A stretch of 64,000 bases of DNA from Fidelibacterota bacterium (GTDB lineage: Bacteria; Fidelibacterota; UBA8477; JABMPR01): assembly GCA_018673925.1 (NCBI GenBank), contig JABHBL010000074.1, forward strand, positions 1 to 64,000. The letters run 5' to 3'. Shown here piece after piece: positions 1-64,000 of this stretch. Every line of letters begins with the position of its first letter. The stretch's first letter is position 1. The notes below the pieces were generated by a model. That model did not search any database. It was not told the origin of the DNA and saw only the letters and a list, made by a program, of their open reading frames with translations. Both the position numbers and the translations under genes were made by a program.

Positions 1-1
1 A

Positions 2-511
2 AATGTCAACATGGCACGCTCTAATTTTCTACCCATGGTAGCATTAAGCTATTCATACTCAAAGTCGGGGAACGATCTGGATTTATATTCAGAATGGAAT
101 GATAGCTATATGGTGGCTGTTGGAATGAGTTATGATTTGTTTGTTGGTGGCACGAGGTATTCGAAAGTACGCCAGGCGCAGATCGCCAAGCGACAAGTTG
201 ATTACGGTTACGAAGCTCTGAAGGACGGCATTCTGCTGGAAGTGGAACAGGTCTATTTAAGACTCATGGAAGCTGAGAAGAATATCCTTTCTCAGGAGAA
301 AACAGTAGGTCAGGCTGAGGAGGCTGCTCGTTTGGCAAAAATCCAATTTCGTGAAGGAACCATTACCAACCTTCAGGCCAATCAGATACAGATCAATCTG
401 ACCGTAGCCAAAGCAAATTATTTACAGGCACTATTTAATTACACGCTCGCAGAAGCCAGTATAAAAAAGGTCATCGGCGAGTCTCTCCATAAACAAGGAG
501 CTCAAAATTAA
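2..511 (+). CDS. TolC-family outer membrane efflux protein, C-terminal part
   Basis: The reading frame is open at the left edge, so this is the C-terminal ~169 residues of a longer gene; the first internal Met at 11 is not the real start. The fragment shows a beta-barrel-like stretch (VALSYSYSKS, MSYDLFVGG) followed by long alpha-helical segments rich in Gln, Ala and Glu, as in the periplasmic coiled coil of TolC/OEP proteins. Its stop overlaps the next start (TAATG at 509-513). The following genes encode the adaptor and inner-membrane pump, so this is the outer-membrane channel of a tripartite RND efflux system. The substrate cannot be told from the sequence. Confidence 0.85.
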   Translation, partial: NVNMARSNFLPMVALSYSYSKSGNDLDLYSEWNDSYMVAVGMSYDLFVGGTRYSKVRQAQIAKRQVDYGYEALKDGILLEVEQVYLRLMEAEKNILSQEKTVGQAEEAARLAKIQFREGTITNLQANQIQINLTVAKANYLQALFNYTLAEASIKKVIGESLHKQGAQN

Positions 512-1587
512 TGAAAACGCTAAAACTCATTCTCGCACTCAGCTTTGGATTATTTCTTTTTAATGGCTGTAATAATGACGAAGCAACAGATACTGCTGAC
601 GACTGGATTCGAAAAGCGGTTCCAGTTCAGGTTGAGACTGCACAATCACAAAACTTTGTGAGCTCCCTTTCTTACAATGGCTCTTTGCTAGCTATTCAAA
701 CCGCTCGGATAATTCCTGAGATGCCTGGAAAAATTGAAGCCCTCCATGTTCAAATTGGTGATTATGTCCAGAAGGGCAGGACGCTGGTGCAAATGGATAT
801 CAGTACCATGACTTTACAGTACAAACAAGCCTCAGCAGGTGTATCTGTCGCTCATGCGAATCTGTTGGATGCACAAAAAAATTGGGAGCGGGTTCAGACG
901 CTCCATAACGAAAATGCAGTTTCTCAGCAACAATTTGAAAAAATGAAACTGGGTCTTGATGCTGCCCAGGCGCAAATGAGCCAGGCTCAAGCCGGTCTTG
1001 ATCTTCTCAAAATGCAATTGGACAAGGCTACCCTAACTGCTCCATTTGATGGTGTCATTACACAAAGGGGTTTCAGCAAGGGAGATCTCTTCAGTCCAGC
1101 AGTTATGATGCCTGTTTTCACACTCCAGGATGTATCATCCATAAAAGTTGAACTTCAAATCACCTCTCAGGAAATTATGAGCATCAAGAAAGGTCAAAAT
1201 GCCTACTTGACCGTAGACTATCTGGATTATCCAGTCCCTGGATCAGTTACACTTGTGGGAGTAGCAGCTGACCCTCTTTCAAAAACTTTTTTTGTAGAAT
1301 GCCAGTTCAATAATAGCTCAGGGAATCTCAGAGCAGGAACATTTGGTCAAGTAGATATTTCGATTGAGGAAATTGGAGATGTGATGGTGGTACCGAAAAA
1401 CGCTGTCATAGATAGATCCCACATGTTTGTTGTTGAGGAGAATTACGCTTATCAACGGGATGTTGAAGTCCTCCAGGAGAGCCTAAAAGAACTTATTATC
1501 GGTGCAGGCCTCATCGAAGGTGAAACCTACGTTACCAGCGGTGCCTTTATCCTTACAGACAGCAGTCTTGTCCAGATAGAGGACTAG
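511..1587 (+). CDS. RND efflux periplasmic adaptor (HlyD/MFP family), lipoprotein
   Basis: A 358-residue membrane fusion protein that would link the TolC-like channel to the RND pump. It has an N-terminal hydrophobic segment ending in a lipobox-like LFNGC at about residue 20, a split lipoyl half (IPEMPGKIEALHVQIGDYV), a coiled-coil hairpin rich in Ala and Gln at about residues 105-170, the second lipoyl half (LTAPFDGVITQRGFSKGD) and C-terminal beta-barrel domains. It overlaps the upstream gene by one base (TAATG) and is followed 9 bases later by the pump gene, indicating one operon. Confidence 0.92.
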   Translation: MKTLKLILALSFGLFLFNGCNNDEATDTADDWIRKAVPVQVETAQSQNFVSSLSYNGSLLAIQTARIIPEMPGKIEALHVQIGDYVQKGRTLVQMDISTMTLQYKQASAGVSVAHANLLDAQKNWERVQTLHNENAVSQQQFEKMKLGLDAAQAQMSQAQAGLDLLKMQLDKATLTAPFDGVITQRGFSKGDLFSPAVMMPVFTLQDVSSIKVELQITSQEIMSIKKGQNAYLTVDYLDYPVPGSVTLVGVAADPLSKTFFVECQFNNSSGNLRAGTFGQVDISIEEIGDVMVVPKNAVIDRSHMFVVEENYAYQRDVEVLQESLKELIIGAGLIEGETYVTSGAFILTDSSLVQIED

Positions 1588-1596
1588 GAGTCAGCT

Positions 1597-4500
1597 ATGA
1601 AAATTGTTGATCTATCCGTCGATCGCAAGATAACTGTCACCATGATCACATTGATTGTGATCCTTGGTGGTATCATTTCTTTCACCAAACTGGGTCTCGA
1701 TATGCTCCCAGATGTAGAATTCCCCATGGTGTCAGTAGTCACCGTCTATAGTGGTGCCAGCCCTGAAGATATTGAATCAATCGTTACAAAACCCATCGAA
1801 CAGGCCATTGCTTCTGTTTCAGGAGTGAAGGGTGTCGTTTCCACCACTGTGGAAGGCATGTCCATGATCGCAGTTGAATTTGAGAGTGGATCAAATCTCG
1901 ATTTTGCAGCCCAGGATCTCCGGGATCAACTCGCCATGTTTGCTGACTTTCTGCCTGATGATATTCAAACACCCCTGGTCATGAAATTTGACATGTCTGC
2001 GCTGCCCCTGCTCTTTTATGGGGTCACCAGTGAAGAACGACCCCTCAATGAGCTGGCCGAGTATATGGACGAATCTGCTGGTTACCGTTTGGAACGCATT
2101 GAGGGTGTGGCTTCAGTCATCGTTCAGTCTCCAGAAGTAAGAGAAATTCAGGTGGAAATTGATCAGCATGCCCTGGAAACCTCAGGAATCACACTGGACC
2201 AAGTCATCCAGATGATTGGATTTGAAAATCTGAATATGCCTGCGGGTAGAATCGTAGAAGATCACAAAGATTTTCTGGTCCGTACCCGAGCTGAATTTGC
2301 ATCCCTGACGGAGTTAGAAGACCTGATTGTTGGAGCATCACCTACAGGCAATCCCATCAAACTCCGACAGGTTGCCAAGGTCAAAGACACTGTCTCAGAT
2401 TTGCGTACAGAAATGCGGGTCCAGTCTAAGCCAGGTGTCATGATGATTGTTACCAAACAGTCAGGGGCTAACACCGTACGGGTGGCAGATGCTGTAAAGG
2501 CTGAACTTGCTGATCTTCAGCAGGTTTTGCCCGAAGATATTGAGATGCATATCGGGATGGATATGTCCTCAAGTGTAAAACTCACGGTGAACAGTACTGG
2601 CCGAACCGCAATGCTGGGTGGTTTTCTAGCTATGCTCATGATCTATTTCTTCTTGAGAAATATTCGTCCCACACTGGCAGTGGGAATTGCCATCCCCGTT
2701 TCCATAGTTGTTACCTTTATTCCTCTTAATGCAGTGGGTTATACACTCAATCTCCTCACCCTGGGAGGATTGGCTCTAGGTATAGGTATGTTGGTGGATA
2801 ACGCCATTGTGGTAATCGAAAATGTCTTTAGGCATCTTGAAGAGGGCAAAAGTCGTAAGGAGGCAGCCCGTCTGGGGGCCTCAGAAGTGGGTATGGCTAT
2901 TACGGCATCCACATTGACAACCCTGGCCGTATTTCTACCCATGGCCATGGGTTCAGGTACTGCCGGACAACTTGTCCGGGGCCTGGCGCTCTCCATCTCA
3001 TTTTCACTACTTGCTTCTCTTTTTGTTTCACTCACCATGGTGCCCATGATTGCCTCGGTCTTTTTCAAACCAAGGAGTAAAGTGGACTACACCCTGAAAG
3101 CAGATGAGTCTTGGATAGTTCGTTTACGAGCTGTTTATACAGCCTCGCTTACTATAGTTCTCCAGCATCGCGGGAAGACACTGGGAGCTGCAACAGCCTT
3201 ATTTATTATTTCCATGGCGCTCATACCTGTTGTTGGAACTGAATTTATGCCAGAGATGGATCAAGCCATGCTTATGATGAAAATCAAGCTGCCCGTGGGG
3301 TCTGCCCTGGAAGAAACTGACCAGGCTGTGAGACAAGTTGAAAAAATTGCTCTTTCAGAAGATGCTGTCCAGACAGTGATTGTTTCCAACGGCGTCAATG
3401 AGGAAGATCGCGGGCAAAGTGGAGATATGGCAAATGCCGGCTCCCATGAAGGCATGATCATGTTGGCTATGAAGCCAAAATCTGAGAGATCACTTTCTAC
3501 AACGAAGATCGGTGAAAAAATCCGTGGCGAGATTCCAGCCATGCGTGATGTTACCATCCAGAGTATTGACTTTGGAGCAGCTATGGGTGGCAGTGGAGCG
3601 GATGTCGAGATTCAGGTCTTTGGCAAAGATTTCGTTATTCTGGAAGAGATTAGTAAAGAAGTAGCTGCAATCATCGCAGACGTCGAGGGCGTTATGGATA
3701 TCAAGTCCTCCATGGAAGAAGCCAAGCCTGAATATCATATTGCCCTCAATCGAGAAGAAATTAATCGCATGGGACTTGTCTCAGGACAAGTGGCCAACAC
3801 CATTAAGGCCTCTACTCTGGGTCAGGTAGCAACCAGGTACCGCTTTGCCGGTGACGAAACCAATGTGCGTATCAAATTCCGTGAAGATCAGCGTAATTCC
3901 ATACGAGATATAGGACAGATCAAGCTGACAACCCCTATGAAATCTCAAATCCCACTGGCTCAGGTCGCTTCAATCACACAAGAGGAAGGACCTGTTAAGA
4001 TCGTCAGGGACAATCAGAGTCGTATGGTTCTGGTAACTGCCAGTATCCTGGATCGAGATATGGGATCGGTGATGGAGGAAATCATCGAAATCCTCAAGCC
4101 TATTCAGTCAACCCTGCCAGATGGTTATTTTGTTGAATACGGGGGTCAATACGAACAGATGATTGATACATTCATTACGCTAGGTCAGGCCCTGGCTTTA
4201 GCCATCCTGCTGGTGTTTATGGTCATGGCCTCACAATTTGAATCTTTGATTCACCCTTTCGTCATCATGGTTACCATTCCCCTGGCATTGATAGGTGTTG
4301 TCATCGGATTTCTTGTTTCCGGTGTCACCATCAGTCTCACCAGCTTTATCGGTTTTATCATGCTGACAGGAATTGTGGTGAACAATGGTATTGTGCTGGT
4401 GGATTATATCAATCAACTGAGACGTAAAGGTGTCGAGGCAACTGCAGCTATTATTGAAGCTGGCTCAACACGACTTCGTCCTGTTTTGATTACTGCTCTC

Positions 4501-4698
4501 ACTACCATTTTTGGAATGCTTCCCATGGTATTGGATTCCAGTGAAGGAGCGGAAATGCGTGCACCAATGGCTATCACTGTGATTGGTGGGTTGACCGCTG
4601 CCACTTTCCTTACCTTGTTTGTTGTGCCCTCACTTTACAGTTTGCTTGCAGATGCAGGCATTCGACGTGCTGAACGGAAACAATTGAAAAGCACCTAA
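1597..4698 (+). CDS. RND-family efflux permease (AcrB/MdtB-like)
   Basis: A full-length 1033-residue RND transporter. TM1 begins near residue 12, followed by the porter motif GASPEDIES, a large periplasmic loop, a TM2-6 block at about residues 335-470, the second loop and a TM8-12 block at about residues 865-1020. The TM4 proton-relay segment reads GMLVDNAIVVIEN, with Asp-Asn instead of Asp-Asp as in several MdtB/heavy-metal-type members. It exports small molecules using the proton gradient together with the two upstream products. A good intrinsic terminator follows, closing the operon. Confidence 0.95.
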   Translation: MKIVDLSVDRKITVTMITLIVILGGIISFTKLGLDMLPDVEFPMVSVVTVYSGASPEDIESIVTKPIEQAIASVSGVKGVVSTTVEGMSMIAVEFESGSNLDFAAQDLRDQLAMFADFLPDDIQTPLVMKFDMSALPLLFYGVTSEERPLNELAEYMDESAGYRLERIEGVASVIVQSPEVREIQVEIDQHALETSGITLDQVIQMIGFENLNMPAGRIVEDHKDFLVRTRAEFASLTELEDLIVGASPTGNPIKLRQVAKVKDTVSDLRTEMRVQSKPGVMMIVTKQSGANTVRVADAVKAELADLQQVLPEDIEMHIGMDMSSSVKLTVNSTGRTAMLGGFLAMLMIYFFLRNIRPTLAVGIAIPVSIVVTFIPLNAVGYTLNLLTLGGLALGIGMLVDNAIVVIENVFRHLEEGKSRKEAARLGASEVGMAITASTLTTLAVFLPMAMGSGTAGQLVRGLALSISFSLLASLFVSLTMVPMIASVFFKPRSKVDYTLKADESWIVRLRAVYTASLTIVLQHRGKTLGAATALFIISMALIPVVGTEFMPEMDQAMLMMKIKLPVGSALEETDQAVRQVEKIALSEDAVQTVIVSNGVNEEDRGQSGDMANAGSHEGMIMLAMKPKSERSLSTTKIGEKIRGEIPAMRDVTIQSIDFGAAMGGSGADVEIQVFGKDFVILEEISKEVAAIIADVEGVMDIKSSMEEAKPEYHIALNREEINRMGLVSGQVANTIKASTLGQVATRYRFAGDETNVRIKFREDQRNSIRDIGQIKLTTPMKSQIPLAQVASITQEEGPVKIVRDNQSRMVLVTASILDRDMGSVMEEIIEILKPIQSTLPDGYFVEYGGQYEQMIDTFITLGQALALAILLVFMVMASQFESLIHPFVIMVTIPLALIGVVIGFLVSGVTISLTSFIGFIMLTGIVVNNGIVLVDYINQLRRKGVEATAAIIEAGSTRLRPVLITALTTIFGMLPMVLDSSEGAEMRAPMAITVIGGLTAATFLTLFVVPSLYSLLADAGIRRAERKQLKST

Positions 4699-4726
4699 AC
4701 TGATAGGTGCACTTAATTCTTCTCAT

Positions 4727-4757
4727 AAAGGGGTTGTTTCAAACAGCCCCTTTTTCT
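4727..4757 (+). terminator. Intrinsic terminator of the first RND operon
   Basis: Inverted repeat with arms AAGGGGTTGTTT and AAACAGCCCCTT (one G-T pair) directly followed by a T-run, 28 bases after the stop of the RND permease. Confidence 0.85.
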
Positions 4758-4836
4758 TATCGCAACTGTCAGGCAGAATACAGTTCCGCTTACCATCTTT
4801 CATATTTTAGGTGAGAATTAAATTAATGGAGAACTC

Positions 4837-5472
4837 ATGTTTAAAATCTCAAGATCCTATTTCCTATCTGTCGTGCTGACGGCCTTTATGGCCACCTGTG
4901 TCTGTGCTCAGAATCTGCCAACTGAGGATATTTCAACTACATCACCTGGTGTTGGCGATGTCTTCCCTCATTTCCAGCTTACCACCACAGACTACGAATC
5001 AGTCGATTTATATGACTATCTGCAAAATCAACCTGTCGTATTGATTTATTATCGCGGAGGTTGGTGACCATACTGCAATTTACAGTTGGGTCAACTGTTA
5101 GAAATTGAAGGTGAGGTGATTGAGCTGGGATACCGCATTGTTGCGGTGAGTCCAGATCGTCCCACAGAACTCTCAAAAACTATCGATTCAAATGAATTGA
5201 CATATACTCTGCTATCAGACAGCAGCATGGTGGGTGCTCAATCTCTGGGTATTGCAGAGCGTTTTGGAGCAGTTAAGGTTGCAGCCTACAAACTAAACAG
5301 TCAGAATATTGAAACTGCTTCAGGGCAGGATCACCATCTCATCCCAGTGCCCAGCGTCTACATCATTGATAAGGATGGGACAATTCGCTTCGCTCATAAG
5401 GATAACAACCATCGCAAACGAATTGATACATTTGAAATTTTGTCCATAGCACAAAGTCTTATCAAGGGATGA
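4837..5472 (+). CDS. Secreted peroxiredoxin-like selenoprotein (in-frame UGA = Sec77)
   Basis: Read through TGA at 5065-5067, the frame gives one 211-residue AhpC/TSA-type peroxiredoxin: signal peptide (~1-24, ending CVCA-Q), thioredoxin-fold core and the active-site context RGGW-U-PYCNLQL, where relatives have WCPYC. The UGA therefore falls exactly on the peroxidatic cysteine, with the resolving-type Cys80 kept. Homology continues in the same frame on both sides of the TGA (VVLIYYRGGW before; GYRIVAVSPDRP, VPSVYIIDKDGTIRFAH after), so it is neither a frameshift nor two genes. A hairpin with bacterial SECIS geometry lies just after the UGA. The start ATG has GGAG 6 bases upstream. Expected role: selenium-based reduction of peroxides outside the cytoplasm. 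Sec incorporation itself is inference. Confidence 0.88.
5077..5106 (+). promoter_or_regulatory. Candidate bacterial SECIS element in the peroxiredoxin gene
   Basis: The upper stem is a perfect 7-bp repeat, ACAGTTG (5082-5088) with CAACTGT (5092-5098), and the apical loop is GGT (5089-5091). A lower stem AATTT/AAATT (5077-5081 with 5102-5106) is separated by a 3-base bulge. There are 21 bases between the UGA and the loop, and the loop begins with G, both as known for bacterial SECIS hairpins that bind SelB. Confidence 0.8.
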
Positions 5473-5498
5473 TATGGCTTTAGTCCGGTTGCCGTGGT

Positions 5499-8400
5499 CT
5501 ATCGATACTTTGACAATTCATCCAGAAAAGCCTGTTGAACTTTAAAACCTAAGGCTTTGGCTCTATCTGCATGTGTAATAGCCAATTTATATTGTCGCAC
5601 AGTATAATAATTGATGGCGATGTTATTGTGCGTCCCGCTATGATTCGGATCAATTGTCAGGGCTAGCTTATACTGATCGATGGCAGCTTCATACTCACTC
5701 AGATTCTGATACATAGCCCCAAGGCCGATAATAGCATTGAGATAGTCTGGTTTCAATGAGAGAGCCCGCTCAAAATCAACAATCGCTTCTTTATATTTTT
5801 GTTTCTGAATCAACATGACAGCTTGATTATAAAAATATCTGGGGTCAGTGCTTTTGTCTGATTTAGCTGTACGAGGAGGCATCTGAACTGATACCTTGGG
5901 CTGTTCCTGCTCCATTTGCACAGTGAGATTTTTTATTTCCATCTGGGCTTCTTTTAGACCAGGACGAATTTTGAGGAGGGCTTCCATTATTCCAATGGCC
6001 TTCTCATAATCTCCCGTAAGTTGATAGATTTGGCTGATCCGGTAATAGGCAGGGATGTATTCAGGGTCCAGTTTCAGCACGGTAGTATAGGCAAACATGG
6101 CTGAATCCACAGCTCCAGAACTCATATGTAAGCGTGCAAGATTGAAATGTGCCATTGCCAGATCGGGATCAAGGAGGACGGCCTGCTCGTAGTAAGCTTG
6201 GGCTCGTTTTTTCTCTCCATCCTGCTCGAAAAGTGTCCCCAGATTATTATAGGCATGACTATGCTCAGGATCCAGCTCCAGGACGGTATTATAAGCAGCT
6301 ATTGCCTCCTCATTGCGCCCGGCATTCATACAAAACAAGCCTAAATTGAGATTCGCCTCAATGGGGTCGCTGCCCATTTCAATAATGTGCCGACAATATT
6401 TGATGGCCTCATCGAACTCTCCCAACTCAGCATGAGCATTGGCCAGGATGAAAAAGGAAGCTAGTCGATTCGGGAGATTGGGTAAATTTTGGGTAATTTG
6501 TGCGATTTGTGTTTGAATAACGGTATCTCTCAAACCCATGTTCTCAAACATATCGTAATCATGAATTGCATTATTCTCACCATATGCCAGTAACATTTCG
6601 GCATACTCAACTTTTTGCTCCTCTGTGGCGACTGTTAAGTCGACCATATCCTCGAAGGGGGAATAAACCGAAAGCATAAACCTGGCAAATTTGAGCTGGC
6701 CATCTACATCAATAACTTCCCGCATCACATCAATAATATCATCACTGAGTGTGCGTCTCGCTGCCAGGGTTTTTTCCACGGTTTTATCTACCAGATGCAT
6801 CCGTTTTGGCGCCATAAATTCAAGAATAGGGTGATCATCACTGTGCCCTGGACCTGACCCGAACAAAGCAGGCAGATTATCACTAACAATGAGCCGATAC
6901 AGAATCCTGGGATCTTCAACAATCAAATGAGGAGATTTTTGAAGCTTGGGCAAATTTTTGAGTCCGTTTTCAATGTCTAGTTGTTTCAAGCCATTAAAAC
7001 CAACCAATAAATAATCATTACCTCCAATAAAGGATTTCATCAATAGGCTGTTGGGAAAGACCTTGGTGAAAGTTCTTCCTATCATGGAGAAGGTGGTCCA
7101 ATCCATCTGGTAAGATGGTAACCACTGAATAAATACACCATCCCAACTCAGTCTATTTTTTGTCAGTCTGAAAAATTCTTCAGTAAATAAGTTTGCCAAT
7201 CCGGCCATCCATGGATTGGATGGCTCTGAAGTAATGACATCATATGTTTGCTCGGTCAATTCCAGGTGAGCTCTACCATCCTGGATAATCAAATTCGTTG
7301 AGGGATGTGATAAAACATTGCTATTTGTTTCACTAAAGAAATCGCTGGCTTCCACGACCTGTTCACTAATTTCCAGAATATCCAATCTGTCAAGGTCATA
7401 ATACAGCGCTTCACCTCCCGTAACACCACTGGCCAACCCCAAAATCATCATACTTTTAGGTTGGGGGTGAAACAAGAGAGGTAGATGGGCTGCCAGGGTT
7501 TGTGTTGCCATATCAGACTCAGAAGAAGCATCAGCTTTGCCACTGTTGTATAGAACATATTGTGGCTTACCAAGCGGGTCAACATCCTGTTCCACTGTTG
7601 TAAAACCGCCTATACCATCGCCATAAAAAACAACCTCAGTACCACTGATATTTGGCATGAAATCCCGGGGCATCTTCACCAGGGCATCCCACCAGCTAGT
7701 GTTTTTTAGCATGTCTGCATAACTGCTAAACCGATAATATTTCCCAGTAGCTAATTGTTCTCTATCCCAATGAGGGAAGGCGAGTGTAAGAACCAACCCC
7801 AGTACACTCATGAGAACCAAAGCTTTGTTTCTCAATTTGTCACTCTTTGGCTTGAGGATACCTACCACAATGAGTATGGTAAGTAGTTGAGCACCAATCA
7901 CGACGCTCAGGCTGTTTTCTTTCCCCAGTAATGGAATCAGAATAAATCCAGCCGAGAATGATCCAAGTAATGCACCGATGGTATTGATGGCATATGCGAA
8001 CCCAATGGACTTACCGAGTTTATGAATTGAGCTGGTGTAAATTTTTCCTACCAGGGGAAATGTGGCTCCTAGTGCTAGGGTTGGACCGAGTAGAAGGAGG
8101 AATAATAGCGCTGCTTTGGCTATGGATAGCGTGACAAAATCATCTCTAAAGCTAAAGATCAACTTGGCGAAGAAAAATTGACTATTCCCCAAAAATTGAC
8201 TTACAGCCAGGGCTAGAATGGCTGCACAAAGCTGGGTAACAAGAAGGAGTCGAAAAGGATGTTTGCTCCGGTCAGCCAGCCAGCCAAAGAACATCGATCC
8301 CAGTGCCAGACCCACGATAAACGTAGTGAGTACAATTGTGAATGAATACGTCGTCGGTCCAATGATTAGCCCCAGCAATCTTGTCCAAATCACCTCATAA

Positions 8401-9212
8401 GCCATAGCTGCATAGCCAGAAACAGCGAATATTGCTAATACAGCCAACTGGTGAGAACGCGAATATTGAATACCAGTACTGGGTAGTGGAGCTTGAACAT
8501 CATGTTTGTCTACAGCCTGTTCATCTAGGGCTGAACGTTTGGCAACCCAGCTGGCCAAAACAAATGAAATGCCACCAATCAAGAAATTAATGACAACGGC
8601 AAATCGGAGTGTACCATCAACACCCCACAATTTTATCAACAAAAATCCACTTAAAATTGAGCCAACTGCTGCGCCAATTGTATTGATAGCATACAGACGA
8701 CCAACTCGGGCTCCGAGATGACCTAAATTGGCTACATAAAATCGAATAAGAATGGGTAGGGTAGCACCCATTAGTGTCACAGGGACAATGAATAGAACAA
8801 ATGCCCCCAACAGAATAACAGCATTGAATATCAAAAGATGCTCTGACGAGTGATTGTATATAGAGCTAAAGAGTGGCTGACTCGCAGCAATCATTCCCTT
8901 AAGTACAAAGGCATATATACCAATCCCAATTTCCATGAGACCATATAATTGAAGAAGTTGTGAGGATTTCTTTATCTGATCGATATATCTACCGGCCAGA
9001 TAGCTCCCCAACCCTAGACCTCCCATGAACACTGTGAGTACAATGCTAATGGCAAATGGAGCTGCTCCAATCACCTTGACAATCATCCGGGACCAGATCA
9101 CTTGGTACAATAATCCCGTCATCCCTGAGCACAGGAACAGCACGAGTATCATGAGGCTAACAAATCGGGTGATATTGCCTGTTGTCGATTCAGTTTTTTC
9201 TAGATCGGTCAT
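5499..9212 (-). CDS. Fused MFS-like membrane / spermidine-synthase-like / TPR protein
   Basis: A very long (1237-residue) three-part protein. Residues ~15-490 hold two repeated sets of membrane helices, each with the motif of fused spermidine synthases (GLLYQVIWSRMI and AMAYEVIWTRLL). Residues ~520-800 are a SpeE-like methyltransferase fold with an SAM-site-like segment (MILGLASGVTGGEAL) and the acidic motif SEPSNPWMAG. The C-terminal ~350 residues are TPR repeats (LGLFCMNAGRNEEAIAAYN, AYNNLGTLFEQDGEKKRAQ and others). The family is widespread in environmental bacteria with unproven chemistry; aminopropyl transfer is not assured. It converges on the selenoprotein gene and diverges from gatE. 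Confidence 0.85.
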   Translation of the reverse strand: MTDLEKTESTTGNITRFVSLMILVLFLCSGMTGLLYQVIWSRMIVKVIGAAPFAISIVLTVFMGGLGLGSYLAGRYIDQIKKSSQLLQLYGLMEIGIGIYAFVLKGMIAASQPLFSSIYNHSSEHLLIFNAVILLGAFVLFIVPVTLMGATLPILIRFYVANLGHLGARVGRLYAINTIGAAVGSILSGFLLIKLWGVDGTLRFAVVINFLIGGISFVLASWVAKRSALDEQAVDKHDVQAPLPSTGIQYSRSHQLAVLAIFAVSGYAAMAYEVIWTRLLGLIIGPTTYSFTIVLTTFIVGLALGSMFFGWLADRSKHPFRLLLVTQLCAAILALAVSQFLGNSQFFFAKLIFSFRDDFVTLSIAKAALLFLLLLGPTLALGATFPLVGKIYTSSIHKLGKSIGFAYAINTIGALLGSFSAGFILIPLLGKENSLSVVIGAQLLTILIVVGILKPKSDKLRNKALVLMSVLGLVLTLAFPHWDREQLATGKYYRFSSYADMLKNTSWWDALVKMPRDFMPNISGTEVVFYGDGIGGFTTVEQDVDPLGKPQYVLYNSGKADASSESDMATQTLAAHLPLLFHPQPKSMMILGLASGVTGGEALYYDLDRLDILEISEQVVEASDFFSETNSNVLSHPSTNLIIQDGRAHLELTEQTYDVITSEPSNPWMAGLANLFTEEFFRLTKNRLSWDGVFIQWLPSYQMDWTTFSMIGRTFTKVFPNSLLMKSFIGGNDYLLVGFNGLKQLDIENGLKNLPKLQKSPHLIVEDPRILYRLIVSDNLPALFGSGPGHSDDHPILEFMAPKRMHLVDKTVEKTLAARRTLSDDIIDVMREVIDVDGQLKFARFMLSVYSPFEDMVDLTVATEEQKVEYAEMLLAYGENNAIHDYDMFENMGLRDTVIQTQIAQITQNLPNLPNRLASFFILANAHAELGEFDEAIKYCRHIIEMGSDPIEANLNLGLFCMNAGRNEEAIAAYNTVLELDPEHSHAYNNLGTLFEQDGEKKRAQAYYEQAVLLDPDLAMAHFNLARLHMSSGAVDSAMFAYTTVLKLDPEYIPAYYRISQIYQLTGDYEKAIGIMEALLKIRPGLKEAQMEIKNLTVQMEQEQPKVSVQMPPRTAKSDKSTDPRYFYNQAVMLIQKQKYKEAIVDFERALSLKPDYLNAIIGLGAMYQNLSEYEAAIDQYKLALTIDPNHSGTHNNIAINYYTVRQYKLAITHADRAKALGFKVQQAFLDELSKYR

Positions 9213-9445
9213 TGGAATTTCTCGACTATTGTAGATTTATTGTCACAGTTATCGCTAAATAAGTTAGACCCAGCAGTATGGGATGCATCCGTTAATCTCA
9301 AGGACTATAACTCAAATTGCACTTGGACTCTGTTACCTTATCTTGTTTCAACTCTTGAAAGTGACCAACTGGCACTATCCATGCTTTGATTGATACAATA
9401 TTAATTGTACTCCTTGTTGAGTTCTGAAATAAATAATTGGTGAAG

Positions 9446-11443
9446 ATGAAACCAACTGAAGCATTAAAAAATTATAAGGCAACCCGCAAAGCCATCGGTT
9501 ATGTGGAACGTCAAAAAGCTAGCCCAAATGACTATCAGCGTATTGGTTTTAAATCAGGATTGGAAGTCCATCAACAGCTCAAAACGCAGAGTAAGCTTTT
9601 TTGCCGTTGTCCCGCTGGTATCTATCATTCAGATGATGATTTTGATGCTGAAGTGATACGTCATATGCGTCCCACTTTAAGCGAACTGGGTGAGTATGAT
9701 GGAACCGCCCTCATGGAATTCAAGACCCGCAAGAATATCACCTATCGTCTTAACAACCAGAACGCTTGCACCTATGAAGTCGATGATACCCCCCCTTTTC
9801 ATATAGATCCGGAAGCTTTGGAAATTGCTATTGAAATATCACTGCTCTCCAAGTTGAATATTGTTGGTGAAGTTCACATCACTCGCAAGCAGTATCTTGA
9901 TGGCAGTATCCCAACCGGTTTCCAAAGGACAGCCATTCTTGGTGTTGAAGGTGAAATTCAACTAAAAAACAAGAAAGTGCGTCTGATTCAACTCAGTATC
10001 GAAGAAGATTCCTGCCGAGAAATATCTGATATAGGTCATGAACGAATCTATAAAACTGATCGACTCGGCATGCCCCTCATCGAAACCGTAACACATCCTG
10101 ATATGACCACCCCGGATGAATTGGCAGAAGCTGCAGAATACATCCGATTTTTGAATCGCAGTACAGGTAAAGTGCGCACTGGGATGGGTGCGGGTCGTGA
10201 AGATGTTAATGTGAGCTGCGCTGGAGGGAGCCGAGTTGAAATAAAAGGTGTGGCCCACAACAAATGGATCCCTGAACTCTCGCATAATGAAGCCTTTCGT
10301 CAATGGGCGCTTCTACATATTAAAAAGCTCATCCACGATCGTGGTATTCAGCTCAATAAATGGAAAATGAGCCACAAAGAAATAGATTTTTCCATGCCAG
10401 AGCTACTGGCAACGCCCCTCAGAGATAAGCTGAATCAGAGAATGAAGGTCATCGCTATTAACCTCCCTAAACTGCGGGGAATTCTCTCACACTTTACTCA
10501 ACCAAGACACACTTTTGCCCATGAGATAACTCATCGTCTGAAAGTTATCGCCTGTATTGAACGGCCCAATATGACCCATTCGGAAAGCTTAGATCCCCTA
10601 CTAAGTGATGACGAATTAGGCAAAATTTCTAAATGGATGGGAGCCAAGAAAAACGATGCTCAGATCATTCTCTGGGGACCAGTCGAGGATATCCCAACTG
10701 CCCTTGAAACCGTGGAAGAACGAATTCGAATGGCTTTTGAGGGTGTCCCTGAAGAAACACGGAAATCCTTTCCAGATGGAACTACTATTTTTGAGCGAGT
10801 TCTTCCAGGTAGCGATCGTATGTATCCCGACACAGATTCTGCGCCCATCCCCTTAACGGTTGAATTCATCGACAGTCTTGGGAAACAATTACCCCTAGAT
10901 ATTGCTGATCGTTATGCTCAGATGAAAAAGTGGGGTATCCCGGAGGACACCTGGAAATATCTCCTCAGCAAAAACATGATCCCCCTGATTGAAAATATCT
11001 GTACGGATCATGGCTTCAATCACAAATTCATCGGTTCCTTTCTGGGGCACACCTTTAAAAACATCGAAGGTAAGTGCGACTTACATAAAAATTTCTTCTA
11101 TGAAAAAATCTATGAGCTTTTTCGTTATATCAAGGAAAAGAAATTGGAGCCAGGTATTGCTAAATATATGATACCAGTGATTTATGAATTCCCAGATATG
11201 CAGTTTAGTTCTGTTCTCACCAGTATCAATTTCAGAAAACGCAAAATAGCTGAAATTGCAGCCCCTATTGAATTTCTTCGCGAAAAATATCAAGAGAACA
11301 CACCAAAGCCAGAACCAGGTGACGACATCAACTGGATCATGGGCCAGTTACATCATCAGGCCATTGGGAATGTGGCATTATCTGAGTTGTTTTCTGAAAT
11401 CGATCAGAAATTAAAAAAAGAGAGTCAGTCCAATGGGCGATGA
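9446..11443 (+). CDS. gatE: Glu-tRNA(Gln) amidotransferase subunit E (archaeal type)
   Basis: A 665-residue GatE/GatB-family protein that transfers ammonia to Glu-tRNA(Gln). It has the opening GLEVHQQLKTQSKLFCRC, the GatB-like phosphorylation/transamidation core (ITRKQYLDGSIPTGFQRT, ISIEEDSCRE-like region), an extra central region of AspRS-insert type at about residues 275-420, which separates GatE from GatB, and a helical/YqeY-like tail. The next gene is GatD, confirming the archaeal two-subunit form. I chose ATG 9446; in-frame TTG 9437 and GTG 9440 are alternatives, and no strong ribosome site decides. Its occurrence in a bacterial context is unusual. Confidence 0.9.
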   Translation: MKPTEALKNYKATRKAIGYVERQKASPNDYQRIGFKSGLEVHQQLKTQSKLFCRCPAGIYHSDDDFDAEVIRHMRPTLSELGEYDGTALMEFKTRKNITYRLNNQNACTYEVDDTPPFHIDPEALEIAIEISLLSKLNIVGEVHITRKQYLDGSIPTGFQRTAILGVEGEIQLKNKKVRLIQLSIEEDSCREISDIGHERIYKTDRLGMPLIETVTHPDMTTPDELAEAAEYIRFLNRSTGKVRTGMGAGREDVNVSCAGGSRVEIKGVAHNKWIPELSHNEAFRQWALLHIKKLIHDRGIQLNKWKMSHKEIDFSMPELLATPLRDKLNQRMKVIAINLPKLRGILSHFTQPRHTFAHEITHRLKVIACIERPNMTHSESLDPLLSDDELGKISKWMGAKKNDAQIILWGPVEDIPTALETVEERIRMAFEGVPEETRKSFPDGTTIFERVLPGSDRMYPDTDSAPIPLTVEFIDSLGKQLPLDIADRYAQMKKWGIPEDTWKYLLSKNMIPLIENICTDHGFNHKFIGSFLGHTFKNIEGKCDLHKNFFYEKIYELFRYIKEKKLEPGIAKYMIPVIYEFPDMQFSSVLTSINFRKRKIAEIAAPIEFLREKYQENTPKPEPGDDINWIMGQLHHQAIGNVALSELFSEIDQKLKKESQSNGR

Positions 11444-12818
11444 CATTTTTCAAGGATACAAAGGGGATGCTCTCGCCACACTCAAGAAGTTCAGTGTGAG
11501 GGTCTGGGGTCAAGCTGAAATTCATACCACCCGGGGTACTTTTGATGGCACGGTTCTCCCCCGTTCAGAAAATGATGATGATCAGCATATCGTCTTGAAG
11601 ATTCAAACTGGTTATAATATTGGTATCGATATCGTGACCATTAAAAAAATGGTTGAAACAGGCTATCAAAAAGCCAATTACAAAATTCCCGAGAAAGCCT
11701 TCCCCTATTCAGATGATAAACCAAATGTGAAATTATTTGGGACCGGTGGAACGATTGCTTCCCGTCTGGATTATCGTACGGGTGCAGTCATTCCTGCCTT
11801 TTCTCCTGGTGAATTGTATGGTGCTGTACCTGAATTGGCAGATATTTGTAATATCGATACAGAAAAATTATTCGCGGTTTTTAGCGAAAACATGGGTCCC
11901 GATCAATACAAAATCCTGGCAGAAAGCATTGGCAAAGAAATTGCCAACGGCACTGATGGTATTGTTATCGGTCACGGGACAGACACCCTCCATCACACGG
12001 CTGCAGCCCTTTCGTTCATGGTCCAGGATTCACCCATCCCCATCATACTTGTGGGATCACAACGCTCTTCAGATCGACCATCCTCAGATGCCGCTCTGAA
12101 TTTGATCCACGCTTCTTATGCTGCTGGACATGGTGATATCGCGGAAACATTGGTATGTATGTTTGGTCCTACTTCTGATGAGTACGGTTTTTTACATCGG
12201 GGAACCCGTGTGAGAAAAATGCACAGCTCTTATAGATCAACCTTTCGTACCATTGGAGATACACCAGCTGCCACAGTGACTCGCGAAGGTCTGAAGATTA
12301 TCAAAACTGAATTCAAACATCGGCGAAAAGACAGGGATGTAAAAATTATCCCCACTTTCAATGAGAAGGTGACCATGCTCTACTATTATCCTCATATGCA
12401 AGGGGACATTATAGACTCATTGGTAGATGCTGGATACAAGGGAATCGTAATCGTAGGAACAGGTCTTGGACATGTAAACAGAGAATTGTATCCTGCACTT
12501 GAGAGAGCCCGGGACAAGGGTGTATCAGTTTTTATGACTCTCCAGACTATCTGGGGATATGCACATATGTTTGTCTATGATACTGGTCGTGATATGATGG
12601 CCCTTGGTGTGACACCTCTGGGCAACATGCTTCCTGAAGTTGCCTGGGTAAAATTAGGCTGGGCTCTAGGGCAAACAGAGGATCCCAAAAAAATCAAAGA
12701 GATTATGCTCACACCTATCAATGATGATATTACTGAACGGGAGCCATACAATGGTTACCTTGTTTATCAAGGTGGTGTACCTGAAGTAGAAGGTTTTGTC
12801 AGAAAATTCAGGAAGTAA
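11433..12818 (+). CDS. gatD: Glu-tRNA(Gln) amidotransferase subunit D (asparaginase-like)
   Basis: A 461-residue GatD, the subunit that releases ammonia from Gln or Asn for GatE. An N-terminal ~85-residue beta domain (FDGTVLPRSENDDDQHIVLK) precedes a type-I/II L-asparaginase fold with the catalytic threonine motif GTGGTIAS, the second motif GHGTDTLHHTA, and the SQRSSDRPSSDA stretch. The N-terminal extension and the partner gene separate it from ordinary asparaginases. Its start overlaps the end of gatE by 11 bases, so the two are probably co-translated. Confidence 0.92.
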   Translation: MGDDIFQGYKGDALATLKKFSVRVWGQAEIHTTRGTFDGTVLPRSENDDDQHIVLKIQTGYNIGIDIVTIKKMVETGYQKANYKIPEKAFPYSDDKPNVKLFGTGGTIASRLDYRTGAVIPAFSPGELYGAVPELADICNIDTEKLFAVFSENMGPDQYKILAESIGKEIANGTDGIVIGHGTDTLHHTAAALSFMVQDSPIPIILVGSQRSSDRPSSDAALNLIHASYAAGHGDIAETLVCMFGPTSDEYGFLHRGTRVRKMHSSYRSTFRTIGDTPAATVTREGLKIIKTEFKHRRKDRDVKIIPTFNEKVTMLYYYPHMQGDIIDSLVDAGYKGIVIVGTGLGHVNRELYPALERARDKGVSVFMTLQTIWGYAHMFVYDTGRDMMALGVTPLGNMLPEVAWVKLGWALGQTEDPKKIKEIMLTPINDDITEREPYNGYLVYQGGVPEVEGFVRKFRK

Positions 12819-12870
12819 GTTTTATCAATATCAACTGACTTCATTCAGGTGATATAAAGGGACACCAATA

Positions 12871-12899
12871 TTGACAAACCGTTTAATCGATTTTAAGGT
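12871..12899 (+). promoter_or_regulatory. Candidate sigma70-type promoter before the dehydratase operon
   Basis: TTGACA at 12871-12876, a 17-base spacer and TAAGGT at 12894-12899, lying 36-48 bases before the possible starts of the first dehydratase gene. The -35 is perfect and the -10 is weak. Confidence 0.4.
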
Positions 12900-12934
12900 G
12901 TGAATCAAATCATCTATCCACTACCAACTGAAGG

Positions 12935-14065
12935 TTGGTTGTTATTTTGAATGAGCTGCCATATATGATGATACCAGACCGATCAGAATACCTCAAGGGA
13001 CTGGCCCAAACAGGTCAGAAAATCATGGGTGTGTTGCCGGCACTATATCCCCGGGAGCTACTCTGGGCCTTTGATATTCATGCTGCTGAAATCTGGGATC
13101 CTCCTGGAGAAATACTCCACGCCAATGCGCATTTGCAGACCACCATTTGCCCCATTGTAAAAAAAAGCCTGGAGTTCATTCTCAAAGATCCTGATATCAT
13201 CAATGCAGGATATCTTTTCCCACATACCTGTGATTCCCTGCAAAACCTGGGGACTCAGGTCAAGGATCTCATCGGTGTGTCCCTTCCTGTATACACCTTT
13301 TACAATCCCAAGGGCAGTTTTAACAACACGACCATAAAATATTACCGGGATATTCTCCAAAATTTCCAATTAACTCTGGAAACAATCTATAGACCTTTAG
13401 ATCCGGAGAAACTGCTGACTGCCTGTGAATTGAGCCATAAAATCGATTCACATCTCCTAGCAATCCATCAGGCTCGTATGACAAATCACCTGTCATTGAG
13501 TAATGAGGAGTATTTCAAACTCATGCGAGCCCAGGAATACCTGCTCCCTGCGGACTATTTGAACCTGCTCGAGCAAGTAGATATTCTGGATCAACCAGGT
13601 GAATCTCTAAAGACACGATTGATGGTGTCGGGCATCCTGCCACCCACTTCAAAGATCCTGGAATTTCTTGATGAATTGGGGGTAAGCATTGTAGCGGATG
13701 ATTTGCTGGCTGGTAGTCGACGCATTCCCAAATTTTCTATGGATGCTCCGAGTTCTCCCATTGATTACTTGACAGATCGATTCTTCGTTTTACCTCCTTG
13801 CTCTACACGAGGGGGTGATCTAGATGAACGCATGCATCATATAAGTACTCGTATGAAAGATAGTAGGGCTCAAGGAATGTTGTTCGATATGGTAAAATTC
13901 TGTGAGCCTGAGTTATTCGATCATCGTCTTCTGGTGAAAACACTTCGGGAGAAAAGCATTCCAGTTTTAACTCTGGAAACAGAGCTGGAACACCACATCT
14001 CAGGACAAGACAAAACCCGTATTGAAGCGTTCACTGAGCTTCTATTTGATATGGTTTCGACATGA
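12935..14065 (+). CDS. 2-hydroxyacyl-CoA dehydratase subunit (HgdB/FldC-like)
   Basis: One of two [4Fe-4S] subunits of a radical 2-hydroxyacyl-CoA dehydratase (D-component family, related to benzoyl-CoA reductase BcrB/C). Conserved cysteines are in TTICPIVKKSLEF, FPHTCDSLQNLG and MVKFCEPELFDHRLL, and the family ending PVLTLETELE...QDKTRIEAFTELL is present. Length up to 376 residues is normal. The start is unsure: TTG 12935 gives the longest frame, TTG 12947 has AAGG 12 bases before it, and ATG 12965/12968 are also possible. It overlaps the next gene by 4 bases (ATGA). The 2-hydroxyacyl-CoA substrate cannot be named. Confidence 0.85.
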   Translation: MVVILNELPYMMIPDRSEYLKGLAQTGQKIMGVLPALYPRELLWAFDIHAAEIWDPPGEILHANAHLQTTICPIVKKSLEFILKDPDIINAGYLFPHTCDSLQNLGTQVKDLIGVSLPVYTFYNPKGSFNNTTIKYYRDILQNFQLTLETIYRPLDPEKLLTACELSHKIDSHLLAIHQARMTNHLSLSNEEYFKLMRAQEYLLPADYLNLLEQVDILDQPGESLKTRLMVSGILPPTSKILEFLDELGVSIVADDLLAGSRRIPKFSMDAPSSPIDYLTDRFFVLPPCSTRGGDLDERMHHISTRMKDSRAQGMLFDMVKFCEPELFDHRLLVKTLREKSIPVLTLETELEHHISGQDKTRIEAFTELLFDMVST

Positions 14066-15384
14066 GCATCAGAGCTGAATTAAAATATAAAATTATGAAG
14101 GATTATGGAGCTCCAGCTGTCATGGCGTTTCAAGATTTCAAAAGACGGAAACCTCGTCCTGTTCCAGAGGCATTTGGACCCCCTTTAGAAACCAATAAGC
14201 GGCTTAAGGAAATTCTTAGTCGTCATTATTTCCTCTCCAGATATGTTCCTGGTGTAAAAAAAGTCGCCTGGGTCACTAGCGGTGCTCCCGTAGAACTCCT
14301 ACGGGCTTTCGATTTCTATACCATCTATCCGGAGAATCATTCTGCCCTGGTTGGAGCCAAAAAACAAGGCGCTGACTACTGTGGAATCGCAGAAAGGAGT
14401 GGCTTCAGTCAGGACCTGTGTTCCTATGCCCGCATCGATCTGGGACATATGCTATCAGGGAAAACACCAGCTGGAAAACTTCCCAAACCAGATCTGTTGT
14501 TTTGTTCAAACAATATCTGTCAGACTGTCCTGTATTGGTATAAAGCCATCGCCCATGAACTGAATATTCCCCTGATACACTTTGATGCACCATTTGTTAC
14601 TACTGAACAAACCGAAGCTGATATCAATTACATGGCTCAGCAATTACAAGACATGATTCCTATTCTTGAACGAGTATCAGGACGAGTTTTTTACCAAAAT
14701 ATTTTTGAAGATATCCTCAAGCGTTCCATGGAAACATCTAAGACCTGGGGTGCCATCCTGGATGCAATGAAGGCTCAACCTGCCCCGATGACGATCTTCG
14801 ATGCTTTTGGTCATCTTGCTCCCATTGTTTCCCTGCGAGGTTTACCTGTAGCTCAAGATTACTACCATATTTTGATGGAAGAGGTCGATGCTCGGGTTTC
14901 CATGGGGATTGGTGCAATAAGTGATGAACGTTACCGCTTAATCTGGGACAATATTGCCATCTGGTACAAGGTTCGTTTTTTAGCTACCTTTTTTGCTGAG
15001 AGGAAAATGAATTTTGTGACAGCTACCTATACCAACGCATGGGCTGAAACCACAGGGTATCTTGATGTAAAAGATCCCTGGATCTCCATGGCTAAAACTT
15101 ATGGACAGATAATCCTGAATAACAATTTGAAGCACCGGCTTGATCTGATGAAAAAGATGATTAAGACCTATTCAGTGGATGGGATGGTCATGCATTCAAC
15201 TCGCAGCTGTAAACCTTATTCAGTAGGTCAATTTGATCTGCGGAAGGCCATTACTGCTGATCTTGATTTACCAGCTGTTATTCTGGATGCGGATATTGCT
15301 GATGAGCGGGTCTGGTCTGAACAACAAATCCACACTCGACTAGAAGCCTTTTGTGAAACTCTGGAAGGATCAAAATTTGGCTGA
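14062..15384 (+). CDS. 2-hydroxyacyl-CoA dehydratase subunit (HgdA/FldB-like)
   Basis: The 440-residue partner subunit of the dehydratase. Conserved features are the cluster-binding regions DYCGIAERSGFSQDLCSYAR and FCSNNICQTVLYWYKAIA, followed by IPLIHFDAPF, and near the C terminus HSTRSCKPYSVGQFDLRK with LPAVILDADIADER. These match the alpha-type subunit of (R)-2-hydroxyglutaryl- or phenyllactyl-CoA dehydratases. Start and stop overlaps with both neighbours (ATGA upstream, 8 bases downstream) point to one transcript and a 1:1 complex. A benzoyl-CoA-reductase-like role cannot be excluded. Confidence 0.86.
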   Translation: MSIRAELKYKIMKDYGAPAVMAFQDFKRRKPRPVPEAFGPPLETNKRLKEILSRHYFLSRYVPGVKKVAWVTSGAPVELLRAFDFYTIYPENHSALVGAKKQGADYCGIAERSGFSQDLCSYARIDLGHMLSGKTPAGKLPKPDLLFCSNNICQTVLYWYKAIAHELNIPLIHFDAPFVTTEQTEADINYMAQQLQDMIPILERVSGRVFYQNIFEDILKRSMETSKTWGAILDAMKAQPAPMTIFDAFGHLAPIVSLRGLPVAQDYYHILMEEVDARVSMGIGAISDERYRLIWDNIAIWYKVRFLATFFAERKMNFVTATYTNAWAETTGYLDVKDPWISMAKTYGQIILNNNLKHRLDLMKKMIKTYSVDGMVMHSTRSCKPYSVGQFDLRKAITADLDLPAVILDADIADERVWSEQQIHTRLEAFCETLEGSKFG

Positions 15385-16186
15385 ATTCTATTTTGCCGGC
15401 GTGGATGTAGGCTCTCTCAGCACCGATGTATCCATTATTGATGATTCAGGAAAAGTCCTGTCTGAAATCGTAATCCCCACTAGCGTTAATGGTTCTGAGG
15501 CAGCTGAAGCGGCTTTTGATTCTGCATTAAAACTGACAAATCTCTCAAGGGACGGCATCACCGCCATCACGGCTACGGGTTATGGACGTGCTTCAGTGGC
15601 TTTTGCCACGGGAAAAACGACTGAGATCAGTTGCCATGGCGTCGGGGCACATCAACTCTTTCCCAAAACGGGAACAGTAATTGATATTGGGGGCCAGGAC
15701 AGCAAAGTGATCCAAATAGACTCACGAGGCCGCATGCTGGATTTCACCATGAATGATAAATGTGCGGCTGGAACAGGTCGTTTTCTCGAGGTCATGGCCA
15801 ACCGTCTGGAACTGGATCTGGATGAATTGAGCAGCTCAAAAAATATCCAGGGAGAGTCAGCTCCCATCAGCAGCACTTGTACAGTATTTGCTGAGAGTGA
15901 GGTCATTTCTCTCCTGGCCAAAAATACACCTCGTGAGGAAATCGTACATGGATTGCAGCGTTCTATCGTGAATCGGATCTGGAGCATGGTCACCTCAATA
16001 GGTATTGAAGGCGAAGTGACGCTGACAGGAGGTGTTGCTCACAATAAAGGTCTAGTCGCGTTGCTGGAGGAGAAATTGGGGTTAACTTTAAACATTCCTG
16101 AAAACCCACAAACTGTGGGTGCTCTGGGTGGGGCTCATATCGCCAGGCGGGCCTATCACATCAGTCTAGAGTCTGGCACAAATTAA
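15377..16186 (+). CDS. 2-hydroxyacyl-CoA dehydratase activator ATPase (HgdC/BadF family)
   Basis: A 269-residue ASKHA-fold ATPase that drives one electron into the dehydratase at the cost of ATP. It shows the phosphate-1 motif AGVDVGSLSTDVSII, the IDIGGQDSKVI motif and the two single-cysteine motifs DKCAAGTGRFLE and TCTVFAESEVI that hold the [4Fe-4S] cluster at the dimer interface. A longer frame from GTG 15353 exists, but TTG 15377 has GGAAGGA 7 bases upstream and overlaps the preceding gene by only 8 bases, so I take it as the start. Third gene of the dehydratase operon. Confidence 0.9.
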   Translation: MAEFYFAGVDVGSLSTDVSIIDDSGKVLSEIVIPTSVNGSEAAEAAFDSALKLTNLSRDGITAITATGYGRASVAFATGKTTEISCHGVGAHQLFPKTGTVIDIGGQDSKVIQIDSRGRMLDFTMNDKCAAGTGRFLEVMANRLELDLDELSSSKNIQGESAPISSTCTVFAESEVISLLAKNTPREEIVHGLQRSIVNRIWSMVTSIGIEGEVTLTGGVAHNKGLVALLEEKLGLTLNIPENPQTVGALGGAHIARRAYHISLESGTN

Positions 16187-16236
16187 CCAATCAGGAACTT
16201 ATCGGGTCAAAGGGATTAAATAGAATGAGGTGCATT

Positions 16237-16725
16237 ATGAAATTTAGCAAACTTATTTTCCTTCTACTTATCCTGGCAGTCGCGGTGCAGGCTGGGCCCC
16301 GATCAAGAAGACATCATCACCACCCCGCAAGAAACTATCACTCCTCCTATTACCCCCACTATTACAATAATCACTTTTCAGCTTTTGGATATTACCGCTA
16401 TTCTTATAGACCTGTCATGGTCACCACCCAATCAACCACCACCTATCCCACAAACCTGGTTACCATCACAGCTGAGAGTGTGTCTGAAGATATTGTTGTC
16501 TTGAATCGTATGATGTCACGTGGTGTTATTAGTGAAAAGGACTATGAGAGAGCCAAGAAGACACTACTCAATCGTATCGGCATGTCCATGAATCCAGATG
16601 CCCAGGTAGCAACTACAGAAGAACTCATTGGGCAAATCGAAGCTTTACACCAGATGTACTCTAAACAAATCATTACCGAAAAAGAATTCAAGAAACAAAA
16701 GAATAAGCTACTGGCAATGATATAG
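16237..16725 (+). CDS. Small exported protein with two SHOCT-like helical motifs
   Basis: A 162-residue protein with an N-terminal signal peptide (KFSKLIFLLLILAVAVQAG), then a His-, Tyr- and Pro-rich stretch (residues ~22-65) and two repeated SHOCT-like motifs (VLNRMMSRGVISEKDYERAKK and ALHQMYSKQIITEKEFKKQKN). SHOCT motifs are usually oligomerisation or anchoring tails. GAGGTG lies 4 bases before ATG 16237, favouring it over ATG 16225. The His-rich part could bind metal, but this is a guess; the function is unknown. Confidence 0.7.
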   Translation: MKFSKLIFLLLILAVAVQAGPRSRRHHHHPARNYHSSYYPHYYNNHFSAFGYYRYSYRPVMVTTQSTTTYPTNLVTITAESVSEDIVVLNRMMSRGVISEKDYERAKKTLLNRIGMSMNPDAQVATTEELIGQIEALHQMYSKQIITEKEFKKQKNKLLAMI

Positions 16726-16876
16726 GTTCACATTATAGATGCCTTTCTTGTTTTAAATCTTCTGTTTGACTCTGTATCACATCTAAACAATCAAATTTGA
16801 CCCTAATTATTTCTTGGGAAGCAATAGCCAGCAGTTAGCATGCTGGTTAACTGATATTTTCATAAAGGAAACCTGC

Positions 16877-17413
16877 ATGTACCCCTATCTCAGAACCATA
16901 AAGACCATTCTCTCAGCCAGATATCGCAGCTCACTAAATTTTGGCGACACCGCTATATTGAATCTTCGAGCTGGATTCACAGATATTGATCACTACGGAG
17001 AAATCAATAATGGCAGACAGTTGACCCTCATGGACTTGGGCAGATATGATCTTGGAGTTCGGGGTGGTTTAATGAAGCTCATCGCAGAAAAGAAATGGGG
17101 CTTTGCTGTTGGCGGTTCCAGTATTCGTTACCGTCGCAGAATAACCCTGTGGAAAAAGTTTCAATTACATACTGAAGTCATCGGTCATGATGGCCGCTGG
17201 TTTTACTTTCTCCAGAAAATGTGTCAGGGTGAAAACATCTGTTCCTCCGCTCTGATCAAGGCAGGGGTTGTCTCAAAAAATGGATTGGTGCCTGCTGAGA
17301 AAGTCATGGAGGAATTTCCAGACAATTCCTGGGCTGGTGATTTACCAGAATGGGTTAAGGCTTGGATTGATGCTGAAAGCCAGCGACCCTGGCCATCAAA
17401 CCCCTCTAGTTAG
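16877..17413 (+). CDS. Thioesterase-like (hotdog-fold) protein
   Basis: A 178-residue protein resembling the 4HBT/THEM6-like acyl-CoA thioesterase group: DIDHYGEINNGRQLTLMDLGRYDL corresponds to the catalytic helix region of that family, followed by SSIRYRRRITLWKKFQLHTEVIGHDGRWFYF. AAGGA lies just ahead of ATG 16877, so the longer frame from 16814 is rejected. It stands alone between the SHOCT protein and the convergent FabG-like gene. The substrate is unknown. Confidence 0.7.
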   Translation: MYPYLRTIKTILSARYRSSLNFGDTAILNLRAGFTDIDHYGEINNGRQLTLMDLGRYDLGVRGGLMKLIAEKKWGFAVGGSSIRYRRRITLWKKFQLHTEVIGHDGRWFYFLQKMCQGENICSSALIKAGVVSKNGLVPAEKVMEEFPDNSWAGDLPEWVKAWIDAESQRPWPSNPSS

Positions 17414-17451
17414 TAAACATTTACCTTAACAAAGTGTGGGTGTCATAACTC

Positions 17452-18195
17452 TCAGGATATCAAACCACCATCTACAGAGAGAGTAGTACCATGAATAAAG
17501 GAGGCTTCATCTGAAGCCAGAAATGCATAAACAGTCGCCACTTCTGATGGTTCACCAATACGCTGCATAGGTACCCTATCCACCATCATCTCTATGACAT
17601 TCTCAGGCATTTTTTTAACCATCTCAGTTGCAATAAATCCAGGGGCAATGGCATTTACCCGCACTCCTTTGCGACCTAGCTCTCTGGCCCATACCTGAGT
17701 CATTCCTATGACACCTGCTTTGGAAGCCACATAATTAGTCTGTCCAAAATTTCCATAGAGTCCCACAACCGAGCTAGCATTGAGAATCACGCCTGATCCC
17801 TGGGCAACCATTTGTTTGGCCGCTGCTTGACCGCAAATAAATACTGCTTTTAAATTCACATCAATGACCTGATCAAAAGCGGCTCCTTCCATTTTGAGAA
17901 GGGTGGCATCTCTGGTGATGCCGGCGTTATTGATCATCACATCAAGTTGTCCATATTTTTCAACGATGGCTGTTATTGCAACATTAACAGAATCTTCATC
18001 TGTCACATCCACGGCTCGAAACTCTAGCCTCTTATCAGAAGTTTGCAGATCTGCAATGAGGGCATCACCCATTTCCTGATTGATATCCCAGGCCGATACG
18101 ATGGCTCCTTCTGCCAGGAACTTTTCCACGGTGGCCATACCTATTCCAGCTGCGCCTCCAGTGATTATTGCAACTTTTGATTCAAGTTTTTTCAT
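17452..18195 (-). CDS. fabG: 3-oxoacyl-ACP reductase-like SDR
   Basis: A 247-residue classical short-chain dehydrogenase with the NADP-binding glycine motif TGGAAGIGMA, NNAGITRD, the catalytic Ser-Tyr-Lys set (NASSVVGLYG, YVASKAG) and the C-terminal GTTLSVDGGLIS typical of FabG/PhaB. It probably reduces 3-oxoacyl-ACP or 3-oxoacyl-CoA. It starts 24 bases after the RND permease stop on the same strand and could be co-transcribed with the efflux genes. FabG naming is by family; other SDR substrates are possible. Confidence 0.8.
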   Translation of the reverse strand: MKKLESKVAIITGGAAGIGMATVEKFLAEGAIVSAWDINQEMGDALIADLQTSDKRLEFRAVDVTDEDSVNVAITAIVEKYGQLDVMINNAGITRDATLLKMEGAAFDQVIDVNLKAVFICGQAAAKQMVAQGSGVILNASSVVGLYGNFGQTNYVASKAGVIGMTQVWARELGRKGVRVNAIAPGFIATEMVKKMPENVIEMMVDRVPMQRIGEPSEVATVYAFLASDEASFIHGTTLSVDGGLIS

Positions 18196-18219
18196 GCTTT
18201 CCTCAATCTGATCAACGGG

Positions 18220-21200
18220 TCAGTTTGTTTCTTCTACCTTTAACTCCTGCATGGCAGGCTCAATATCTTCTGGACTCACAATCACCCCATGATACAGCTT
18301 CATCCACATCACCCGGGCTCGATTGGTCACGAGATAACTTGATGGTAAGACCACCAGGATGAGAAAGGTTCCGAAGAGGAGACCATAGGCCAGTGAAATG
18401 GCCATGGGAATCAGGAACTGTGCCTGTCGGCTCGTCTCAAAAATCAAAGGAGCTAATCCGAAAGCTGTGGTGAACGTTGTTAACAGAATGGGGCGTAGAC
18501 GACTGATACCAGCATTAAAAACTGCATCATATAGCTTCATCCCCTCTTTTAGGTTTCGATTAATTTTATCCACCAAGACAATACTATCATTCACGATAAT
18601 ACCTGTAAGTGCGAGAATCCCATATACAGAAAGCGTGTTCACCTGAATACCATGTAAGCCATGTCCCCAGAAAGCGCCAACCACGCCAAAGGGTATCAAC
18701 CCAAAAATGAGCAGGGCTTGTATATAGGAACGGAAAACCAGGATCAGTAAAATGAACATACCCAAAAAAGCCAGCGGGAAGGTCCTGCGGAAACTTGCTC
18801 CTGTTTTAGCTTGATCCCTGGATTGACCCTCATACGAAACATGCACCCCCTGAACCTGTGACAGAACCCGAGGGATAACCTCTTCCCGAATCTCGGCTAG
18901 AATTGGTGGTAAATCTAGACTTCCATCTGCTAGATCAGCCTCAACGGTCAATTCGCGTTTTTTATCAAGATGACTTATGGATGTAATCCCACGTTTGAGG
19001 GTATAGGTTGCCAATTCTCCAAAAGGATACTCCTGGCCACTTTGAGTCCGAATGAGCATGCGATCCAGATAACCCAATGAGGAACGATCCTCTGGTGAAT
19101 AGCGTACCCATACTCGAATTTCATCACGTCCCCTTTGAATTCGTTGGACCTCCTGTCCAAAAAATCCCTGACGAACCTGACCGGCGACATCCCTGAGAGT
19201 AAGACCCATGGAATAAGCCAACGGTTTCAAAGTGATATCAATTTCTCGACGTCCCTCTTTGGTACCTAGAGACACATCTCTCAAGGTGGAAAATTGCTGC
19301 AATTCTGCAGTGAGAAGATTACTGGCTTTTTTCAGTTCATCCATATTGCTGCCCAACAAACTGACAGATACAGGCTTTCCAAACATGCTGGCTCGACCAA
19401 ATGAAATCTTCTGCGCTTCTGGCTGGGGTCCCACAGCTTTTCGAATCTTGTTGGCCAACACAAAGCTATCCATGCCGCGCAATTCACCATCCAGCAATTG
19501 GAGTGTCAACTTGCCAGCATGGCTTCCAGCATCACCAAAATCATTACTGCCAATATCCCTCTTTATCCCCAAAATGTATTGAAGGCTGTCTTCCCGATTG
19601 GCACTCATTTCTTCGTTGACTGACCAGACCACACCTTCGATTTCGGACAGGAATTTATCTACGTCCGCCTCTTGTCGTCCGGCTACCAGACTGACATTAA
19701 TAGGTAGTGTATCTCCATCAATAAATGGGAAAAAAGTAAAGCCGATGAATCCGCCACCAAAGAGACCGGCGGTAATTAACACAAAGACCAGGGGCATGGT
19801 TACTGTGATCCATTTATAGCGCAAGGCATACTTCAGTGAAGGAGCGTACATGCGATAAGTCATGAAATGAATGATCTTCTCAATTCGTTTACGCATTCTC
19901 GAATCTTTACTGTGAGCATGCAAACCTTTGGAATGAGCGAGGTGAGCAGGAAGAATGAGAAATGATTCAATAAGTGAAAAGACTAGAGCTGCCACTACGA
20001 CTGCAGCCAAATTCCAAATAAACCGACCCAAAAAGCCATCCAGAAAGAAGAAGGGCAGGAAAACGAGTATCGTAGTCATGACTGAAGTGGTGACTGGTCC
20101 CAGCATGATAAGGGCTCCATCAATGGCAGCACGTATACCTTTTTTACCCCTTTCAAACTCGCTAAAGATGCTTTCAGAAACCACAATGGCATCATCCACA
20201 AGAATTCCAATGACGATGATCATACCAAAAAGGGAGATAACATTCAGCGTAATCCCGGCAAAACTCAAGACCAGAAACATCCCCGCAAATGAGAATGGAA
20301 TGCCTAGAGCCACCCAAAAAGAGATCCGTAAATTCAAAAAGAAACTGAGACTGAGGACAACCAGAACCAATCCGATAAAACCATTATTGATCAAGAGTTC
20401 AAGTCTTTGGCGCAAGCTGATGGTATTGTCGGCCAGAACCTTAGCTTGAATAACAGAGTTCTCCGAATTGAATTTCTCAACAAGGTCTTTTGATAAATCT
20501 GCTACGGTAATGACATTCTCTTCACGGGTTTTGCTAACATTTAAAACCACAGCGGTATGGCCATTGTAGTAGGATTTATTGGGAGAGTCAGCCCATCTTT
20601 CCCGAATGGTGGCCACATCTTTAAGAAATATCAGATTTCCATCATTATCTCCCCTGATGACCAGGTTGGCTAATTCGGTCGCTTCATATTCTCGACCATA
20701 AGCTCGAATGAGAATCTCTTCGTCCCGGGTTTCAAATTTACCACCAGAGAGATTCACATTTTCTGACTGGATGCGGCGTGAAATTTCATCAAAGGTCAGT
20801 TGGAAGCGCCGCAGGTTGGCTTCAGAAACTTCAATAGAAATCTCAAGACCAGGATAGCCCTGTATGGCCACCTGCGAAATTTCCGGAGAAGCGATGAGCT
20901 CGTCTCGCATGTTCTCGGCAAAAACTTTCATGGTCTTCAAATCAGTTTCACCAAAAAGAACAATAGACAGAGCTCTGGATCTGAATTTTTGCTGGTAGAC
21001 AACAGGCTTTTCAGCACTTATGGGAAAGGAGCCAATTCTATCTACAGCGTTTTTAACATCGGTGAGTACCTTGTCCATATCAGCACCACGAATTGCTTCA
21101 ATATTGACTGACCCGACGTTTTCAGAGGATGTGGATGTAACTCTATCTATACCTTCAAGACCATCCAGGTTTTCCTCAATTTTGAGGATAACCCCTTCTT

Positions 21201-21381
21201 CAACTTCATGAGGTGAAGCACCAGGGTATAAGACCTGAATAATAATGCGGTTTGGCGCAATTTCAGGGAAGGTGGAGTAGCGCAGGTTAGAGAGGGCAAG
21301 CCCTCCAAAAAGAAGCACAGCGACCAATAGAACATTGGTCCAGATAGGATAACGGGCAAAAAACTCAACAACGCGTCGCAT
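18220..21381 (-). CDS. RND-family efflux permease, second copy
   Basis: A full-length 1053-residue RND transporter of a different subfamily from the one at the left edge. It has PGASPHEVEEGV in the first periplasmic loop, the TM4 relay segment GILVDDAIVVSES with the usual Asp-Asp pair, two six-helix blocks and FGLAPLIFETSRQAQFL near the end. It is preceded by its adaptor 9 bases upstream on the same strand; no TolC partner is adjacent. It would export small hydrophobic compounds. Confidence 0.93.
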   Translation of the reverse strand: MRRVVEFFARYPIWTNVLLVAVLLFGGLALSNLRYSTFPEIAPNRIIIQVLYPGASPHEVEEGVILKIEENLDGLEGIDRVTSTSSENVGSVNIEAIRGADMDKVLTDVKNAVDRIGSFPISAEKPVVYQQKFRSRALSIVLFGETDLKTMKVFAENMRDELIASPEISQVAIQGYPGLEISIEVSEANLRRFQLTFDEISRRIQSENVNLSGGKFETRDEEILIRAYGREYEATELANLVIRGDNDGNLIFLKDVATIRERWADSPNKSYYNGHTAVVLNVSKTREENVITVADLSKDLVEKFNSENSVIQAKVLADNTISLRQRLELLINNGFIGLVLVVLSLSFFLNLRISFWVALGIPFSFAGMFLVLSFAGITLNVISLFGMIIVIGILVDDAIVVSESIFSEFERGKKGIRAAIDGALIMLGPVTTSVMTTILVFLPFFFLDGFLGRFIWNLAAVVVAALVFSLIESFLILPAHLAHSKGLHAHSKDSRMRKRIEKIIHFMTYRMYAPSLKYALRYKWITVTMPLVFVLITAGLFGGGFIGFTFFPFIDGDTLPINVSLVAGRQEADVDKFLSEIEGVVWSVNEEMSANREDSLQYILGIKRDIGSNDFGDAGSHAGKLTLQLLDGELRGMDSFVLANKIRKAVGPQPEAQKISFGRASMFGKPVSVSLLGSNMDELKKASNLLTAELQQFSTLRDVSLGTKEGRREIDITLKPLAYSMGLTLRDVAGQVRQGFFGQEVQRIQRGRDEIRVWVRYSPEDRSSLGYLDRMLIRTQSGQEYPFGELATYTLKRGITSISHLDKKRELTVEADLADGSLDLPPILAEIREEVIPRVLSQVQGVHVSYEGQSRDQAKTGASFRRTFPLAFLGMFILLILVFRSYIQALLIFGLIPFGVVGAFWGHGLHGIQVNTLSVYGILALTGIIVNDSIVLVDKINRNLKEGMKLYDAVFNAGISRLRPILLTTFTTAFGLAPLIFETSRQAQFLIPMAISLAYGLLFGTFLILVVLPSSYLVTNRARVMWMKLYHGVIVSPEDIEPAMQELKVEETN

Positions 21382-21389
21382 TGGGTTAA

Positions 21390-22529
21390 CTACTCTTTAG
21401 ATTCGAAAGCATTACGGGATCGAGCGGGCATCCCTGCCGATACACCCTGGAGAAGTTCAGTTACCAGAGTATCACTTGCTGTCAGACCCCGGTTGATGAT
21501 GTAATAGTCACCTTCATCAAAAGCCACTCCAACAGGACGTTTCTCAAAAACACCACCATTGATGAGAAATACATAGGACTCCTCGTAGACTGCACGACGA
21601 CTCACTTTGATGGCGTCTGGAATCATACGAGCTTCAATATCCGCTTTGACAAATACACCAGCCAGGGGGTTCACATCACCTGTGTCGTCTAACTTGATAT
21701 AGGCTAGAACCGATTGTGAGCGTTCATCAATGATGTTTCCGATTCTTTCGATATGTCCTATCCATTGGATGCCATTCTCTTCTGGCTCTAGTATGACAGG
21801 GGAGCCCTCATGAATCCAGCCGATATCCTTCGCTGGGACTTGAATCTCAACTTCAAGTTTTTCAAGGTTAATGAGTTCTCCCAATCGGCTTCCAGGAGCA
21901 GCAGTGCTTCCATCGCGAAGCTGAGTGGATATGATGGATCCATTGAAAGGTGCATAGAAAAAATGTTTTGAAGCTCTGATTTCCAAATTCTGGACAGCAA
22001 AGTAGAGTTTGAAGATATTGTATCTGGCAAGAAGCGCCTTGAGTCTCTGGTCTTGCGTGGTGGGAAGCTCTCCAATGGGTTCGTCAAAGTTGATGGAGTC
22101 AAAATACTGTTGCCAGACCTGAAATATTTTGGGTGAGCTGACTTTAATCTCGGGCATGAGCGAGGACAATGCCGTCAATAAATCACTCTTGGTACTGTTT
22201 AATTCCAGATTTATTTGACGATTATCCACCTTTAATAATAAATCACCCCTTTTAAAGGATTGAGCAGGCTGGAAGGCAATATCACCGGCTTGAAGTGTCC
22301 CTGAGACCTCACTTATCAATGTCACTGGTTGACTACTGGCCAGAGTACCGTAAGTCGTCAATTTTGCAGGTACTTCTCCAAGAGAAACAACAGATGTAGC
22401 CACAATGCGTGGAGTAATCTGAGAATTACGCTTGGGCTTTTCTGCTTTAAAAGAAAATAGAATTTTCATAATTATAAATCCACCAACCAAGAGAACCAGG
22501 GGTGAAAGTATCAGAGCTTTTCGTTTCAT
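21390..22529 (-). CDS. RND efflux periplasmic adaptor (MFP family)
   Basis: A 379-residue adaptor with an N-terminal membrane anchor (KRKALILSPLVLLVGGFIIM), lipoyl halves around RGDLLLKVDNRQINLE and FYAPFNGSIISTQLRDGS, a shortened helical hairpin and a C-terminal barrel. ATG 22529 is preceded by GAAGGA at a good distance, so I take it rather than the frame start at 22562. Forms a pump with the following permease. Confidence 0.88.
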   Translation of the reverse strand: MKRKALILSPLVLLVGGFIIMKILFSFKAEKPKRNSQITPRIVATSVVSLGEVPAKLTTYGTLASSQPVTLISEVSGTLQAGDIAFQPAQSFKRGDLLLKVDNRQINLELNSTKSDLLTALSSLMPEIKVSSPKIFQVWQQYFDSINFDEPIGELPTTQDQRLKALLARYNIFKLYFAVQNLEIRASKHFFYAPFNGSIISTQLRDGSTAAPGSRLGELINLEKLEVEIQVPAKDIGWIHEGSPVILEPEENGIQWIGHIERIGNIIDERSQSVLAYIKLDDTGDVNPLAGVFVKADIEARMIPDAIKVSRRAVYEESYVFLINGGVFEKRPVGVAFDEGDYYIINRGLTASDTLVTELLQGVSAGMPARSRNAFESKE

Positions 22530-22706
22530 ATATATCCTTCGCACCTGATCTAGAGGTGCCAATTATCCAGGTAAAACATGATCACTTCAGTTTGTCAAAA
22601 TGACAAAGAGTTCAGGATAGTCGATGAACCATAGCATAGCAAGTATTCTTAACGCAAAGTATACACAGCGGCAGGTATATATTCCTGAATGTAATAGGTT
22701 TGAGAG

Positions 22707-23609
22707 TTAGTCGAAAAAATTGTGGAAAAGACGTATCGCTTGAACTGGTTTTTGAACCTTGATTATTTCTGGGGATGGTGCCTTCAGCAATCCTTTGGTC
22801 ACATCAACGCTGATGTCGTATGCACCCTTCTCATCATCTGAAGAATCATCTGGATCCAGATAATCCCAATACTTTTTTACCACAAAATAGTAGTCACCCG
22901 TGCTGGGACAGGTCCACTCTATTTTTGGGTCTACATTTGTGGTGGGTACTTGATCATCATTATAGGCAATAAGACCCTGACCGGAAAACAATGATAAAGT
23001 TAAATCGATATCCGTACCTGGAGCTGCTTCAGCTTCAATAATATAGATAGTACTATCCAGGGCTTCAAAAATAAAAAAATCATTGTCATCGCAGACAGCC
23101 GAATAGTGAGTCTGAATGGTGCCTGCCGCAGAAATCCTGGTTGCCAGATTCAAACTGCTGTCTGGTTCATAGATGTCATTGGTTAGATATCGCGGGTTGG
23201 TCCATGACGCGGGAGGGAAATTTGATCCGTATCCTACCAGGACTATAACGTCGTCGCTCTTAGACAGGGTAAGTTGGTCACCACTTACACTATAGTAAAG
23301 ATTCGTATCATCTGTAAAAATAATAGATGTATCAGTCACTGTATCAATGATTCTGGCATCCATCTCAAACGTTGAATCACATAGATTTATATCATTCATA
23401 TAGGACAATAAATTGTCGCTGGTGATATCAATAATCCAGGCTTCTTCAATGGGCAACGTGCTATAACTGGTATTAACCCCATCAACGAGGGCAGTTTCAA
23501 CAATATAGACACCTACAATATCTGAGGTATAATCAATGGTGGCATCTTCACAGGTCACCATGACGAGTCCTAGAAACAGTAAGCATGCCCTGTTAAGCCA
23601 TTGATTCAA
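22707..23609 (-). CDS. Lipoprotein with pre-peptidase-C-like domain
   Basis: A 300-residue predicted lipoprotein. I start it at TTG 23609 because GGAAGGG lies 7 bases upstream and the result is a compact lipoprotein signal ending MVTC (Cys20). Residues ~150-270 resemble a PPC (bacterial pre-peptidase C-terminal) beta-sandwich: Asp-rich DDNDFFIFEAL, LTLSLFSGQGLIAYNDD and TGDYYFVVKKYW. The N-terminal ~130 residues are unrecognised. No protease domain is present, so a substrate-binding or surface role is the likelier guess. Confidence 0.65.
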   Translation of the reverse strand: MNQWLNRACLLFLGLVMVTCEDATIDYTSDIVGVYIVETALVDGVNTSYSTLPIEEAWIIDITSDNLLSYMNDINLCDSTFEMDARIIDTVTDTSIIFTDDTNLYYSVSGDQLTLSKSDDVIVLVGYGSNFPPASWTNPRYLTNDIYEPDSSLNLATRISAAGTIQTHYSAVCDDNDFFIFEALDSTIYIIEAEAAPGTDIDLTLSLFSGQGLIAYNDDQVPTTNVDPKIEWTCPSTGDYYFVVKKYWDYLDPDDSSDDEKGAYDISVDVTKGLLKAPSPEIIKVQKPVQAIRLFHNFFD

Positions 23610-23828
23610 TCTTGATCCCTTCCAATTATACGAGCTTGTAAAAACTATTTCTCCGAGGAACACATGCAATAACTATTGTGACCATATTGAGGAATAGCTC
23701 AAGTATAACGCCGTGGATGAAACAAGATGGTGCCCGATATGACAACTTTGTCATATTCAAGACAGAAGCTCGTCTGGATAAAAGTTACCCTCTCAGCAGA
23801 ATTAAATACTCGTTGAAAGGAGTTAATT

Positions 23829-24365
23829 TTGAATCTTAAAAATTTGATCGCAACGATAATCACCATTTTTCCCCTGTTGAGTTGGGCAAATATCACAATC
23901 ACTGAAGCAAACGGCAGCTTTGAAGGTTTGGGACATGCCCGAACACACGACTTTCCTGTTGAAGCACGAATTTTTACTGTTTCTGTTAGTGACGCTGACA
24001 CCAGCGGAAATAGAAAGGTCAGTGTAGAGGTCTCAGTGAATGATCTTCATACTGGAAACAGAATGCGTGATTCTCACATGCGCATGTCGGTTTTAGACCG
24101 TAAAAAGCATCCACTCATCACCTTTAAATCAGATGTGAATTTACCTGAGCTAATGACTGGTACGGTAACCTTGACTGGCAATCTTCAAGTTAATGGAATT
24201 ACAAAACCCTACACCCTGATACTAAACTTGAACCAGGCAGAAGGAAAATGGAACGCTACTGGTAGTTTCCTCATTGTACCTACGGATTTTGATCTCCCTC
24301 TGGTTGGGATGGGCCCTATGAAAGTTTTAGATAAGGTTAATCTCCACCTGGATGTCAGTTTCTAA
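23829..24365 (+). CDS. YceI-family lipid-binding-like exported protein
   Basis: A 178-residue protein with a signal peptide (to about WA-N22) and the YceI beta-barrel pattern: FEGLGHARTHDFPVEA, SVNDLHTGNRMRDSHM, HPLITFKSD, TGNLQVNGITKPYTL and a closing PTDFDLPLVGMGPM...VNLHLDVSF. Family members bind isoprenoid or other amphipathic molecules in the periplasm. The start is TTG 23829, preceded by AAAGGAG at a proper distance. A terminator follows. Confidence 0.75.
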   Translation: MNLKNLIATIITIFPLLSWANITITEANGSFEGLGHARTHDFPVEARIFTVSVSDADTSGNRKVSVEVSVNDLHTGNRMRDSHMRMSVLDRKKHPLITFKSDVNLPELMTGTVTLTGNLQVNGITKPYTLILNLNQAEGKWNATGSFLIVPTDFDLPLVGMGPMKVLDKVNLHLDVSF

Positions 24366-24401
24366 CGGAATTATCGCTGCATTTTTCCTATGTGAGTTCG
24401 A

Positions 24402-24440
24402 AGGCACCCTGTTTTTAATACTAATTTAGGGTGCTTTTGT
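24402..24440 (+). terminator. Intrinsic terminator after the YceI gene
   Basis: Arms GCACCCT (24404-24410) and AGGGTGC (24428-24434) with a TTTTGTT tail. Confidence 0.65.
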
Positions 24441-24500
24441 TAAGTTCAGCCACCTATCAATCGTATAAGAAAAAAGAATACTTAAGGCTTTGAAGCAGTT

Positions 24501-25778
24501 ATGAACAATTCAGGGGAAAAACAGGATTTAAGAACACAGCTTATTGAAAAATACACAGCGGTTCGAGGATTTACGGAACAGCTTTGTGCACCACTGGAAA
24601 AGGAAGATTTTGTGGTTCAATCCATGCCGGATGTGAGCCCTACACGATGGCATCTTGCCCATACTGCCTGGTTTTTTGAGACCTTTATCCTCAAACCAGA
24701 GCTTGATGGTTATGAGACTCCTAATAAACTTTATAATTATCTGTTTAACTCATATTACAATGCTGTTGGAAAGCAATTTCCCCGTCCTGAAAGAGGTCAC
24801 TTGAGCCGGCCTACAGTTGATGAGGTCATTGCATATCGTCATCATGTCGACCATGAAATAATCCGTCTTTTTGAGACCCTGGATGAGCATAAAATCTCTA
24901 AGCTTGAATCAATTTTAGTTTTAGGACTTCACCATGAACAACAGCACCAGGAATTGATGCTCACTGATATCAAACATGTCTTTTTTCAAAATCCCATATA
25001 CCCAAACTATATGAAGGTTGAACAGCCAAGGGGTTCTGATAATTATCAAGAGCTCAATTGGATCGCTTTTGATGGTGGAAGGATTCAACATGGCTTCTCC
25101 GGTAGTGAGTTTAGTTTTGATAATGAAACACCCCGACATGATGCTCTCCTCCAACCCTTTGAATTGGGTAATCGTCTAGTAACAAATCGGGAGTATCTAT
25201 CATTTGTACAAGATGGTGGGTACAATCAGGCAGCTCTCTGGTTGTCAGATGGATGGGCTTTGATCAATAAAGAAGGATGGACTGCCCCCCTCTATTGGGT
25301 TCAACGGGAGAATCAATGGTTTGAGTTTACACTTGCGGGTCTTGTCCCTTTGAATCTTGACAGTCCTGTCACCCACCTTAGTTATTATGAAGCCGATGCC
25401 TACGCAAATTGGTGTGGAGCGCGACTTCCCAGCGAGATTGAATGGGAACATGCCGCACAGAATGTTCCACTTGAGGGAAATTTTGTCCAGACACAACGCT
25501 TTCATCCAGTGCCAGCAGAGCCTGCTACTACACAATTGAGCCAGATGTTTGGGGATGTCTGGGAATGGACTCGCAGCCCCTATACCCCCTACCCCGGGTT
25601 TCAATCTGCCAGTGGCGCAGTGGGCGAATACAATGGAAAGTTTATGTCCAACCAGATGGTTTTACGAGGAGGTTCTTGCGTTAGCAGCAGCGACCACCTT
25701 CGATCCACCTATCGCAATTTCTTTTATCCTCACTCGCGTTGGCAATTCATAGGGATTCGTCTCGCTCGAGATATCTAG
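24501..25778 (+). CDS. egtB: Ergothioneine biosynthesis sulfoxide synthase EgtB
   Basis: A 425-residue non-heme iron enzyme that joins hercynine to a thiol donor (gamma-Glu-Cys or Cys). An N-terminal DinB-like four-helix domain carries RWHLAHTAWFFET (His51) and the iron-binding HxxxHxE motif HHEQQHQE (His145, His149, Glu151). The C-terminal FGE-sulfatase fold is clear from GDVWEWTRSPYTPYPGF and VLRGGSCVSS...RSTYRNFF. First gene of a six-gene same-strand run that ends with EgtD and a DUF427 gene, so the pathway assignment is well supported by neighbours. Confidence 0.93.
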   Translation: MNNSGEKQDLRTQLIEKYTAVRGFTEQLCAPLEKEDFVVQSMPDVSPTRWHLAHTAWFFETFILKPELDGYETPNKLYNYLFNSYYNAVGKQFPRPERGHLSRPTVDEVIAYRHHVDHEIIRLFETLDEHKISKLESILVLGLHHEQQHQELMLTDIKHVFFQNPIYPNYMKVEQPRGSDNYQELNWIAFDGGRIQHGFSGSEFSFDNETPRHDALLQPFELGNRLVTNREYLSFVQDGGYNQAALWLSDGWALINKEGWTAPLYWVQRENQWFEFTLAGLVPLNLDSPVTHLSYYEADAYANWCGARLPSEIEWEHAAQNVPLEGNFVQTQRFHPVPAEPATTQLSQMFGDVWEWTRSPYTPYPGFQSASGAVGEYNGKFMSNQMVLRGGSCVSSSDHLRSTYRNFFYPHSRWQFIGIRLARDI

Positions 25779-25802
25779 ACAGAAGACAGTATTGGAAATA
25801 GA

Positions 25803-26651
25803 ATGAATGAGGCAAACTGGAAATTATTGATCCCACTCGCGGACAAGCGATTACTGCAGGCTCGCGGACAACTACACCAGGCCGTTCAACTTCTCACAGC
25901 TGCAGGTATATCTTTTGTAGAACATAGGCCTGATGATAGCCACACATCGTTGCTGTGGGATTCCCAGTCCAACATGTTTTTGAGTCAAACCTTTGGTCCT
26001 GACCACAATTTTCAGATCGGTCTATCACCCCAGAATCTTAGCTGTCATGTCCTTCATAGTCATGAAACCCTACTTGAGCTGAAATTAAATGGAACCACCC
26101 TGAAACAGGTTGCTTCCGATTTGCAATTCTTCCTGGAAGATCATGGTCTCCCCAAGTCTGTCTTCACCATGGAAAGACATTTTGATTTACCTAACTATCC
26201 TGATAACTGGTCAAGCCCATTTGATACATCGGATCAGGAAGCATTTGACCAATTATCCTCAGCTTATTCCAATGCCTATCCGCTGATTAAGCCAATTGCC
26301 CACAGAGATGAAAGAGCAGGAAGTCTGTTGACCTGGCCTCATCATTTTGATATGGCAATTTTACTCTCTTTGGGAGGAGAAAAATCTATTGGTATAGGTA
26401 TGTCGCCTGGTGATACCAACTATGCATCTCCTTACTATTATGTAAATGTATGGCCTTACCCCTCCGAGGATCAAATTATAGATTTGCCCCTGACTTTTGG
26501 AAAATGGCACACCGAGGGCTGGATAGGTATGGTTTTACCTATGAATCAAATAGTTAAAGAAGATGCTCTAGCGGTACAAAAATCAATGGTGATTACATTT
26601 CTAGAACAGGCCATTCAACACGCTGAAAGTATTAGTGGAGAAAACCGCTAA
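25803..26651 (+). CDS. Unknown protein inside the ergothioneine operon
   Basis: A 282-residue soluble protein with no signal peptide or membrane segment. I do not recognise it firmly. Features are a paired LLIPLADKRLL...GQLHQAVQLL start, RHFDLPNYPDNW, LTWPHHFDMAILLSL with a possible metal-binding His pair, and SPYYYVNVWPYPSED. The layout (HFDLP, then a WHxFD-like motif, then an F/Y-rich strand) distantly recalls DUF5996-type proteins, but that is only a visual resemblance. It lies 24 bases after egtB and 5 bases before the transporter ATPase, so a role in ergothioneine chemistry is likely. Confidence 0.7.
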   Translation: MNEANWKLLIPLADKRLLQARGQLHQAVQLLTAAGISFVEHRPDDSHTSLLWDSQSNMFLSQTFGPDHNFQIGLSPQNLSCHVLHSHETLLELKLNGTTLKQVASDLQFFLEDHGLPKSVFTMERHFDLPNYPDNWSSPFDTSDQEAFDQLSSAYSNAYPLIKPIAHRDERAGSLLTWPHHFDMAILLSLGGEKSIGIGMSPGDTNYASPYYYVNVWPYPSEDQIIDLPLTFGKWHTEGWIGMVLPMNQIVKEDALAVQKSMVITFLEQAIQHAESISGENR

Positions 26652-26656
26652 CTCAT

Positions 26657-27409
26657 ATGATTCAACTAAGGGATATAAGTAAAAGTTTTAATGGAAATGA
26701 GGTCATCCATGACCTTTCCTTAGAAATACCTCAAGGGAAAACCGTGGTTCTCATCGGTCCCAGTGGGTGTGGGAAATCAACCTTGCTAAGGCTTATGGTG
26801 GGTTTGTTGTGGCCTGAGAAGGGCAATATTTCACTTTTCCAGGAGAACTTATCCAAAGACAATGTTGAAAAATTGCGTCAGCAGGTGGGATTTGTACTCC
26901 AGGATGGAGGTTTATTTCCTCATATGACCGCAGTTCAAAACATGCGTCTTATGGCAGATTATTTAGATCATGATCCTCAAAAAACCGAACAACGCATAGC
27001 TGAATTATGTGAATTGACCCATATCTCTGCAGACATGTTAAAACGCTACCCCTCGGAACTTTCCGGTGGCCAGGTTCAACGGGTTGCCCTGATGCGTGCA
27101 CTCATGCTGGATCCACAGATTTTGTTTCTGGATGAACCCCTGGGTGCCCTGGACCCGCTAAATAGAGTCAGCCTGCAGGAAGAGATGAAGACCATCTTCA
27201 GTCAACTCGGGAAAACCGTCGTTCTGGTGACCCACGACATGGGTGAAGCAGCCTCGCTGGCTGATTTGATTGTTATAATGAAAGATGGATATTTACTTCA
27301 ATATGATACTCTCTCAAAACTTTCGTCACAGCCTGCGGACCCCTTTGTAACCGAATTTATCAATGCACAGCGCAAACCCTGGCAGCGGCTAGAGGATCAG
27401 ATCAAATGA
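26657..27409 (+). CDS. egtV: ABC transporter ATPase, EgtV/OpuCA-like
   Basis: A 250-residue ATPase with Walker A GPSGCGKST, the Q-loop FVLQDGGLFPH, signature LSGGQVQRVALMRAL, Walker B ILFLDEPLGALD and switch His in LVTHDMGEA. It belongs to the quaternary-amine (glycine betaine/OpuC) group and lacks the C-terminal CBS domains of osmosensing OpuCA. It overlaps the permease gene by 4 bases. Because it sits between egtB and egtD, I read it as the ATPase of an ergothioneine importer (EgtUV type) rather than of an osmoprotectant system. Confidence 0.82.
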   Translation: MIQLRDISKSFNGNEVIHDLSLEIPQGKTVVLIGPSGCGKSTLLRLMVGLLWPEKGNISLFQENLSKDNVEKLRQQVGFVLQDGGLFPHMTAVQNMRLMADYLDHDPQKTEQRIAELCELTHISADMLKRYPSELSGGQVQRVALMRALMLDPQILFLDEPLGALDPLNRVSLQEEMKTIFSQLGKTVVLVTHDMGEAASLADLIVIMKDGYLLQYDTLSKLSSQPADPFVTEFINAQRKPWQRLEDQIK

Positions 27410-28917
27410 AGACTCTGAAACTTTATCTAAGGCTGACCCTATCATTCCTGGCCATCGCTTCAGCGCAGGCAGATTCAGATTCAGAGATCCGGATTGGATC
27501 TAAGAAATTTACTGAGTCTGTGATATTAAGCGAGGTCATTACCCAACACCTTCAAAACAAAGGTTTAACAGCCGCTCATAAGGATCAGTTGGGCGGCACT
27601 CGCCTGCTCTGGAAGGCTCTGCTTCAGGGAGAATTGGACATTTACCCCGATTATACCGGTACGATTATATATGAGATTCTTCAAGGTGAGGGGATTTCAT
27701 CAGATGCAGATATCAAGGCGGCGCTTGCCCGGCAAGGGGTGAGTATGACAGATCCCCTGGGATTTAACAATACCTATGCCCTTGGAGTCACTCCATCAAC
27801 AGCCAGGAAATTTTCGCTGGAGAATATCAGCGATTTACGCCAGCATCCAGGGCTCCGGTTTGGATTTACCAATGAATTTATGGATCGCGAGGATGGCTGG
27901 CCCAGCCTCAGGGATCATTATCAATTGCCCCAAACCACAGTACGCGGCTTAGATCATGATCTAGCATACAAGGGGTTAGAGGCCGGGTCCATTGATCTGA
28001 TTGACCTTTATTCCACGGATGCAGAAATTGCCTATTATCAATTGAATGTTCTAGAAGATGATGCGAGTTATTTTCCTGATTACCGAGCTGTAATACTATA
28101 TCGAACTGATCTAATAGATCGTGACCCGAAAATTCAGTCCTACCTAACACAACTTGGTGGTATCATTTCTGAAACTGAGATGATCAAGATGAATTCTGAT
28201 GTTAAGCTAGATGGTCGTAGTGAGGCTGAAGTGGCTCAGAGTTTCTTGAAGGTCAAATTTAACACGCTCTCTAAGATAGAAGTCTCAACAAGACTGGATA
28301 GATTGATATCCACCACATCGGAACATTTATTTTTGGTCTGTCTGTCTCTGGGAGCTGCCATTCTGGTGGCTATACCTCTGGGTATTTGGGGCGCCAGAAA
28401 TTCTACACTGGGACAGGTTATTCTCAGTAGTGTCGGTATTATCCAGACCATACCTTCACTGGCACTTCTAGTATTTATGATTCCCCTGCTGGGCATCGGT
28501 GGACCACCTGCGCTGGTAGCATTATTTCTATACAGCTTGCTTCCCATTGTACGAAATACTTTGAGTGGCTTGACCGGGCTGCCCATTGATGTGCAGGAAT
28601 CGGCCCATGCACTGGGTCTCCCTGCTTCAGCTCGACTTAGATTAATTGAACTCCCCCTGGCTGCTCGTTCGATTCTGGCAGGCATAAAAACATCTGCTGT
28701 TATTAATGTTGGAACGGCAACCTTAGGTGCCCTGATTGGCGCTGGAGGATATGGCCAACCCATTCTCACAGGCATCAGACTGGATGACACCAGCCTCATT
28801 CTCGAAGGTGCTATCCCGGCTGCTGTTCTGGCCCTTCTCGTTCAATGGAGCTTTGATTTTGTTGAACGTACTTTGCTCTCACCTGGACTCCAAATAAAAC
28901 AGGAATCTAACTCATGA
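27406..28917 (+). CDS. egtU: EgtU-like fused substrate-binding and permease protein
   Basis: A 503-residue fusion. After a signal peptide (to about AQA-D) residues ~25-290 form an OpuCC-like binding domain (IRIGSKKFTESVILSEVI, GELDIYPDYTGTIIYE, GSIDLIDLYSTDAEI). Residues ~310-490 are a permease with about five or six helices and the loop LPIVRNTLSGL...ESAHALGL...ELPLAARSILAGI. Known EgtU proteins, as I recall them, carry the permease first and the binding domain last, so the order here is reversed. Context (EgtB before, EgtD after, 4-base overlaps both sides) supports ergothioneine; choline or betaine remain possible ligands. Confidence 0.82.
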   Translation: MKTLKLYLRLTLSFLAIASAQADSDSEIRIGSKKFTESVILSEVITQHLQNKGLTAAHKDQLGGTRLLWKALLQGELDIYPDYTGTIIYEILQGEGISSDADIKAALARQGVSMTDPLGFNNTYALGVTPSTARKFSLENISDLRQHPGLRFGFTNEFMDREDGWPSLRDHYQLPQTTVRGLDHDLAYKGLEAGSIDLIDLYSTDAEIAYYQLNVLEDDASYFPDYRAVILYRTDLIDRDPKIQSYLTQLGGIISETEMIKMNSDVKLDGRSEAEVAQSFLKVKFNTLSKIEVSTRLDRLISTTSEHLFLVCLSLGAAILVAIPLGIWGARNSTLGQVILSSVGIIQTIPSLALLVFMIPLLGIGGPPALVALFLYSLLPIVRNTLSGLTGLPIDVQESAHALGLPASARLRLIELPLAARSILAGIKTSAVINVGTATLGALIGAGGYGQPILTGIRLDDTSLILEGAIPAAVLALLVQWSFDFVERTLLSPGLQIKQESNS

Positions 28918-29936
28918 CTGAAACACTCCGCACACCCCAGATTATTATGGCTCAGGATCAAATTGAAAATCCAACTATGGCTTTCGCCAAGGACGTACTT
29001 AAGGGATTAAACAATACACCAAAACGTTTATCGTCAGTCTATTTCTATGACGAACGTGGATCCCAGATATTTGAAGATATTTGTGAACTGGAAGAATATT
29101 ATCTCACGCGCAAAGAGACTGAAATCCTCCAGCGATCTGCAGCCGAAATCATCTCAAAACTGCCCCACAATACACACCTCGTTGAATTGGGAAGTGGCAG
29201 CTCAACCAAAACAAGGATATTATTAGAAGCTGCCTTGGAACGCTTTGGAACAACACAATACTCACCTATTGATGTATCAGCTGAAATTCTGACTGATACG
29301 GTAAATGATCTTAACCAGCGATATCCACAACTTCAATTGGAAGCCGTAGCTGGACGCTACGAATTTGGTATGGAGTACATCTTAAAGAACAGCACAACCT
29401 CAAATTGCATTATGTGGTTAGGATCCAGCATTGGGAATCTGACACGGGTTGAAGCAGCTCAATTTTTGAGAGAAGTCCGCAGGAAAATTGGGGATCAGGA
29501 TAGTTTATTATTGGGTATAGATCTCCGCAAGGGACCAGAGATTCTGGAGCCTGCCTATGATGATGCTAAAGGAGTCACTGCAGATTTTAATCTGAATCTG
29601 CTGGATCGCCTCAACAACGAATTGGGGGGTGCTTTTGAGCGCGAGAATTTCCATCACCAAGCCATTTACAATGTAGAAGAGGGACGCATTGAGATGTATT
29701 TGGTTAGCGATATCGATCAGGAAGTTGAAATAGAAAATATTGGAGTCAGTATCTCATTCAAAAAAGATGAGAAGATTTTGACTGAATATTCTTATAAGTA
29801 TTCACACAATGAAATAATTGCTTTAGCTGAAGCCTCTGGCTTTTTTCTGGAGCAGCAATGGTTGGATGATGAAGGCTGGTTCAGCCTAAATTGTTTTAAA
29901 CCCCAAAATAACGCGCCAGAGTTGCGCGCCCTATAA
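28914..29936 (+). CDS. egtD: L-histidine N(alpha)-methyltransferase EgtD
   Basis: A 340-residue SAM-dependent methyltransferase making hercynine from histidine. Signatures are SVYFYDERGSQIFEDICELEEYYLTRKE, the SAM-site ELGSGSSTKTRILLEA, YSPIDVSAEIL, WLGSSIGNL and HQAIYNVEEGRIEMYLVS. It catalyses the first step before EgtB, and its start overlaps the transporter stop (ATGA). EgtA, EgtC and EgtE are not nearby, so the thiol donor and the final C-S lyase step must be supplied from elsewhere or by another enzyme. Confidence 0.95.
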   Translation: MTETLRTPQIIMAQDQIENPTMAFAKDVLKGLNNTPKRLSSVYFYDERGSQIFEDICELEEYYLTRKETEILQRSAAEIISKLPHNTHLVELGSGSSTKTRILLEAALERFGTTQYSPIDVSAEILTDTVNDLNQRYPQLQLEAVAGRYEFGMEYILKNSTTSNCIMWLGSSIGNLTRVEAAQFLREVRRKIGDQDSLLLGIDLRKGPEILEPAYDDAKGVTADFNLNLLDRLNNELGGAFERENFHHQAIYNVEEGRIEMYLVSDIDQEVEIENIGVSISFKKDEKILTEYSYKYSHNEIIALAEASGFFLEQQWLDDEGWFSLNCFKPQNNAPELRAL

Positions 29937-29947
29937 AGGAGCTACAA

Positions 29948-30229
29948 ATGAAAGCCATTTGGAATGACAACGTTATTGCTGAAAGTGACAAAACCGTTGT
30001 CATCGAGGGGAATCATTATTTTCCCGTCAATTCTGTAAACCCGGCATATTTGAGAGATAGTCAGACCCATACCATCTGTCACTGGAAAGGTACTGCAAGC
30101 TATTACCACCTTGAAGTAGAGGGAATGGACAATCGTGATGCCGCATGGTACTACCCCGACCCATCAGATGCCGCTCAACCAATCAAAGACCATATCGCTT
30201 TCTGGAAGGGCGTAGAAGTTCTTCCCTAA
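29948..30229 (+). CDS. DUF427 family protein
   Basis: A 93-residue protein with the DUF427 pattern: KAIWNDNVIAESDKTVVIEGNHYFP, CHWKGTASYYHLEV and AAWYYPDPSDAAQPIKDHIAFWKGVEV. The biochemical role of the family is not established. AAAGGAG lies 7 bases before the start, and the gene is 11 bases after egtD, so it probably ends the ergothioneine operon. Confidence 0.85.
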   Translation: MKAIWNDNVIAESDKTVVIEGNHYFPVNSVNPAYLRDSQTHTICHWKGTASYYHLEVEGMDNRDAAWYYPDPSDAAQPIKDHIAFWKGVEVLP

Positions 30230-30316
30230 GTCCTTTGTAGATTGGATAATACTTGCACAGCTTTCAATCATCCCTAAAATATGAGCACGCTTTAATAATC
30301 GTATAAAGGTCTTTTT

Positions 30317-30356
30317 ATTTTACTCCATCGTTTTTTTTCAATTGATGGAATAAAAT
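30317..30356. repeat. Imperfect inverted repeat before the YtfJ-like gene
   Basis: Arms of 13 bases, ATTTTACTCCATC (30317-30329) and GATGGAATAAAAT (30344-30356), 12 of 13 complementary, with a T-rich 14-base loop. It lies 75 bases upstream of the next gene and may be a regulatory site or RNA hairpin; the T-rich loop does not fit a simple terminator. Confidence 0.5.
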
Positions 30357-30431
30357 TGCAGGATGGTTTTATAAAAGTAGGTATTTGAGAGGTATAATTC
30401 TCAGATCAATTATAAAGAAAAGGAAAGCAGC

Positions 30432-31040
30432 ATGAAAAAGGTATCATTTAGTATTTTGTTTGTTTTGTTAAGCGTTGGCTTGTTTGCAGGTCTCCCGGTT
30501 GGTCAGAATGCTCCCCTCTTAGAAATCTCCGGTGATGATGGTGGTCGAGTTGACGATACAGCCTGGAGCAGTAGTGAATTAGTTGGGAAAGTTTGGGTGG
30601 TTGTCCATGCAGATCCCGATGAAAGCGAAACCAATAATGCCGCTACAGAAGCTTTAAAAGCTGAGGACTATCCTAAAGATGTTTATGGTTCAGTTGCTCT
30701 GATTAATATGGCTGCCACCTGGAAACCAAATTTTGCAATTAACCTGATTCTTGCTGGAAAACAGGAAGACTACCCCAGCACCGTCTACGTGCGTGACAAT
30801 GACAACATGGTTGGTGAAAAATGGGGTCTGGCAGATGACTCAAATAACATGGTCGTTTTTGATCCAACTGGAAAAGTAATTTTTAGTGTGGACGGCCAGG
30901 TCTCTGATGCTGACATTAAAAAGATGATCGCTATGATCAATGTTGAAATTGAATTATTGAGAAATCCACCTCCTACAGAGGAAGTTGATGAAACTATGGA
31001 AACTGAGGAAGCCGCCGAAGAAACAGAGGCGACTGAATAG
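30432..31040 (+). CDS. YtfJ-family thioredoxin-like exported protein with acidic tail
   Basis: A 202-residue protein with a signal peptide (to about FAG-L). The core resembles the YtfJ family: VGQNAPLLEI, WSSSELVGKVWVVVHADPDES, AINMAATWKP-like segment and NNMVVFDPTGKVIFSVDGQVSDADIKKMI. The last ~25 residues are a Glu/Thr-rich acidic tail. No CxxC motif is present, so classical disulfide chemistry is not expected. AAGGAAAG precedes the start. A strong bidirectional terminator follows. Confidence 0.75.
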   Translation: MKKVSFSILFVLLSVGLFAGLPVGQNAPLLEISGDDGGRVDDTAWSSSELVGKVWVVVHADPDESETNNAATEALKAEDYPKDVYGSVALINMAATWKPNFAINLILAGKQEDYPSTVYVRDNDNMVGEKWGLADDSNNMVVFDPTGKVIFSVDGQVSDADIKKMIAMINVEIELLRNPPPTEEVDETMETEEAAEETEATE

Positions 31041-31065
31041 CAATATTCAAGAACGAAGCGTTATA

Positions 31066-31099
31066 AAAAGACCATCCCTTGAGGGGTGGTCTTTTTTTT
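31066..31099. terminator. Bidirectional intrinsic terminator
   Basis: Arms AAAAGACCATCCC and GGGGTGGTCTTTT (one G-T pair) with T-runs usable on both strands, between the convergent YtfJ-like and PLP-enzyme genes. Confidence 0.85.
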
Positions 31100-31104
31100 G
31101 ATCT

Positions 31105-31893
31105 TTACCAGTCAATTCCTGTGGGACAGGTAATCCAAATACACAGTTTGGGAGGTAGATTTTTCTTCGTTTTCAGGTAACTGAATAAAGTGCCCATGAA
31201 AACTGGATCCCAGGTTTGGCCCGTCATCTCATTTACTTCTCTTATTGTGTGAATGCGATTCCTAAGAAGGGGTTTCCAAATCCCTGATGCTTTATTTAGC
31301 CGAAAATATTTCAGGATTCGAATTGCAAGTGGTTGGGTGAGCACACCCGTCACTTCTGGTGTCTGTTTAGAGATAGTTGTAATTAGATCACCCGATGCTA
31401 CAGCAACCACATGATGAAATTCTTCACCAAGCATCCCAATGGTTTCTTTAACCGCAGACTGGGTAGACATATCTGTTCCTAAACTCCCGCCAATTCGCAT
31501 GAAATGATGACCGGACCCAGACCTCCTTTTTTGCCTGTTAAATTCCAGACTCATTGCCCAAAAGGTACCAACTTTCTGGATAATATTCTTGGAGGTATTA
31601 AGTTGGGAAACCATGGCTTTCTCATAACTACCCCCTCCATAGTGGGTTCCATAAAGATAGATCATTACCTCTGGTAAAAGTTTCGCCAGAGTAAAGGCAG
31701 TATGCGAACCGGCATAAGAAAGCAAGTGAATATGCTTCACACCTTCAAGTTCCTGAGCAAAATGCTCAAGCGCTCGTCTTTTCTTGCCCCCACCATCTGG
31801 GAGTAAATCTTCACGAACAAGGGCTACCTCTTGAACATTGAGCCAACGGGCAAGATTGGTGTCAAACTCGATCTGAGTCTTTAGTTTTGTCAT
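31105..31893 (-). CDS. PLP-dependent fold-type II enzyme (ACC deaminase/cysteine desulfhydrase-like)
   Basis: A 262-residue protein resembling the tryptophan-synthase-beta superfamily. LVREDLLPDGGGKKRRALEHF contains the Lys of the GGNKxRKLE-type PLP motif, followed by the phosphate/substrate loop LSYAGSHTAFTLA and the late glycine-rich region AVASGDLITTI. It is shorter than typical members (about 300-340 residues), and several loops are missing, so activity is uncertain. It overlaps the flavoprotein gene by 4 bases on the same strand, suggesting a shared pathway. Confidence 0.6.
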   Translation of the reverse strand: MTKLKTQIEFDTNLARWLNVQEVALVREDLLPDGGGKKRRALEHFAQELEGVKHIHLLSYAGSHTAFTLAKLLPEVMIYLYGTHYGGGSYEKAMVSQLNTSKNIIQKVGTFWAMSLEFNRQKRRSGSGHHFMRIGGSLGTDMSTQSAVKETIGMLGEEFHHVVAVASGDLITTISKQTPEVTGVLTQPLAIRILKYFRLNKASGIWKPLLRNRIHTIREVNEMTGQTWDPVFMGTLFSYLKTKKNLPPKLCIWITCPTGIDW

Positions 31894-32945
31894 CTTGCCA
31901 ATAGTTTGGACAGTCTTGGTGCAACATATTGAGAACCGATCATAAACTTCATGGGGGGTCCAAAGAACATTTCAGTAGAGGGTCCGATAAAGTACAAATC
32001 CCGCATAGAGCTCATGAAGTTTTTATCGATGCGAGGCATGGCCGCTTTCATCTCCAGGCTATCACGCAAATCATCTGCTAGAAAGTTCATGTGATTCAGT
32101 GTGTAATTGTAGCCTGTAGCTGAAATGACATGATCATAAGTGCTCAAGTCAGGCAGGGTTGAGAAGCTATCAATCCCCGTCAATTTTGCTTCATTATCAG
32201 GCGTCATTGTTGTTGCAGAAAAGATTGAAAACATGTACTGGATAAGACTGTGGGGTAGAGTTCGAAACAGTCCGGCACTTTTCACCACCAGATTGAATAT
32301 CCACTTTGGGAGATCCAGAGGCTCCGAGTAAAACCGGGGCGCTTTACGAGCATACCAGTGTACTTCATTTTCATTTTTTTGACAGATCTCCATAGCTTCC
32401 GCTGCAGATTGACCAGCGCCAACAACCAATACCTTTTTGCCCTGGAGGGCTTCGATTTCTTGGGTGTAATAACTATGAATGACGTCTTTGGCACTTGAGA
32501 ATTCAGCAGGAACCTTCAGGTGATGCGCCACACCAGTAGCAATAACAACCTGCTTGGCTTTCAGCGTTTCACCAGATTCCAGCTTTGCTTTAAAATAGTC
32601 GTCCATTTGAGAAAGATTTGTCAGATATTCCGGCTGAATCTCATAAGGAATTTCACCGAGGACCCAATCGATGTATTGGCGATATTCCTTCACATCAATT
32701 CTTTCACTTGGTTTGCCTCTATCAAGACCATTCTGCGTGCGAAAAGTCTGAATAGAGTAAGCACTCTGGGGATGAGCAATTTCTGAAGTCGCCATTTCTG
32801 ATCTTAAAGAGGCTTCACTAAAAGTATGTTCTCTCCAGAGCTCCATGGGCTTACCAATTATTTTGAATTCCTGCCCCATAGCTGACATATAATTGGCAAG
32901 AGACAAACCATAGGGGCCTGCCCCAACAATTAGTACCGGGATCAT
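31890..32945 (-). CDS. FAD-dependent oxidoreductase (flavin monooxygenase-like)
   Basis: A 351-residue two-dinucleotide-binding-domain flavoprotein with N-terminal FAD motif VLIVGAGPYGLSLA, the NADPH motif VLVVGAGQSAAEAME at about residues 180-200, and DHVISATGYNYTLN before the C-terminal helix. It is close to the CzcO/YpdA-like group. The start at ATG 32945 puts the first beta strand at the very N terminus; two ATGs further upstream (32984, 32975) lie inside the preceding gene. Substrate unknown. Confidence 0.75.
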   Translation of the reverse strand: MIPVLIVGAGPYGLSLANYMSAMGQEFKIIGKPMELWREHTFSEASLRSEMATSEIAHPQSAYSIQTFRTQNGLDRGKPSERIDVKEYRQYIDWVLGEIPYEIQPEYLTNLSQMDDYFKAKLESGETLKAKQVVIATGVAHHLKVPAEFSSAKDVIHSYYTQEIEALQGKKVLVVGAGQSAAEAMEICQKNENEVHWYARKAPRFYSEPLDLPKWIFNLVVKSAGLFRTLPHSLIQYMFSIFSATTMTPDNEAKLTGIDSFSTLPDLSTYDHVISATGYNYTLNHMNFLADDLRDSLEMKAAMPRIDKNFMSSMRDLYFIGPSTEMFFGPPMKFMIGSQYVAPRLSKLLAR

Positions 32946-32949
32946 ATGC

Positions 32950-33960
32950 TTACCAGCTCCCAATTTTTCTGCCATGGGTTCCATAAGCCAATCCCATTAT
33001 TACAGGAGCCAGAATAAGTACACCCAGGGTGGCTCGTAGACTCTGGATACCTTCAGAAACGCTATACTTTCCTATAATCATTCCGCCTGAGAGTACATAG
33101 GTCATGATGCCCAATCCCAGGACGATAAATGATACGCTAAACCACTGCCAAATGGTCAATCCAGAAAAATACACTCTGGGAAATTCACCACGCAAAAATT
33201 CTACATTAAAACGCTTGATCCCATACATTCCCATATACATGGCTATCAGCATACCAACGGGGCGTTCATCCCAAAATATGCTTAGTGTTAATATGGTTAG
33301 ATAAATAACCGTGTTGGCTAGAACTGAATACAGTTGGGTCGGGTGTAATCGCTTGCCTCTCAACTCTGGGTTAAAACGTAAAACCTTCGTTTTTGAATCA
33401 AAATAGCGAATTCCTGGTTGATGATGGGAAGTACACTCTTTGCCATGGCAGCAACCATAATTCAGGCATCCCAGACGTCCAAAAGCCTGAGCCAAGGGGA
33501 CACCTAGCGCGAAGGCATCAAGGAGAGCCAGTAGGGCGATGTTGTTAATGGAGGCAAAAGCTGTAATGACAATTAATCCCCCGGTGAGACTGCCCCACAA
33601 TCCAAAACTTACGGTGCGGATATATTCAATAAATGATTTTTCACCGGAGAGCCAGGTCCTTATATCCAAAAGTCTGGTCATGATATAACCGGATATGGGT
33701 GCGACAATAGCTACGGTTATTGCGAGTTGAGCTATCTGGTTGTCCTGGGGCATAATTTGATATGCTCCGAGATAAAAGATGGCATGAAGAACAGCCAATA
33801 AGGTACCGATACCTACAAAGAGACCAAAACCAACCAGAGTAAAGGATTGACCCTGGTACAGAACAACAGGACCATAATCACCGCCCCCACTGAATGCTTT
33901 TTCACCAGATCTTTCAGTATCAGTTAATCCATCTATCATTTCTACACGTTCATTCATCAT
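32950..33960 (-). CDS. Lgt-family membrane protein (prolipoprotein diacylglyceryl transferase-like)
   Basis: A 336-residue polytopic membrane protein with Lgt-family features: AFGRLGCLNYGCCHGKEC, RLHPTQLYSVLAN and the late helix MYGIKRFNVEFLRGE. The canonical Lgt signature with GNFxNxE is replaced by the cysteine-rich GRLGCLNYGCCHG, as in the divergent Lgt paralogues of many bacteria, so lipoprotein modification is not assured. Start ATG 33960 has AAGGA just before it. First of three same-strand genes (Lgt-like, flavoprotein, PLP enzyme), divergent from the TetR gene. Confidence 0.75.
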   Translation of the reverse strand: MMNERVEMIDGLTDTERSGEKAFSGGGDYGPVVLYQGQSFTLVGFGLFVGIGTLLAVLHAIFYLGAYQIMPQDNQIAQLAITVAIVAPISGYIMTRLLDIRTWLSGEKSFIEYIRTVSFGLWGSLTGGLIVITAFASINNIALLALLDAFALGVPLAQAFGRLGCLNYGCCHGKECTSHHQPGIRYFDSKTKVLRFNPELRGKRLHPTQLYSVLANTVIYLTILTLSIFWDERPVGMLIAMYMGMYGIKRFNVEFLRGEFPRVYFSGLTIWQWFSVSFIVLGLGIMTYVLSGGMIIGKYSVSEGIQSLRATLGVLILAPVIMGLAYGTHGRKIGSW

Positions 33961-34080
33961 TTCATCCTTTGAGTTGATCTATAATCATGACTTAATCGAT
34001 CACAATATACTCATCGCAAGGATTTAGTATGTCAGCATAGTTACATTTTACAGAAAGAACATAAAAATGATTTGGAATAA

Positions 34081-34096
34081 ATGAATGATCGTTTAT
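34081..34096. promoter_or_regulatory. Candidate TetR-type operator
   Basis: Near-palindrome ATGAATGATCGTTTAT (12 of 16 positions symmetric), 8 bases before the TetR gene start and within the divergent intergenic region. The TGAATGATCGTTTA core resembles AcrR-type operators. Autoregulation is inference. Confidence 0.4.
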
Positions 34097-34104
34097 TATA
34101 GAAT

Positions 34105-34677
34105 GTGAGAGTAAAAGATGAAAATAAGCAACAAGCAATAATCAGCGCTACCATTGCCCTGGTGAATGAAATTGGCTTTGCCTCCAGTTCAGTGTCTAAA
34201 ATCGCTAAACGAGCTGGCGTTTCACCGGCAACTATTTACATCTACTACAAGAATAAGGATGATTTGCTGGTTTCAACTTATGTAACCATCAAGACCTGTC
34301 TCGGCGATGCTTTGATGGATGATTTTGATGCGTCACTACCAGTTCAGGATGCCTTGATGAACACAGGAGTCAACCTTTTCAATTACATCTCTGACAATTC
34401 AGAGCTCTTCTATTTTACTGAGCAATTTGCCAATTCACCTTACAACGACCTGGTGGATAAAGCAAAAATAGAAGCTGCTTTCCTACCTTTGTTTGATGTA
34501 CTGCGAAAGGGCGTAAACAATAAAATCATCAAGGATGTCCCCTTTGAGCTCATCTTTTCTCACCTATACTACCCGATCTTCGGTTTAGCGAACCCACGTT
34601 TGAACCCGGATTTTAAAGCCACACCAGACAATGTCAGGGCTGTCATGTCCATGGCCTGGGACGCTATCAAACTATGA
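34105..34677 (+). CDS. TetR/AcrR-family transcriptional regulator
   Basis: A 190-residue repressor-type protein with the N-terminal helix-turn-helix IISATIALVNEIGFASSSVSKIAKRAGVSPATIYIYYKNKDDLLVSTY and a helical ligand domain ending in a YcdC/TetR_C-like segment. A TAG at 34099-34101 limits the frame, leaving GTG 34105 as the start. It precedes the metallo-hydrolase and reductase genes on the same strand, which are likely targets. Confidence 0.88.
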   Translation: MRVKDENKQQAIISATIALVNEIGFASSSVSKIAKRAGVSPATIYIYYKNKDDLLVSTYVTIKTCLGDALMDDFDASLPVQDALMNTGVNLFNYISDNSELFYFTEQFANSPYNDLVDKAKIEAAFLPLFDVLRKGVNNKIIKDVPFELIFSHLYYPIFGLANPRLNPDFKATPDNVRAVMSMAWDAIKL

Positions 34678-34720
34678 TTCCCTACAAACCAACAACTACA
34701 ACCCAGCTTCGCTTACCAAG

Positions 34721-34787
34721 CTTCGACGCGGTTATCCGCCACAACACTAGAATCATATCGCGACGAAGTTGAGACGAAGGCGGATAA
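34721..34787. repeat. Overlapping inverted repeats between TetR and the MBL-fold gene
   Basis: Two interleaved inverted repeats: CTTCGACGCG (34721-34730) with CGCGACGAAG (34759-34768), 9 of 10 paired, and a perfect TTATCCGCC (34732-34740) with GGCGGATAA (34779-34787). The pairings cross, so they are alternative structures or a pseudoknot. No T-run follows on either strand, so this is not a terminator; it may be a dispersed palindromic element. Confidence 0.5.
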
Positions 34788-34809
34788 AAAAATTTACAAG
34801 GATAACTGA

Positions 34810-35988
34810 ATGAACATTCGTTTAAATATATCACTAAAGAGACCTGGAAAGATCATCATCGCCTTGATGTTGATCCTTACTGGCTCAATTTTTACCATCA
34901 ACACCGTCTTATCCGCGGCTGAATATGAACAAGGAGATGATCCTTTGAATAAAATCGAAGCCTCCCCTCAATACAAAGAGGGGAAATTTACCAACCCTAA
35001 AACATTGAATATGAACCCTTCCTTTGGTATGATAAAAAAGTATCTCTTTGGGAAAGAACAACGTTCTCCAGAAACAGTCCTACCTCAGGAGCAAATAGAT
35101 CTGAATCTCCTGGAGTCTGTTGATAGTTCTTATCTAAAAGTCACCAATGCAGGACATTCATCCCTCCTGATCCACATGGATGGGTACCGGATTCTCACAG
35201 ATCCAGTTTATGAAGCAAAAATCAGCCCAGTGGGACCCACTCGCTTCAACAAGGAAATCCCCATTGATCCAACACTCCTGAGAGATATCGATGTGGTTGT
35301 CATTTCACACAATCATTATGATCATCTCAACAAGTACTCCATCAAAACCATTCATCCTGAAGTTTCTCGCTTTGTTGTCCCTCTGGGTGTTGGAGCCCAG
35401 CTTGAGAAATGGGGCGTGCCGCGTGAGAAGATTACCGAGCTGGATTGGTGGGATTCCTATGATTTCGATGATAAATTGACCATCACATCAACACCCAGTC
35501 AGCATTTTTCTGGTCGTGGACTCCTGGATCGTGATAAGACCTTATGGACTTCTTATGTGATTGCCACTCTTGATCACAATGTTTACTTCAGCGGTGATTC
35601 AGGATATTTTGATGGTTTTAAAACTATTGGTGAAAAATATGGGCCATTTGACATCGCCTTCATGGAATGTGGAGCCTACAACTTGGAATGGGCTGATGTG
35701 CATATGTTTCCAGAGGAAACGGTTCAAGCATCTCTTGATTTGAAGGCCCATTTCGTGTGGCCCATTCACTGGGGTACCTTTAACCTGGCACTCCATGATT
35801 GGTTTGATCCCATGAAGCGGGTTACTCAGGCTGCTGAAGCTCAAGGAGTAAGACTCTTAACACCTATATTTGGACAGGTCGTTGAGTATCCTGGCAGAAT
35901 GCAAACTGAAAAATGGTGGGCTCCCTATCTCCCCGAAACCACTCCAGAACCACTTGCTGTGTCCACACCACAATTAGAAACACCATAA
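34810..35988 (+). CDS. Metallo-beta-lactamase-fold hydrolase (NAPE-PLD/RomA-like)
   Basis: A 392-residue protein with an N-terminal membrane or signal segment (IIIALMLILTGSIFTINTVL) and a metallo-beta-lactamase fold: NAGHSSLLIHMDGYRILTDP, the zinc motif ISHNHYDHLN at about residue 167, STPSQHFSGRG, YFSGDSGYFDGF and WPIHWGTFNLALHDW. The pattern matches bacterial relatives of N-acyl-phosphatidylethanolamine phospholipase D. It probably hydrolyses a lipid or phosphodiester at the cell envelope. It is followed 16 bases later by a reductase gene. Confidence 0.82.
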   Translation: MNIRLNISLKRPGKIIIALMLILTGSIFTINTVLSAAEYEQGDDPLNKIEASPQYKEGKFTNPKTLNMNPSFGMIKKYLFGKEQRSPETVLPQEQIDLNLLESVDSSYLKVTNAGHSSLLIHMDGYRILTDPVYEAKISPVGPTRFNKEIPIDPTLLRDIDVVVISHNHYDHLNKYSIKTIHPEVSRFVVPLGVGAQLEKWGVPREKITELDWWDSYDFDDKLTITSTPSQHFSGRGLLDRDKTLWTSYVIATLDHNVYFSGDSGYFDGFKTIGEKYGPFDIAFMECGAYNLEWADVHMFPEETVQASLDLKAHFVWPIHWGTFNLALHDWFDPMKRVTQAAEAQGVRLLTPIFGQVVEYPGRMQTEKWWAPYLPETTPEPLAVSTPQLETP

Positions 35989-36004
35989 AGGAGCCTGGGA
36001 AATC

Positions 36005-36700
36005 ATGTCAATAAAAGCAATAATTACTGGTTCCACTGGAATGGTTGGAGAGGGTGTACTCCATGAGAGTCTGAATCATCCAGACGTTGAATCAGTACTG
36101 GTCATCAACCGAAAATCATGTGGTATCGAACATCCCAAATTAAGTGAAATCATTCATACTGATTTTTCTGATTTCAGTTCCATTGAATCCTCACTCAAAG
36201 GTTACAACGCAGCCTATCTGTGTATGGGCACCACCTCCTTTTTGGTTTCTGAAGAGAAATACACATATGTGACCTATGATCTGACAATGGCACTTGCTAC
36301 GCCATTGGCAACACTAAATCCTGAAATTACTATCTGTTACGTGTCTGGTGCAGGAACTGACTCAACCGAAGAGGGCCGACTGATGTGGACTCGCATCAAG
36401 GGCAAGACAGAGAATGACTTGTTGAAATTACCCAACAAGCAATCCTTTATGTTTCGAGCTGGAATGATTCAACCTACTCAAGGTCTTGAAAATGCGTACC
36501 TCATGTACAAGTTGGTAAATCCAATTATTCCACTCCTGCGCAAAATATTTCCGGGGATTGTGAGTTCGCTCAAGGAAATTGGGATAGCAATGATAGAGGC
36601 AACTCGTTCAGGCTATAAATCACAAATAATTGAAGTTAATGATATCGTGCAGCTCGCTGCAAACAACAAAGAAAAGAAACAAACTTATGAAAAACTCTAA
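36005..36700 (+). CDS. NAD(P)-binding Rossmann-fold protein
   Basis: A 231-residue atypical SDR/NmrA-like protein. It has the N-terminal nucleotide motif AIITGSTGMVGEGVL, then VLVINRKS, AAYLCMGTTSF, CYVSGAGTD and FRAGMIQPTQGL. Relatives include YwnB- or HTATIP2-like oxidoreductases with poorly defined substrates. AAAGGAG lies before the start. It overlaps the next SDR gene by 14 bases. Confidence 0.7.
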   Translation: MSIKAIITGSTGMVGEGVLHESLNHPDVESVLVINRKSCGIEHPKLSEIIHTDFSDFSSIESSLKGYNAAYLCMGTTSFLVSEEKYTYVTYDLTMALATPLATLNPEITICYVSGAGTDSTEEGRLMWTRIKGKTENDLLKLPNKQSFMFRAGMIQPTQGLENAYLMYKLVNPIIPLLRKIFPGIVSSLKEIGIAMIEATRSGYKSQIIEVNDIVQLAANNKEKKQTYEKL

Positions 36701-37589
36701 CTGGACAACCGAAAACATACCCGATCAAACAGGTCGAATAACAATTGTTACTGGTTCCAACAGTGGTATTGGTTTTGAGGCAGCAAAAGTTCTGGCAGCA
36801 AAAGGTGCCGACGTTGTTTTGGCAGTCCGTAATCAGGAAAAGGGTGATCAGGCGAAAGCTGAGATCATCAAAGGACATGCTCAGGCTAAGGTCACCGTCT
36901 CACTACTGGATCTGTCCAGCTTGAAATCTGTAAAGGCTTTTTCCGAAGAATTTGCAAACACCCATACTCAGTTGGATCTATTGATCAATAATGCTGGCAT
37001 CATGATTCCACCCTATGGAAAAACTGAAGATGGGTTTGAATCGCAAATGGGTACCAACCACCTCGGTCACTTTGCCCTGACAGCCCAACTGTTTCCTCTG
37101 CTAAAAAATACTAGGGACAGTCGTATTGTGAATGTGAGCAGCACCGCTCACAATATGGGTAGTATTGATTTTGATGATCTCCAGTGGGAATCAAGGAAAT
37201 ATGTCGCCTGGAAGGCCTATGGTGATAGTAAGATCGCGAACTTGTATTTCACCAATGAATTAGGTAAGCGCATGAAAGCGGCTGGTCTAACTGTAACAAC
37301 AACAGCTGCACATCCAGGCTACGCAGCCACAGGCCTTCAAAAAGGAATCTTCCTGAAATTTTTAAATGTTATCGTGGCGCAATCGGGATTTATGGGTGCT
37401 ACGCCTACCCTCATGGCGGCCATTGATCCAGAAGCCTCCAGTGGCGATTTCTATGGTCCATCGGGAATTGCCCAGCAACGGGGTTGGCCTAAACAAGTGG
37501 TCCCCAATAAACTGTCCCAGGATGATGATATTGCCAAAAAACTATGGTCCATCTCAGAGGAATTGACTGCTCAACCATTCAATATCTAG
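36687..37589 (+). CDS. Short-chain dehydrogenase (retinol-dehydrogenase-like)
   Basis: A 300-residue SDR with TVTGSNSGIGFEA-type cofactor loop (TIVTGSNSGIGFEAAK), the NNAGIMIPP motif, catalytic Ser in VNVSSTAHN and Tyr/Lys in YGDSKIANL, plus AAHPGYAATGL. It resembles the WW-domain/retinol dehydrogenase group. I start it at ATG 36687, where the SDR fold begins, rather than at the frame start 36630 inside the previous gene. Last gene of the TetR-led run; a terminator follows. Confidence 0.85.
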   Translation: MKNSNWTTENIPDQTGRITIVTGSNSGIGFEAAKVLAAKGADVVLAVRNQEKGDQAKAEIIKGHAQAKVTVSLLDLSSLKSVKAFSEEFANTHTQLDLLINNAGIMIPPYGKTEDGFESQMGTNHLGHFALTAQLFPLLKNTRDSRIVNVSSTAHNMGSIDFDDLQWESRKYVAWKAYGDSKIANLYFTNELGKRMKAAGLTVTTTAAHPGYAATGLQKGIFLKFLNVIVAQSGFMGATPTLMAAIDPEASSGDFYGPSGIAQQRGWPKQVVPNKLSQDDDIAKKLWSISEELTAQPFNI

Positions 37590-37614
37590 ACTTATACCTC
37601 ACCTGCACGTGAGT

Positions 37615-37641
37615 GGCCCTGCCTATGGCGGGGCTTTTTTG
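37615..37641 (+). terminator. Intrinsic terminator after the SDR gene
   Basis: Arms GCCCTGCC (37616-37623) and GGCGGGGC (37627-37634) with a short TAT loop and a T-run. Confidence 0.85.
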
Positions 37642-37726
37642 TCTCTTGAAGCACCTCCCACCTCTCTTATATTTGCGCCGCTTTTTAAATGGAGAGATTT
37701 TTAAAACTTGTAACCAGTCCCTGTTA

Positions 37727-37777
37727 TTCATCATCTGATGAATGTCTGTAAAAGGATGTTTCAGGTCGGGAACCTGA
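37727..37777 (+). promoter_or_regulatory. Two palindromes in the htpG upstream region
   Basis: Perfect inverted repeats TTCATCA-TC-TGATGAA (37727-37742) and TCAGGT-CGGGA-ACCTGA (37761-37777), followed by TTGACA at 37784-37789. They sit 60-105 bases before htpG and are candidate protein-binding sites for heat or stress control. Not a CIRCE element. Confidence 0.4.
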
Positions 37778-37833
37778 GTTGAATTGACACATTAAACCCA
37801 ACGAAAATTTGATATTTGGGAGAGAGATAAAAA

Positions 37834-39720
37834 ATGACAAAACATGTATTTCAAACTGAGGTAAATGAACTTTTACACCTCATCATTCATTCGCTGTATT
37901 CGCACAAGGAAATTTTCCTCCGTGAGCTGGTGTCCAATGCATCAGATGCTCTGGATAAACTAAAATATTTGACCCTTACTGAAGACAAATTCAAGAAGAT
38001 CTCCTTTGATCCAAAAATTGATATTGTCTTCAATGACTCTTCGGATGGTCGCTCCATTACTATTTCAGATTCAGGTATTGGTATGAGTGAGGAGGATCTC
38101 ATCGAGCATCTAGGAACTATTGCGCGCTCAGGTACCAAGAATTTCCTGGGGAAACTCACCGGAGATGCAAAAAAGGACTCCAACTTAATTGGACAGTTCG
38201 GGGTTGGTTTTTATTCCTGTTTTATGGTGGCCGATCAGGTAGAAGTAATTACTCGTAAGGCTGGTGAGAAAGAGGCACATCGCTGGGTTAGTGATGGCAA
38301 GACTGGTTTTGAGCTGGATAAGACTGAGAAAAAAGAACCTGGTACTGAAATCACCCTGCATCTAAATGATGAAGGAAAAGAATATGCCAATCGCTGGTCT
38401 ATTACTGAAATTCTGAAGAAGTACTCTAACCATATTGCCTTCCCAGTATATCTTCATTATGAAGAGACCACCTTCGATGGTGAGGGTGATGATAAAAAGG
38501 AAATTAAAGAGCAAAAGACCGAACAGGTCAATGATGCGACAGCTTTCTGGAAAAAACCAAAAGCAGAACTAAAGAAAAAAGACTATAACGAATTCTACAA
38601 AACCTTTAGCAATGACTTTCAGGATCCAGCCCTGCATGTTCATACTCAGGCTGAGGGAGCCATGGATTATACGACGCTATTCTTCGTCCCTGAAAAGGCA
38701 CCTCAGGACCTTTTTTATGCTGATTACAAACCAGGTGTGAAACTTTATGTCAAACGCGTTTTCATCACTGATGATGAAAAAGAACTTTTACCAACATATC
38801 TGCGCTTCGTAAAGGGAATTATTGATTCTGAGGATCTGCCTCTGAATGTAAGTCGTGAGATTCTCCAGCAAAATCGCGTGTTGGACAACATCCGTAAAGC
38901 CTCAGTCAAAAAACTCCTGAAGTCTTTCCAGACCCTTGCAAAGAAGGATAAGGAGTATATCAAATTTTATGAAGAATTTGGTCGCCCTCTGAAGGAAGGT
39001 TACTATCAGGATCGTGACAATCGCGAACTCCTGGAAAAATTGGTCCGTTTCAAATCCACTAAAGCTGAAGGTTACACCACGCTTGAAGATTATGTGAGTC
39101 GTATGCCGGAAGATCAGAAGGGCATCTACTATATTACTGGAGATAACGAGGCAACCTTACGCCGTTCACCCCTCATTGAAATGTATACCAAGAAGGATAT
39201 CGAGGTCTTGATTGCTGATGATGAGATTGATGAAATCATCATTCCAGGAGCTGCTAAATTTGGTGATCACGACTTCAAATCAGTCAATCGTAGCAATGCT
39301 GGTGATGAACTGAAGAAAGATGGTGATGAGCCAGATGAAGAGACTCTTGAGAAGGAAGTAAAGCCCTTTATCAAAAAGGTTAAAAAGGTTCTGGGTGATA
39401 AGGTCAAAGATGTGAAGGTCTCTTCCCGTCTCACCGACTCCCCATCAGTCCTCGTGGCTGATGCAGATGACCCCACATTCCAGATGCAGGAAATGATGCG
39501 CGCCATGGGTCAGGCAGGTATGCCAGATGCCAAGCCCATCCTTGAGATCAACCTGGATCATCCCATCTTGAAAAAGATGAAGGATATGCGCAAGTCAAAG
39601 GATTTTGACAACGCTACCGAGCTCCTTTATGAGCAGGCTCTCTTGTTAGAGGGTATGAAGCTGGAAAATCCTGCTGACTTTGTGAAGCGCTTGAACGAGG
39701 TTTTGACAAAGTCCCTATAA
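37834..39720 (+). CDS. htpG: Molecular chaperone HtpG (Hsp90)
   Basis: A full-length 628-residue bacterial Hsp90. The GHKL ATPase domain shows LRELVSNASDALDKLKYL, ISDSGIGMSEEDLIEHLGTIARSGT and IGQFGVGFYSCFMVAD; the middle domain has SEDLPLNVSREILQQN; the dimerisation domain follows. It is a cytosolic ATP-dependent chaperone. Relative to E. coli HtpG there is a short charged insert near residue 490 (DELKKDGDEPDEETLEKE), common outside proteobacteria. The start has GGGAGAG upstream. Confidence 0.97.
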   Translation: MTKHVFQTEVNELLHLIIHSLYSHKEIFLRELVSNASDALDKLKYLTLTEDKFKKISFDPKIDIVFNDSSDGRSITISDSGIGMSEEDLIEHLGTIARSGTKNFLGKLTGDAKKDSNLIGQFGVGFYSCFMVADQVEVITRKAGEKEAHRWVSDGKTGFELDKTEKKEPGTEITLHLNDEGKEYANRWSITEILKKYSNHIAFPVYLHYEETTFDGEGDDKKEIKEQKTEQVNDATAFWKKPKAELKKKDYNEFYKTFSNDFQDPALHVHTQAEGAMDYTTLFFVPEKAPQDLFYADYKPGVKLYVKRVFITDDEKELLPTYLRFVKGIIDSEDLPLNVSREILQQNRVLDNIRKASVKKLLKSFQTLAKKDKEYIKFYEEFGRPLKEGYYQDRDNRELLEKLVRFKSTKAEGYTTLEDYVSRMPEDQKGIYYITGDNEATLRRSPLIEMYTKKDIEVLIADDEIDEIIIPGAAKFGDHDFKSVNRSNAGDELKKDGDEPDEETLEKEVKPFIKKVKKVLGDKVKDVKVSSRLTDSPSVLVADADDPTFQMQEMMRAMGQAGMPDAKPILEINLDHPILKKMKDMRKSKDFDNATELLYEQALLLEGMKLENPADFVKRLNEVLTKSL

Positions 39721-39747
39721 TAGTACAATCAACAGCTATTCAAGTGT

Positions 39748-39780
39748 AGAAAGCCCCCAAGTTGGGGCTTTCTTTTTTTT
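39748..39780 (+). terminator. Intrinsic terminator after htpG
   Basis: Arms AGAAAGCCCC and GGGGCTTTCT with a long T-run. Confidence 0.9.
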
Positions 39781-39828
39781 GGTGCTCAAGCATATTGTAG
39801 GAATTCAGTGGGGACAGGAGGAAATCAT

Positions 39829-40305
39829 ATGAACTGGGATGCAGTTAGTGCTATTGCTGAATCGGTAGGTGCCCTTGGAGTGATCATTACACTACTTTAC
39901 CTAGCCAGGGAAATGCGCCGAAGTGGAAAGGCAACCAGCATGCATGCCTATCAACAGTTGCTGGATCATATTTCAGAAATCAGCAAGACCATCATATCAG
40001 ACAAGGAATTCCGTGCCCTACTCATTCAGATGCGTGATCCTGAATTCGAGCCAGATGAGAATGAGCGCATGGCTTTGATAACCGTGGTACTTATGGCGAT
40101 GAGAAATTATGCTCACGCGTTCGAAATGTATCAAGAGGGTACAATCAATGCTTCTCAATGGAGTTCATTGGCCATGGGTCTAGACAATGGGATCATGAAT
40201 GGCTGGTTTAAGCGAAGTGCTGATGATGTAATGAGGGGATTCTCACAAGATTTTCAAGACTACGTGGAGAGCCGCATTTCAGCTCTTGAAGGGAAACAGC
40301 TTTAA
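39829..40305 (+). CDS. Small protein with one N-terminal membrane helix, unknown
   Basis: A 158-residue protein of unknown function. Residues ~6-28 (VSAIAESVGALGVIITLLYLA) form one likely membrane helix, followed by a soluble all-helical part (HAYQQLLDHISEISKTIISDKEF, MRNYAHAFEMYQEGTINASQW). AGGAGG lies 7 bases before ATG 39829, which decides the start over the frame start at 39808. Stands alone after the htpG terminator. Confidence 0.7.
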   Translation: MNWDAVSAIAESVGALGVIITLLYLAREMRRSGKATSMHAYQQLLDHISEISKTIISDKEFRALLIQMRDPEFEPDENERMALITVVLMAMRNYAHAFEMYQEGTINASQWSSLAMGLDNGIMNGWFKRSADDVMRGFSQDFQDYVESRISALEGKQL

Positions 40306-40412
40306 ACTTTAACCTGACCTCAGCTGTCAGTCGCTGCTGCGTCATTCTGCCTGCAGGTCGAAGCTCAAATAGCGAAGCCTGGAACTCGTCGAAAGACAGC
40401 CACAGAGTATAG

Positions 40413-40640
40413 CTAAAATAAAAATGGACCCTGCAAATAGGGAAAGCCAGCGTTCAAATTCTTAAGCATCAACATAAATTGATATTCTTGTCCATCTACC
40501 AGATTGATTTACAAATGGAGCCTTATTAGAACGAGCCAAAGCCCAAGAATTTTGTCGGATTGATGTTTCTTCTTTTTGCCAAAAAGAAGCATAGCCAGGA
40601 AAAATGCTTGAATAGTTGCCAGTACAAGAATGGTATTCAT
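40413..40640 (-). pseudogene. Decayed N-terminal fragment of a membrane-anchored AraC-type regulator
   Basis: Reading the minus strand from ATG 40640 gives a sequence typical of the N-terminal membrane region of FCB helix-turn-helix regulators: TILVLATIQAFFLAMLLFGKKK, HQSDKILGLWLVLI-RLHL. It hits an in-frame TAA at 40509-40511 and then continues in the same frame with recognisable similarity (FPYLQGPFLF), before a TAG at 40413-40415. The remaining membrane helices and the DNA-binding domain are gone. This is a relic, not a functional gene; family assignment rests on pattern recognition. Confidence 0.55.
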
Positions 40641-41053
40641 CGATACCAGTCTAACCTGTAGACTCTTCTTAAGGATCAAATTAATCGATTATTCATGCAA
40701 CCAAGCTAACAGGGATTTTCGTGGTAAAGTACAATGTAGAGGTCGTTCCATCTACATTTTGTAAACATTGAGGGACAGAAGAGCTATTGAATTGAACTGT
40801 TTCCTGGCGAAACAATCTAATATTTGCCATCAACAGGTATACAAATGCGACAAAACAGGTTCTATTTGCGACAATATTGGTCATATTTATAGTTAATCCC
40901 CATCCCTCCCCTAGCTTTGTAGCATTGTAGCAACATATGTCATAACGCAGTGTTATGATAATAATCTGGGCGCTGTCTCGTAGAGCCGATCCATATTCAA
41001 CAGATTTCCTTGGTTTTACTTTCAGCCATTCACACTTGAAAGGATTTATTAGG
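40641..41053. other. Intergenic region before the sorting-domain protein
   Basis: No supportable gene. A minus-strand open frame (40693-41082) has no recognisable features and overlaps the start of the next gene. With the pseudogene and 40306-40412, this makes the longest non-coding stretch of the window. The short stretch 40322-40400 has GCTGTC/GACAGC ends and several short inverted repeats and may be a degenerate dispersed element. Confidence 0.5.
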
Positions 41054-42829
41054 ATGAAAATTGTTAAAGGTTTTCTCTCCATCGCTCTATTTACATTATT
41101 TAGTTTTGGATTAGCTGTGGGCGCAGATGTCCTGCCAGCAGAATTCCAGGCTGATTCACCTGCTTCGAACGAATTACTAATCTATAGTACAATTGGTGAG
41201 TATTCAAAACTTACAGCCATTGAAAGTGCCGTAGCTCCAGAAGAGCATGCTCTCTCTGGTCCGCAATCGAAAACTTTGATTGAAGATAATCTAGGTGATG
41301 GAAACTCAATCCTTTCCACCGTGTGTGATTATAATGGCTTTGGATATTGGAATGGGTATCAAACACAGGTTGGTAATATCTCTATTAGCCCATACTTATA
41401 CAGTTATTACGCGCACTATTATACATATTACGGTTATAACTGGCAACCCACAACATTTACCTTTTCCGACCCTGCAACCAGCGTCTCTATGGGTTTCTAT
41501 TATGGTGGAACCTTAATTGCTTATGATACGAATGGTAATTATCTCGGTCAGGCCAGTTCCTATAATCAATATTGGTGGCACACTGTTTCATATACAGCAC
41601 CAGCTGGCACTACAATCGGTTATGTTGTAGCCCAGAGTTCTTACGGTGCGTATAACTACTATTACTCACATTACATGACTGTTTGCTCTGAAGACAATCA
41701 GCCACCAGTTGCTGATGCAGGTTCAGACCAATCCTTTGATTGTGTCATCGTTAGCCAGTCAGTGATTCTTGATGGTTCAGGCTCATCTGATCCTGATGGA
41801 GATGTCCTAACATATTCATGGGCAGGTTCATTTGGAACCGCTTCAGGTGTCAACCCTTCGATCGCACTTGGTGCAGGTTCTCATTCAATCTCATTAACTG
41901 TAGATGATGGCAACGGTGGTGTTTCTTCAGATGATGTTCTGGTAACTGTCGTTCTGGATACAGAAGCTCCTGAGCTGGAAGCACCAGCTGATCTCATGGT
42001 TTATGCCAATACAGCAGGTGGATTTTCTGGAGCCATTGGAGATGCTACAGCTGTTGATGTCTGCGACCCCAATCCAGGTATTTCCAACAATGCTCCAAGT
42101 TTATTCCCACTAGGTGATACTGAAGTAACCTACACTGCAGTTGATGAAGCCGGTAATAGTAGCTCAGCAACCCAAACCGTTACAGTAGAACCATTCCCAG
42201 TAACCGTTGATATTAAGCCCGGTGATGACAACAACCGTGTCAACACTCGTAGTAGAGGAGTTATCCCCGTTGCCATACTAAGTGACGCTGACTTTGATGC
42301 CACAACATTAGATGTAAGCTCTTTGAGTTTTGGACCAGATGGTGCAAGCACAGCCCATAGTGGTCACATTGAGGATGTTGATGATGATGGAGATGATGAC
42401 CTGATGCTGCATTTCAGAACCCAGGCTACTGGTGTATCAAACAATACTGAAGCTCTCTGTCTGACTGGATTTACTGAATCCGGTATACCAATTGCTGGAT
42501 GTGACGGGATTAATGGCAATAGTCTCGGAAGAAAACTCACTGATTCCAATGAAGGATCAATTCCCTCAGCATTTATACTTGAACAGAATTATCCCAATCC
42601 CTTTAATCCATCAACGGTGATTGAATATGGAATTCCCGAAGCTTCTAGTGTCAACCTGGTTGTTTACAATATGCTTGGTGCCAGAGTAGCAACTCTCGTA
42701 AATGACTATCAATCTGCAGGTTCATATCAAGTTGAATTCGATGCGGCAGAGCTCAGCTCAGGTACATATATTTATGTCCTGAATGCGAATGGTGTGCAAT
42801 CGATTAAACGATTCTCCTTGATGAAATAA
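41054..42829 (+). CDS. Secreted multidomain protein with type IX-like C-terminal sorting domain
   Basis: A 591-residue exported protein. ATG 41054 follows GAAAGGA and starts a clear signal peptide (to about VGA-D). Residues ~95-210 are Tyr/Asn-rich and may be an adhesive beta domain. Residues ~214-300 are PKD-like (PPVADAGSDQ...GSGSSDPDGDVLTYSW). Residues ~301-378 are HYR-like (DTEAPELEAPADLMVYANT...GDTEVTYTAVDEAGNSS). An Asp-rich region at ~382-490 (DVDDDGDDDLMLHF) may bind calcium. The last ~85 residues are the sorting domain with EQNYPNPFNPSTVIEYGIP and SSGTYIYVLNANG. Likely a surface-attached or secreted structural protein. Confidence 0.85.
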   Translation: MKIVKGFLSIALFTLFSFGLAVGADVLPAEFQADSPASNELLIYSTIGEYSKLTAIESAVAPEEHALSGPQSKTLIEDNLGDGNSILSTVCDYNGFGYWNGYQTQVGNISISPYLYSYYAHYYTYYGYNWQPTTFTFSDPATSVSMGFYYGGTLIAYDTNGNYLGQASSYNQYWWHTVSYTAPAGTTIGYVVAQSSYGAYNYYYSHYMTVCSEDNQPPVADAGSDQSFDCVIVSQSVILDGSGSSDPDGDVLTYSWAGSFGTASGVNPSIALGAGSHSISLTVDDGNGGVSSDDVLVTVVLDTEAPELEAPADLMVYANTAGGFSGAIGDATAVDVCDPNPGISNNAPSLFPLGDTEVTYTAVDEAGNSSSATQTVTVEPFPVTVDIKPGDDNNRVNTRSRGVIPVAILSDADFDATTLDVSSLSFGPDGASTAHSGHIEDVDDDGDDDLMLHFRTQATGVSNNTEALCLTGFTESGIPIAGCDGINGNSLGRKLTDSNEGSIPSAFILEQNYPNPFNPSTVIEYGIPEASSVNLVVYNMLGARVATLVNDYQSAGSYQVEFDAAELSSGTYIYVLNANGVQSIKRFSLMK

Positions 42830-42848
42830 TCTCAGCATAAGTGTTTAT

Positions 42849-42882
42849 CAAAAGAGCCCCTTAATAAGGGGCTCTTTTTTTT
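42849..42882. terminator. Bidirectional terminator between the secreted protein and tRNA-Val
   Basis: Perfect 10-bp stem AAAGAGCCCC (42851-42860) with GGGGCTCTTT (42868-42877), T-runs on both sides. It can serve the plus-strand gene and the minus-strand tRNA; its T-run touches the tRNA 3' end. Confidence 0.9.
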
Positions 42883-42958
42883 GGTGGTCGATGTAGGACT
42901 CGAACCTACGACCTCCCGGATGTGAACCGAGCGCTCTAACCAGCTGAGCCAATCGACC
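42882..42958 (-). tRNA. tRNA-Val (anticodon CAC), CCA encoded
   Basis: Full cloverleaf on the minus strand: a perfect 7-bp acceptor stem GGTCGAT/ATCGACC, D arm GCTC/GAGC, anticodon stem CTCGG/CCGGG with loop TTCACAT (anticodon CAC), T arm GTAGG/CCTAC with loop TTCGAGT, discriminator A and an encoded CCA at 42884-42882. No intron. Confidence 0.95.
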
Positions 42959-42973
42959 TTAAAAGTCGAACCG

Positions 42974-43001
42974 AATATACCTTTTCTTAATGCTTACGCA
43001 A
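42974..43001 (-). promoter_or_regulatory. Candidate promoter of tRNA-Val
   Basis: Minus strand TTGCGT (43001-42996), a 16-base spacer and TATATT (42979-42974), 15 bases before the tRNA. Almost the same elements and spacing occur before the aromatic leader peptide. Confidence 0.5.
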
Positions 43002-43008
43002 ATGGCTA

Positions 43009-43593
43009 TCAGAGGAGCTCAACCCAGGCTGTTCTGATCATCTCTATAGCTAGCGCAACCAGTAAAAGCCCCATAACACGACTCATGATTTCCAGACCCT
43101 GTTCCCCCAGAAATTTTTTGATGTATCTCGCATAATACATGGCCAGCCAAAAGATGAAAAGATTTAGCAACATGGCCGCTAGAGGCACCCAAAATCCATA
43201 TTTCGAAACCAGAATAATTATTGCTGTAATGGCACCGGGGCCAGCAATGAGAGGAGTGGCCATGGGAATGACGATATCCTTGGAATAATCTTTATCATCA
43301 CCCAGAGTTACACCCAAAACATATAGTAGTCCCAAAGAAAGCAGGATAAGCCCACCACCTACCTGGAATGAAAACATTGTTATGCTAAAAAATTCAAGAA
43401 TACCTTCCCCCACAAATACGAAAAGAGTGAGCAAAATGAGAGATACACGGATTGCTCGGTGGGCACTGTGCTTTGCACGTTCTTCAGGATAATCTTTGGT
43501 TAATGTCATAAACACTGGCAATCCACCAAACGGATCCATAATGACCAACAGGGTCACAAAGGCATGCATAAAAGCATTAAAATCTAGAGTCAT
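43009..43593 (-). CDS. MarC-family integral membrane protein
   Basis: A 194-residue membrane protein with six likely helices and MarC/UPF0056 motifs: VTLLVIMDPFGGLPVFMTLT, the second-half repeat IPMATPLIAGPGAITAIIIL and GLLLVALAIEMI. The family includes SnatA-type amino acid transporters and E. coli members linked to amino acid export. Its start overlaps aroB by 4 bases, so it is the last gene of the aromatic operon; exporting an aromatic amino acid or intermediate is a reasonable inference. Confidence 0.9.
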   Translation of the reverse strand: MTLDFNAFMHAFVTLLVIMDPFGGLPVFMTLTKDYPEERAKHSAHRAIRVSLILLTLFVFVGEGILEFFSITMFSFQVGGGLILLSLGLLYVLGVTLGDDKDYSKDIVIPMATPLIAGPGAITAIIILVSKYGFWVPLAAMLLNLFIFWLAMYYARYIKKFLGEQGLEIMSRVMGLLLVALAIEMIRTAWVELL

Positions 43594-44705
43594 TCGCCAC
43601 CCTCCCAGGCAGTTCTAATGGCATCTACAGCCAATTTTATCATCAACGTTGGAACCCCGGTCTGCATATAGGCATCTCCAAGACTATGTAGCAAAACAAA
43701 GTTTAACTGTGAATTCGCTACCTTTTTATCCAGGCGGGTTGCCATTTCAATGGCTTCTGGGTTTAAAGACTCCAGTGGAAGCTCAAGGGGAATGCTTTTC
43801 AGCATGGCTGACAGTTTATCCCAATCTTTCATCGATAAATCACCGACCTGATTCGAGAGCCACCCTGCACCAAACATGCCAAGAATGACGGCCTCACCAT
43901 GTCGGACAACACCATATCCAAGCGTCGATTCAATAGCATGACCGAGCGTATGCCCAAAATTTAAAATCCTACGCAAATCCGCTTCCCTCTCATCTGCTTC
44001 TACCACTTCAGCTTTTAGCTCACAGCTTCGAGTAATTGCTTGAATGAGGATATCGCCAGAGTCAACCGCCAGACACGCTTCCATATGATCAACGAGAAAC
44101 TCCAGATAGCTGGTATCGCGAATGACACCCATCTTAAACATTTCTGCATATCCCGAGATGCGATCACGTACCTGCAGGGTTTCCAGGGTTTTTATATCCA
44201 TGATGACTAAGTCAGGTTGATAAAAGCTCCCAATCAGATTTTTACCACTGGAATGATTAACACCGGTCTTACCACCCACAGCGGCATCCACCATAGATAA
44301 CAGAGTAGTTGGAATATGGACCAGTTTGACCCCGCGATAGAGAATGCTTGCCACAAAACCACCCAGATCAGTAACTACACCACCTCCCAGAGTAAGAATG
44401 GTCCCAGAGCGTTCCATGCCCTGGGCGATCAAAGCGGACATCACTTGCTCAGCCGAAGCCAGGGTTTTGTATTCTTCTCCTTCAGGGATCAGGATGGTTC
44501 GAGTTACCAAGCCGGCCTGGTTAAGCGCTTCCCGTATGGGTCCACCATAGAGATCATTGACTGCAGCATTGCTAATAATACCTACTGGTCCAGAGGCACC
44601 AACACTTGTGAGTAACTCTGAGACCGAATCCAACAGATTCCGACCCACGCGAATCTCGTAGGTGCCAGTTTTGTAGGTGACAGTAAGAGCTGATGAATCA
44701 GGCAT
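43590..44705 (-). CDS. aroB: 3-dehydroquinate synthase
   Basis: A 371-residue enzyme, second step of the shikimate pathway (DAHP to 3-dehydroquinate, NAD and divalent metal). Signatures are GGGVVTDLGGFVASILYRGVKLVHIPTTLLSMVDAAVGGKTGVN, ELKAEVVEADEREADLRRILNFGHTLGHAIE and the metal His in VRHGEAVILGM. It overlaps aroK upstream by 8 bases and marC downstream by 4. Confidence 0.97.
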   Translation of the reverse strand: MPDSSALTVTYKTGTYEIRVGRNLLDSVSELLTSVGASGPVGIISNAAVNDLYGGPIREALNQAGLVTRTILIPEGEEYKTLASAEQVMSALIAQGMERSGTILTLGGGVVTDLGGFVASILYRGVKLVHIPTTLLSMVDAAVGGKTGVNHSSGKNLIGSFYQPDLVIMDIKTLETLQVRDRISGYAEMFKMGVIRDTSYLEFLVDHMEACLAVDSGDILIQAITRSCELKAEVVEADEREADLRRILNFGHTLGHAIESTLGYGVVRHGEAVILGMFGAGWLSNQVGDLSMKDWDKLSAMLKSIPLELPLESLNPEAIEMATRLDKKVANSQLNFVLLHSLGDAYMQTGVPTLMIKLAVDAIRTAWEGGE

Positions 44706-45222
44706 GATATCTTTCTAATTTTTCAAGTATTTCATGGGCGATCATATCTGGAGCCCTTTCACCTGTATTTATGCGGAGTGAGGCGGCTTCGCCATACCCA
44801 ACCTGGCGATTGTCCAAAATTTCCTGTAATTTTTTTATCGTATCCTTGCATTCGGTTAACAGGGGACGATGATCAGAATGCTCCAGTCGAGCTGCAGCTT
44901 CTTCAGGAGAGACATCCAGCCAGATAGTGAGATGATCCTTAAGATATTCCACGTTTTCAGGTCGGGTGACAATACCGCCCCCACAAGGTATGATGGCTTC
45001 ACTTAGTGAAGCTGTTTCCATGAGAACCTGAGCTTCGTAGTCACGAAATCCATCCTCACCGTGGGCTTCAAAAATGGTAGGGATGTCATTTCCCGAAATT
45101 TTTTCAATCTCGTTATCAATATCCAATAATTGCCAGCTGAGGGCATCAGCCAAAAGTTGGCCAACAGTACTTTTTCCAGCTCCCATCAAGCCAATCAAGT
45201 ATACTTTACTAATGCTCATCAT
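44698..45222 (-). CDS. aroK: Shikimate kinase
   Basis: A 174-residue P-loop kinase making shikimate-3-phosphate. It shows Walker A GLMGAGKSTVGQLLA, the DIDNEIEKISG shikimate-site Asp, FRDYEAQVL (Arg), the PCGGGIV loop and the lid HSDHRPLL. Start at ATG 45222, with a second ATG directly after it. 18 bases downstream of aroC in the same operon. Confidence 0.95.
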   Translation of the reverse strand: MMSISKVYLIGLMGAGKSTVGQLLADALSWQLLDIDNEIEKISGNDIPTIFEAHGEDGFRDYEAQVLMETASLSEAIIPCGGGIVTRPENVEYLKDHLTIWLDVSPEEAAARLEHSDHRPLLTECKDTIKKLQEILDNRQVGYGEAASLRINTGERAPDMIAHEILEKLERYHA

Positions 45223-45240
45223 TAAATCCCTTCGGCTACT

Positions 45241-46395
45241 CTACACGCCTGTAGCAGCCATGTGCGCTTTGACCTGCACAAGAGAATCCCCACCAAACTT
45301 TTCAAGAATAGCATCAGTCAAAACCAGAGCCATCATAGCCTCTCCAATTACGGAAGCAGCTGGTACGGCACAGGCATCAGTTCTTTCCTTGTGCGCTATT
45401 CCTGGTTGATGGGTTTTGATATCCACCGATCTCAAGGGTCTTGCCAGTGTTGGGATGGGTTTCATGGTGACTTGAACCTGAATCAGCTCACCATTTGACA
45501 TCCCGCCTTCTATACCCCCGGCATGATTTGTGGCTCTGCGAATCGTGTCATTCTTTTTGACAATTTCATCATGGACCTGAGATCCAGTAGCCTCACCAAC
45601 ATCCAGACCATCTCCAATACTCACGGATTTCATGGCATTGATTGACATCATGGCAGCGGCCAGGCGTGCATCCAGTTTGCGATCCCAATGTGTATAGGAT
45701 CCTAGACCAGGTGGTAAACCCGATGCAAGAACCTCAAAAACACCACCCACAGAATCCCCAGCTTTACGAGTTACATCAATATGCTTGATCATGGCCTCAG
45801 CAGCTACTTGATCCAAACATCTCACATCTGAAGCATCCGCTGCTTTATTCGTATCTTTGTGCAATTGATCTGGTTTTGCCGTGGCTTTGATAGGACCAAT
45901 CTGTATGACATGGCTGAATATCTCAACACCTACTTCACTTAAAAATGTACGGCAAACTGCACCCAGGGCTACCCGCATGGCCGTTTCACGTGCAGATGAC
46001 CGCTCCAGAACATTACGGATATCACTAAAGCCAAATTTTTGAACTCCAGCCAGATCAGCATGACCTGGACGAGGCAAGGTCACTTCTGGAACAGGATTCA
46101 AGGGTGCCTCGTGTGACATTTTATCCTGTTTCCAGTTTTCCCAATCCCGATTCTGAATCCACAATGCTATGGGAGAACCAAGGGTATATCCATGCCGCAG
46201 ACCACTGGTTATTTCAGCATGATCCTTCTCAATAGCCATGCGACCACCACGACCGTGACCCATTTGCCGACGAGCCAGATCTCTGGCAATCAAATTTTCT
46301 GAAAGAGGCACACCGGCAGGAAAACCTTCAAGAATTCCTGATAGGCCTTTGCCGTGTGATTCCCCTGCGGTGAGAAATTTCAGTCTATTTAGCAT
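45241..46395 (-). CDS. aroC: Chorismate synthase
   Basis: A 384-residue FMN-dependent enzyme making chorismate from EPSP. Family signatures present: GESHGKGLSGILEGFPAG, RRQMGHGRGGRMAIEKD, DIRNVLERSSARETAMRVA and the late IKTHQPGIAHKE. Its length is usual for the long bacterial form. It is followed by aroK; upstream a 142-base gap with palindromic sequence separates it from aroE. Confidence 0.97.
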   Translation of the reverse strand: MLNRLKFLTAGESHGKGLSGILEGFPAGVPLSENLIARDLARRQMGHGRGGRMAIEKDHAEITSGLRHGYTLGSPIALWIQNRDWENWKQDKMSHEAPLNPVPEVTLPRPGHADLAGVQKFGFSDIRNVLERSSARETAMRVALGAVCRTFLSEVGVEIFSHVIQIGPIKATAKPDQLHKDTNKAADASDVRCLDQVAAEAMIKHIDVTRKAGDSVGGVFEVLASGLPPGLGSYTHWDRKLDARLAAAMMSINAMKSVSIGDGLDVGEATGSQVHDEIVKKNDTIRRATNHAGGIEGGMSNGELIQVQVTMKPIPTLARPLRSVDIKTHQPGIAHKERTDACAVPAASVIGEAMMALVLTDAILEKFGGDSLVQVKAHMAATGV

Positions 46396-46412
46396 ACTAA
46401 TAATCCTTATCC

Positions 46413-46476
46413 CTCGACTCCGCTCGAGATGACAAAAACTTGTCTCCCTGAGCTTGTCGAAGGGTTCATAGACAAG
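46413..46476. repeat. REP-like palindromic sequences between aroE and aroC
   Basis: Two small hairpins: CTCGA/TCGAG (46413-46417 with 46424-46428) and CTTGTC/GACAAG (46439-46444 with 46471-46476) enclosing CCCTGAGCTTGTCGAAGGG. Both motif types (CTCGACTCCGCTCGAGATGAC-like and CTGAGCTTGTCGAAGG) are familiar as dispersed intergenic elements in bacteria, and no coding potential is seen. Confidence 0.55.
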
Positions 46477-46537
46477 CTACCAACAGGCAATTCCTGACCA
46501 TGGTTTTGTCTAAAAATGAGTTGAGAGGAATAGAAGA

Positions 46538-47404
46538 TCACTCAAATTTCCGCTTAAAACCTGTAATTTTGTTGTGAACGGCTTCTCGCATCTCATTCAT
46601 CTTTATACGGTTCCAATCCTGGGGTCCAAACCAAACATCTACTGAGGCCATGGCCTGATAAAGATACATATCTAAACCGGAAACGGTTTGACAGTCTGAA
46701 AATATTGCCTCTGAGAGCAAGCGTGTATTCAAAGGATTAAAAATAGTGTCAACTACAACATCAATTGATTCCAGAAGATCTCCATCCAGAGGACTCTCAT
46801 TCTGTTTTGGTTTCATTCCGATAGGTGTACAGTTGACCAGGCAATAGGCATCTTCTATGGGTGCAACTGCCCTTTCATCCCAGGAGCAACCAACCAATTT
46901 CATGCCTTCAGCGGAACTGCTCATATCCTTAATTAGAGTTTTGGCCCTCTCGGGATCTCGTGCAATCACAGTGGTTTTCCCAGCTCCAATGCGGGCCAGG
47001 CCAAAGGTGATGGCTCTTGCAGCACCTCCACTCCCCAGAACGACTACTTTTTTTCCCGCCAGATCTACATCTGCGGCTTCCAGGGATTTCACAAAACCAT
47101 ACCAGTCTGTATTGTATCCTGTGAGTTTCCCATCATGGCGTCTGATACAATTCACAGCACCAATAGGTGCAGTACGATCATTCACGTTATCCAGAAAGGG
47201 AATTATATCCTCTTTGTGGGGGATGGTCACATTAAATCCAGCCAACTTCTTGGCAGAAGGGAGATTTACCCAGCGTTCCAGATCTCCCTGTACAACCTTG
47301 ATCTTTTTATACTCAGCTTCCAGGGCAAGTTGTTCATATATCCAACCATGCATAAAATCGCTGACACTTTGTCTGAGAGGATCACCAATAACGGCTAATT
47401 TCAC
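46538..47404 (-). CDS. aroE: Shikimate dehydrogenase
   Basis: A 288-residue NADPH enzyme reducing 3-dehydroshikimate. Signatures are AVIGDPLRQSVSDFMHG, FNVTIPHKEDIIPFLD with the catalytic Lys, AVNCIRR, NTDWYGF, the nucleotide motif VLGSGGAARAITFGL and NCTPIGM. It uses a GTG start (47404) with AGGAG 7 bases upstream. It lies between aroA and aroC. Confidence 0.95.
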   Translation of the reverse strand: MKLAVIGDPLRQSVSDFMHGWIYEQLALEAEYKKIKVVQGDLERWVNLPSAKKLAGFNVTIPHKEDIIPFLDNVNDRTAPIGAVNCIRRHDGKLTGYNTDWYGFVKSLEAADVDLAGKKVVVLGSGGAARAITFGLARIGAGKTTVIARDPERAKTLIKDMSSSAEGMKLVGCSWDERAVAPIEDAYCLVNCTPIGMKPKQNESPLDGDLLESIDVVVDTIFNPLNTRLLSEAIFSDCQTVSGLDMYLYQAMASVDVWFGPQDWNRIKMNEMREAVHNKITGFKRKFE

Positions 47405-47448
47405 ATTTATCTCCTGATTCGTGTGTTCAAAATGCTTATTCTAAACTT

Positions 47449-48708
47449 TTAACTTATTAAACCCCGAAGTTCATCAAAGAAACCAGGATAAGAAATATCT
47501 ACACAATCCGGGTCATCCAGAGTTGCTGGTAATTTGCTAATCAATCCTGCGATACCCAGTGTCATGGCAATTCGATGATCATGAAAAGTTTTGACCTTGC
47601 CCCCCTTGAGAGGTGTTGGTCCTTCTACATGAAATCCATCGGGTTGCTCAAATATTTTGGCACCCCAGGCACTAAGATTGGTCACTATCGCAGCGATTCG
47701 ATCTGATTCTTTCACACGCAATTCTTCAGCTCCCGTCACCACAGTTTCACCTTCAGCTTGTGTAGCCAATAGTGCAATGAGAGGCAATTCATCAATCAGA
47801 TTAGGAATCTGTTCCGGATAGATTTGAATACATTTTAACTGAGATGCTCGGATGCGTATATCAGCAATGGCTTCACCGCTGAGTTTTGCTTTATTAGCGA
47901 CAGTAACTTTTCCACCCATATCCTTAACAGCTTTGAGAAAGGCGGTTCTGGTTGGATTAATCCCAACACCGCGAAGGATTACATCTGAATCAGGAACCAA
48001 TAGGGCTGCAGCAATAAAAAAGGCTGCCGCTGAAAAGTCACCTGGTATCACAAAATCTATTGGCTTGAGAGGTCTAGTCAGTTGATGGACTGTCACCTCA
48101 CGTCCTTTGACCTTGATACGTGCACCCATAGCCTTGAGCATTTGCTCGGTATGATCGCGACTAAAAGCTGGTGATTTGACCGTGGTTTGTCCCTTTGCGT
48201 GCAATCCTGCCAAAAGAATGGCTGATTTAACCTGAGCGCTGGCATATGGAAGCTGGTAATCCAGTGCCCACAGATCACGTCCACTCAGCATCAGAGGTAA
48301 ATATTTTCTTTTGTTGGCTGAAATATTGGAACCCATTTGCTGGAGAGGTCTGAAAACTCTGTCCATGGGTCGGTTGCTTAGAGATTGATCCCCTGTGAAC
48401 TGAACATGGATGGGGTGAGCCGCTAAAAGACCCATCATCAGACGTGCCGTAGTCCCCGAGTTTCCACAATCAAGACCCAGATCTGGTTGCTTGAAAGGGC
48501 GTAATCCACCTCCCTGGACATGGATGACACCATGCTTTTCTTCGATATGAATTCCACAGTTGATCAAGGCGCGCTGAGTTGTGGCAACATCGGCCCCGGG
48601 ATTCAGATTTTCAAGGCGACTAAGACCATCGCTCAATGCAGTGAACATGAGGGCTCGATGGCTTATTGATTTGTCACCAGGTAGCCTAATTTCTCCAAGC
48701 AAAGCCAT
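47449..48708 (-). CDS. aroA: 3-phosphoshikimate 1-carboxyvinyltransferase (EPSP synthase)
   Basis: A 419-residue EPSP synthase with GDKSISHRALMFTALSDG, LDCGNSGTTARLMMGLLA, the RDHTEQML loop, the DFSAAAFFIAAALLVP motif, RVKESDRIAA and TFHDHRIAMTLGIAGL. AAGGAG lies 6 bases before ATG 48708. In the glyphosate-contact motif GNSGTTARLMMG the usual Gly-Asn-Ser-Gly-Thr order is kept, so no obvious resistance-type change. 20 bases after the DAHP synthase gene. Confidence 0.97.
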   Translation of the reverse strand: MALLGEIRLPGDKSISHRALMFTALSDGLSRLENLNPGADVATTQRALINCGIHIEEKHGVIHVQGGGLRPFKQPDLGLDCGNSGTTARLMMGLLAAHPIHVQFTGDQSLSNRPMDRVFRPLQQMGSNISANKRKYLPLMLSGRDLWALDYQLPYASAQVKSAILLAGLHAKGQTTVKSPAFSRDHTEQMLKAMGARIKVKGREVTVHQLTRPLKPIDFVIPGDFSAAAFFIAAALLVPDSDVILRGVGINPTRTAFLKAVKDMGGKVTVANKAKLSGEAIADIRIRASQLKCIQIYPEQIPNLIDELPLIALLATQAEGETVVTGAEELRVKESDRIAAIVTNLSAWGAKIFEQPDGFHVEGPTPLKGGKVKTFHDHRIAMTLGIAGLISKLPATLDDPDCVDISYPGFFDELRGLIS

Positions 48709-48728
48709 GGGTGACTCCTTCTAAAGGA

Positions 48729-49745
48729 TCAGTCCAGTTTTTTTCCAACAGCTTCAGCAACCAGTCTGATTCGATCTACCAGATCTTTGAAATCTGCAGG
48801 AACCAATTGCTGGGGTCCATCACTGAGAGCAACTTCAGGGTTAGGATGAACTTCAACCATGACACCCTGAGCTCCAGCTGCCACCCCAGCTAAAGAAAGG
48901 GGTAACACCTTTGATCGTTTTCCTGCAGCATGACTGGGATCAACGACTACAGGGAGATGGGTCAAACGCTGAAAGGCTGGAATGGCACTCACATCCAGCG
49001 TATTCCTGGTATGATCCACATAGGTACGAATACCTCGTTCACATAGAACCAGCTTTTCATTTCCTTCGTTCAAAATATACTCAGCCGCCAGGATAGTTTC
49101 TTTCACTGTCGCTGACATTCCGCGTTTTAAAAAGATGGGCATACCAGTACGAGCGGCAGCTTTGATAAGCGTAAAATTCTGCATGTTCCGAGTACCTATC
49201 TGGAGCATGTCAGTATGTTGGGCCGTGATATCCAGGACTTCTGTATCTGTCACTTCAGTCACTGTGGGTAAGCCAACTTCTTTTCCAACCTGTTTCAGGA
49301 TTTTGAGACCTTCAACACCCAGACCCTGGAAGGAATAGGGAGAAGTTCGTGGTTTGAATGCACCACCACGGAGAAAGTGACCTCCAGCTGCTTTTACAGC
49401 ATCACCTACTGTTTTGGTTTGCTCATAGGATTCAATCGAACAGGGACCGGCAATAATAGACACGCCGGCGCCACCAATACGAGCTTCACCCACATTCACG
49501 ATGGTATCCTGTGGTTGCCATTCCCGTGAGGCTAATTTATAAGGTGTACTGATCTCAATAACATTTGAAACTTCTGGCAAGGCTTGAAGGTGCTGCTTGC
49601 CGCGTAGAGGTTTGGTTCCCATCACTCCGACAATGGTACGGGTTTCACCAGGAGCAGGCTTGGGTGTATATCCTAATTTGGTAATTTCCTGCTGGACTCT
49701 ATCGATTGCTTCTGGGGAAGCATTTACATTCATTATGACAATCAT
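48729..49745 (-). CDS. aroF: 3-deoxy-7-phosphoheptulonate synthase (type I beta)
   Basis: A 338-residue DAHP synthase, first step of the pathway. An N-terminal ferredoxin-like regulatory domain (residues ~1-70, MNVNASPEAIDRVQQEITKLGY) as in Thermotoga DAHPS is followed by the KDO8P/DAHP synthase barrel: VSIIAGPCSIESYEQT, GGAFKPRTSPYSFQGLG, LQIGTRNMQN, VVVDPSHAAGKRSKVLPLS. The N-terminal domain suggests feedback inhibition by Tyr or Phe. Second gene of the operon. Confidence 0.94.
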   Translation of the reverse strand: MIVIMNVNASPEAIDRVQQEITKLGYTPKPAPGETRTIVGVMGTKPLRGKQHLQALPEVSNVIEISTPYKLASREWQPQDTIVNVGEARIGGAGVSIIAGPCSIESYEQTKTVGDAVKAAGGHFLRGGAFKPRTSPYSFQGLGVEGLKILKQVGKEVGLPTVTEVTDTEVLDITAQHTDMLQIGTRNMQNFTLIKAAARTGMPIFLKRGMSATVKETILAAEYILNEGNEKLVLCERGIRTYVDHTRNTLDVSAIPAFQRLTHLPVVVDPSHAAGKRSKVLPLSLAGVAAGAQGVMVEVHPNPEVALSDGPQQLVPADFKDLVDRIRLVAEAVGKKLD

Positions 49746-49803
49746 CGTATACTATCCTTTAATAGTGGCCTATAAGGTTTTATTTCTGTTAAGTAATTGC
49801 AAC

Positions 49804-51129
49804 TTAAATCGAGGTTCCTGTTCGCTCTACAACGAGGAACAGCGTCTTATTGTCTTTCAAGTCCTGAATCCCAAACTGACTCACATTCAGTTCATATAGT
49901 TCAGCTGCTCGGGCTGGTGCAATGACAGCGGTAGTGTCTGAATATTCCCCCCGATGCAGCTTCCTGGCAGCTTCAGCAGTATCTTCAGCTTCAATGTGAG
50001 GAACCTCCGTAAAATTCTCCCTTAAAAAACGTGAACACTGTTTAAGAGCTTGAGGGTGAGATCGAACTTCAGATATCTCTTTGGGATCAACTCCTGCTTT
50101 TGTAATAAGACATTGGTTTACCTGAATGTGGAACATAGAGCGTACCTTGCAGCGAGCTTTGGCCAGAGCATGAATACTCTCATGTACCACGCCCCCCCGT
50201 GCATTTTCCATGGCGATAATTCCACGATCTATTTCATAAGTATACAAACTTTCCATGACATTTCGACTGGTGAGACAGGGTTTGGTATCTATGTCTCCCA
50301 GCTTTTCCTCTTTCATATAATTGCGTGCTGCTTCCTCAGAAAAGCTGCCGGGGATGCCCTGATATCCAATCACCTCAGGGGGTGAATCGGGTCGATACAC
50401 ACGAGCTTTCACTGCATGAACCGATCGTGAGAAGTCGGTGAGCATTTCAGGTGTATAGGGGTTGTAATACTGCAAATCATGGAATAGTTCTTCAGTATCC
50501 TGACAGGTTTGTTCAACCACATGATGCACTTGTCTGAAACCATGTGTGTCTACAGCAGTGGATTGAATATCCATCCCCTTCATGACACGACCCACAAAGT
50601 GGGTGATACCTTGAGAGCGAGCCGCTAATCTGTCATGATCTTCAACCTCAAGATCAATGAGTCTGCAACCCCAGGATTCAAAAATATTGCGCCAGTTACT
50701 CTCTGTAACTCCATCAATACGAGTGGGACAGAATACCATCCTCAGATCACGATCCCGTTTGTAGGAATCAGGTCCAAACATGGGATGTGTATTCAATATT
50801 TGAACGGTTGAGGGTAATTCCGCAATCATCCAGTCTCGAATGCGGGTTTTTACTGAGGCCACATCAATCAAAACCTGACCTGGTCGACTTAATGGAGATA
50901 TTTCCTTTAGCAAACTCTCCATCCGACTGATAGGAACAGCCAAAAAAACAGTCTGTTGCTCCATGACAGTTTCAAGATTCGCCCAGGGATATCCTGAGGA
51001 CTGAGCCTGCCCAGATAGGTCGCGTTCATCTGTGATGATGGGCTGATAATCACTACTCAACAAGTCGGCAAGCAGGGCTCCAAAGCGTCCAAAGCCTATT
51101 ATTCCAATCTTTTGTTTATTTCGTCCCAC
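49804..51129 (-). CDS. Fused prephenate dehydrogenase-prephenate dehydratase (TyrA-PheA)
   Basis: A 441-residue bifunctional protein. Residues ~5-245 are a prephenate/arogenate dehydrogenase (GIIGFGRFGALLADLLSSDY, DVASVKTRIRDWM, NTHPMFGPDS, QGITHFVGR). Residues ~255-441 are a prephenate dehydratase (VIGYQGIPGSFSEEAARNYM, IDRGIIAMENARGGVVHESI, EVRSHPQALKQC, EDTAEAARKLH). No C-terminal ACT regulatory domain and no chorismate mutase domain are present. I choose GTG 51129, which has AAAAGGA 8 bases upstream, over TTG 51156. First structural gene of the operon, behind the attenuator. Confidence 0.92.
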   Translation of the reverse strand: MGRNKQKIGIIGFGRFGALLADLLSSDYQPIITDERDLSGQAQSSGYPWANLETVMEQQTVFLAVPISRMESLLKEISPLSRPGQVLIDVASVKTRIRDWMIAELPSTVQILNTHPMFGPDSYKRDRDLRMVFCPTRIDGVTESNWRNIFESWGCRLIDLEVEDHDRLAARSQGITHFVGRVMKGMDIQSTAVDTHGFRQVHHVVEQTCQDTEELFHDLQYYNPYTPEMLTDFSRSVHAVKARVYRPDSPPEVIGYQGIPGSFSEEAARNYMKEEKLGDIDTKPCLTSRNVMESLYTYEIDRGIIAMENARGGVVHESIHALAKARCKVRSMFHIQVNQCLITKAGVDPKEISEVRSHPQALKQCSRFLRENFTEVPHIEAEDTAEAARKLHRGEYSDTTAVIAPARAAELYELNVSQFGIQDLKDNKTLFLVVERTGTSI

Positions 51130-51203
51130 TGTGTTTATCCTTTTTTCCTGGTTCAAGCTTTGTTATAAACCCAACCCGGCTTTTCTTACGGTTTCGCGGT
51201 GGT

Positions 51204-51226
51204 ACCATCAAGCTGTGCTTGATGGT
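51204..51226 (-). other. Strong hairpin directly after the attenuator T-run
   Basis: Perfect 10-bp stem ACCATCAAGC/GCTTGATGGT with a 3-base loop, between the attenuator and the TyrA-PheA start. It could protect the 5' end of the readthrough mRNA or insulate the structural genes; no T-run follows on the minus strand. Confidence 0.6.
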
Positions 51227-51258
51227 AAAAAAAACCCCCCGCCAATTGACGAGGGTGA
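51227..51258 (-). terminator. Attenuator terminator of the aromatic operon with competing antiterminator
   Basis: On the minus strand CCCTCGTC (51255-51248) pairs with GGCGGGGG (51243-51236) around an AATT loop, followed by G and eight T (51234-51227): a strong intrinsic terminator in the 5' leader, with no minus-strand gene upstream to end. TCACCCT (51258-51252), which overlaps its 5' arm, can instead pair with AGGGTGA (51293-51287) at the leader peptide stop codon, giving a 7-bp antiterminator. Confidence 0.78.
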
Positions 51259-51286
51259 AAGTGTTCAAATATACAAATTTAAACCA

Positions 51287-51331
51287 TCACCCTGATCGCA
51301 TAAAAAAGTAATATGATGCATTCCATTTCAT
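51287..51331 (-). CDS. Aromatic amino acid leader peptide (MKWNASYYFFMRSG)
   Basis: A 14-codon open frame, ATG 51331 to TGA 51289-51287, with adjacent Tyr-Tyr-Phe-Phe codons (7-10) and a Trp codon (3). It is followed at once by the antiterminator and terminator segments. CATCAT in codons 5-7 can pair with GTGATG (51290-51285), making the alternative 1:2 hairpin of classical attenuators. A ribosome stalled on the Tyr/Phe codons would cover that segment and favour antitermination. No good ribosome-binding site is seen; the candidate promoter would give an almost leaderless mRNA. Confidence 0.72.
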   Translation of the reverse strand: MKWNASYYFFMRSG

Positions 51332-51340
51332 TTCGAGGTG

Positions 51341-51368
51341 AATATAGACCTGAGTTTTGCGCATGCAA
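51341..51368 (-). promoter_or_regulatory. Candidate promoter of the aromatic operon
   Basis: Minus strand TTGCAT (51368-51363), a 16-base spacer and TATATT (51346-51341), ending 9 bases before the leader peptide ATG. The same pattern (TTGCGT, 16 bases, TATATT) lies before tRNA-Val, which supports both. Confidence 0.5.
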
Positions 51369-51482
51369 AGATTTTGAACTCTAATTTGCCTTAACAATTG
51401 GAAAACGGCCTTTCAGCCTTTGAAAGAATCCAGTATTGGCCTCCATCCCTCACTCCGCTATATTTACTGATAAGAATCCACC

Positions 51483-52283
51483 ATGAGCAAGATCAAGCAA
51501 ATACGCCCCTCAGCTGTGTCAGGTATGTTCTATCCTGGTGAGCCTGACACATTAAGCGATCAAATCTTCGGCTTCATCCATGAAAAGCCAATCGAAACCA
51601 CCGCGGTTCCCAAAGCTATAATTGTTCCTCATGCCGGTACTGTCTATTCAGGTTCGATAGCTGCATCTGCATATCGTACCCTACTCCAATACAGACATGT
51701 CATCCACAAGGTGATACTTCTCGGACCGGCTCATCGTGTTTATCTGCATGGATTGGCGCTCCCCACAGTAGACCAATTCCAGACGCCCCTGGGCGAGATC
51801 AATCTGGACACAAAGACCATTCAAAACCTGGTTGATGATTATCCTCAGATATCCTATTCTGATCAAGCTCACGCCGAGGAGCATTCCCTTGAAGTCCAGC
51901 TTCCCTTTTTACAGGAGGTTCTGGCCAGCTTTAGGCTGATTCCATTCGTAGTTGGTGAAGCATCGCAAAAAGAGGTTGGTGATGTTATCAAACATCTTTG
52001 GGGTGGCGAGGAGTGTCTCATCGTCATTTCCACTGACTTGAGTCACTTTCACAGTTATGACGAAGCTGTCAAGCAAGATACTGTTACAGCCAACCACATC
52101 GAAACCTTTCAAGGAGAGCAGTTGGGAGATCGCTCAGCCTGTGGCCGTATACCCATCCGGGGATTGCTTCATATAGCTCAACAAAAGGGGTTGTCCATCA
52201 AACGATTCGATCTTCGAAACTCAGGTGACACATCTGGCCGCAAAGACCAGGTTGTTGGTTATGGTGCGTGGGGCTTTTTTTGA
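51483..52283 (+). CDS. amrB: AmmeMemoRadiSam system protein B (MEMO1 family)
   Basis: A 266-residue MEMO-family protein, related in fold to extradiol dioxygenases. Motifs are SGMFYPGEPDTLSDQI, VPHAGTVYSGSIAASAYR, LGPAHRVYLHG, AEEHSLEVQLPFLQ and STDLSHFHSYDEA, which carry the conserved His/Asp/Cys-type metal site region. Function in bacteria is unknown. It is the first of three adjacent genes that form the complete AmmeMemoRadiSam set, divergent from the aromatic operon. Confidence 0.92.
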   Translation: MSKIKQIRPSAVSGMFYPGEPDTLSDQIFGFIHEKPIETTAVPKAIIVPHAGTVYSGSIAASAYRTLLQYRHVIHKVILLGPAHRVYLHGLALPTVDQFQTPLGEINLDTKTIQNLVDDYPQISYSDQAHAEEHSLEVQLPFLQEVLASFRLIPFVVGEASQKEVGDVIKHLWGGEECLIVISTDLSHFHSYDEAVKQDTVTANHIETFQGEQLGDRSACGRIPIRGLLHIAQQKGLSIKRFDLRNSGDTSGRKDQVVGYGAWGFF

Positions 52284-52882
52284 ATCTTAAGCACACATCT
52301 TTATCACCTCAATTTAGTCTCAGTAGATCCGCACAGTTATCCTTGTTGTCTCTAGCGCGAGAATCCATTCAGCACGGTCTGGACCATGGCTCACCTGTCC
52401 GTGTCAATCCTGGAATTTTTGACGCTGAATTCAATGCGCCAGGAGCTGCCTTTGTCACTCTGGAAAAACAAGGAGATTTGCGAGGCTGTATCGGTTCCGT
52501 AGAGGCCTATAGACCACTGGTAGAAGATGTGGCAGAAAACGCCTGGAACGCTGCTTTCACTGATCCCCGTTTTAGTCCGGTTACTTCAACCGAATTTCAT
52601 CAACTCCACATCGAGATTTCTGTGTTGACCCAACCTGAAGAAATGGCTGTTGAATCCGAGGACGATTTAAAAAACCAACTCGTGCCCTTCAAAGACGGAC
52701 TCATCATTCGAGACGGGTATCACCGTGGCTTATTTCTGCCCGCTGTCTGGGATAAACTTCCAGATGTAGATTCATTCCTGTCACATCTCAAACAGAAAGC
52801 GGGTTTCCCGCAGGGATATTGGTCAGATTCAATATCCTGCCAGAAATTCTATAGTGTTGAATTTGGTGATGAGGATGCGTAG
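52268..52882 (+). CDS. amrA: AmmeMemoRadiSam system protein A (AMMECR1 family)
   Basis: A 204-residue AMMECR1-domain protein with the signature FVTLEKQGDLRGCIGSVEAYRPLVEDVAENAWNAAFTDPRF split over the conserved LRGCIG core, then HIEISVLTQPEEM and GLIIRDGYHRGLFLPAVWD. The start is unsure: GTG 52268 is the longest, while TTG 52280 has GTGGGG upstream and overlaps the MEMO stop by 4 bases. The family acts in an unknown process, probably RNA, protein or small-molecule modification with the radical SAM partner. Confidence 0.9.
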   Translation: MGLFLNLKHTSLSPQFSLSRSAQLSLLSLARESIQHGLDHGSPVRVNPGIFDAEFNAPGAAFVTLEKQGDLRGCIGSVEAYRPLVEDVAENAWNAAFTDPRFSPVTSTEFHQLHIEISVLTQPEEMAVESEDDLKNQLVPFKDGLIIRDGYHRGLFLPAVWDKLPDVDSFLSHLKQKAGFPQGYWSDSISCQKFYSVEFGDEDA

Positions 52883-52914
52883 CCACTCATATAAGCAAAA
52901 TAGTTAGATCACAT

Positions 52915-53979
52915 ATGATTCCCCAACACCCCCAATTTAGGATTAAGAAAAGCGATGGGCGTCTTCAATGCACCTTGTGCCCAAGAGACTGCAAGCTGGC
53001 TGATAAACAGAGAGGTTTATGTTTTGTCCGTCAACGCCAGGGGGACAGAATTGAACTGACTACCTATGGTCGCTCCAGTGGTTTTGTTATCGATCCCATT
53101 GAGAAAAAACCCCTTAATCATTTCTACCCCGGTAGTTCAGTCCTCTCCTTTGGGACTGCCGGCTGCAACTTGAGCTGCAAGTTTTGTCAGAATTGGGATA
53201 TGAGTAAATCAAGAGAGCTGGATATTCTCCAATCTCCTGCCACCCCTGAAGCCATCGCCCAGGCCGCCAAGGACCACAAATGTCATAGTGTTGCCTTCAC
53301 CTATAATGATCCTGTTATTTTTTATGAATACGCTGTGGACACGGCAATCGCATGTCATGAGTCAGATATCAAAACCGTCGCCGTAACTGCCGGCTTTATC
53401 AATGAAATCGCCCGAGAAGGTTTCTTTCAACATATGGATGCAGTAAACGTGGATCTGAAAGGTTTTAGCGAATCCTTTTACCATGAACTTTGTGCCGGTT
53501 CCCTACAACCGGTCCTGGATACACTTGAGTATCTTGTTCACCAGACTTCAGCGTGGACAGAAATCACCACCTTACTCATTCCTGGAGAAAATGATTCGGA
53601 ACAAGAATTAGATAAATTGACAGGTTGGATCAGTGAACATCTTGGTCCTGATGTACCCCTGCATTTTTCAGCCTTTCACCCTGATTACAGGTTAAGAACT
53701 CATCCACCAACGACTCACCAATCACTGCTCAAGGCCAAGCAAATCGCCTCGAGAAACGGTCTCAATTATGTTTATCTTGGAAATGTTCATGATCCTGAAA
53801 ATGCAGCTACTATCTGTCCAGCGTGTGACCTACTTTTAATTGGCAGGGTGGGCTATACTATTATTGGGTGGCATCTTGATGAAAAGGGCAGTTGCGAATC
53901 ATGCGGTCAGAACCTACCGGGAGTGCTAGAGGCAACCCATGGATCCTGGGGGAATCGCTATCAACGAATCCAGATATAG
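52915..53979 (+). CDS. amrS: AmmeMemoRadiSam system radical SAM enzyme
   Basis: A 354-residue radical SAM protein of the PflA-like group. An N-terminal Cys cluster (CTLCPRDCKLADKQRGLCF) precedes the SAM [4Fe-4S] motif CNLSCKFC, then KAVTAGFIN-like core, VDLKGFSESFYHELC and TTLLIPGENDS. A C-terminal Cys-rich tail (CPACDLLLIGR, CESCGQNLPG) may bind a metal. It belongs with the two preceding genes; the substrate of this system is unknown. Confidence 0.93.
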   Translation: MIPQHPQFRIKKSDGRLQCTLCPRDCKLADKQRGLCFVRQRQGDRIELTTYGRSSGFVIDPIEKKPLNHFYPGSSVLSFGTAGCNLSCKFCQNWDMSKSRELDILQSPATPEAIAQAAKDHKCHSVAFTYNDPVIFYEYAVDTAIACHESDIKTVAVTAGFINEIAREGFFQHMDAVNVDLKGFSESFYHELCAGSLQPVLDTLEYLVHQTSAWTEITTLLIPGENDSEQELDKLTGWISEHLGPDVPLHFSAFHPDYRLRTHPPTTHQSLLKAKQIASRNGLNYVYLGNVHDPENAATICPACDLLLIGRVGYTIIGWHLDEKGSCESCGQNLPGVLEATHGSWGNRYQRIQI

Positions 53980-54009
53980 AATATTTTGGGGAAATTAATT
54001 GTGGTACAA

Positions 54010-54038
54010 AAAAGGGTCCCAAACGGAACCCTTTTTTT
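54010..54038. terminator. Intrinsic terminator after the radical SAM gene
   Basis: Arms AAAGGGTCC and GGAACCCTTT (one bulge) with a T-run on the plus strand and an A-run on the other side, between convergent genes. Confidence 0.75.
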
Positions 54039-54055
54039 ATCTATGTAAATCTGCG

Positions 54056-54601
54056 CTAGTTAATCGCAGCAAAGGCCTCTTCATCTTCTTGAATGGTACT
54101 GGCATATTCAATGTCATCACCTTGATGGTAGAGAATACCTGATTTTTTGCCAAACTGAACTGCCTTGTCATAGTCCAGCATGAACACATCACCGCGACCA
54201 CGCCAGCGTTTATTCATGGTATCTTCAACTTGCATGGGTACTACCACCCAAACTTTATCACCATATTGAATATCGCCACCATGACCATAACGAGTGATTA
54301 ACTCTCGACTCAATGCCAATACACCAGGAAAAATCTGTTTATTACTGGCTGTGATATTGGGAGTGTCATCTGTCTGCCCCACCAAAGCATTATAAGCGGT
54401 AAATACCAGGGGATGTCCTTCTGTGAAGAGATCCAGGGCAGCTGCCATTTCGACCATGTAGGTGTTTAGGGAATCTTTAATCATAGATTCATGAGCAAGA
54501 ATATTTTCAATTTCTGTATGATGTTTCGCTTCACGATTCACGTGAACTGCCCAAAATGCGAGCAGGATCATTGTGTAAGCGATTATGTGTCTGTATTTCA
54601 T
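54056..54601 (-). CDS. 3D-domain membrane-anchored protein
   Basis: A 181-residue protein with one N-terminal membrane segment (HIIAYTMILLAFWAVHV), a helical spacer and a C-terminal 3D (Asp-Asp-Asp) domain: VFTAYNALVGQTDDTPNITAS, PGVLALSRELI, YGDKVWVVVPMQVEDTMNKR and RGDVFMLDYDKAVQFGKKSG. The domain is the double-psi barrel of MltA and YabE, so cell-wall binding or cleavage is likely. ATG 54601 has AGAGGA just upstream and is preferred over the frame start at 54658. Confidence 0.78.
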   Translation of the reverse strand: MKYRHIIAYTMILLAFWAVHVNREAKHHTEIENILAHESMIKDSLNTYMVEMAAALDLFTEGHPLVFTAYNALVGQTDDTPNITASNKQIFPGVLALSRELITRYGHGGDIQYGDKVWVVVPMQVEDTMNKRWRGRGDVFMLDYDKAVQFGKKSGILYHQGDDIEYASTIQEDEEAFAAIN

Positions 54602-55049
54602 ATTTCCTCTATCGTGGCTATCTTTTTTTTTAATTTTCTGTAAGTTGGATTTTTTCATAGGGTTAATGTCTTTGGGCAGCCAGTATAGACGGCGCGAATT
54701 GGGTCAACAAGGGCTAAATGACATTCTTTCTCATCTTTGTTTTGACGGTTGACAAATGTCACAAAATCACTTTATTTAAAATATTATCACATCCTAATAT
54801 ATTGATATATATAGCCTTATGTGATTTGTTAATAATCAGTCACTCCGATCATAGTTACTGTTTTCTACCCTCTGGCCAGAATTTTCTGCTTTTCAGGGTG
54901 GAATATTAAGGTTTTGGGAGGCATTCATTTTGGAGGCGACAAACTCAGGTATTCTCGCCTTTGTGAGGTGAGTAAGTTTTTCCTTGGATGATATCCTGTA
55001 ACATTATAATACTTTAGAAATCTTGAAACACTCGAAATAAGGAATATAC
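54602..55049. other. Intergenic region without a supported gene
   Basis: A 448-base AT-rich region between divergent genes. TTGACA at 54749-54754 with a weak -10 region, and a perfect 6-bp hairpin AGGCGA/TCGCCT (54934-54939 with 54955-54960) about 90 bases before the next gene, are the only structures seen. A 63-codon open frame at 54718-54909 has no ribosome site and looks random. Confidence 0.5.
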
Positions 55050-56066
55050 ATGAAAGCTTATGTCCTCAATAAAGTTGGTGGTGCGGACGTTTTAAAAATC
55101 TCAGATGTTGGCTCAGCTCCTGTGGGTCCAAATAAAGTCAGAGTTCAAGTTCAGACAATTGGTTTGAATTACGCAGAGATCCAGAGTCGCAAGGGACTTT
55201 ATGGCTGGGCTCCCAAACGTCCTTACATCCCCGGGATGGAAGCCTATGGGAAAATCGAAACCCTGGGAGAAGGAGTTTCTCAGCTTCAGGTTGGAACCCC
55301 TGTGATCGTGGTGGGACAATTTGGATGTTATACTGAGGAAGTAGTGGTGCCAGTCAGTCAGATTTTGCCAGCCTTTGAAAATTTTAGTCCCGCTGAAAAT
55401 GCTGCATTTGCTGTCCAATTTATGACAGCCTGGGTTGCTCTTTTCGAAGTTTGTAGAATCAGAGAGACTGATCGTGTTCTGATTCAAGCCGCAGCCGGAG
55501 GTGTTGGGACTGCAGCTGTACTATTGGCCAAGGCACTAGGTTGTGAAGTTTTTGGAACTGCCAGCAAAGATGCCAAGTTGGATTTGATTCGCCAGCTGGG
55601 AGCAGACCATCCCATCAATTATCAGACTCATGATTTTGTTGAGTTCATTCGAGAAAAAACGGGAGGGCAGGGTGTAGATGTCATTCTTGAAGTCGTGGGT
55701 GGTGAGGTTTTCCGCAAGAGCATGGAAGTATTGAACCCCTTTGGTAGACTTGCTGTAATCGGGTTTGCCAGTCTGAATCTGAATAAATTGAATCCCTTTT
55801 CCTGGTGGAAAACCTGGCAGGATATCCCCAGAGTAAAAATCGATGCCATGGCCACAGCGTCACAGGTGGTGGGAGCCAGTCACCTTGGCTATCTCTTGAA
55901 AGACACTGAACGGATGATGAGAATATGGGGAGACTTGAGCTCATACACACTTCAACATGGACTCAAACCCATTGTGGGGCACGAATTCAAGTTTGAAGAG
56001 ATGGCCGAAGCGCACAGGCTCATGGAATCTCGGAATAGCCAGGGGAAAATTGTTGTTCATATATAA
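55050..56066 (+). CDS. MDR-family zinc-independent oxidoreductase (quinone oxidoreductase/VAT1-like)
   Basis: A 338-residue medium-chain dehydrogenase/reductase with GroES-like N-terminal half (GPNKVRVQVQTIGLNYAEIQSRKGLYG, PYIPGMEAYGKIETLGEGV) and the nucleotide motif VLIQAAAGGVGTAAVLLAKALG, QLGADHPINYQ and SRNSQGKIVVHI. The zinc ligands of alcohol dehydrogenases are absent, which points to the quinone oxidoreductase/VAT1 group. AAGGAA lies before the start. No operon partner. Confidence 0.88.
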   Translation: MKAYVLNKVGGADVLKISDVGSAPVGPNKVRVQVQTIGLNYAEIQSRKGLYGWAPKRPYIPGMEAYGKIETLGEGVSQLQVGTPVIVVGQFGCYTEEVVVPVSQILPAFENFSPAENAAFAVQFMTAWVALFEVCRIRETDRVLIQAAAGGVGTAAVLLAKALGCEVFGTASKDAKLDLIRQLGADHPINYQTHDFVEFIREKTGGQGVDVILEVVGGEVFRKSMEVLNPFGRLAVIGFASLNLNKLNPFSWWKTWQDIPRVKIDAMATASQVVGASHLGYLLKDTERMMRIWGDLSSYTLQHGLKPIVGHEFKFEEMAEAHRLMESRNSQGKIVVHI

Positions 56067-56075
56067 TTACATGCC

Positions 56076-56157
56076 GGCGAGGATTGGAAACGAAGTGGAA
56101 ACAGGCATAATTAATTGGTGTGCCTATGTTAAATAATGGATAAAGCCAATCCTCGCC
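56076..56157 (+). repeat. Long inverted repeat before yqeC, possible structured leader RNA
   Basis: A perfect 12-bp inverted repeat, GGCGAGGATTGG (56076-56087) and CCAATCCTCGCC (56146-56157), closes a 58-base interior that itself has a hairpin around AGGCA (56103-56107) and TGCCT (56121-56125). It ends 25 bases before the yqeC ATG. No T-run follows, so it is not a simple terminator. It could be a leader RNA controlling the molybdenum-selenium genes or a small mobile palindromic element. Confidence 0.6.
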
Positions 56158-56182
56158 TAGAAGATTCTGATTATATTCCCTC

Positions 56183-56920
56183 ATGAATTTTTCACAAATC
56201 TTATTTCAAAATGCAGCCGAGGCCGACAAGAGCTGTGTAGGTATTCTCGGTGGCGGCGGCAAAACCGCCCTTCTGCATGAGCTTGGCAATGAACTCTCAA
56301 AATCATATGATCATGTCATGCTTTCATCGCTTACGAAAGCTGGAATTTCCTCACAGCACCAGGTCCACTTCTTCCCAGAGTTTGAAACCGAAGCAAGTCG
56401 AGAAGCATTACTGGAGATTAATCCCCTCTATATCATGGGTGACCAGGAAAGTGAGCACAAACTTATTGGTCTTGAACCTGACCAACTGCAATTAGTGCAT
56501 GAAGCTTCTGATCTGACACTCTTTGAGTGTGATGGTGCGAGAAAAAAACCTATCAAAGCACACCAACCCTTTGATCCAGTTATTCCCCATTTTGCTACAC
56601 ATGCTATTATTGTGGTGGGAGCAGATGCTGTAGGTGCCAAAGTAGATGGAAAAATGGTGCATCGACCTGAATTATTTAGAGAGCTCTGGGATGTGAATGC
56701 CAACCAAACACTTGATCCTATCTTCATCACACGGGTACTCACCAGTGAATATGGATATCTCCAGAAGGTGCCAAAGGAAATCAAATTAACCTATTTTGTA
56801 AACAAGGCCGATGCGTATCCGGATCAAGCTTATGAGCTGGCAAAGACACTTTCACGCTTGAGTCATGATTCAGTTTATTATGGCAGTATAGAACAGGGTA
56901 ATATTCAAAAGGTTAATTAA
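56183..56920 (+). CDS. yqeC: Selenium-dependent hydroxylase accessory protein YqeC
   Basis: A 245-residue putative NTPase with an N-terminal P-loop VGILGGGGKTALLHELGNEL, then LTLFECDGARKKPIKAHQPFDPVIP and VVGADAVGAKVDGKMVHRPELF, the signature of YqeC. The family is found with selenium-dependent molybdenum hydroxylases and is thought to help in cofactor maturation. It overlaps the mocA-like start by one base (TAATG), so the five genes that follow are an operon. Confidence 0.88.
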   Translation: MNFSQILFQNAAEADKSCVGILGGGGKTALLHELGNELSKSYDHVMLSSLTKAGISSQHQVHFFPEFETEASREALLEINPLYIMGDQESEHKLIGLEPDQLQLVHEASDLTLFECDGARKKPIKAHQPFDPVIPHFATHAIIVVGADAVGAKVDGKMVHRPELFRELWDVNANQTLDPIFITRVLTSEYGYLQKVPKEIKLTYFVNKADAYPDQAYELAKTLSRLSHDSVYYGSIEQGNIQKVN

Positions 56921-57510
56921 TGCTGAACCTGGCGATGATTATCACAGCGGCTGGTCGTTCCACGCGCTTCCCACCCAATAAACTTCTTGAAATACTGGAA
57001 GACCGCAGTGCTATAGAGCATACGGTAAACACCTTTATAGATTTTGAACTAGATGTTTACGTTATTCTTGGTTACCAGAGTGAAAAAATTCAAAGAGTAC
57101 TGGACCAACGCTTTGATGATAAAATCATTTACGAATTTAATACCGACTTTCATTCTGGTATGGCCAGCTCTGTAGTTACTGGAGTAAAGGCAGCAGGGCG
57201 AACCTATGATTACTGGTGTTTTTGTCCTGGTGACAAACCCTTTATACAGCAAAAGACTGTTGCTACCCTCATTGATAAACTAAATGAAAAGAAGCCTCTT
57301 ATTTTAGCTCCTCGCCACCAGAACAAACCGGGACACCCCACCTTTTTCTCCACCGAGCTATCTCCCTTCTTTCTAGCAGCCACAGGTGATGTGGGGGGGC
57401 GTCAAGTGATTGAAACATTTCGGTCTGACACCCTGTTCATTGATGTGCCCGATGAAGGAGTCAGTATGGACATGGACCATTACCTGGAGTTTGAAAATGC
57501 TCGCCAATGA
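56920..57510 (+). CDS. mocA: Molybdenum cofactor nucleotidyltransferase (MocA-like)
   Basis: A 196-residue NTP transferase of the MobA/MocA group: AMIITAAGRSTRFPPNKLLEIL is the nucleotide-binding start, followed by VYVILGYQSEKIQRVL, GMASSVVTGVKAAG, CPGDKPFI and the loop HQNKPGHPTFFS...GDVGGRQVIE. It would attach CMP to molybdopterin for insertion into xanthine-dehydrogenase-type enzymes. Co-transcribed between yqeC and yqeB. Confidence 0.87.
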   Translation: MLNLAMIITAAGRSTRFPPNKLLEILEDRSAIEHTVNTFIDFELDVYVILGYQSEKIQRVLDQRFDDKIIYEFNTDFHSGMASSVVTGVKAAGRTYDYWCFCPGDKPFIQQKTVATLIDKLNEKKPLILAPRHQNKPGHPTFFSTELSPFFLAATGDVGGRQVIETFRSDTLFIDVPDEGVSMDMDHYLEFENARQ

Positions 57511-58303
57511 GCTGGTCTGGGTTCGAGGTGCTGGTGAATTGGGTAGTGGAGTGGCCCACCTACTCCATCGCGTGGGATTGCATGTATTTATGTCAGACCT
57601 CGCTCCTCCCCTGGCGATTCGGAGACCTGTCACCTTCAGTTGTGCATTAGTAGATGGTAGTACAGTTGTTGAGGGTGTTGAGGCAAAAAAGACTCAATCA
57701 CAAAAACTGAACCCATCAAAGCCCTGGAAGCACATTCCCTTGTTTGAGGATAATCCGGAGAAGCTGCTTAAATTTAGACCCACAGTCCTTATTGATGCAC
57801 GTATGCTAAAAAAATATAAAGAAGATTTCAGACCATGGGCAGATCTGGTCATTGGCTTGGGACCTGGATTTGAAGTTGGTAAAAACTGTCATCTCGCCAT
57901 TGAAACCATGCGAGGACACAATCTTGGTCGCATCATCTCCAAAGGGGCACCCCTGGCAGATTCAGGTATACCTGGAAATATAGGTGGGGAAACCACACGT
58001 CGATTAATTCGGGCTACCCGTACTGGTCAAATGAAGTGGGCTACCCAGTTTGGAGAACTCGTGAGTAAAGGTCAACAACTTGCCTTGATCAATAACGATA
58101 AACCCGTATTTGCTCCACTTGATGGTATGGTTCGCGGTATGATCTCTGAGCACACCCCTGTAGTCAAGGGAATGAAAATTGGTGATATTGATCCTCGAGG
58201 AGAATCTGTGGAATACAAGCAAATCTCAGAAAAAGCCCGTACCATTGCAGCTGGTGTATTTGAAGCGATTGTGCTCCACCACAATGAGATATCCAATGAT
58301 TAA
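57497..58303 (+). CDS. yqeB: Selenium-dependent molybdenum hydroxylase protein YqeB
   Basis: A 268-residue YqeB-family protein. It has an N-terminal Rossmann-like motif VWVRGAGELGSGVAHLLHRVG, FRPTVLIDARMLK, VIGLGPGFEVGKNCHLAIETMRGHNLGR and a C-terminal lipoyl/biotinyl-like barrel (VSKGQQLALINNDKPVFAPLDGMVRGM). The start ATG 57497 overlaps mocA by 14 bases; the longer frame from 57410 lies within mocA and is rejected. Known in clusters for hydroxylases with labile selenium; the exact role is unproven. Confidence 0.9.
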   Translation: MLANELVWVRGAGELGSGVAHLLHRVGLHVFMSDLAPPLAIRRPVTFSCALVDGSTVVEGVEAKKTQSQKLNPSKPWKHIPLFEDNPEKLLKFRPTVLIDARMLKKYKEDFRPWADLVIGLGPGFEVGKNCHLAIETMRGHNLGRIISKGAPLADSGIPGNIGGETTRRLIRATRTGQMKWATQFGELVSKGQQLALINNDKPVFAPLDGMVRGMISEHTPVVKGMKIGDIDPRGESVEYKQISEKARTIAAGVFEAIVLHHNEISND

Positions 58304-59318
58304 AGCTCTCCTGAATCAATGGAAGTCGTTGGGTGATGGCAGAATTGCCATGCTCTGTTCTGTCGTTCAATGGAAAGGCTCAGTCCCCCGCAAAGACTAT
58401 CCCATGATGCTTGTTTTGGATGATGGCACACTTCTGGGCACCATTGGCGGCGGATCCATGGAATTGAAAGTCAGTCAGGCTGCCCAGAAAATGATTTCCA
58501 AACCCAGTTCAACGCTGTTTGACTTTGATATGACAGGGAACGATGTAGATGCTGATGTGGGGTTATGTGGTGGAACCTTGAAAGTTCTTGTTGAGCCCTT
58601 CTCTCCTGAACTGGAAACTTTTTATAGCGATATGCTTCAACAATCGGCTCTTAACATGAAACTCATGGTCAAACTCCATATGAGTGGAGATGCTCCAACT
58701 CAAGTCCTCAGGCAAATTGTGACCTCTCGCCGGGATATTGAGGAAACTGAGGTGGAGCTGGAAAAAAGGTTGAAAAGTATTTTCGAAAATCAACTCACCA
58801 GGTCCCTGGTGAGTGGCGATTCCCTTTATCTCATGTGGCAGGTGTTTTCTCCACCCATGCTTCACATCTTTGGAGCCGGACATGTTGGTCAGGCTGTCGC
58901 TCAATTGGCCCATTTTAATGAGCTTCAGGTCAAGGTCTACGATGATCGAACAAAATTGATAACTCCTGAGCGATTCCCCCATGCAGAAAGGCTTCAAACT
59001 GAGTTCCCGATAAATCGGGAAGCCATTTCACACATTCCGAAGCGCGATTTTATCCTCATTGCCAGTCGGGAACACAAACACGACCGCCAGCTCTTATCTC
59101 ATGCGCTTGATATTTCGGCGCGGTACATCGGACTCGTAAGTAGTGCACGGAAATGGAAGCTATTATCTGAAAATTTACACTCCGGCGGATTTACCCAGGA
59201 AGCCCTGGCAAAAGTTCATGCACCAGTAGGCATTGATATAGATGCCCAGACCGTACCGGAGATCGCCATCAGCATTTTATCTGAAATTATTTCTGTCTAC
59301 AGAGGGAAATCAGTTTGA
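58296..59318 (+). CDS. XdhC/CoxI-family molybdenum cofactor insertion protein
   Basis: A 340-residue XdhC-like protein with the N-terminal motif CSVVQWKGSVPRKDYPMMLV and GTIGGGSMELKVSQAAQ, GLCGGTLKVLVEPF, and the C-terminal Rossmann domain (LHIFGAGHVGQAVAQLAHF, YDDRTKLITPERFP, YIGLVSSARKWK, HAPVGIDIDAQTVPEIAISI). XdhC proteins sulfurate and insert the cofactor in xanthine-dehydrogenase-type enzymes. ATG 58296 overlaps yqeB by 8 bases and sits at the fold start. Confidence 0.9.
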   Translation: MIKALLNQWKSLGDGRIAMLCSVVQWKGSVPRKDYPMMLVLDDGTLLGTIGGGSMELKVSQAAQKMISKPSSTLFDFDMTGNDVDADVGLCGGTLKVLVEPFSPELETFYSDMLQQSALNMKLMVKLHMSGDAPTQVLRQIVTSRRDIEETEVELEKRLKSIFENQLTRSLVSGDSLYLMWQVFSPPMLHIFGAGHVGQAVAQLAHFNELQVKVYDDRTKLITPERFPHAERLQTEFPINREAISHIPKRDFILIASREHKHDRQLLSHALDISARYIGLVSSARKWKLLSENLHSGGFTQEALAKVHAPVGIDIDAQTVPEIAISILSEIISVYRGKSV

Positions 59319-60655
59319 GTTCTTTGCTCATAAGAAATGGTTTGGTTATAGGTCCTGCCACCCAGGAAATTCAAGATATCCTCATAGAGGACGATCTATT
59401 CACAGAAATAGCTCCCGTTATTAATCCACCAGAGAACACCAGAATTTTAGATGCTGGAGGAAAATGGATCTTCCCCGGAGTCATTGATCCGCACACACAC
59501 ATGGGGATCCCTATCAAAAGTGGTCATTCTGCGGACACATTCGGCTCAGGAAGCCGCTCGGCCCTTCATGGAGGGGTAACCACCATTCTGGACTTCACCG
59601 TGCTAGAATCGGGACAAACATTGGCAGAAAGTCTCAATACCCGCATTGAGCTGGCAGGTGAGTCCCTTTGTGATGTGGGAATCCATGTCAACATCACGCG
59701 TTTCGAGCCAGAAATTCTGGCTGAGATCCCAGAATTGATTGCCCGGGGGTTCACCAGCTTCAAAGTGTTTACCACCTATGCTGAAGCAAACATGATGCTC
59801 ACTTATGATCAAATTGAAGCTGTGGCAAAAATAATTGCACAGCACCATGGCATCCTCATGGTGCACTCTGAAGACAATGACGTCATCACCCGCGCTTCAG
59901 ACACCTTTAACGATGAAAAGGAAACCCATCCAAGATATCACGGTTTGAGTCGACCAGCTGAAGCTGAATTGGTGGCAGTGCGTCAGCTCGGAGAAATCTC
60001 TTCTCGAACCAACTGCACCATATATGTCGTCCATCTTAATACTGCAGCAGGTTTGGCTAAAGCAGCCGAATATCCCCTGTTAAAGGTTGAGACATGCCCC
60101 CACTATTTACTACTCTCTGATAAGATGTACGAGAAGTCTGATGGGCGGATGTTTGTATCCAGTCCACCTCTACGCACTGACGCAGATTCTCAAGCATTGT
60201 GGCTGGGGCTCCAGAATGGACAAATTCATACACTTGGTTCTGACCATTGCCCATTTTGTCTATCAGACAAACCAATGGACACTCCTTTTCAGAATATTCC
60301 CAATGGGATGGGTGGTGTGGAAACACTTTTCCCAGCCCTGCTAGCCCAATTTATGGAGCGCCATCTTGATCTTGAATTATTGGTTCGTCTTAGCAGCAGG
60401 AATCCCGCTAAGATTTTTGGAATTGATCATCTTAAAGGTGGCATTAAGCCTGGTTTACATGCGGATCTGATGATTGTCGATCCCTGGTCAATCAATGATA
60501 ACTGGGAATCCAAACTGGATACAGTGTTGGATTGGAACGCCTACACAAATTTTCCTGCTCTGTTTCCGGAAACAGTTATCAGGCGGGGAGAAATTGTTAT
60601 TGATGAGGGCTCTACTGTTTCCCCGTCCGCAGGTCATCTACTCAAGTCAAAATAA
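59315..60655 (+). CDS. Dihydropyrimidinase/hydantoinase-family amidohydrolase
   Basis: A 446-residue cyclic amidohydrolase: metal-binding VIDPHTHMGIPI, the lysine that is carboxylated in this family in FTSFKVFTTY, HSEDNDVI, VVHLNTAAG, and the late Asp in LGSDHCPF. It most likely opens hydantoin or dihydropyrimidine rings. TTG 59315 overlaps the XdhC stop (TTGA) and has AGAGGG upstream. In E. coli the phenylhydantoinase gene hyuA is likewise beside yqeB/yqeC, so the pathway may be purine or hydantoin breakdown. Confidence 0.88.
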   Translation: MSSLLIRNGLVIGPATQEIQDILIEDDLFTEIAPVINPPENTRILDAGGKWIFPGVIDPHTHMGIPIKSGHSADTFGSGSRSALHGGVTTILDFTVLESGQTLAESLNTRIELAGESLCDVGIHVNITRFEPEILAEIPELIARGFTSFKVFTTYAEANMMLTYDQIEAVAKIIAQHHGILMVHSEDNDVITRASDTFNDEKETHPRYHGLSRPAEAELVAVRQLGEISSRTNCTIYVVHLNTAAGLAKAAEYPLLKVETCPHYLLLSDKMYEKSDGRMFVSSPPLRTDADSQALWLGLQNGQIHTLGSDHCPFCLSDKPMDTPFQNIPNGMGGVETLFPALLAQFMERHLDLELLVRLSSRNPAKIFGIDHLKGGIKPGLHADLMIVDPWSINDNWESKLDTVLDWNAYTNFPALFPETVIRRGEIVIDEGSTVSPSAGHLLKSK

Positions 60656-60714
60656 ATACATCTTCTAAAAAAAGACATTCCTTACTCTCGGGATTCAGGT
60701 TAGCCTAGCGGCCT

Positions 60715-61881
60715 ATGCAAAAAGCCAGACAAGATCGTATGTTCCTTTTCCTCGCCGTCATGTCCGTTGTAACAACCATGGGATTTCAGGTCTGGCGCAC
60801 CCTCTTCAATAACTTTGCCGTAGATGTGGTGGGGCTAGGTGGTAATCATATTGGAGTTATCCAATCGGTAAGGGAAATCCCAGGTTTTTTGGCCCTCCTC
60901 GTGGTTTTTGTCACCCTGGTTATCAAAGAGCATCGTCTTTCGGCTTTATCTGTGGCTATTTTGGGTCTTGGAATCAGTTTTACCGGTGTCTTTCCCTCAT
61001 TTACTGGCTTGATTTTTACCACCCTGCTCATGAGCTTTGGTTTTCACTATTTTGAAACTACGAATCAGTCCTTAACGCTACAGTATTTCGATACGCATAC
61101 TTCCCCATGGGTCATGGGTAAATTACGTAGCTACTCGTCTGCATCTGCCATCGTTATTGGATTTGTTTTACTGGGGGCCAGCTCAGTTCTCAGTTATGAA
61201 TTGATGTTTGGTATCCTAGGTGGCTTAATTGTCATCGCCGGTCTCTGGGGTATGCTTCAAAATCCCACTAGACAGGATGTCATTCCTCAACAAAAAAAGA
61301 TGATTTTCAGGAAGCGCTATAGCCTCTACTATTTCCTCACCTTTATGGCAGGTGCTCGTCGCCAGATCTTTGTGGCCTTTGCCGTTTTCCTGCTGGTGGA
61401 AAAATTTCAATTTAGTGTTAAAGAAATAACCATGCTCTTCATGCTCAACAATGCTATCAATTACTTTCTGAGTCCCTTGATTGGTAAAGCCATCATTCGT
61501 TTTGGTGAGCAAAAAGTACTCTCCATCGAATATCTCAGCCTGATCTTTGTCTTTATTGCCTATGCCACCGTAGAAACCAAGGCAATCATCGCAGTACTCT
61601 ATATTCTTGATCATATTTTCTTCAATTTTTCTATGGGTATTCGCACATTCTTCCAAAAAGTGGGCGATGCTGACCACATGGCACCCACGATGGCTATGGG
61701 TTTCACCATCAACCATATCGCAGCCGTGGTTATTCCCGTATTGGGAGGCCTGGCCTGGATTGTAGACTATAGAATCCCATTTATTGCTGGTGCGGTAATG
61801 AGTCTTATCTCACTCATTGCTGTTCAGTATATATCAGGAAGTATCCGCAAAGCGGAGATAAGGCACAGCACGAACACCTAG
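60715..61881 (+). CDS. MFS transporter
   Basis: A 388-residue major-facilitator protein with about 11-12 membrane helices, a charged cytoplasmic loop in the middle (PTRQDVIPQQKKMIFRKR) and the second-half repeat. It lies 59 bases after the hydantoinase, on the same strand, so it may import the ring compound or another substrate of that cluster; this is inference. Its 3' end overlaps the convergent DCC gene by 4 bases. Confidence 0.85.
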   Translation: MQKARQDRMFLFLAVMSVVTTMGFQVWRTLFNNFAVDVVGLGGNHIGVIQSVREIPGFLALLVVFVTLVIKEHRLSALSVAILGLGISFTGVFPSFTGLIFTTLLMSFGFHYFETTNQSLTLQYFDTHTSPWVMGKLRSYSSASAIVIGFVLLGASSVLSYELMFGILGGLIVIAGLWGMLQNPTRQDVIPQQKKMIFRKRYSLYYFLTFMAGARRQIFVAFAVFLLVEKFQFSVKEITMLFMLNNAINYFLSPLIGKAIIRFGEQKVLSIEYLSLIFVFIAYATVETKAIIAVLYILDHIFFNFSMGIRTFFQKVGDADHMAPTMAMGFTINHIAAVVIPVLGGLAWIVDYRIPFIAGAVMSLISLIAVQYISGSIRKAEIRHSTNT

Positions 61882-62297
61882 GGGAGAAAACGTTCTCTCA
61901 GCTCAGGCGTTGGTATCAAACAGACGTCTTTTTTGCCAAACCAGGCATATCTATTCCCCGCGATCAAATCGTAAACCCAATTGCGGAATGAAATTGGTAA
62001 ATATTTAAACACTGCCAGCGGTCGATAGAATCCTCCCAGAAGATGAAAAACATCCAGGACGGCATCACTTTTTATTGAGCAGGAATCACCGTTAATCAAC
62101 ACCACTGAATCAATATCAATGTTACTGAGGCTATGCTGATTCAGCAGTGCTTGACCCAGATCAGACTGGAGGCTGACAAAACGAAAAATTCTCTGAGGGT
62201 CCCGCCTGATGATCGCCAATACAGATCCACTGCACAGGTTACAATAACCATCAAAAAGCAGGGTTGGATGATCTAATGTAGTGGCTTTGGTTAACAT
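61878..62297 (-). CDS. DCC-family (DUF393) thiol-disulfide oxidoreductase-like protein
   Basis: A 139-residue DUF393 protein with the defining DxxCxxC motif LLFDGYCNLCSGSV, then RFVSLQSDLGQALL, SVVLING, KSDAVLDVFHLLGGFYRP and the RYAWFGKK motif. The family is predicted to act in thiol redox chemistry but is not well characterised. Divergent from the SelW-like gene, with a 78-base shared upstream region. Confidence 0.88.
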   Translation of the reverse strand: MLTKATTLDHPTLLFDGYCNLCSGSVLAIIRRDPQRIFRFVSLQSDLGQALLNQHSLSNIDIDSVVLINGDSCSIKSDAVLDVFHLLGGFYRPLAVFKYLPISFRNWVYDLIAGNRYAWFGKKDVCLIPTPELRERFLP

Positions 62298-62375
62298 CCA
62301 ATGATACTAATCCTATTTTTCAGGAGTTGTCAAGCTGAGTTGCAAAATTTAGCTTAAAGGATAAAGGAGATATTT

Positions 62376-62603
62376 ATGCAAATTAAAATTGAATATTGCG
62401 TCACTTGAAACTACCTACCTCGAGCAACCAGTTTGGTTGCAGGCATTCTAGATAAATTTGGCAGTGAAGTTGACAACCTGACCATCCTGCCTTCCTCCGG
62501 TGGAGCATATAATGTTTGGAAAGATGATAAGTTGATCTTTTCAAAAAAGGAATTGGGTCGTTTTCCCTTGAGTGATGATGAGGTGATTGATCAATTAGCA
62601 TAG
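62376..62603 (+). CDS. SelW-like (Rdx family) selenoprotein (in-frame UGA = Sec11)
   Basis: Read through TGA at 62406-62408 this is a 75-residue Rdx-family protein: IKIEYC-VT-U-NYLPRATSL is the CxxU motif in the first beta strand, followed by KFGSEVDNLTILPSSGGAYNVWKDDKLIFSKKELGRFP, all typical of SelW/SelT/SelH relatives where the UGA position is Sec or Cys. AAAGGAG lies 7 bases before the ATG, and a SECIS-like hairpin follows the UGA at the same 21-base distance as in the peroxiredoxin gene. Likely a small thiol/selenol redox protein of the cytoplasm; partner unknown. Confidence 0.88.
62418..62443 (+). promoter_or_regulatory. Candidate bacterial SECIS element in the SelW-like gene
   Basis: Perfect 6-bp stem GCAACC (62424-62429) and GGTTGC (62435-62440) with loop AGTTT, plus a lower CCT/AGG stem. 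21 bases separate the UGA from the loop, and G is the second loop base. Confidence 0.75.
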
Positions 62604-62635
62604 GTCATTTCCCAACATTACTGCCCAAAATCATT

Positions 62636-62666
62636 ACCCAGGTTCCTTTTGAATCTGGGTTTTTTT
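62636..62666 (+). terminator. Intrinsic terminator after the SelW-like gene
   Basis: Arms ACCCAGGTTC (62636-62645) and GAATCTGGGT (62651-62660), one G-T pair, then a T-run. Confidence 0.85.
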
Positions 62667-62821
62667 CAATTTCTAATACTGAGCAAGACCAAAAATCATC
62701 TCAAGATATTATGAATGTTAAGCTTTTGACATTTGCAGGTCGACCCTTCCGTATTTAGTTTGGTAAGTATATTTACAAACTAGGTGATCTATGGATCATC
62801 ACGACATAATTGGAGATAGCC

Positions 62822-63775
62822 ATGACAAATAAAGTGGGATTACTCATTAGCTTGATTCTCCTCTGCTCTTCTAACATTCTAGCAAAGCAGATTGAGACTA
62901 GGGGTGACCCTGTCGCGCTTAGTAGCCCTGGAGAATATTTCATGGGACCGAAGTGGTCACCCAGTGGAGACCAGGTTGCAGTTGGAGGAGCCAGCTATAC
63001 CGGTTTATATCTTCTGGATTTCCCCTCGGGAAGTGTTCAGCAGATCAGCAATGACTACAGCGCAGGGTACGGCTTTGCGTGGTCTCATGATGGATCTCGA
63101 ATCGCATCCAAAATTTCGCACTTTAGTAAAATGCGACGTTCACATACCCTAGTCAGTTTTAATGTCTCCGATGGCAGCATGACAACGCTTTCATCACCAC
63201 GTGCCAGAATGAGTGGCACACCCGTCTGGACAGATGATGATTCGCAACTATATCTCACCTTTGTTGAACAATTTGAGAGCTTTAATACAGATGACTCCAA
63301 ACAGGAAGTAGCTTTACCAGCACTTAACTATATAAAAGATGGTCGATTTCAAAACCGATCGAACCAGCAAAGCACAGGCATATCCTCAGAAACCACACAG
63401 TTCTCCGATCAGGATCATATCTACAGTTATGCCCTCTCTCCCGATGGTTCGCAGGTCGTTTACTCTACAGCAGGTCAAAACTTATGGTTGGCTAAGGTGG
63501 ATGGAGCTGATCGCATGAGTCTGGGTAGAGGCAGCGCACCGGCCTGGTCTCCTGATGGAGAATGGATCACATTTATGCTTACTTTTGATGATGGCCACTC
63601 CATCACGGCTTCAGATATTTATGCCATCCAGGTTGATGGCAGTTCTCGCACAAATTTGACTGAGACACCTGAAATATTTGAAATGAATCCTCAGTGGTCA
63701 CCAGATGGTGCCTGGATTGTCTATGATACAGATCAGCGTGGTCAACTCTTCATTCAACAAGTGGGCTGGAGGTAG
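62822..63775 (+). CDS. TolB-like beta-propeller exported protein
   Basis: A 317-residue protein with a signal peptide (to about LAK-Q) and at least five PD40/WD40-like motifs: GPKWSPSGDQVAVGG, GFAWSHDGSRIASK, SYALSPDGSQVVYS, APAWSPDGEWITFM and NPQWSPDGAWIVYD. ATG 62822 has GGAG 6 bases upstream. Similar to the TolB C-terminal propeller, which binds other envelope proteins; it has no TolB N-terminal domain. It is followed 2 bases later by an amidase gene. Confidence 0.85.
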   Translation: MTNKVGLLISLILLCSSNILAKQIETRGDPVALSSPGEYFMGPKWSPSGDQVAVGGASYTGLYLLDFPSGSVQQISNDYSAGYGFAWSHDGSRIASKISHFSKMRRSHTLVSFNVSDGSMTTLSSPRARMSGTPVWTDDDSQLYLTFVEQFESFNTDDSKQEVALPALNYIKDGRFQNRSNQQSTGISSETTQFSDQDHIYSYALSPDGSQVVYSTAGQNLWLAKVDGADRMSLGRGSAPAWSPDGEWITFMLTFDDGHSITASDIYAIQVDGSSRTNLTETPEIFEMNPQWSPDGAWIVYDTDQRGQLFIQQVGWR

Positions 63776-63777
63776 AT

Positions 63778-64000
63778 ATGAATAGAGCAATAGTCTATCT
63801 CGTATTTGCAGCATCAATGCTCAACGCCCAGGTTACCGGTTTATCTGGCTGGAACATCTTTGTGGATCCCGGTCACAGCATCACCCAGAACATGGGTGTT
63901 AATGGTTATTCGGAGGCTGAAGAAACATTACAGACTGCACTCCATCTCCGGCAATTGCTGCTCTCAAAAACTGACATCGATACTGTCTGGTCTTCCCGAT
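63778..64000 (+). CDS. N-acetylmuramoyl-L-alanine amidase-like protein, N-terminal part
   Basis: Runs off the right edge; only ~74 residues are visible. GGAGG lies 5 bases before ATG 63778. A signal peptide (to about LNA-Q) precedes WNIFVDPGHSITQNMG, the first zinc-binding motif of Amidase_3 enzymes (usually IxIDPGHGG), and ALHLRQLLLSKTDIDTVWSSR, the start of its first helix. Likely a periplasmic peptidoglycan amidase; co-transcribed with the propeller gene. Confidence 0.75.
   Translation, partial: MNRAIVYLVFAASMLNAQVTGLSGWNIFVDPGHSITQNMGVNGYSEAEETLQTALHLRQLLLSKTDIDTVWSSR

Follow-up and report, generated by a model that had tools for sequence, protein, structure and literature searches.

The window, by which we mean the whole 64,000-nt stretch of DNA analyzed, comes from a marine bacterium of the Candidatus Neomarinimicrobiota (Fidelibacterota) and carries on its minus strand an aromatic amino acid operon preceded by a short leader. 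Eight minus-strand genes lie across 43009-51156, seven of which were assigned by Pfam to aromatic biosynthesis, whereas the eighth, marC, is not an aromatic gene. The first gene encodes a tyrA-pheA fusion, the protein relatives of which are 53-93% identical (13 named genome records). The gene upstream of the leader, a Memo-like gene (51483-52283), is on the plus strand. As it is divergent, the leader terminator cannot end an upstream gene and the 300-odd intergenic bases serve the starts of both genes.

Table 1. Leader features and operon genes of the window.
Feature	Coordinates	Strand	Basis or remark
Predicted -35 element TTTGCA	51364..51369	minus	consensus scan, 17-nt spacer
Predicted -10 element TATATT, ends 9 nt before leader ATG	51341..51346	minus	
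Leader peptide ORF MKWNASYYFFMRSG, ATG 51331, stop TGA 51289-51287	51287..51331	minus	Tyr/Phe run conserved in relatives
Regulatory codons TAT TAC TTT TTT (Tyr7 Tyr8 Phe9 Phe10)	51302..51313	minus	
Antiterminator 5' strand AGGGTGA (last codon plus stop codon region of ORF)	51287..51293	minus	
Inner antiterminator stem, 5' strand GTTTAAAT	51277..51284	minus	
Inner antiterminator stem, 3' strand ATTTGAAC	51263..51270	minus	
Antiterminator 3' strand TCACCCT, shares bases with the 5' arm of the terminator	51252..51258	minus	
Intrinsic terminator, 8-bp stem, AATT loop, eight-T tail	51227..51255	minus	
tyrA-pheA start codon	probable GTG 51129; longest frame from TTG 51156	minus	read off sequence
tyrA-pheA fusion, prephenate dehydrogenase plus prephenate dehydratase	49804..51129	minus	Pfam PDH_N and PDT
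aroF, DAHP synthase	48729..49745	minus	Pfam
aroA, EPSP synthase	47449..48708	minus	Pfam
aroE, shikimate dehydrogenase	46538..47404	minus	Pfam
aroC, chorismate synthase	45241..46395	minus	Pfam
aroK, shikimate kinase	44698..45222	minus	Pfam
aroB, dehydroquinate synthase	43590..44705	minus	Pfam
marC-family membrane protein, final gene of syntenic block	43009..43593	minus	Pfam; synteny

The order of the eight genes was identical in all eight genus genomes fetched over the full length of the block; in the sister genus just the first two operon genes were found within 12 kb. On the minus strand between 42900 and 51400 our scanner found no terminator other than that of the leader. Control of all eight genes by one switch, as a sequence-only reading of this DNA had proposed, is thus plausible from gene order and the lack of an inner terminator, although the inclusion of marC means that the genes under control would not all be aromatic. 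No TrpA match exceeded the family cut-off in the window's genome, a 90% complete MAG. Tyr and Phe may accordingly be the main products that this organism draws from the shikimate pathway, which would explain a Tyr/Phe switch before the whole pathway. A TrpA match was present in 15 of the 19 genus genomes and was above the cut-off in five, the window's genome not being among the five. HisG was found in 7/19, again without the window's genome, and tyrA-pheA was matched in 16/19. Amino acid pathways are therefore patchy across the genus, as sampled by incomplete MAGs. PF04715 was tried as a TrpE marker and its count (0/19) was dropped, as it misses a fused TrpE-TrpG-like frame of 607 aa in L106.

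The leader peptide, the terminator and the 7-bp antiterminator reported by the sequence-only reading were all found on the minus strand where it had placed them. AGGGTGA (51293-51287) pairs with TCACCCT (51258-51252) over 7 bp, and the pairing is extended by an inner stem of 8 bp, GTTTAAAT:ATTTGAAC, which that reading had not mentioned. The terminator hairpin, CCCTCGTC-AATT-GGCGGGGG (51255-51236), is followed by a G and eight T residues to 51227. When the 244-nt leader region was subjected to 4000 dinucleotide shuffles, a terminator was obtained in 72, a terminator plus a preceding Tyr/Phe ORF in one and the same combination plus an antiterminator in none. A scan of the 64-kb window with Tyr/Phe, Trp, His, branched-chain and Thr/Ile codons hit the leader site alone. 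Directly after the T run of the terminator lies a perfect 11-bp palindrome, TACCATCAAGC-ACA-GCTTGATGGTA (51203-51227). Of 17 genus/family loci, seven have here a hairpin of 11-12 bp whose outer pairs are exchanged and the others have a decayed hairpin or none, and the core pattern occurs at a single place in the whole genome.

Of 80 related genomes, 65 gave a match in a tyrA-pheA protein search, in many cases to just one of the domains. The leader was found in all 16 loci fetched (15 from the genus, including the window's own, and one from the sister genus), and in the 16 genus loci with a readable tyrA-pheA start (L002-L016 and L080) both the Tyr/Phe run and the terminator were present, so that one condition under which the sequence-only reading would have been refuted, relatives having the operon but neither of these features, did not occur. 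Two further genus genomes, G004 and G016, also carry the leader, either at the end of a contig or ahead of a partial gene. We searched 245 genomes of the phylum with a covariance model derived from the 16 leaders; it gave a single match in 17 of the 19 genus genomes and in that of the sister genus, and also matched one more distant genome, G134. The two genus genomes lacking a model match (G008 and G010) are 63% and 72% complete and lack the gene match too. The run reads YYFF in most genus leaders, YYYF in L013 and NYFYF in the sister genus, such that YYFF, YYYF or YFYF is present in all 18 genus/family leaders, and the residues preceding the run are variable. In L007 (G011) an extra T after the Tyr/Phe codons changes the peptide end to SYYFFYALGVMV and shifts the stop codon downstream, leaving the run intact.

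All terminator cells pair in the 16 sequences (100%), and a double change occurs at one terminator pair, a count equaled or exceeded in 37 of 500 shuffles. For the antiterminator, 90.0% of cells are paired (18 of 500 shuffles as high), two pairs have double changes versus 1.5 expected (234 of 500), and the covariation score was equaled or exceeded in 68 of 500. The stems barely vary inside the genus and family and hence covariation is weak there; we therefore rejected within-genus covariation as proof of the antiterminator. Thus, of the conserved codons and covarying stems that had been suggested as a check, the former were found throughout and the latter hardly at this depth. In G005 (L012) the antiterminator is partly lost, and the scanner found just a 5-bp pairing.

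Outside the family we examined the best 30 pheA loci, G134 included, from the 140 of 245 genomes having a match. Tyr/Phe leaders with terminators were found in 14 of these 30 loci (nine in family f11, one in f23, one in f24 and three in f27). G134, a member of f11, was the weakest match to the covariance model (E 0.0065) and its stems differ from those of the genus; its leader, MATNYYYKFFMNNGLRIRP, has a 9-bp antiterminator, and the terminator lies directly before pheA and tyrA. The antiterminators of other families are built from different stems (GGGTTGAGG:CCTCAACCC, GGGTTGGAA:TTCCAACCC, GAGGTTT:AAACCTC, GGGTTTTG:CAAAACCC and others), suggesting that these families keep the attenuator logic with changed stems, although one of the 14 leaders (L149) has no antiterminator of at least 5 bp. 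Sixteen of the 30 loci have no terminator within 400 nt upstream, and in two of them (G037 and G060) another coding frame reaches right up to pheA. In the tyrA-pheA fusion loci of family f6 (L018-L031 and L081-L083) the Tyr/Phe matches consist of two ORFs in L081, where they overlap a terminator located 3.3 kb ahead of the gene. These ORFs (antiterminator score 11.6) were taken as chance, as were a few Trp matches in the f6 loci.

Specificity was assessed by a control in which a fixed 400-nt upstream stretch was searched for Tyr/Phe runs (at least 4 in 7) and His runs (at least 3 in 7) at both pheA and hisG. In the 30 pheA loci this gave 14 terminators, 13 Tyr/Phe leaders, no His leader and one locus at the Trp threshold. 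In the best 30 hisG loci by score, taken from 66 genomes with a match, it gave 25 terminators, 22 His leaders (18 with at least 4 His) and one Tyr/Phe leader. These counts indicate that the leaders match their operon. Six of the seven genus hisG loci satisfy the His test; the seventh, L084, reads MMINHRNHT and no terminator was seen there by the scanner.

The His-run leaders before hisG, found in the genus and in other families (L084-L090 and L164-L193), have features of their own. The distance from stop codon to terminator is 62-64 nt in six genus loci versus 23-36 nt in 22 others, and the gap to the antiterminator is 7-26 nt with no fixed value (24 loci with an antiterminator score of at least 12). 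G052 has two tandem His-run leaders before hisG, each with its own terminator (L176, 1148-1312). At the genus ilvB loci (L110-L113) the scanner found nothing; in the four stretches, read by eye, coding sequence seems to lie directly upstream, and hence these loci provide no test of an ilv leader. A trp operon is present in five genus genomes (L105-L109) and was not found in the window's genome. Its promoter, TTGACA-17-TACAAT/TACACT, is overlapped in four of the five loci by GCACTAGTAC or GTACTAGTAC, which we take to resemble the TrpR operator. In four of the five loci the first ATG lies 6-9 nt after the -10 box and begins an ORF of 21-25 aa whose final part contains one or two Trp codons (e.g., SWWRLAS and LWNQWRS). 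The scanner found no terminator in any of the five, and the ORF could be a Rho- or translation-dependent Trp leader.

The leader of the window is preceded by a putative sigma-70-like promoter. The -10 box TATATT is invariant in 16/16 aligned leaders, and the -35 element is TTTGCA in the nearer relatives and either TTGAAA/TTGAAT/TTGGAT-like at a 16-nt spacing or TTTATT in the others. In 18/18 genus/family leaders, 8-10 nt lie between the end of the best promoter match and the leader ATG. With start codons picked by eye, 12 of 14 leaders from other families have 7-8 nt between -10 box and ATG, and 7/7 genus His leaders have 9-10 nt. As a control, random ATGs of the window have a promoter match at 7-10 nt in 107 of 2997 cases, and TA-N3-T boxes do not peak there at the window's 53 gene starts, taken from the longest frames, two lying at 7-10 nt. 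With the usual spacing after a -10 box, transcription would start 0-3 nt before the leader ATG. From a start codon 7-10 nt after the -10 box we infer that the leader mRNA is probably nearly leaderless. The C. glutamicum aroR transcript is likewise said to have been found leaderless by Neshat et al. in 2014. The predicted start site lies upstream of the peptide and not downstream of 51287, the position that the sequence-only reading had named as refuting it.

In the genus/family loci, 6-9 nt separate the last Tyr/Phe codon and the antiterminator (8 or 9 in 14 of 16), and in other families 13 of 14 loci have 9-10 nt, whereas the stop codon falls at a variable position, 3-18 nt after the start of the antiterminator. 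The constant is thus the distance from codon to antiterminator rather than from stop to antiterminator, as a switch operated by a stalled ribosome needs. Note that the gap was counted from the final Tyr/Phe codon in the seven-residue segment richest in these residues, with a search range tied to the stop codon, that the counts come from related loci rather than independent events, that the value for L012 refers to a different 5-bp pairing and that L154 has a further Tyr codon nearer to the antiterminator.

Folding was computed with an assumed ribosome footprint of 11 nt past the A-site codon. With Tyr7, Tyr8 or Phe9 in the A site, the antiterminator is predicted at -17.7, -16.8 and -16.3 kcal/mol, respectively, before the terminator 3' arm exists, and it persists after that arm is added. 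Under the same assumption, Phe10 in the A site gives the terminator beside a shortened antiterminator, and a ribosome at the stop codon gives the terminator only. Without a ribosome the predicted fold varies with RNA length: RNA up to 51249 folds as the antiterminator (-20.2), whereas the equilibrium fold of the complete leader of 109 nt (-25.1) includes the terminator.

The leader thus combines a short ORF with cognate codons, a terminator between that ORF and the first gene and an antiterminator that excludes the terminator, the last being without a 5-bp pairing in L149 and reduced in L012. We conclude, with a probability of about 93%, that it is a ribosome-mediated transcription attenuator sensing charged tRNA-Tyr and tRNA-Phe, in agreement with the sequence-only reading. 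In the mechanism we propose, RNA polymerase would start a few nucleotides before the leader ATG and a ribosome would load at the 5' end of the RNA and trail the polymerase. When Tyr- or Phe-tRNA is short, the ribosome would wait with Tyr7, Tyr8 or Phe9 in its A site and its front edge would halt just before AGGGTGA, so that the antiterminator (7 + 8 bp) would form, capture the terminator 5' arm and allow the operon to be transcribed. When Tyr and Phe are plentiful, the ribosome would reach the TGA inside the antiterminator strand and cover that strand, and the terminator would form.

The classical leaders of the E. coli pheA and trp operons begin with an untranslated segment that contains a ribosome site, and they form a 1:2 hairpin. 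By contrast, the present leader is probably near-leaderless and has no conserved 1:2 hairpin. The 6-bp 1:2 hairpin that had been proposed (CATCAT with GTGATG) does exist in the window sequence, and an untranslated whole leader at equilibrium does contain the terminator, both of which would suit Tyr/Phe attenuation of the E. coli three-hairpin type, where the 1:2 hairpin enforces termination when the leader is untranslated. We consider that version unlikely, as the pairing is not conserved among relatives (77.1% of cells paired, with one pair broken in 7/16), is absent from both predicted folds of the untranslated RNA and is at odds with the predicted formation of the antiterminator by ribosome-free RNA to 51249.

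Less probable still is that the ORF is translated while the terminator acts as a constitutive start-up brake or as the 3' end of an sRNA, the Tyr/Phe codons being irrelevant to termination. Intrinsic terminators are common near promoters and the equilibrium fold of the whole leader contains the terminator, as such a brake would have it, but a brake would account neither for the agreement of amino acid with operon in the pheA and hisG leaders, nor for the gap of 8-10 nt held in most loci despite shifting stop codons, nor for the retention of the alternative pairing with different stems. Least probable of all is a metabolite- or protein-binding RNA (riboswitch, T-box or TRAP-like) with an incidental ORF, which the layout of terminator and antiterminator would serve equally well, since conservation extends to the Tyr/Phe codons, about 105 nt would leave little room for an aptamer, and no Rfam family reached its gathering threshold in the window except a tRNA. 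The nine Rfam matches within 51150-51420 (up to E 10) were all far below gathering scores, and 20 leader-bearing loci of relatives gave only tRNA-Sec and a TPP riboswitch.

The closest known case to this Tyr/Phe attenuator is the aroR attenuator upstream of aroF in C. glutamicum, attributed to Neshat et al. (2014) in PMC11802643 and described as having a Phe-Tyr-Phe leader (PMC11802643, PMC4046766). Both have a mixed Phe/Tyr leader peptide before an operon with DAHP synthase, although the former controls the aroF operon of an Actinobacterium and ours precedes shikimate genes plus tyrA-pheA in Neomarinimicrobiota. With E. coli pheL and trpL, as outlined in PMC11802643 and PMC1183508, it shares a cognate-codon leader peptide and, by prediction, a response to charged tRNA. 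Leader peptides on leaderless transcripts are reported in PMC8079986 and PMC11857589 for leuL, trpL and ilvL of Streptomyces lividans and for ilvBNC of C. glutamicum, in another phylum and for other amino acids; the S. lividans start sites were determined by RNA-seq, whereas ours are predicted.

The sequence-only reading held that such control is hardly described in the FCB group. This needs qualifying, as attenuation has already been proposed in Bacteroidetes: extracts of the respective articles mention 'strong clues' that amino acid operons of Flavobacterium psychrophilum are preceded by leader-peptide attenuators (PMC9723704), the cis-regulatory motif Bacteroid-trp, RF01692 (PMC2864571), and sORFs 'reminiscent of leader peptides' (PMC7366714). 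These are leaders before amino acid operons in FCB-group relatives, and the extracts contain no Tyr/Phe case; RF01692 had no match in the window at its gathering score. A 2010 survey gives leader-peptide attenuators as known just in Proteobacteria and Actinobacteria and adds Firmicutes (PMC2965389). For the phylum itself, we found no report of leader-peptide attenuation in Marinimicrobia/Neomarinimicrobiota in the open-licence PMC literature. The proposed switch is of a classical kind, in a phylum for which no earlier report was found there.

We give even odds to a broader proposal, that the phylum widely uses ribosome-positioned attenuation to control amino acid operons, with near-leaderless leader ORFs, no conserved 1:2 hairpin and, in the Tyr/Phe leaders, a fixed ruler of three codons from the last Tyr/Phe codon to the antiterminator, and that this type of attenuation had an origin or a retention separate from that of the proteobacterial form. 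If true, this would be a compact, phylum-wide variant of the attenuator. The finding places classical attenuation, which needs coupling of transcription to translation, in a marine phylum of which few members are in culture, among them Fidelibacter multiformis (PMC11652737). A testable readout of aromatic amino acid shortage would be provided by metatranscriptomes, from the amount of short leader RNA relative to that of the operon.
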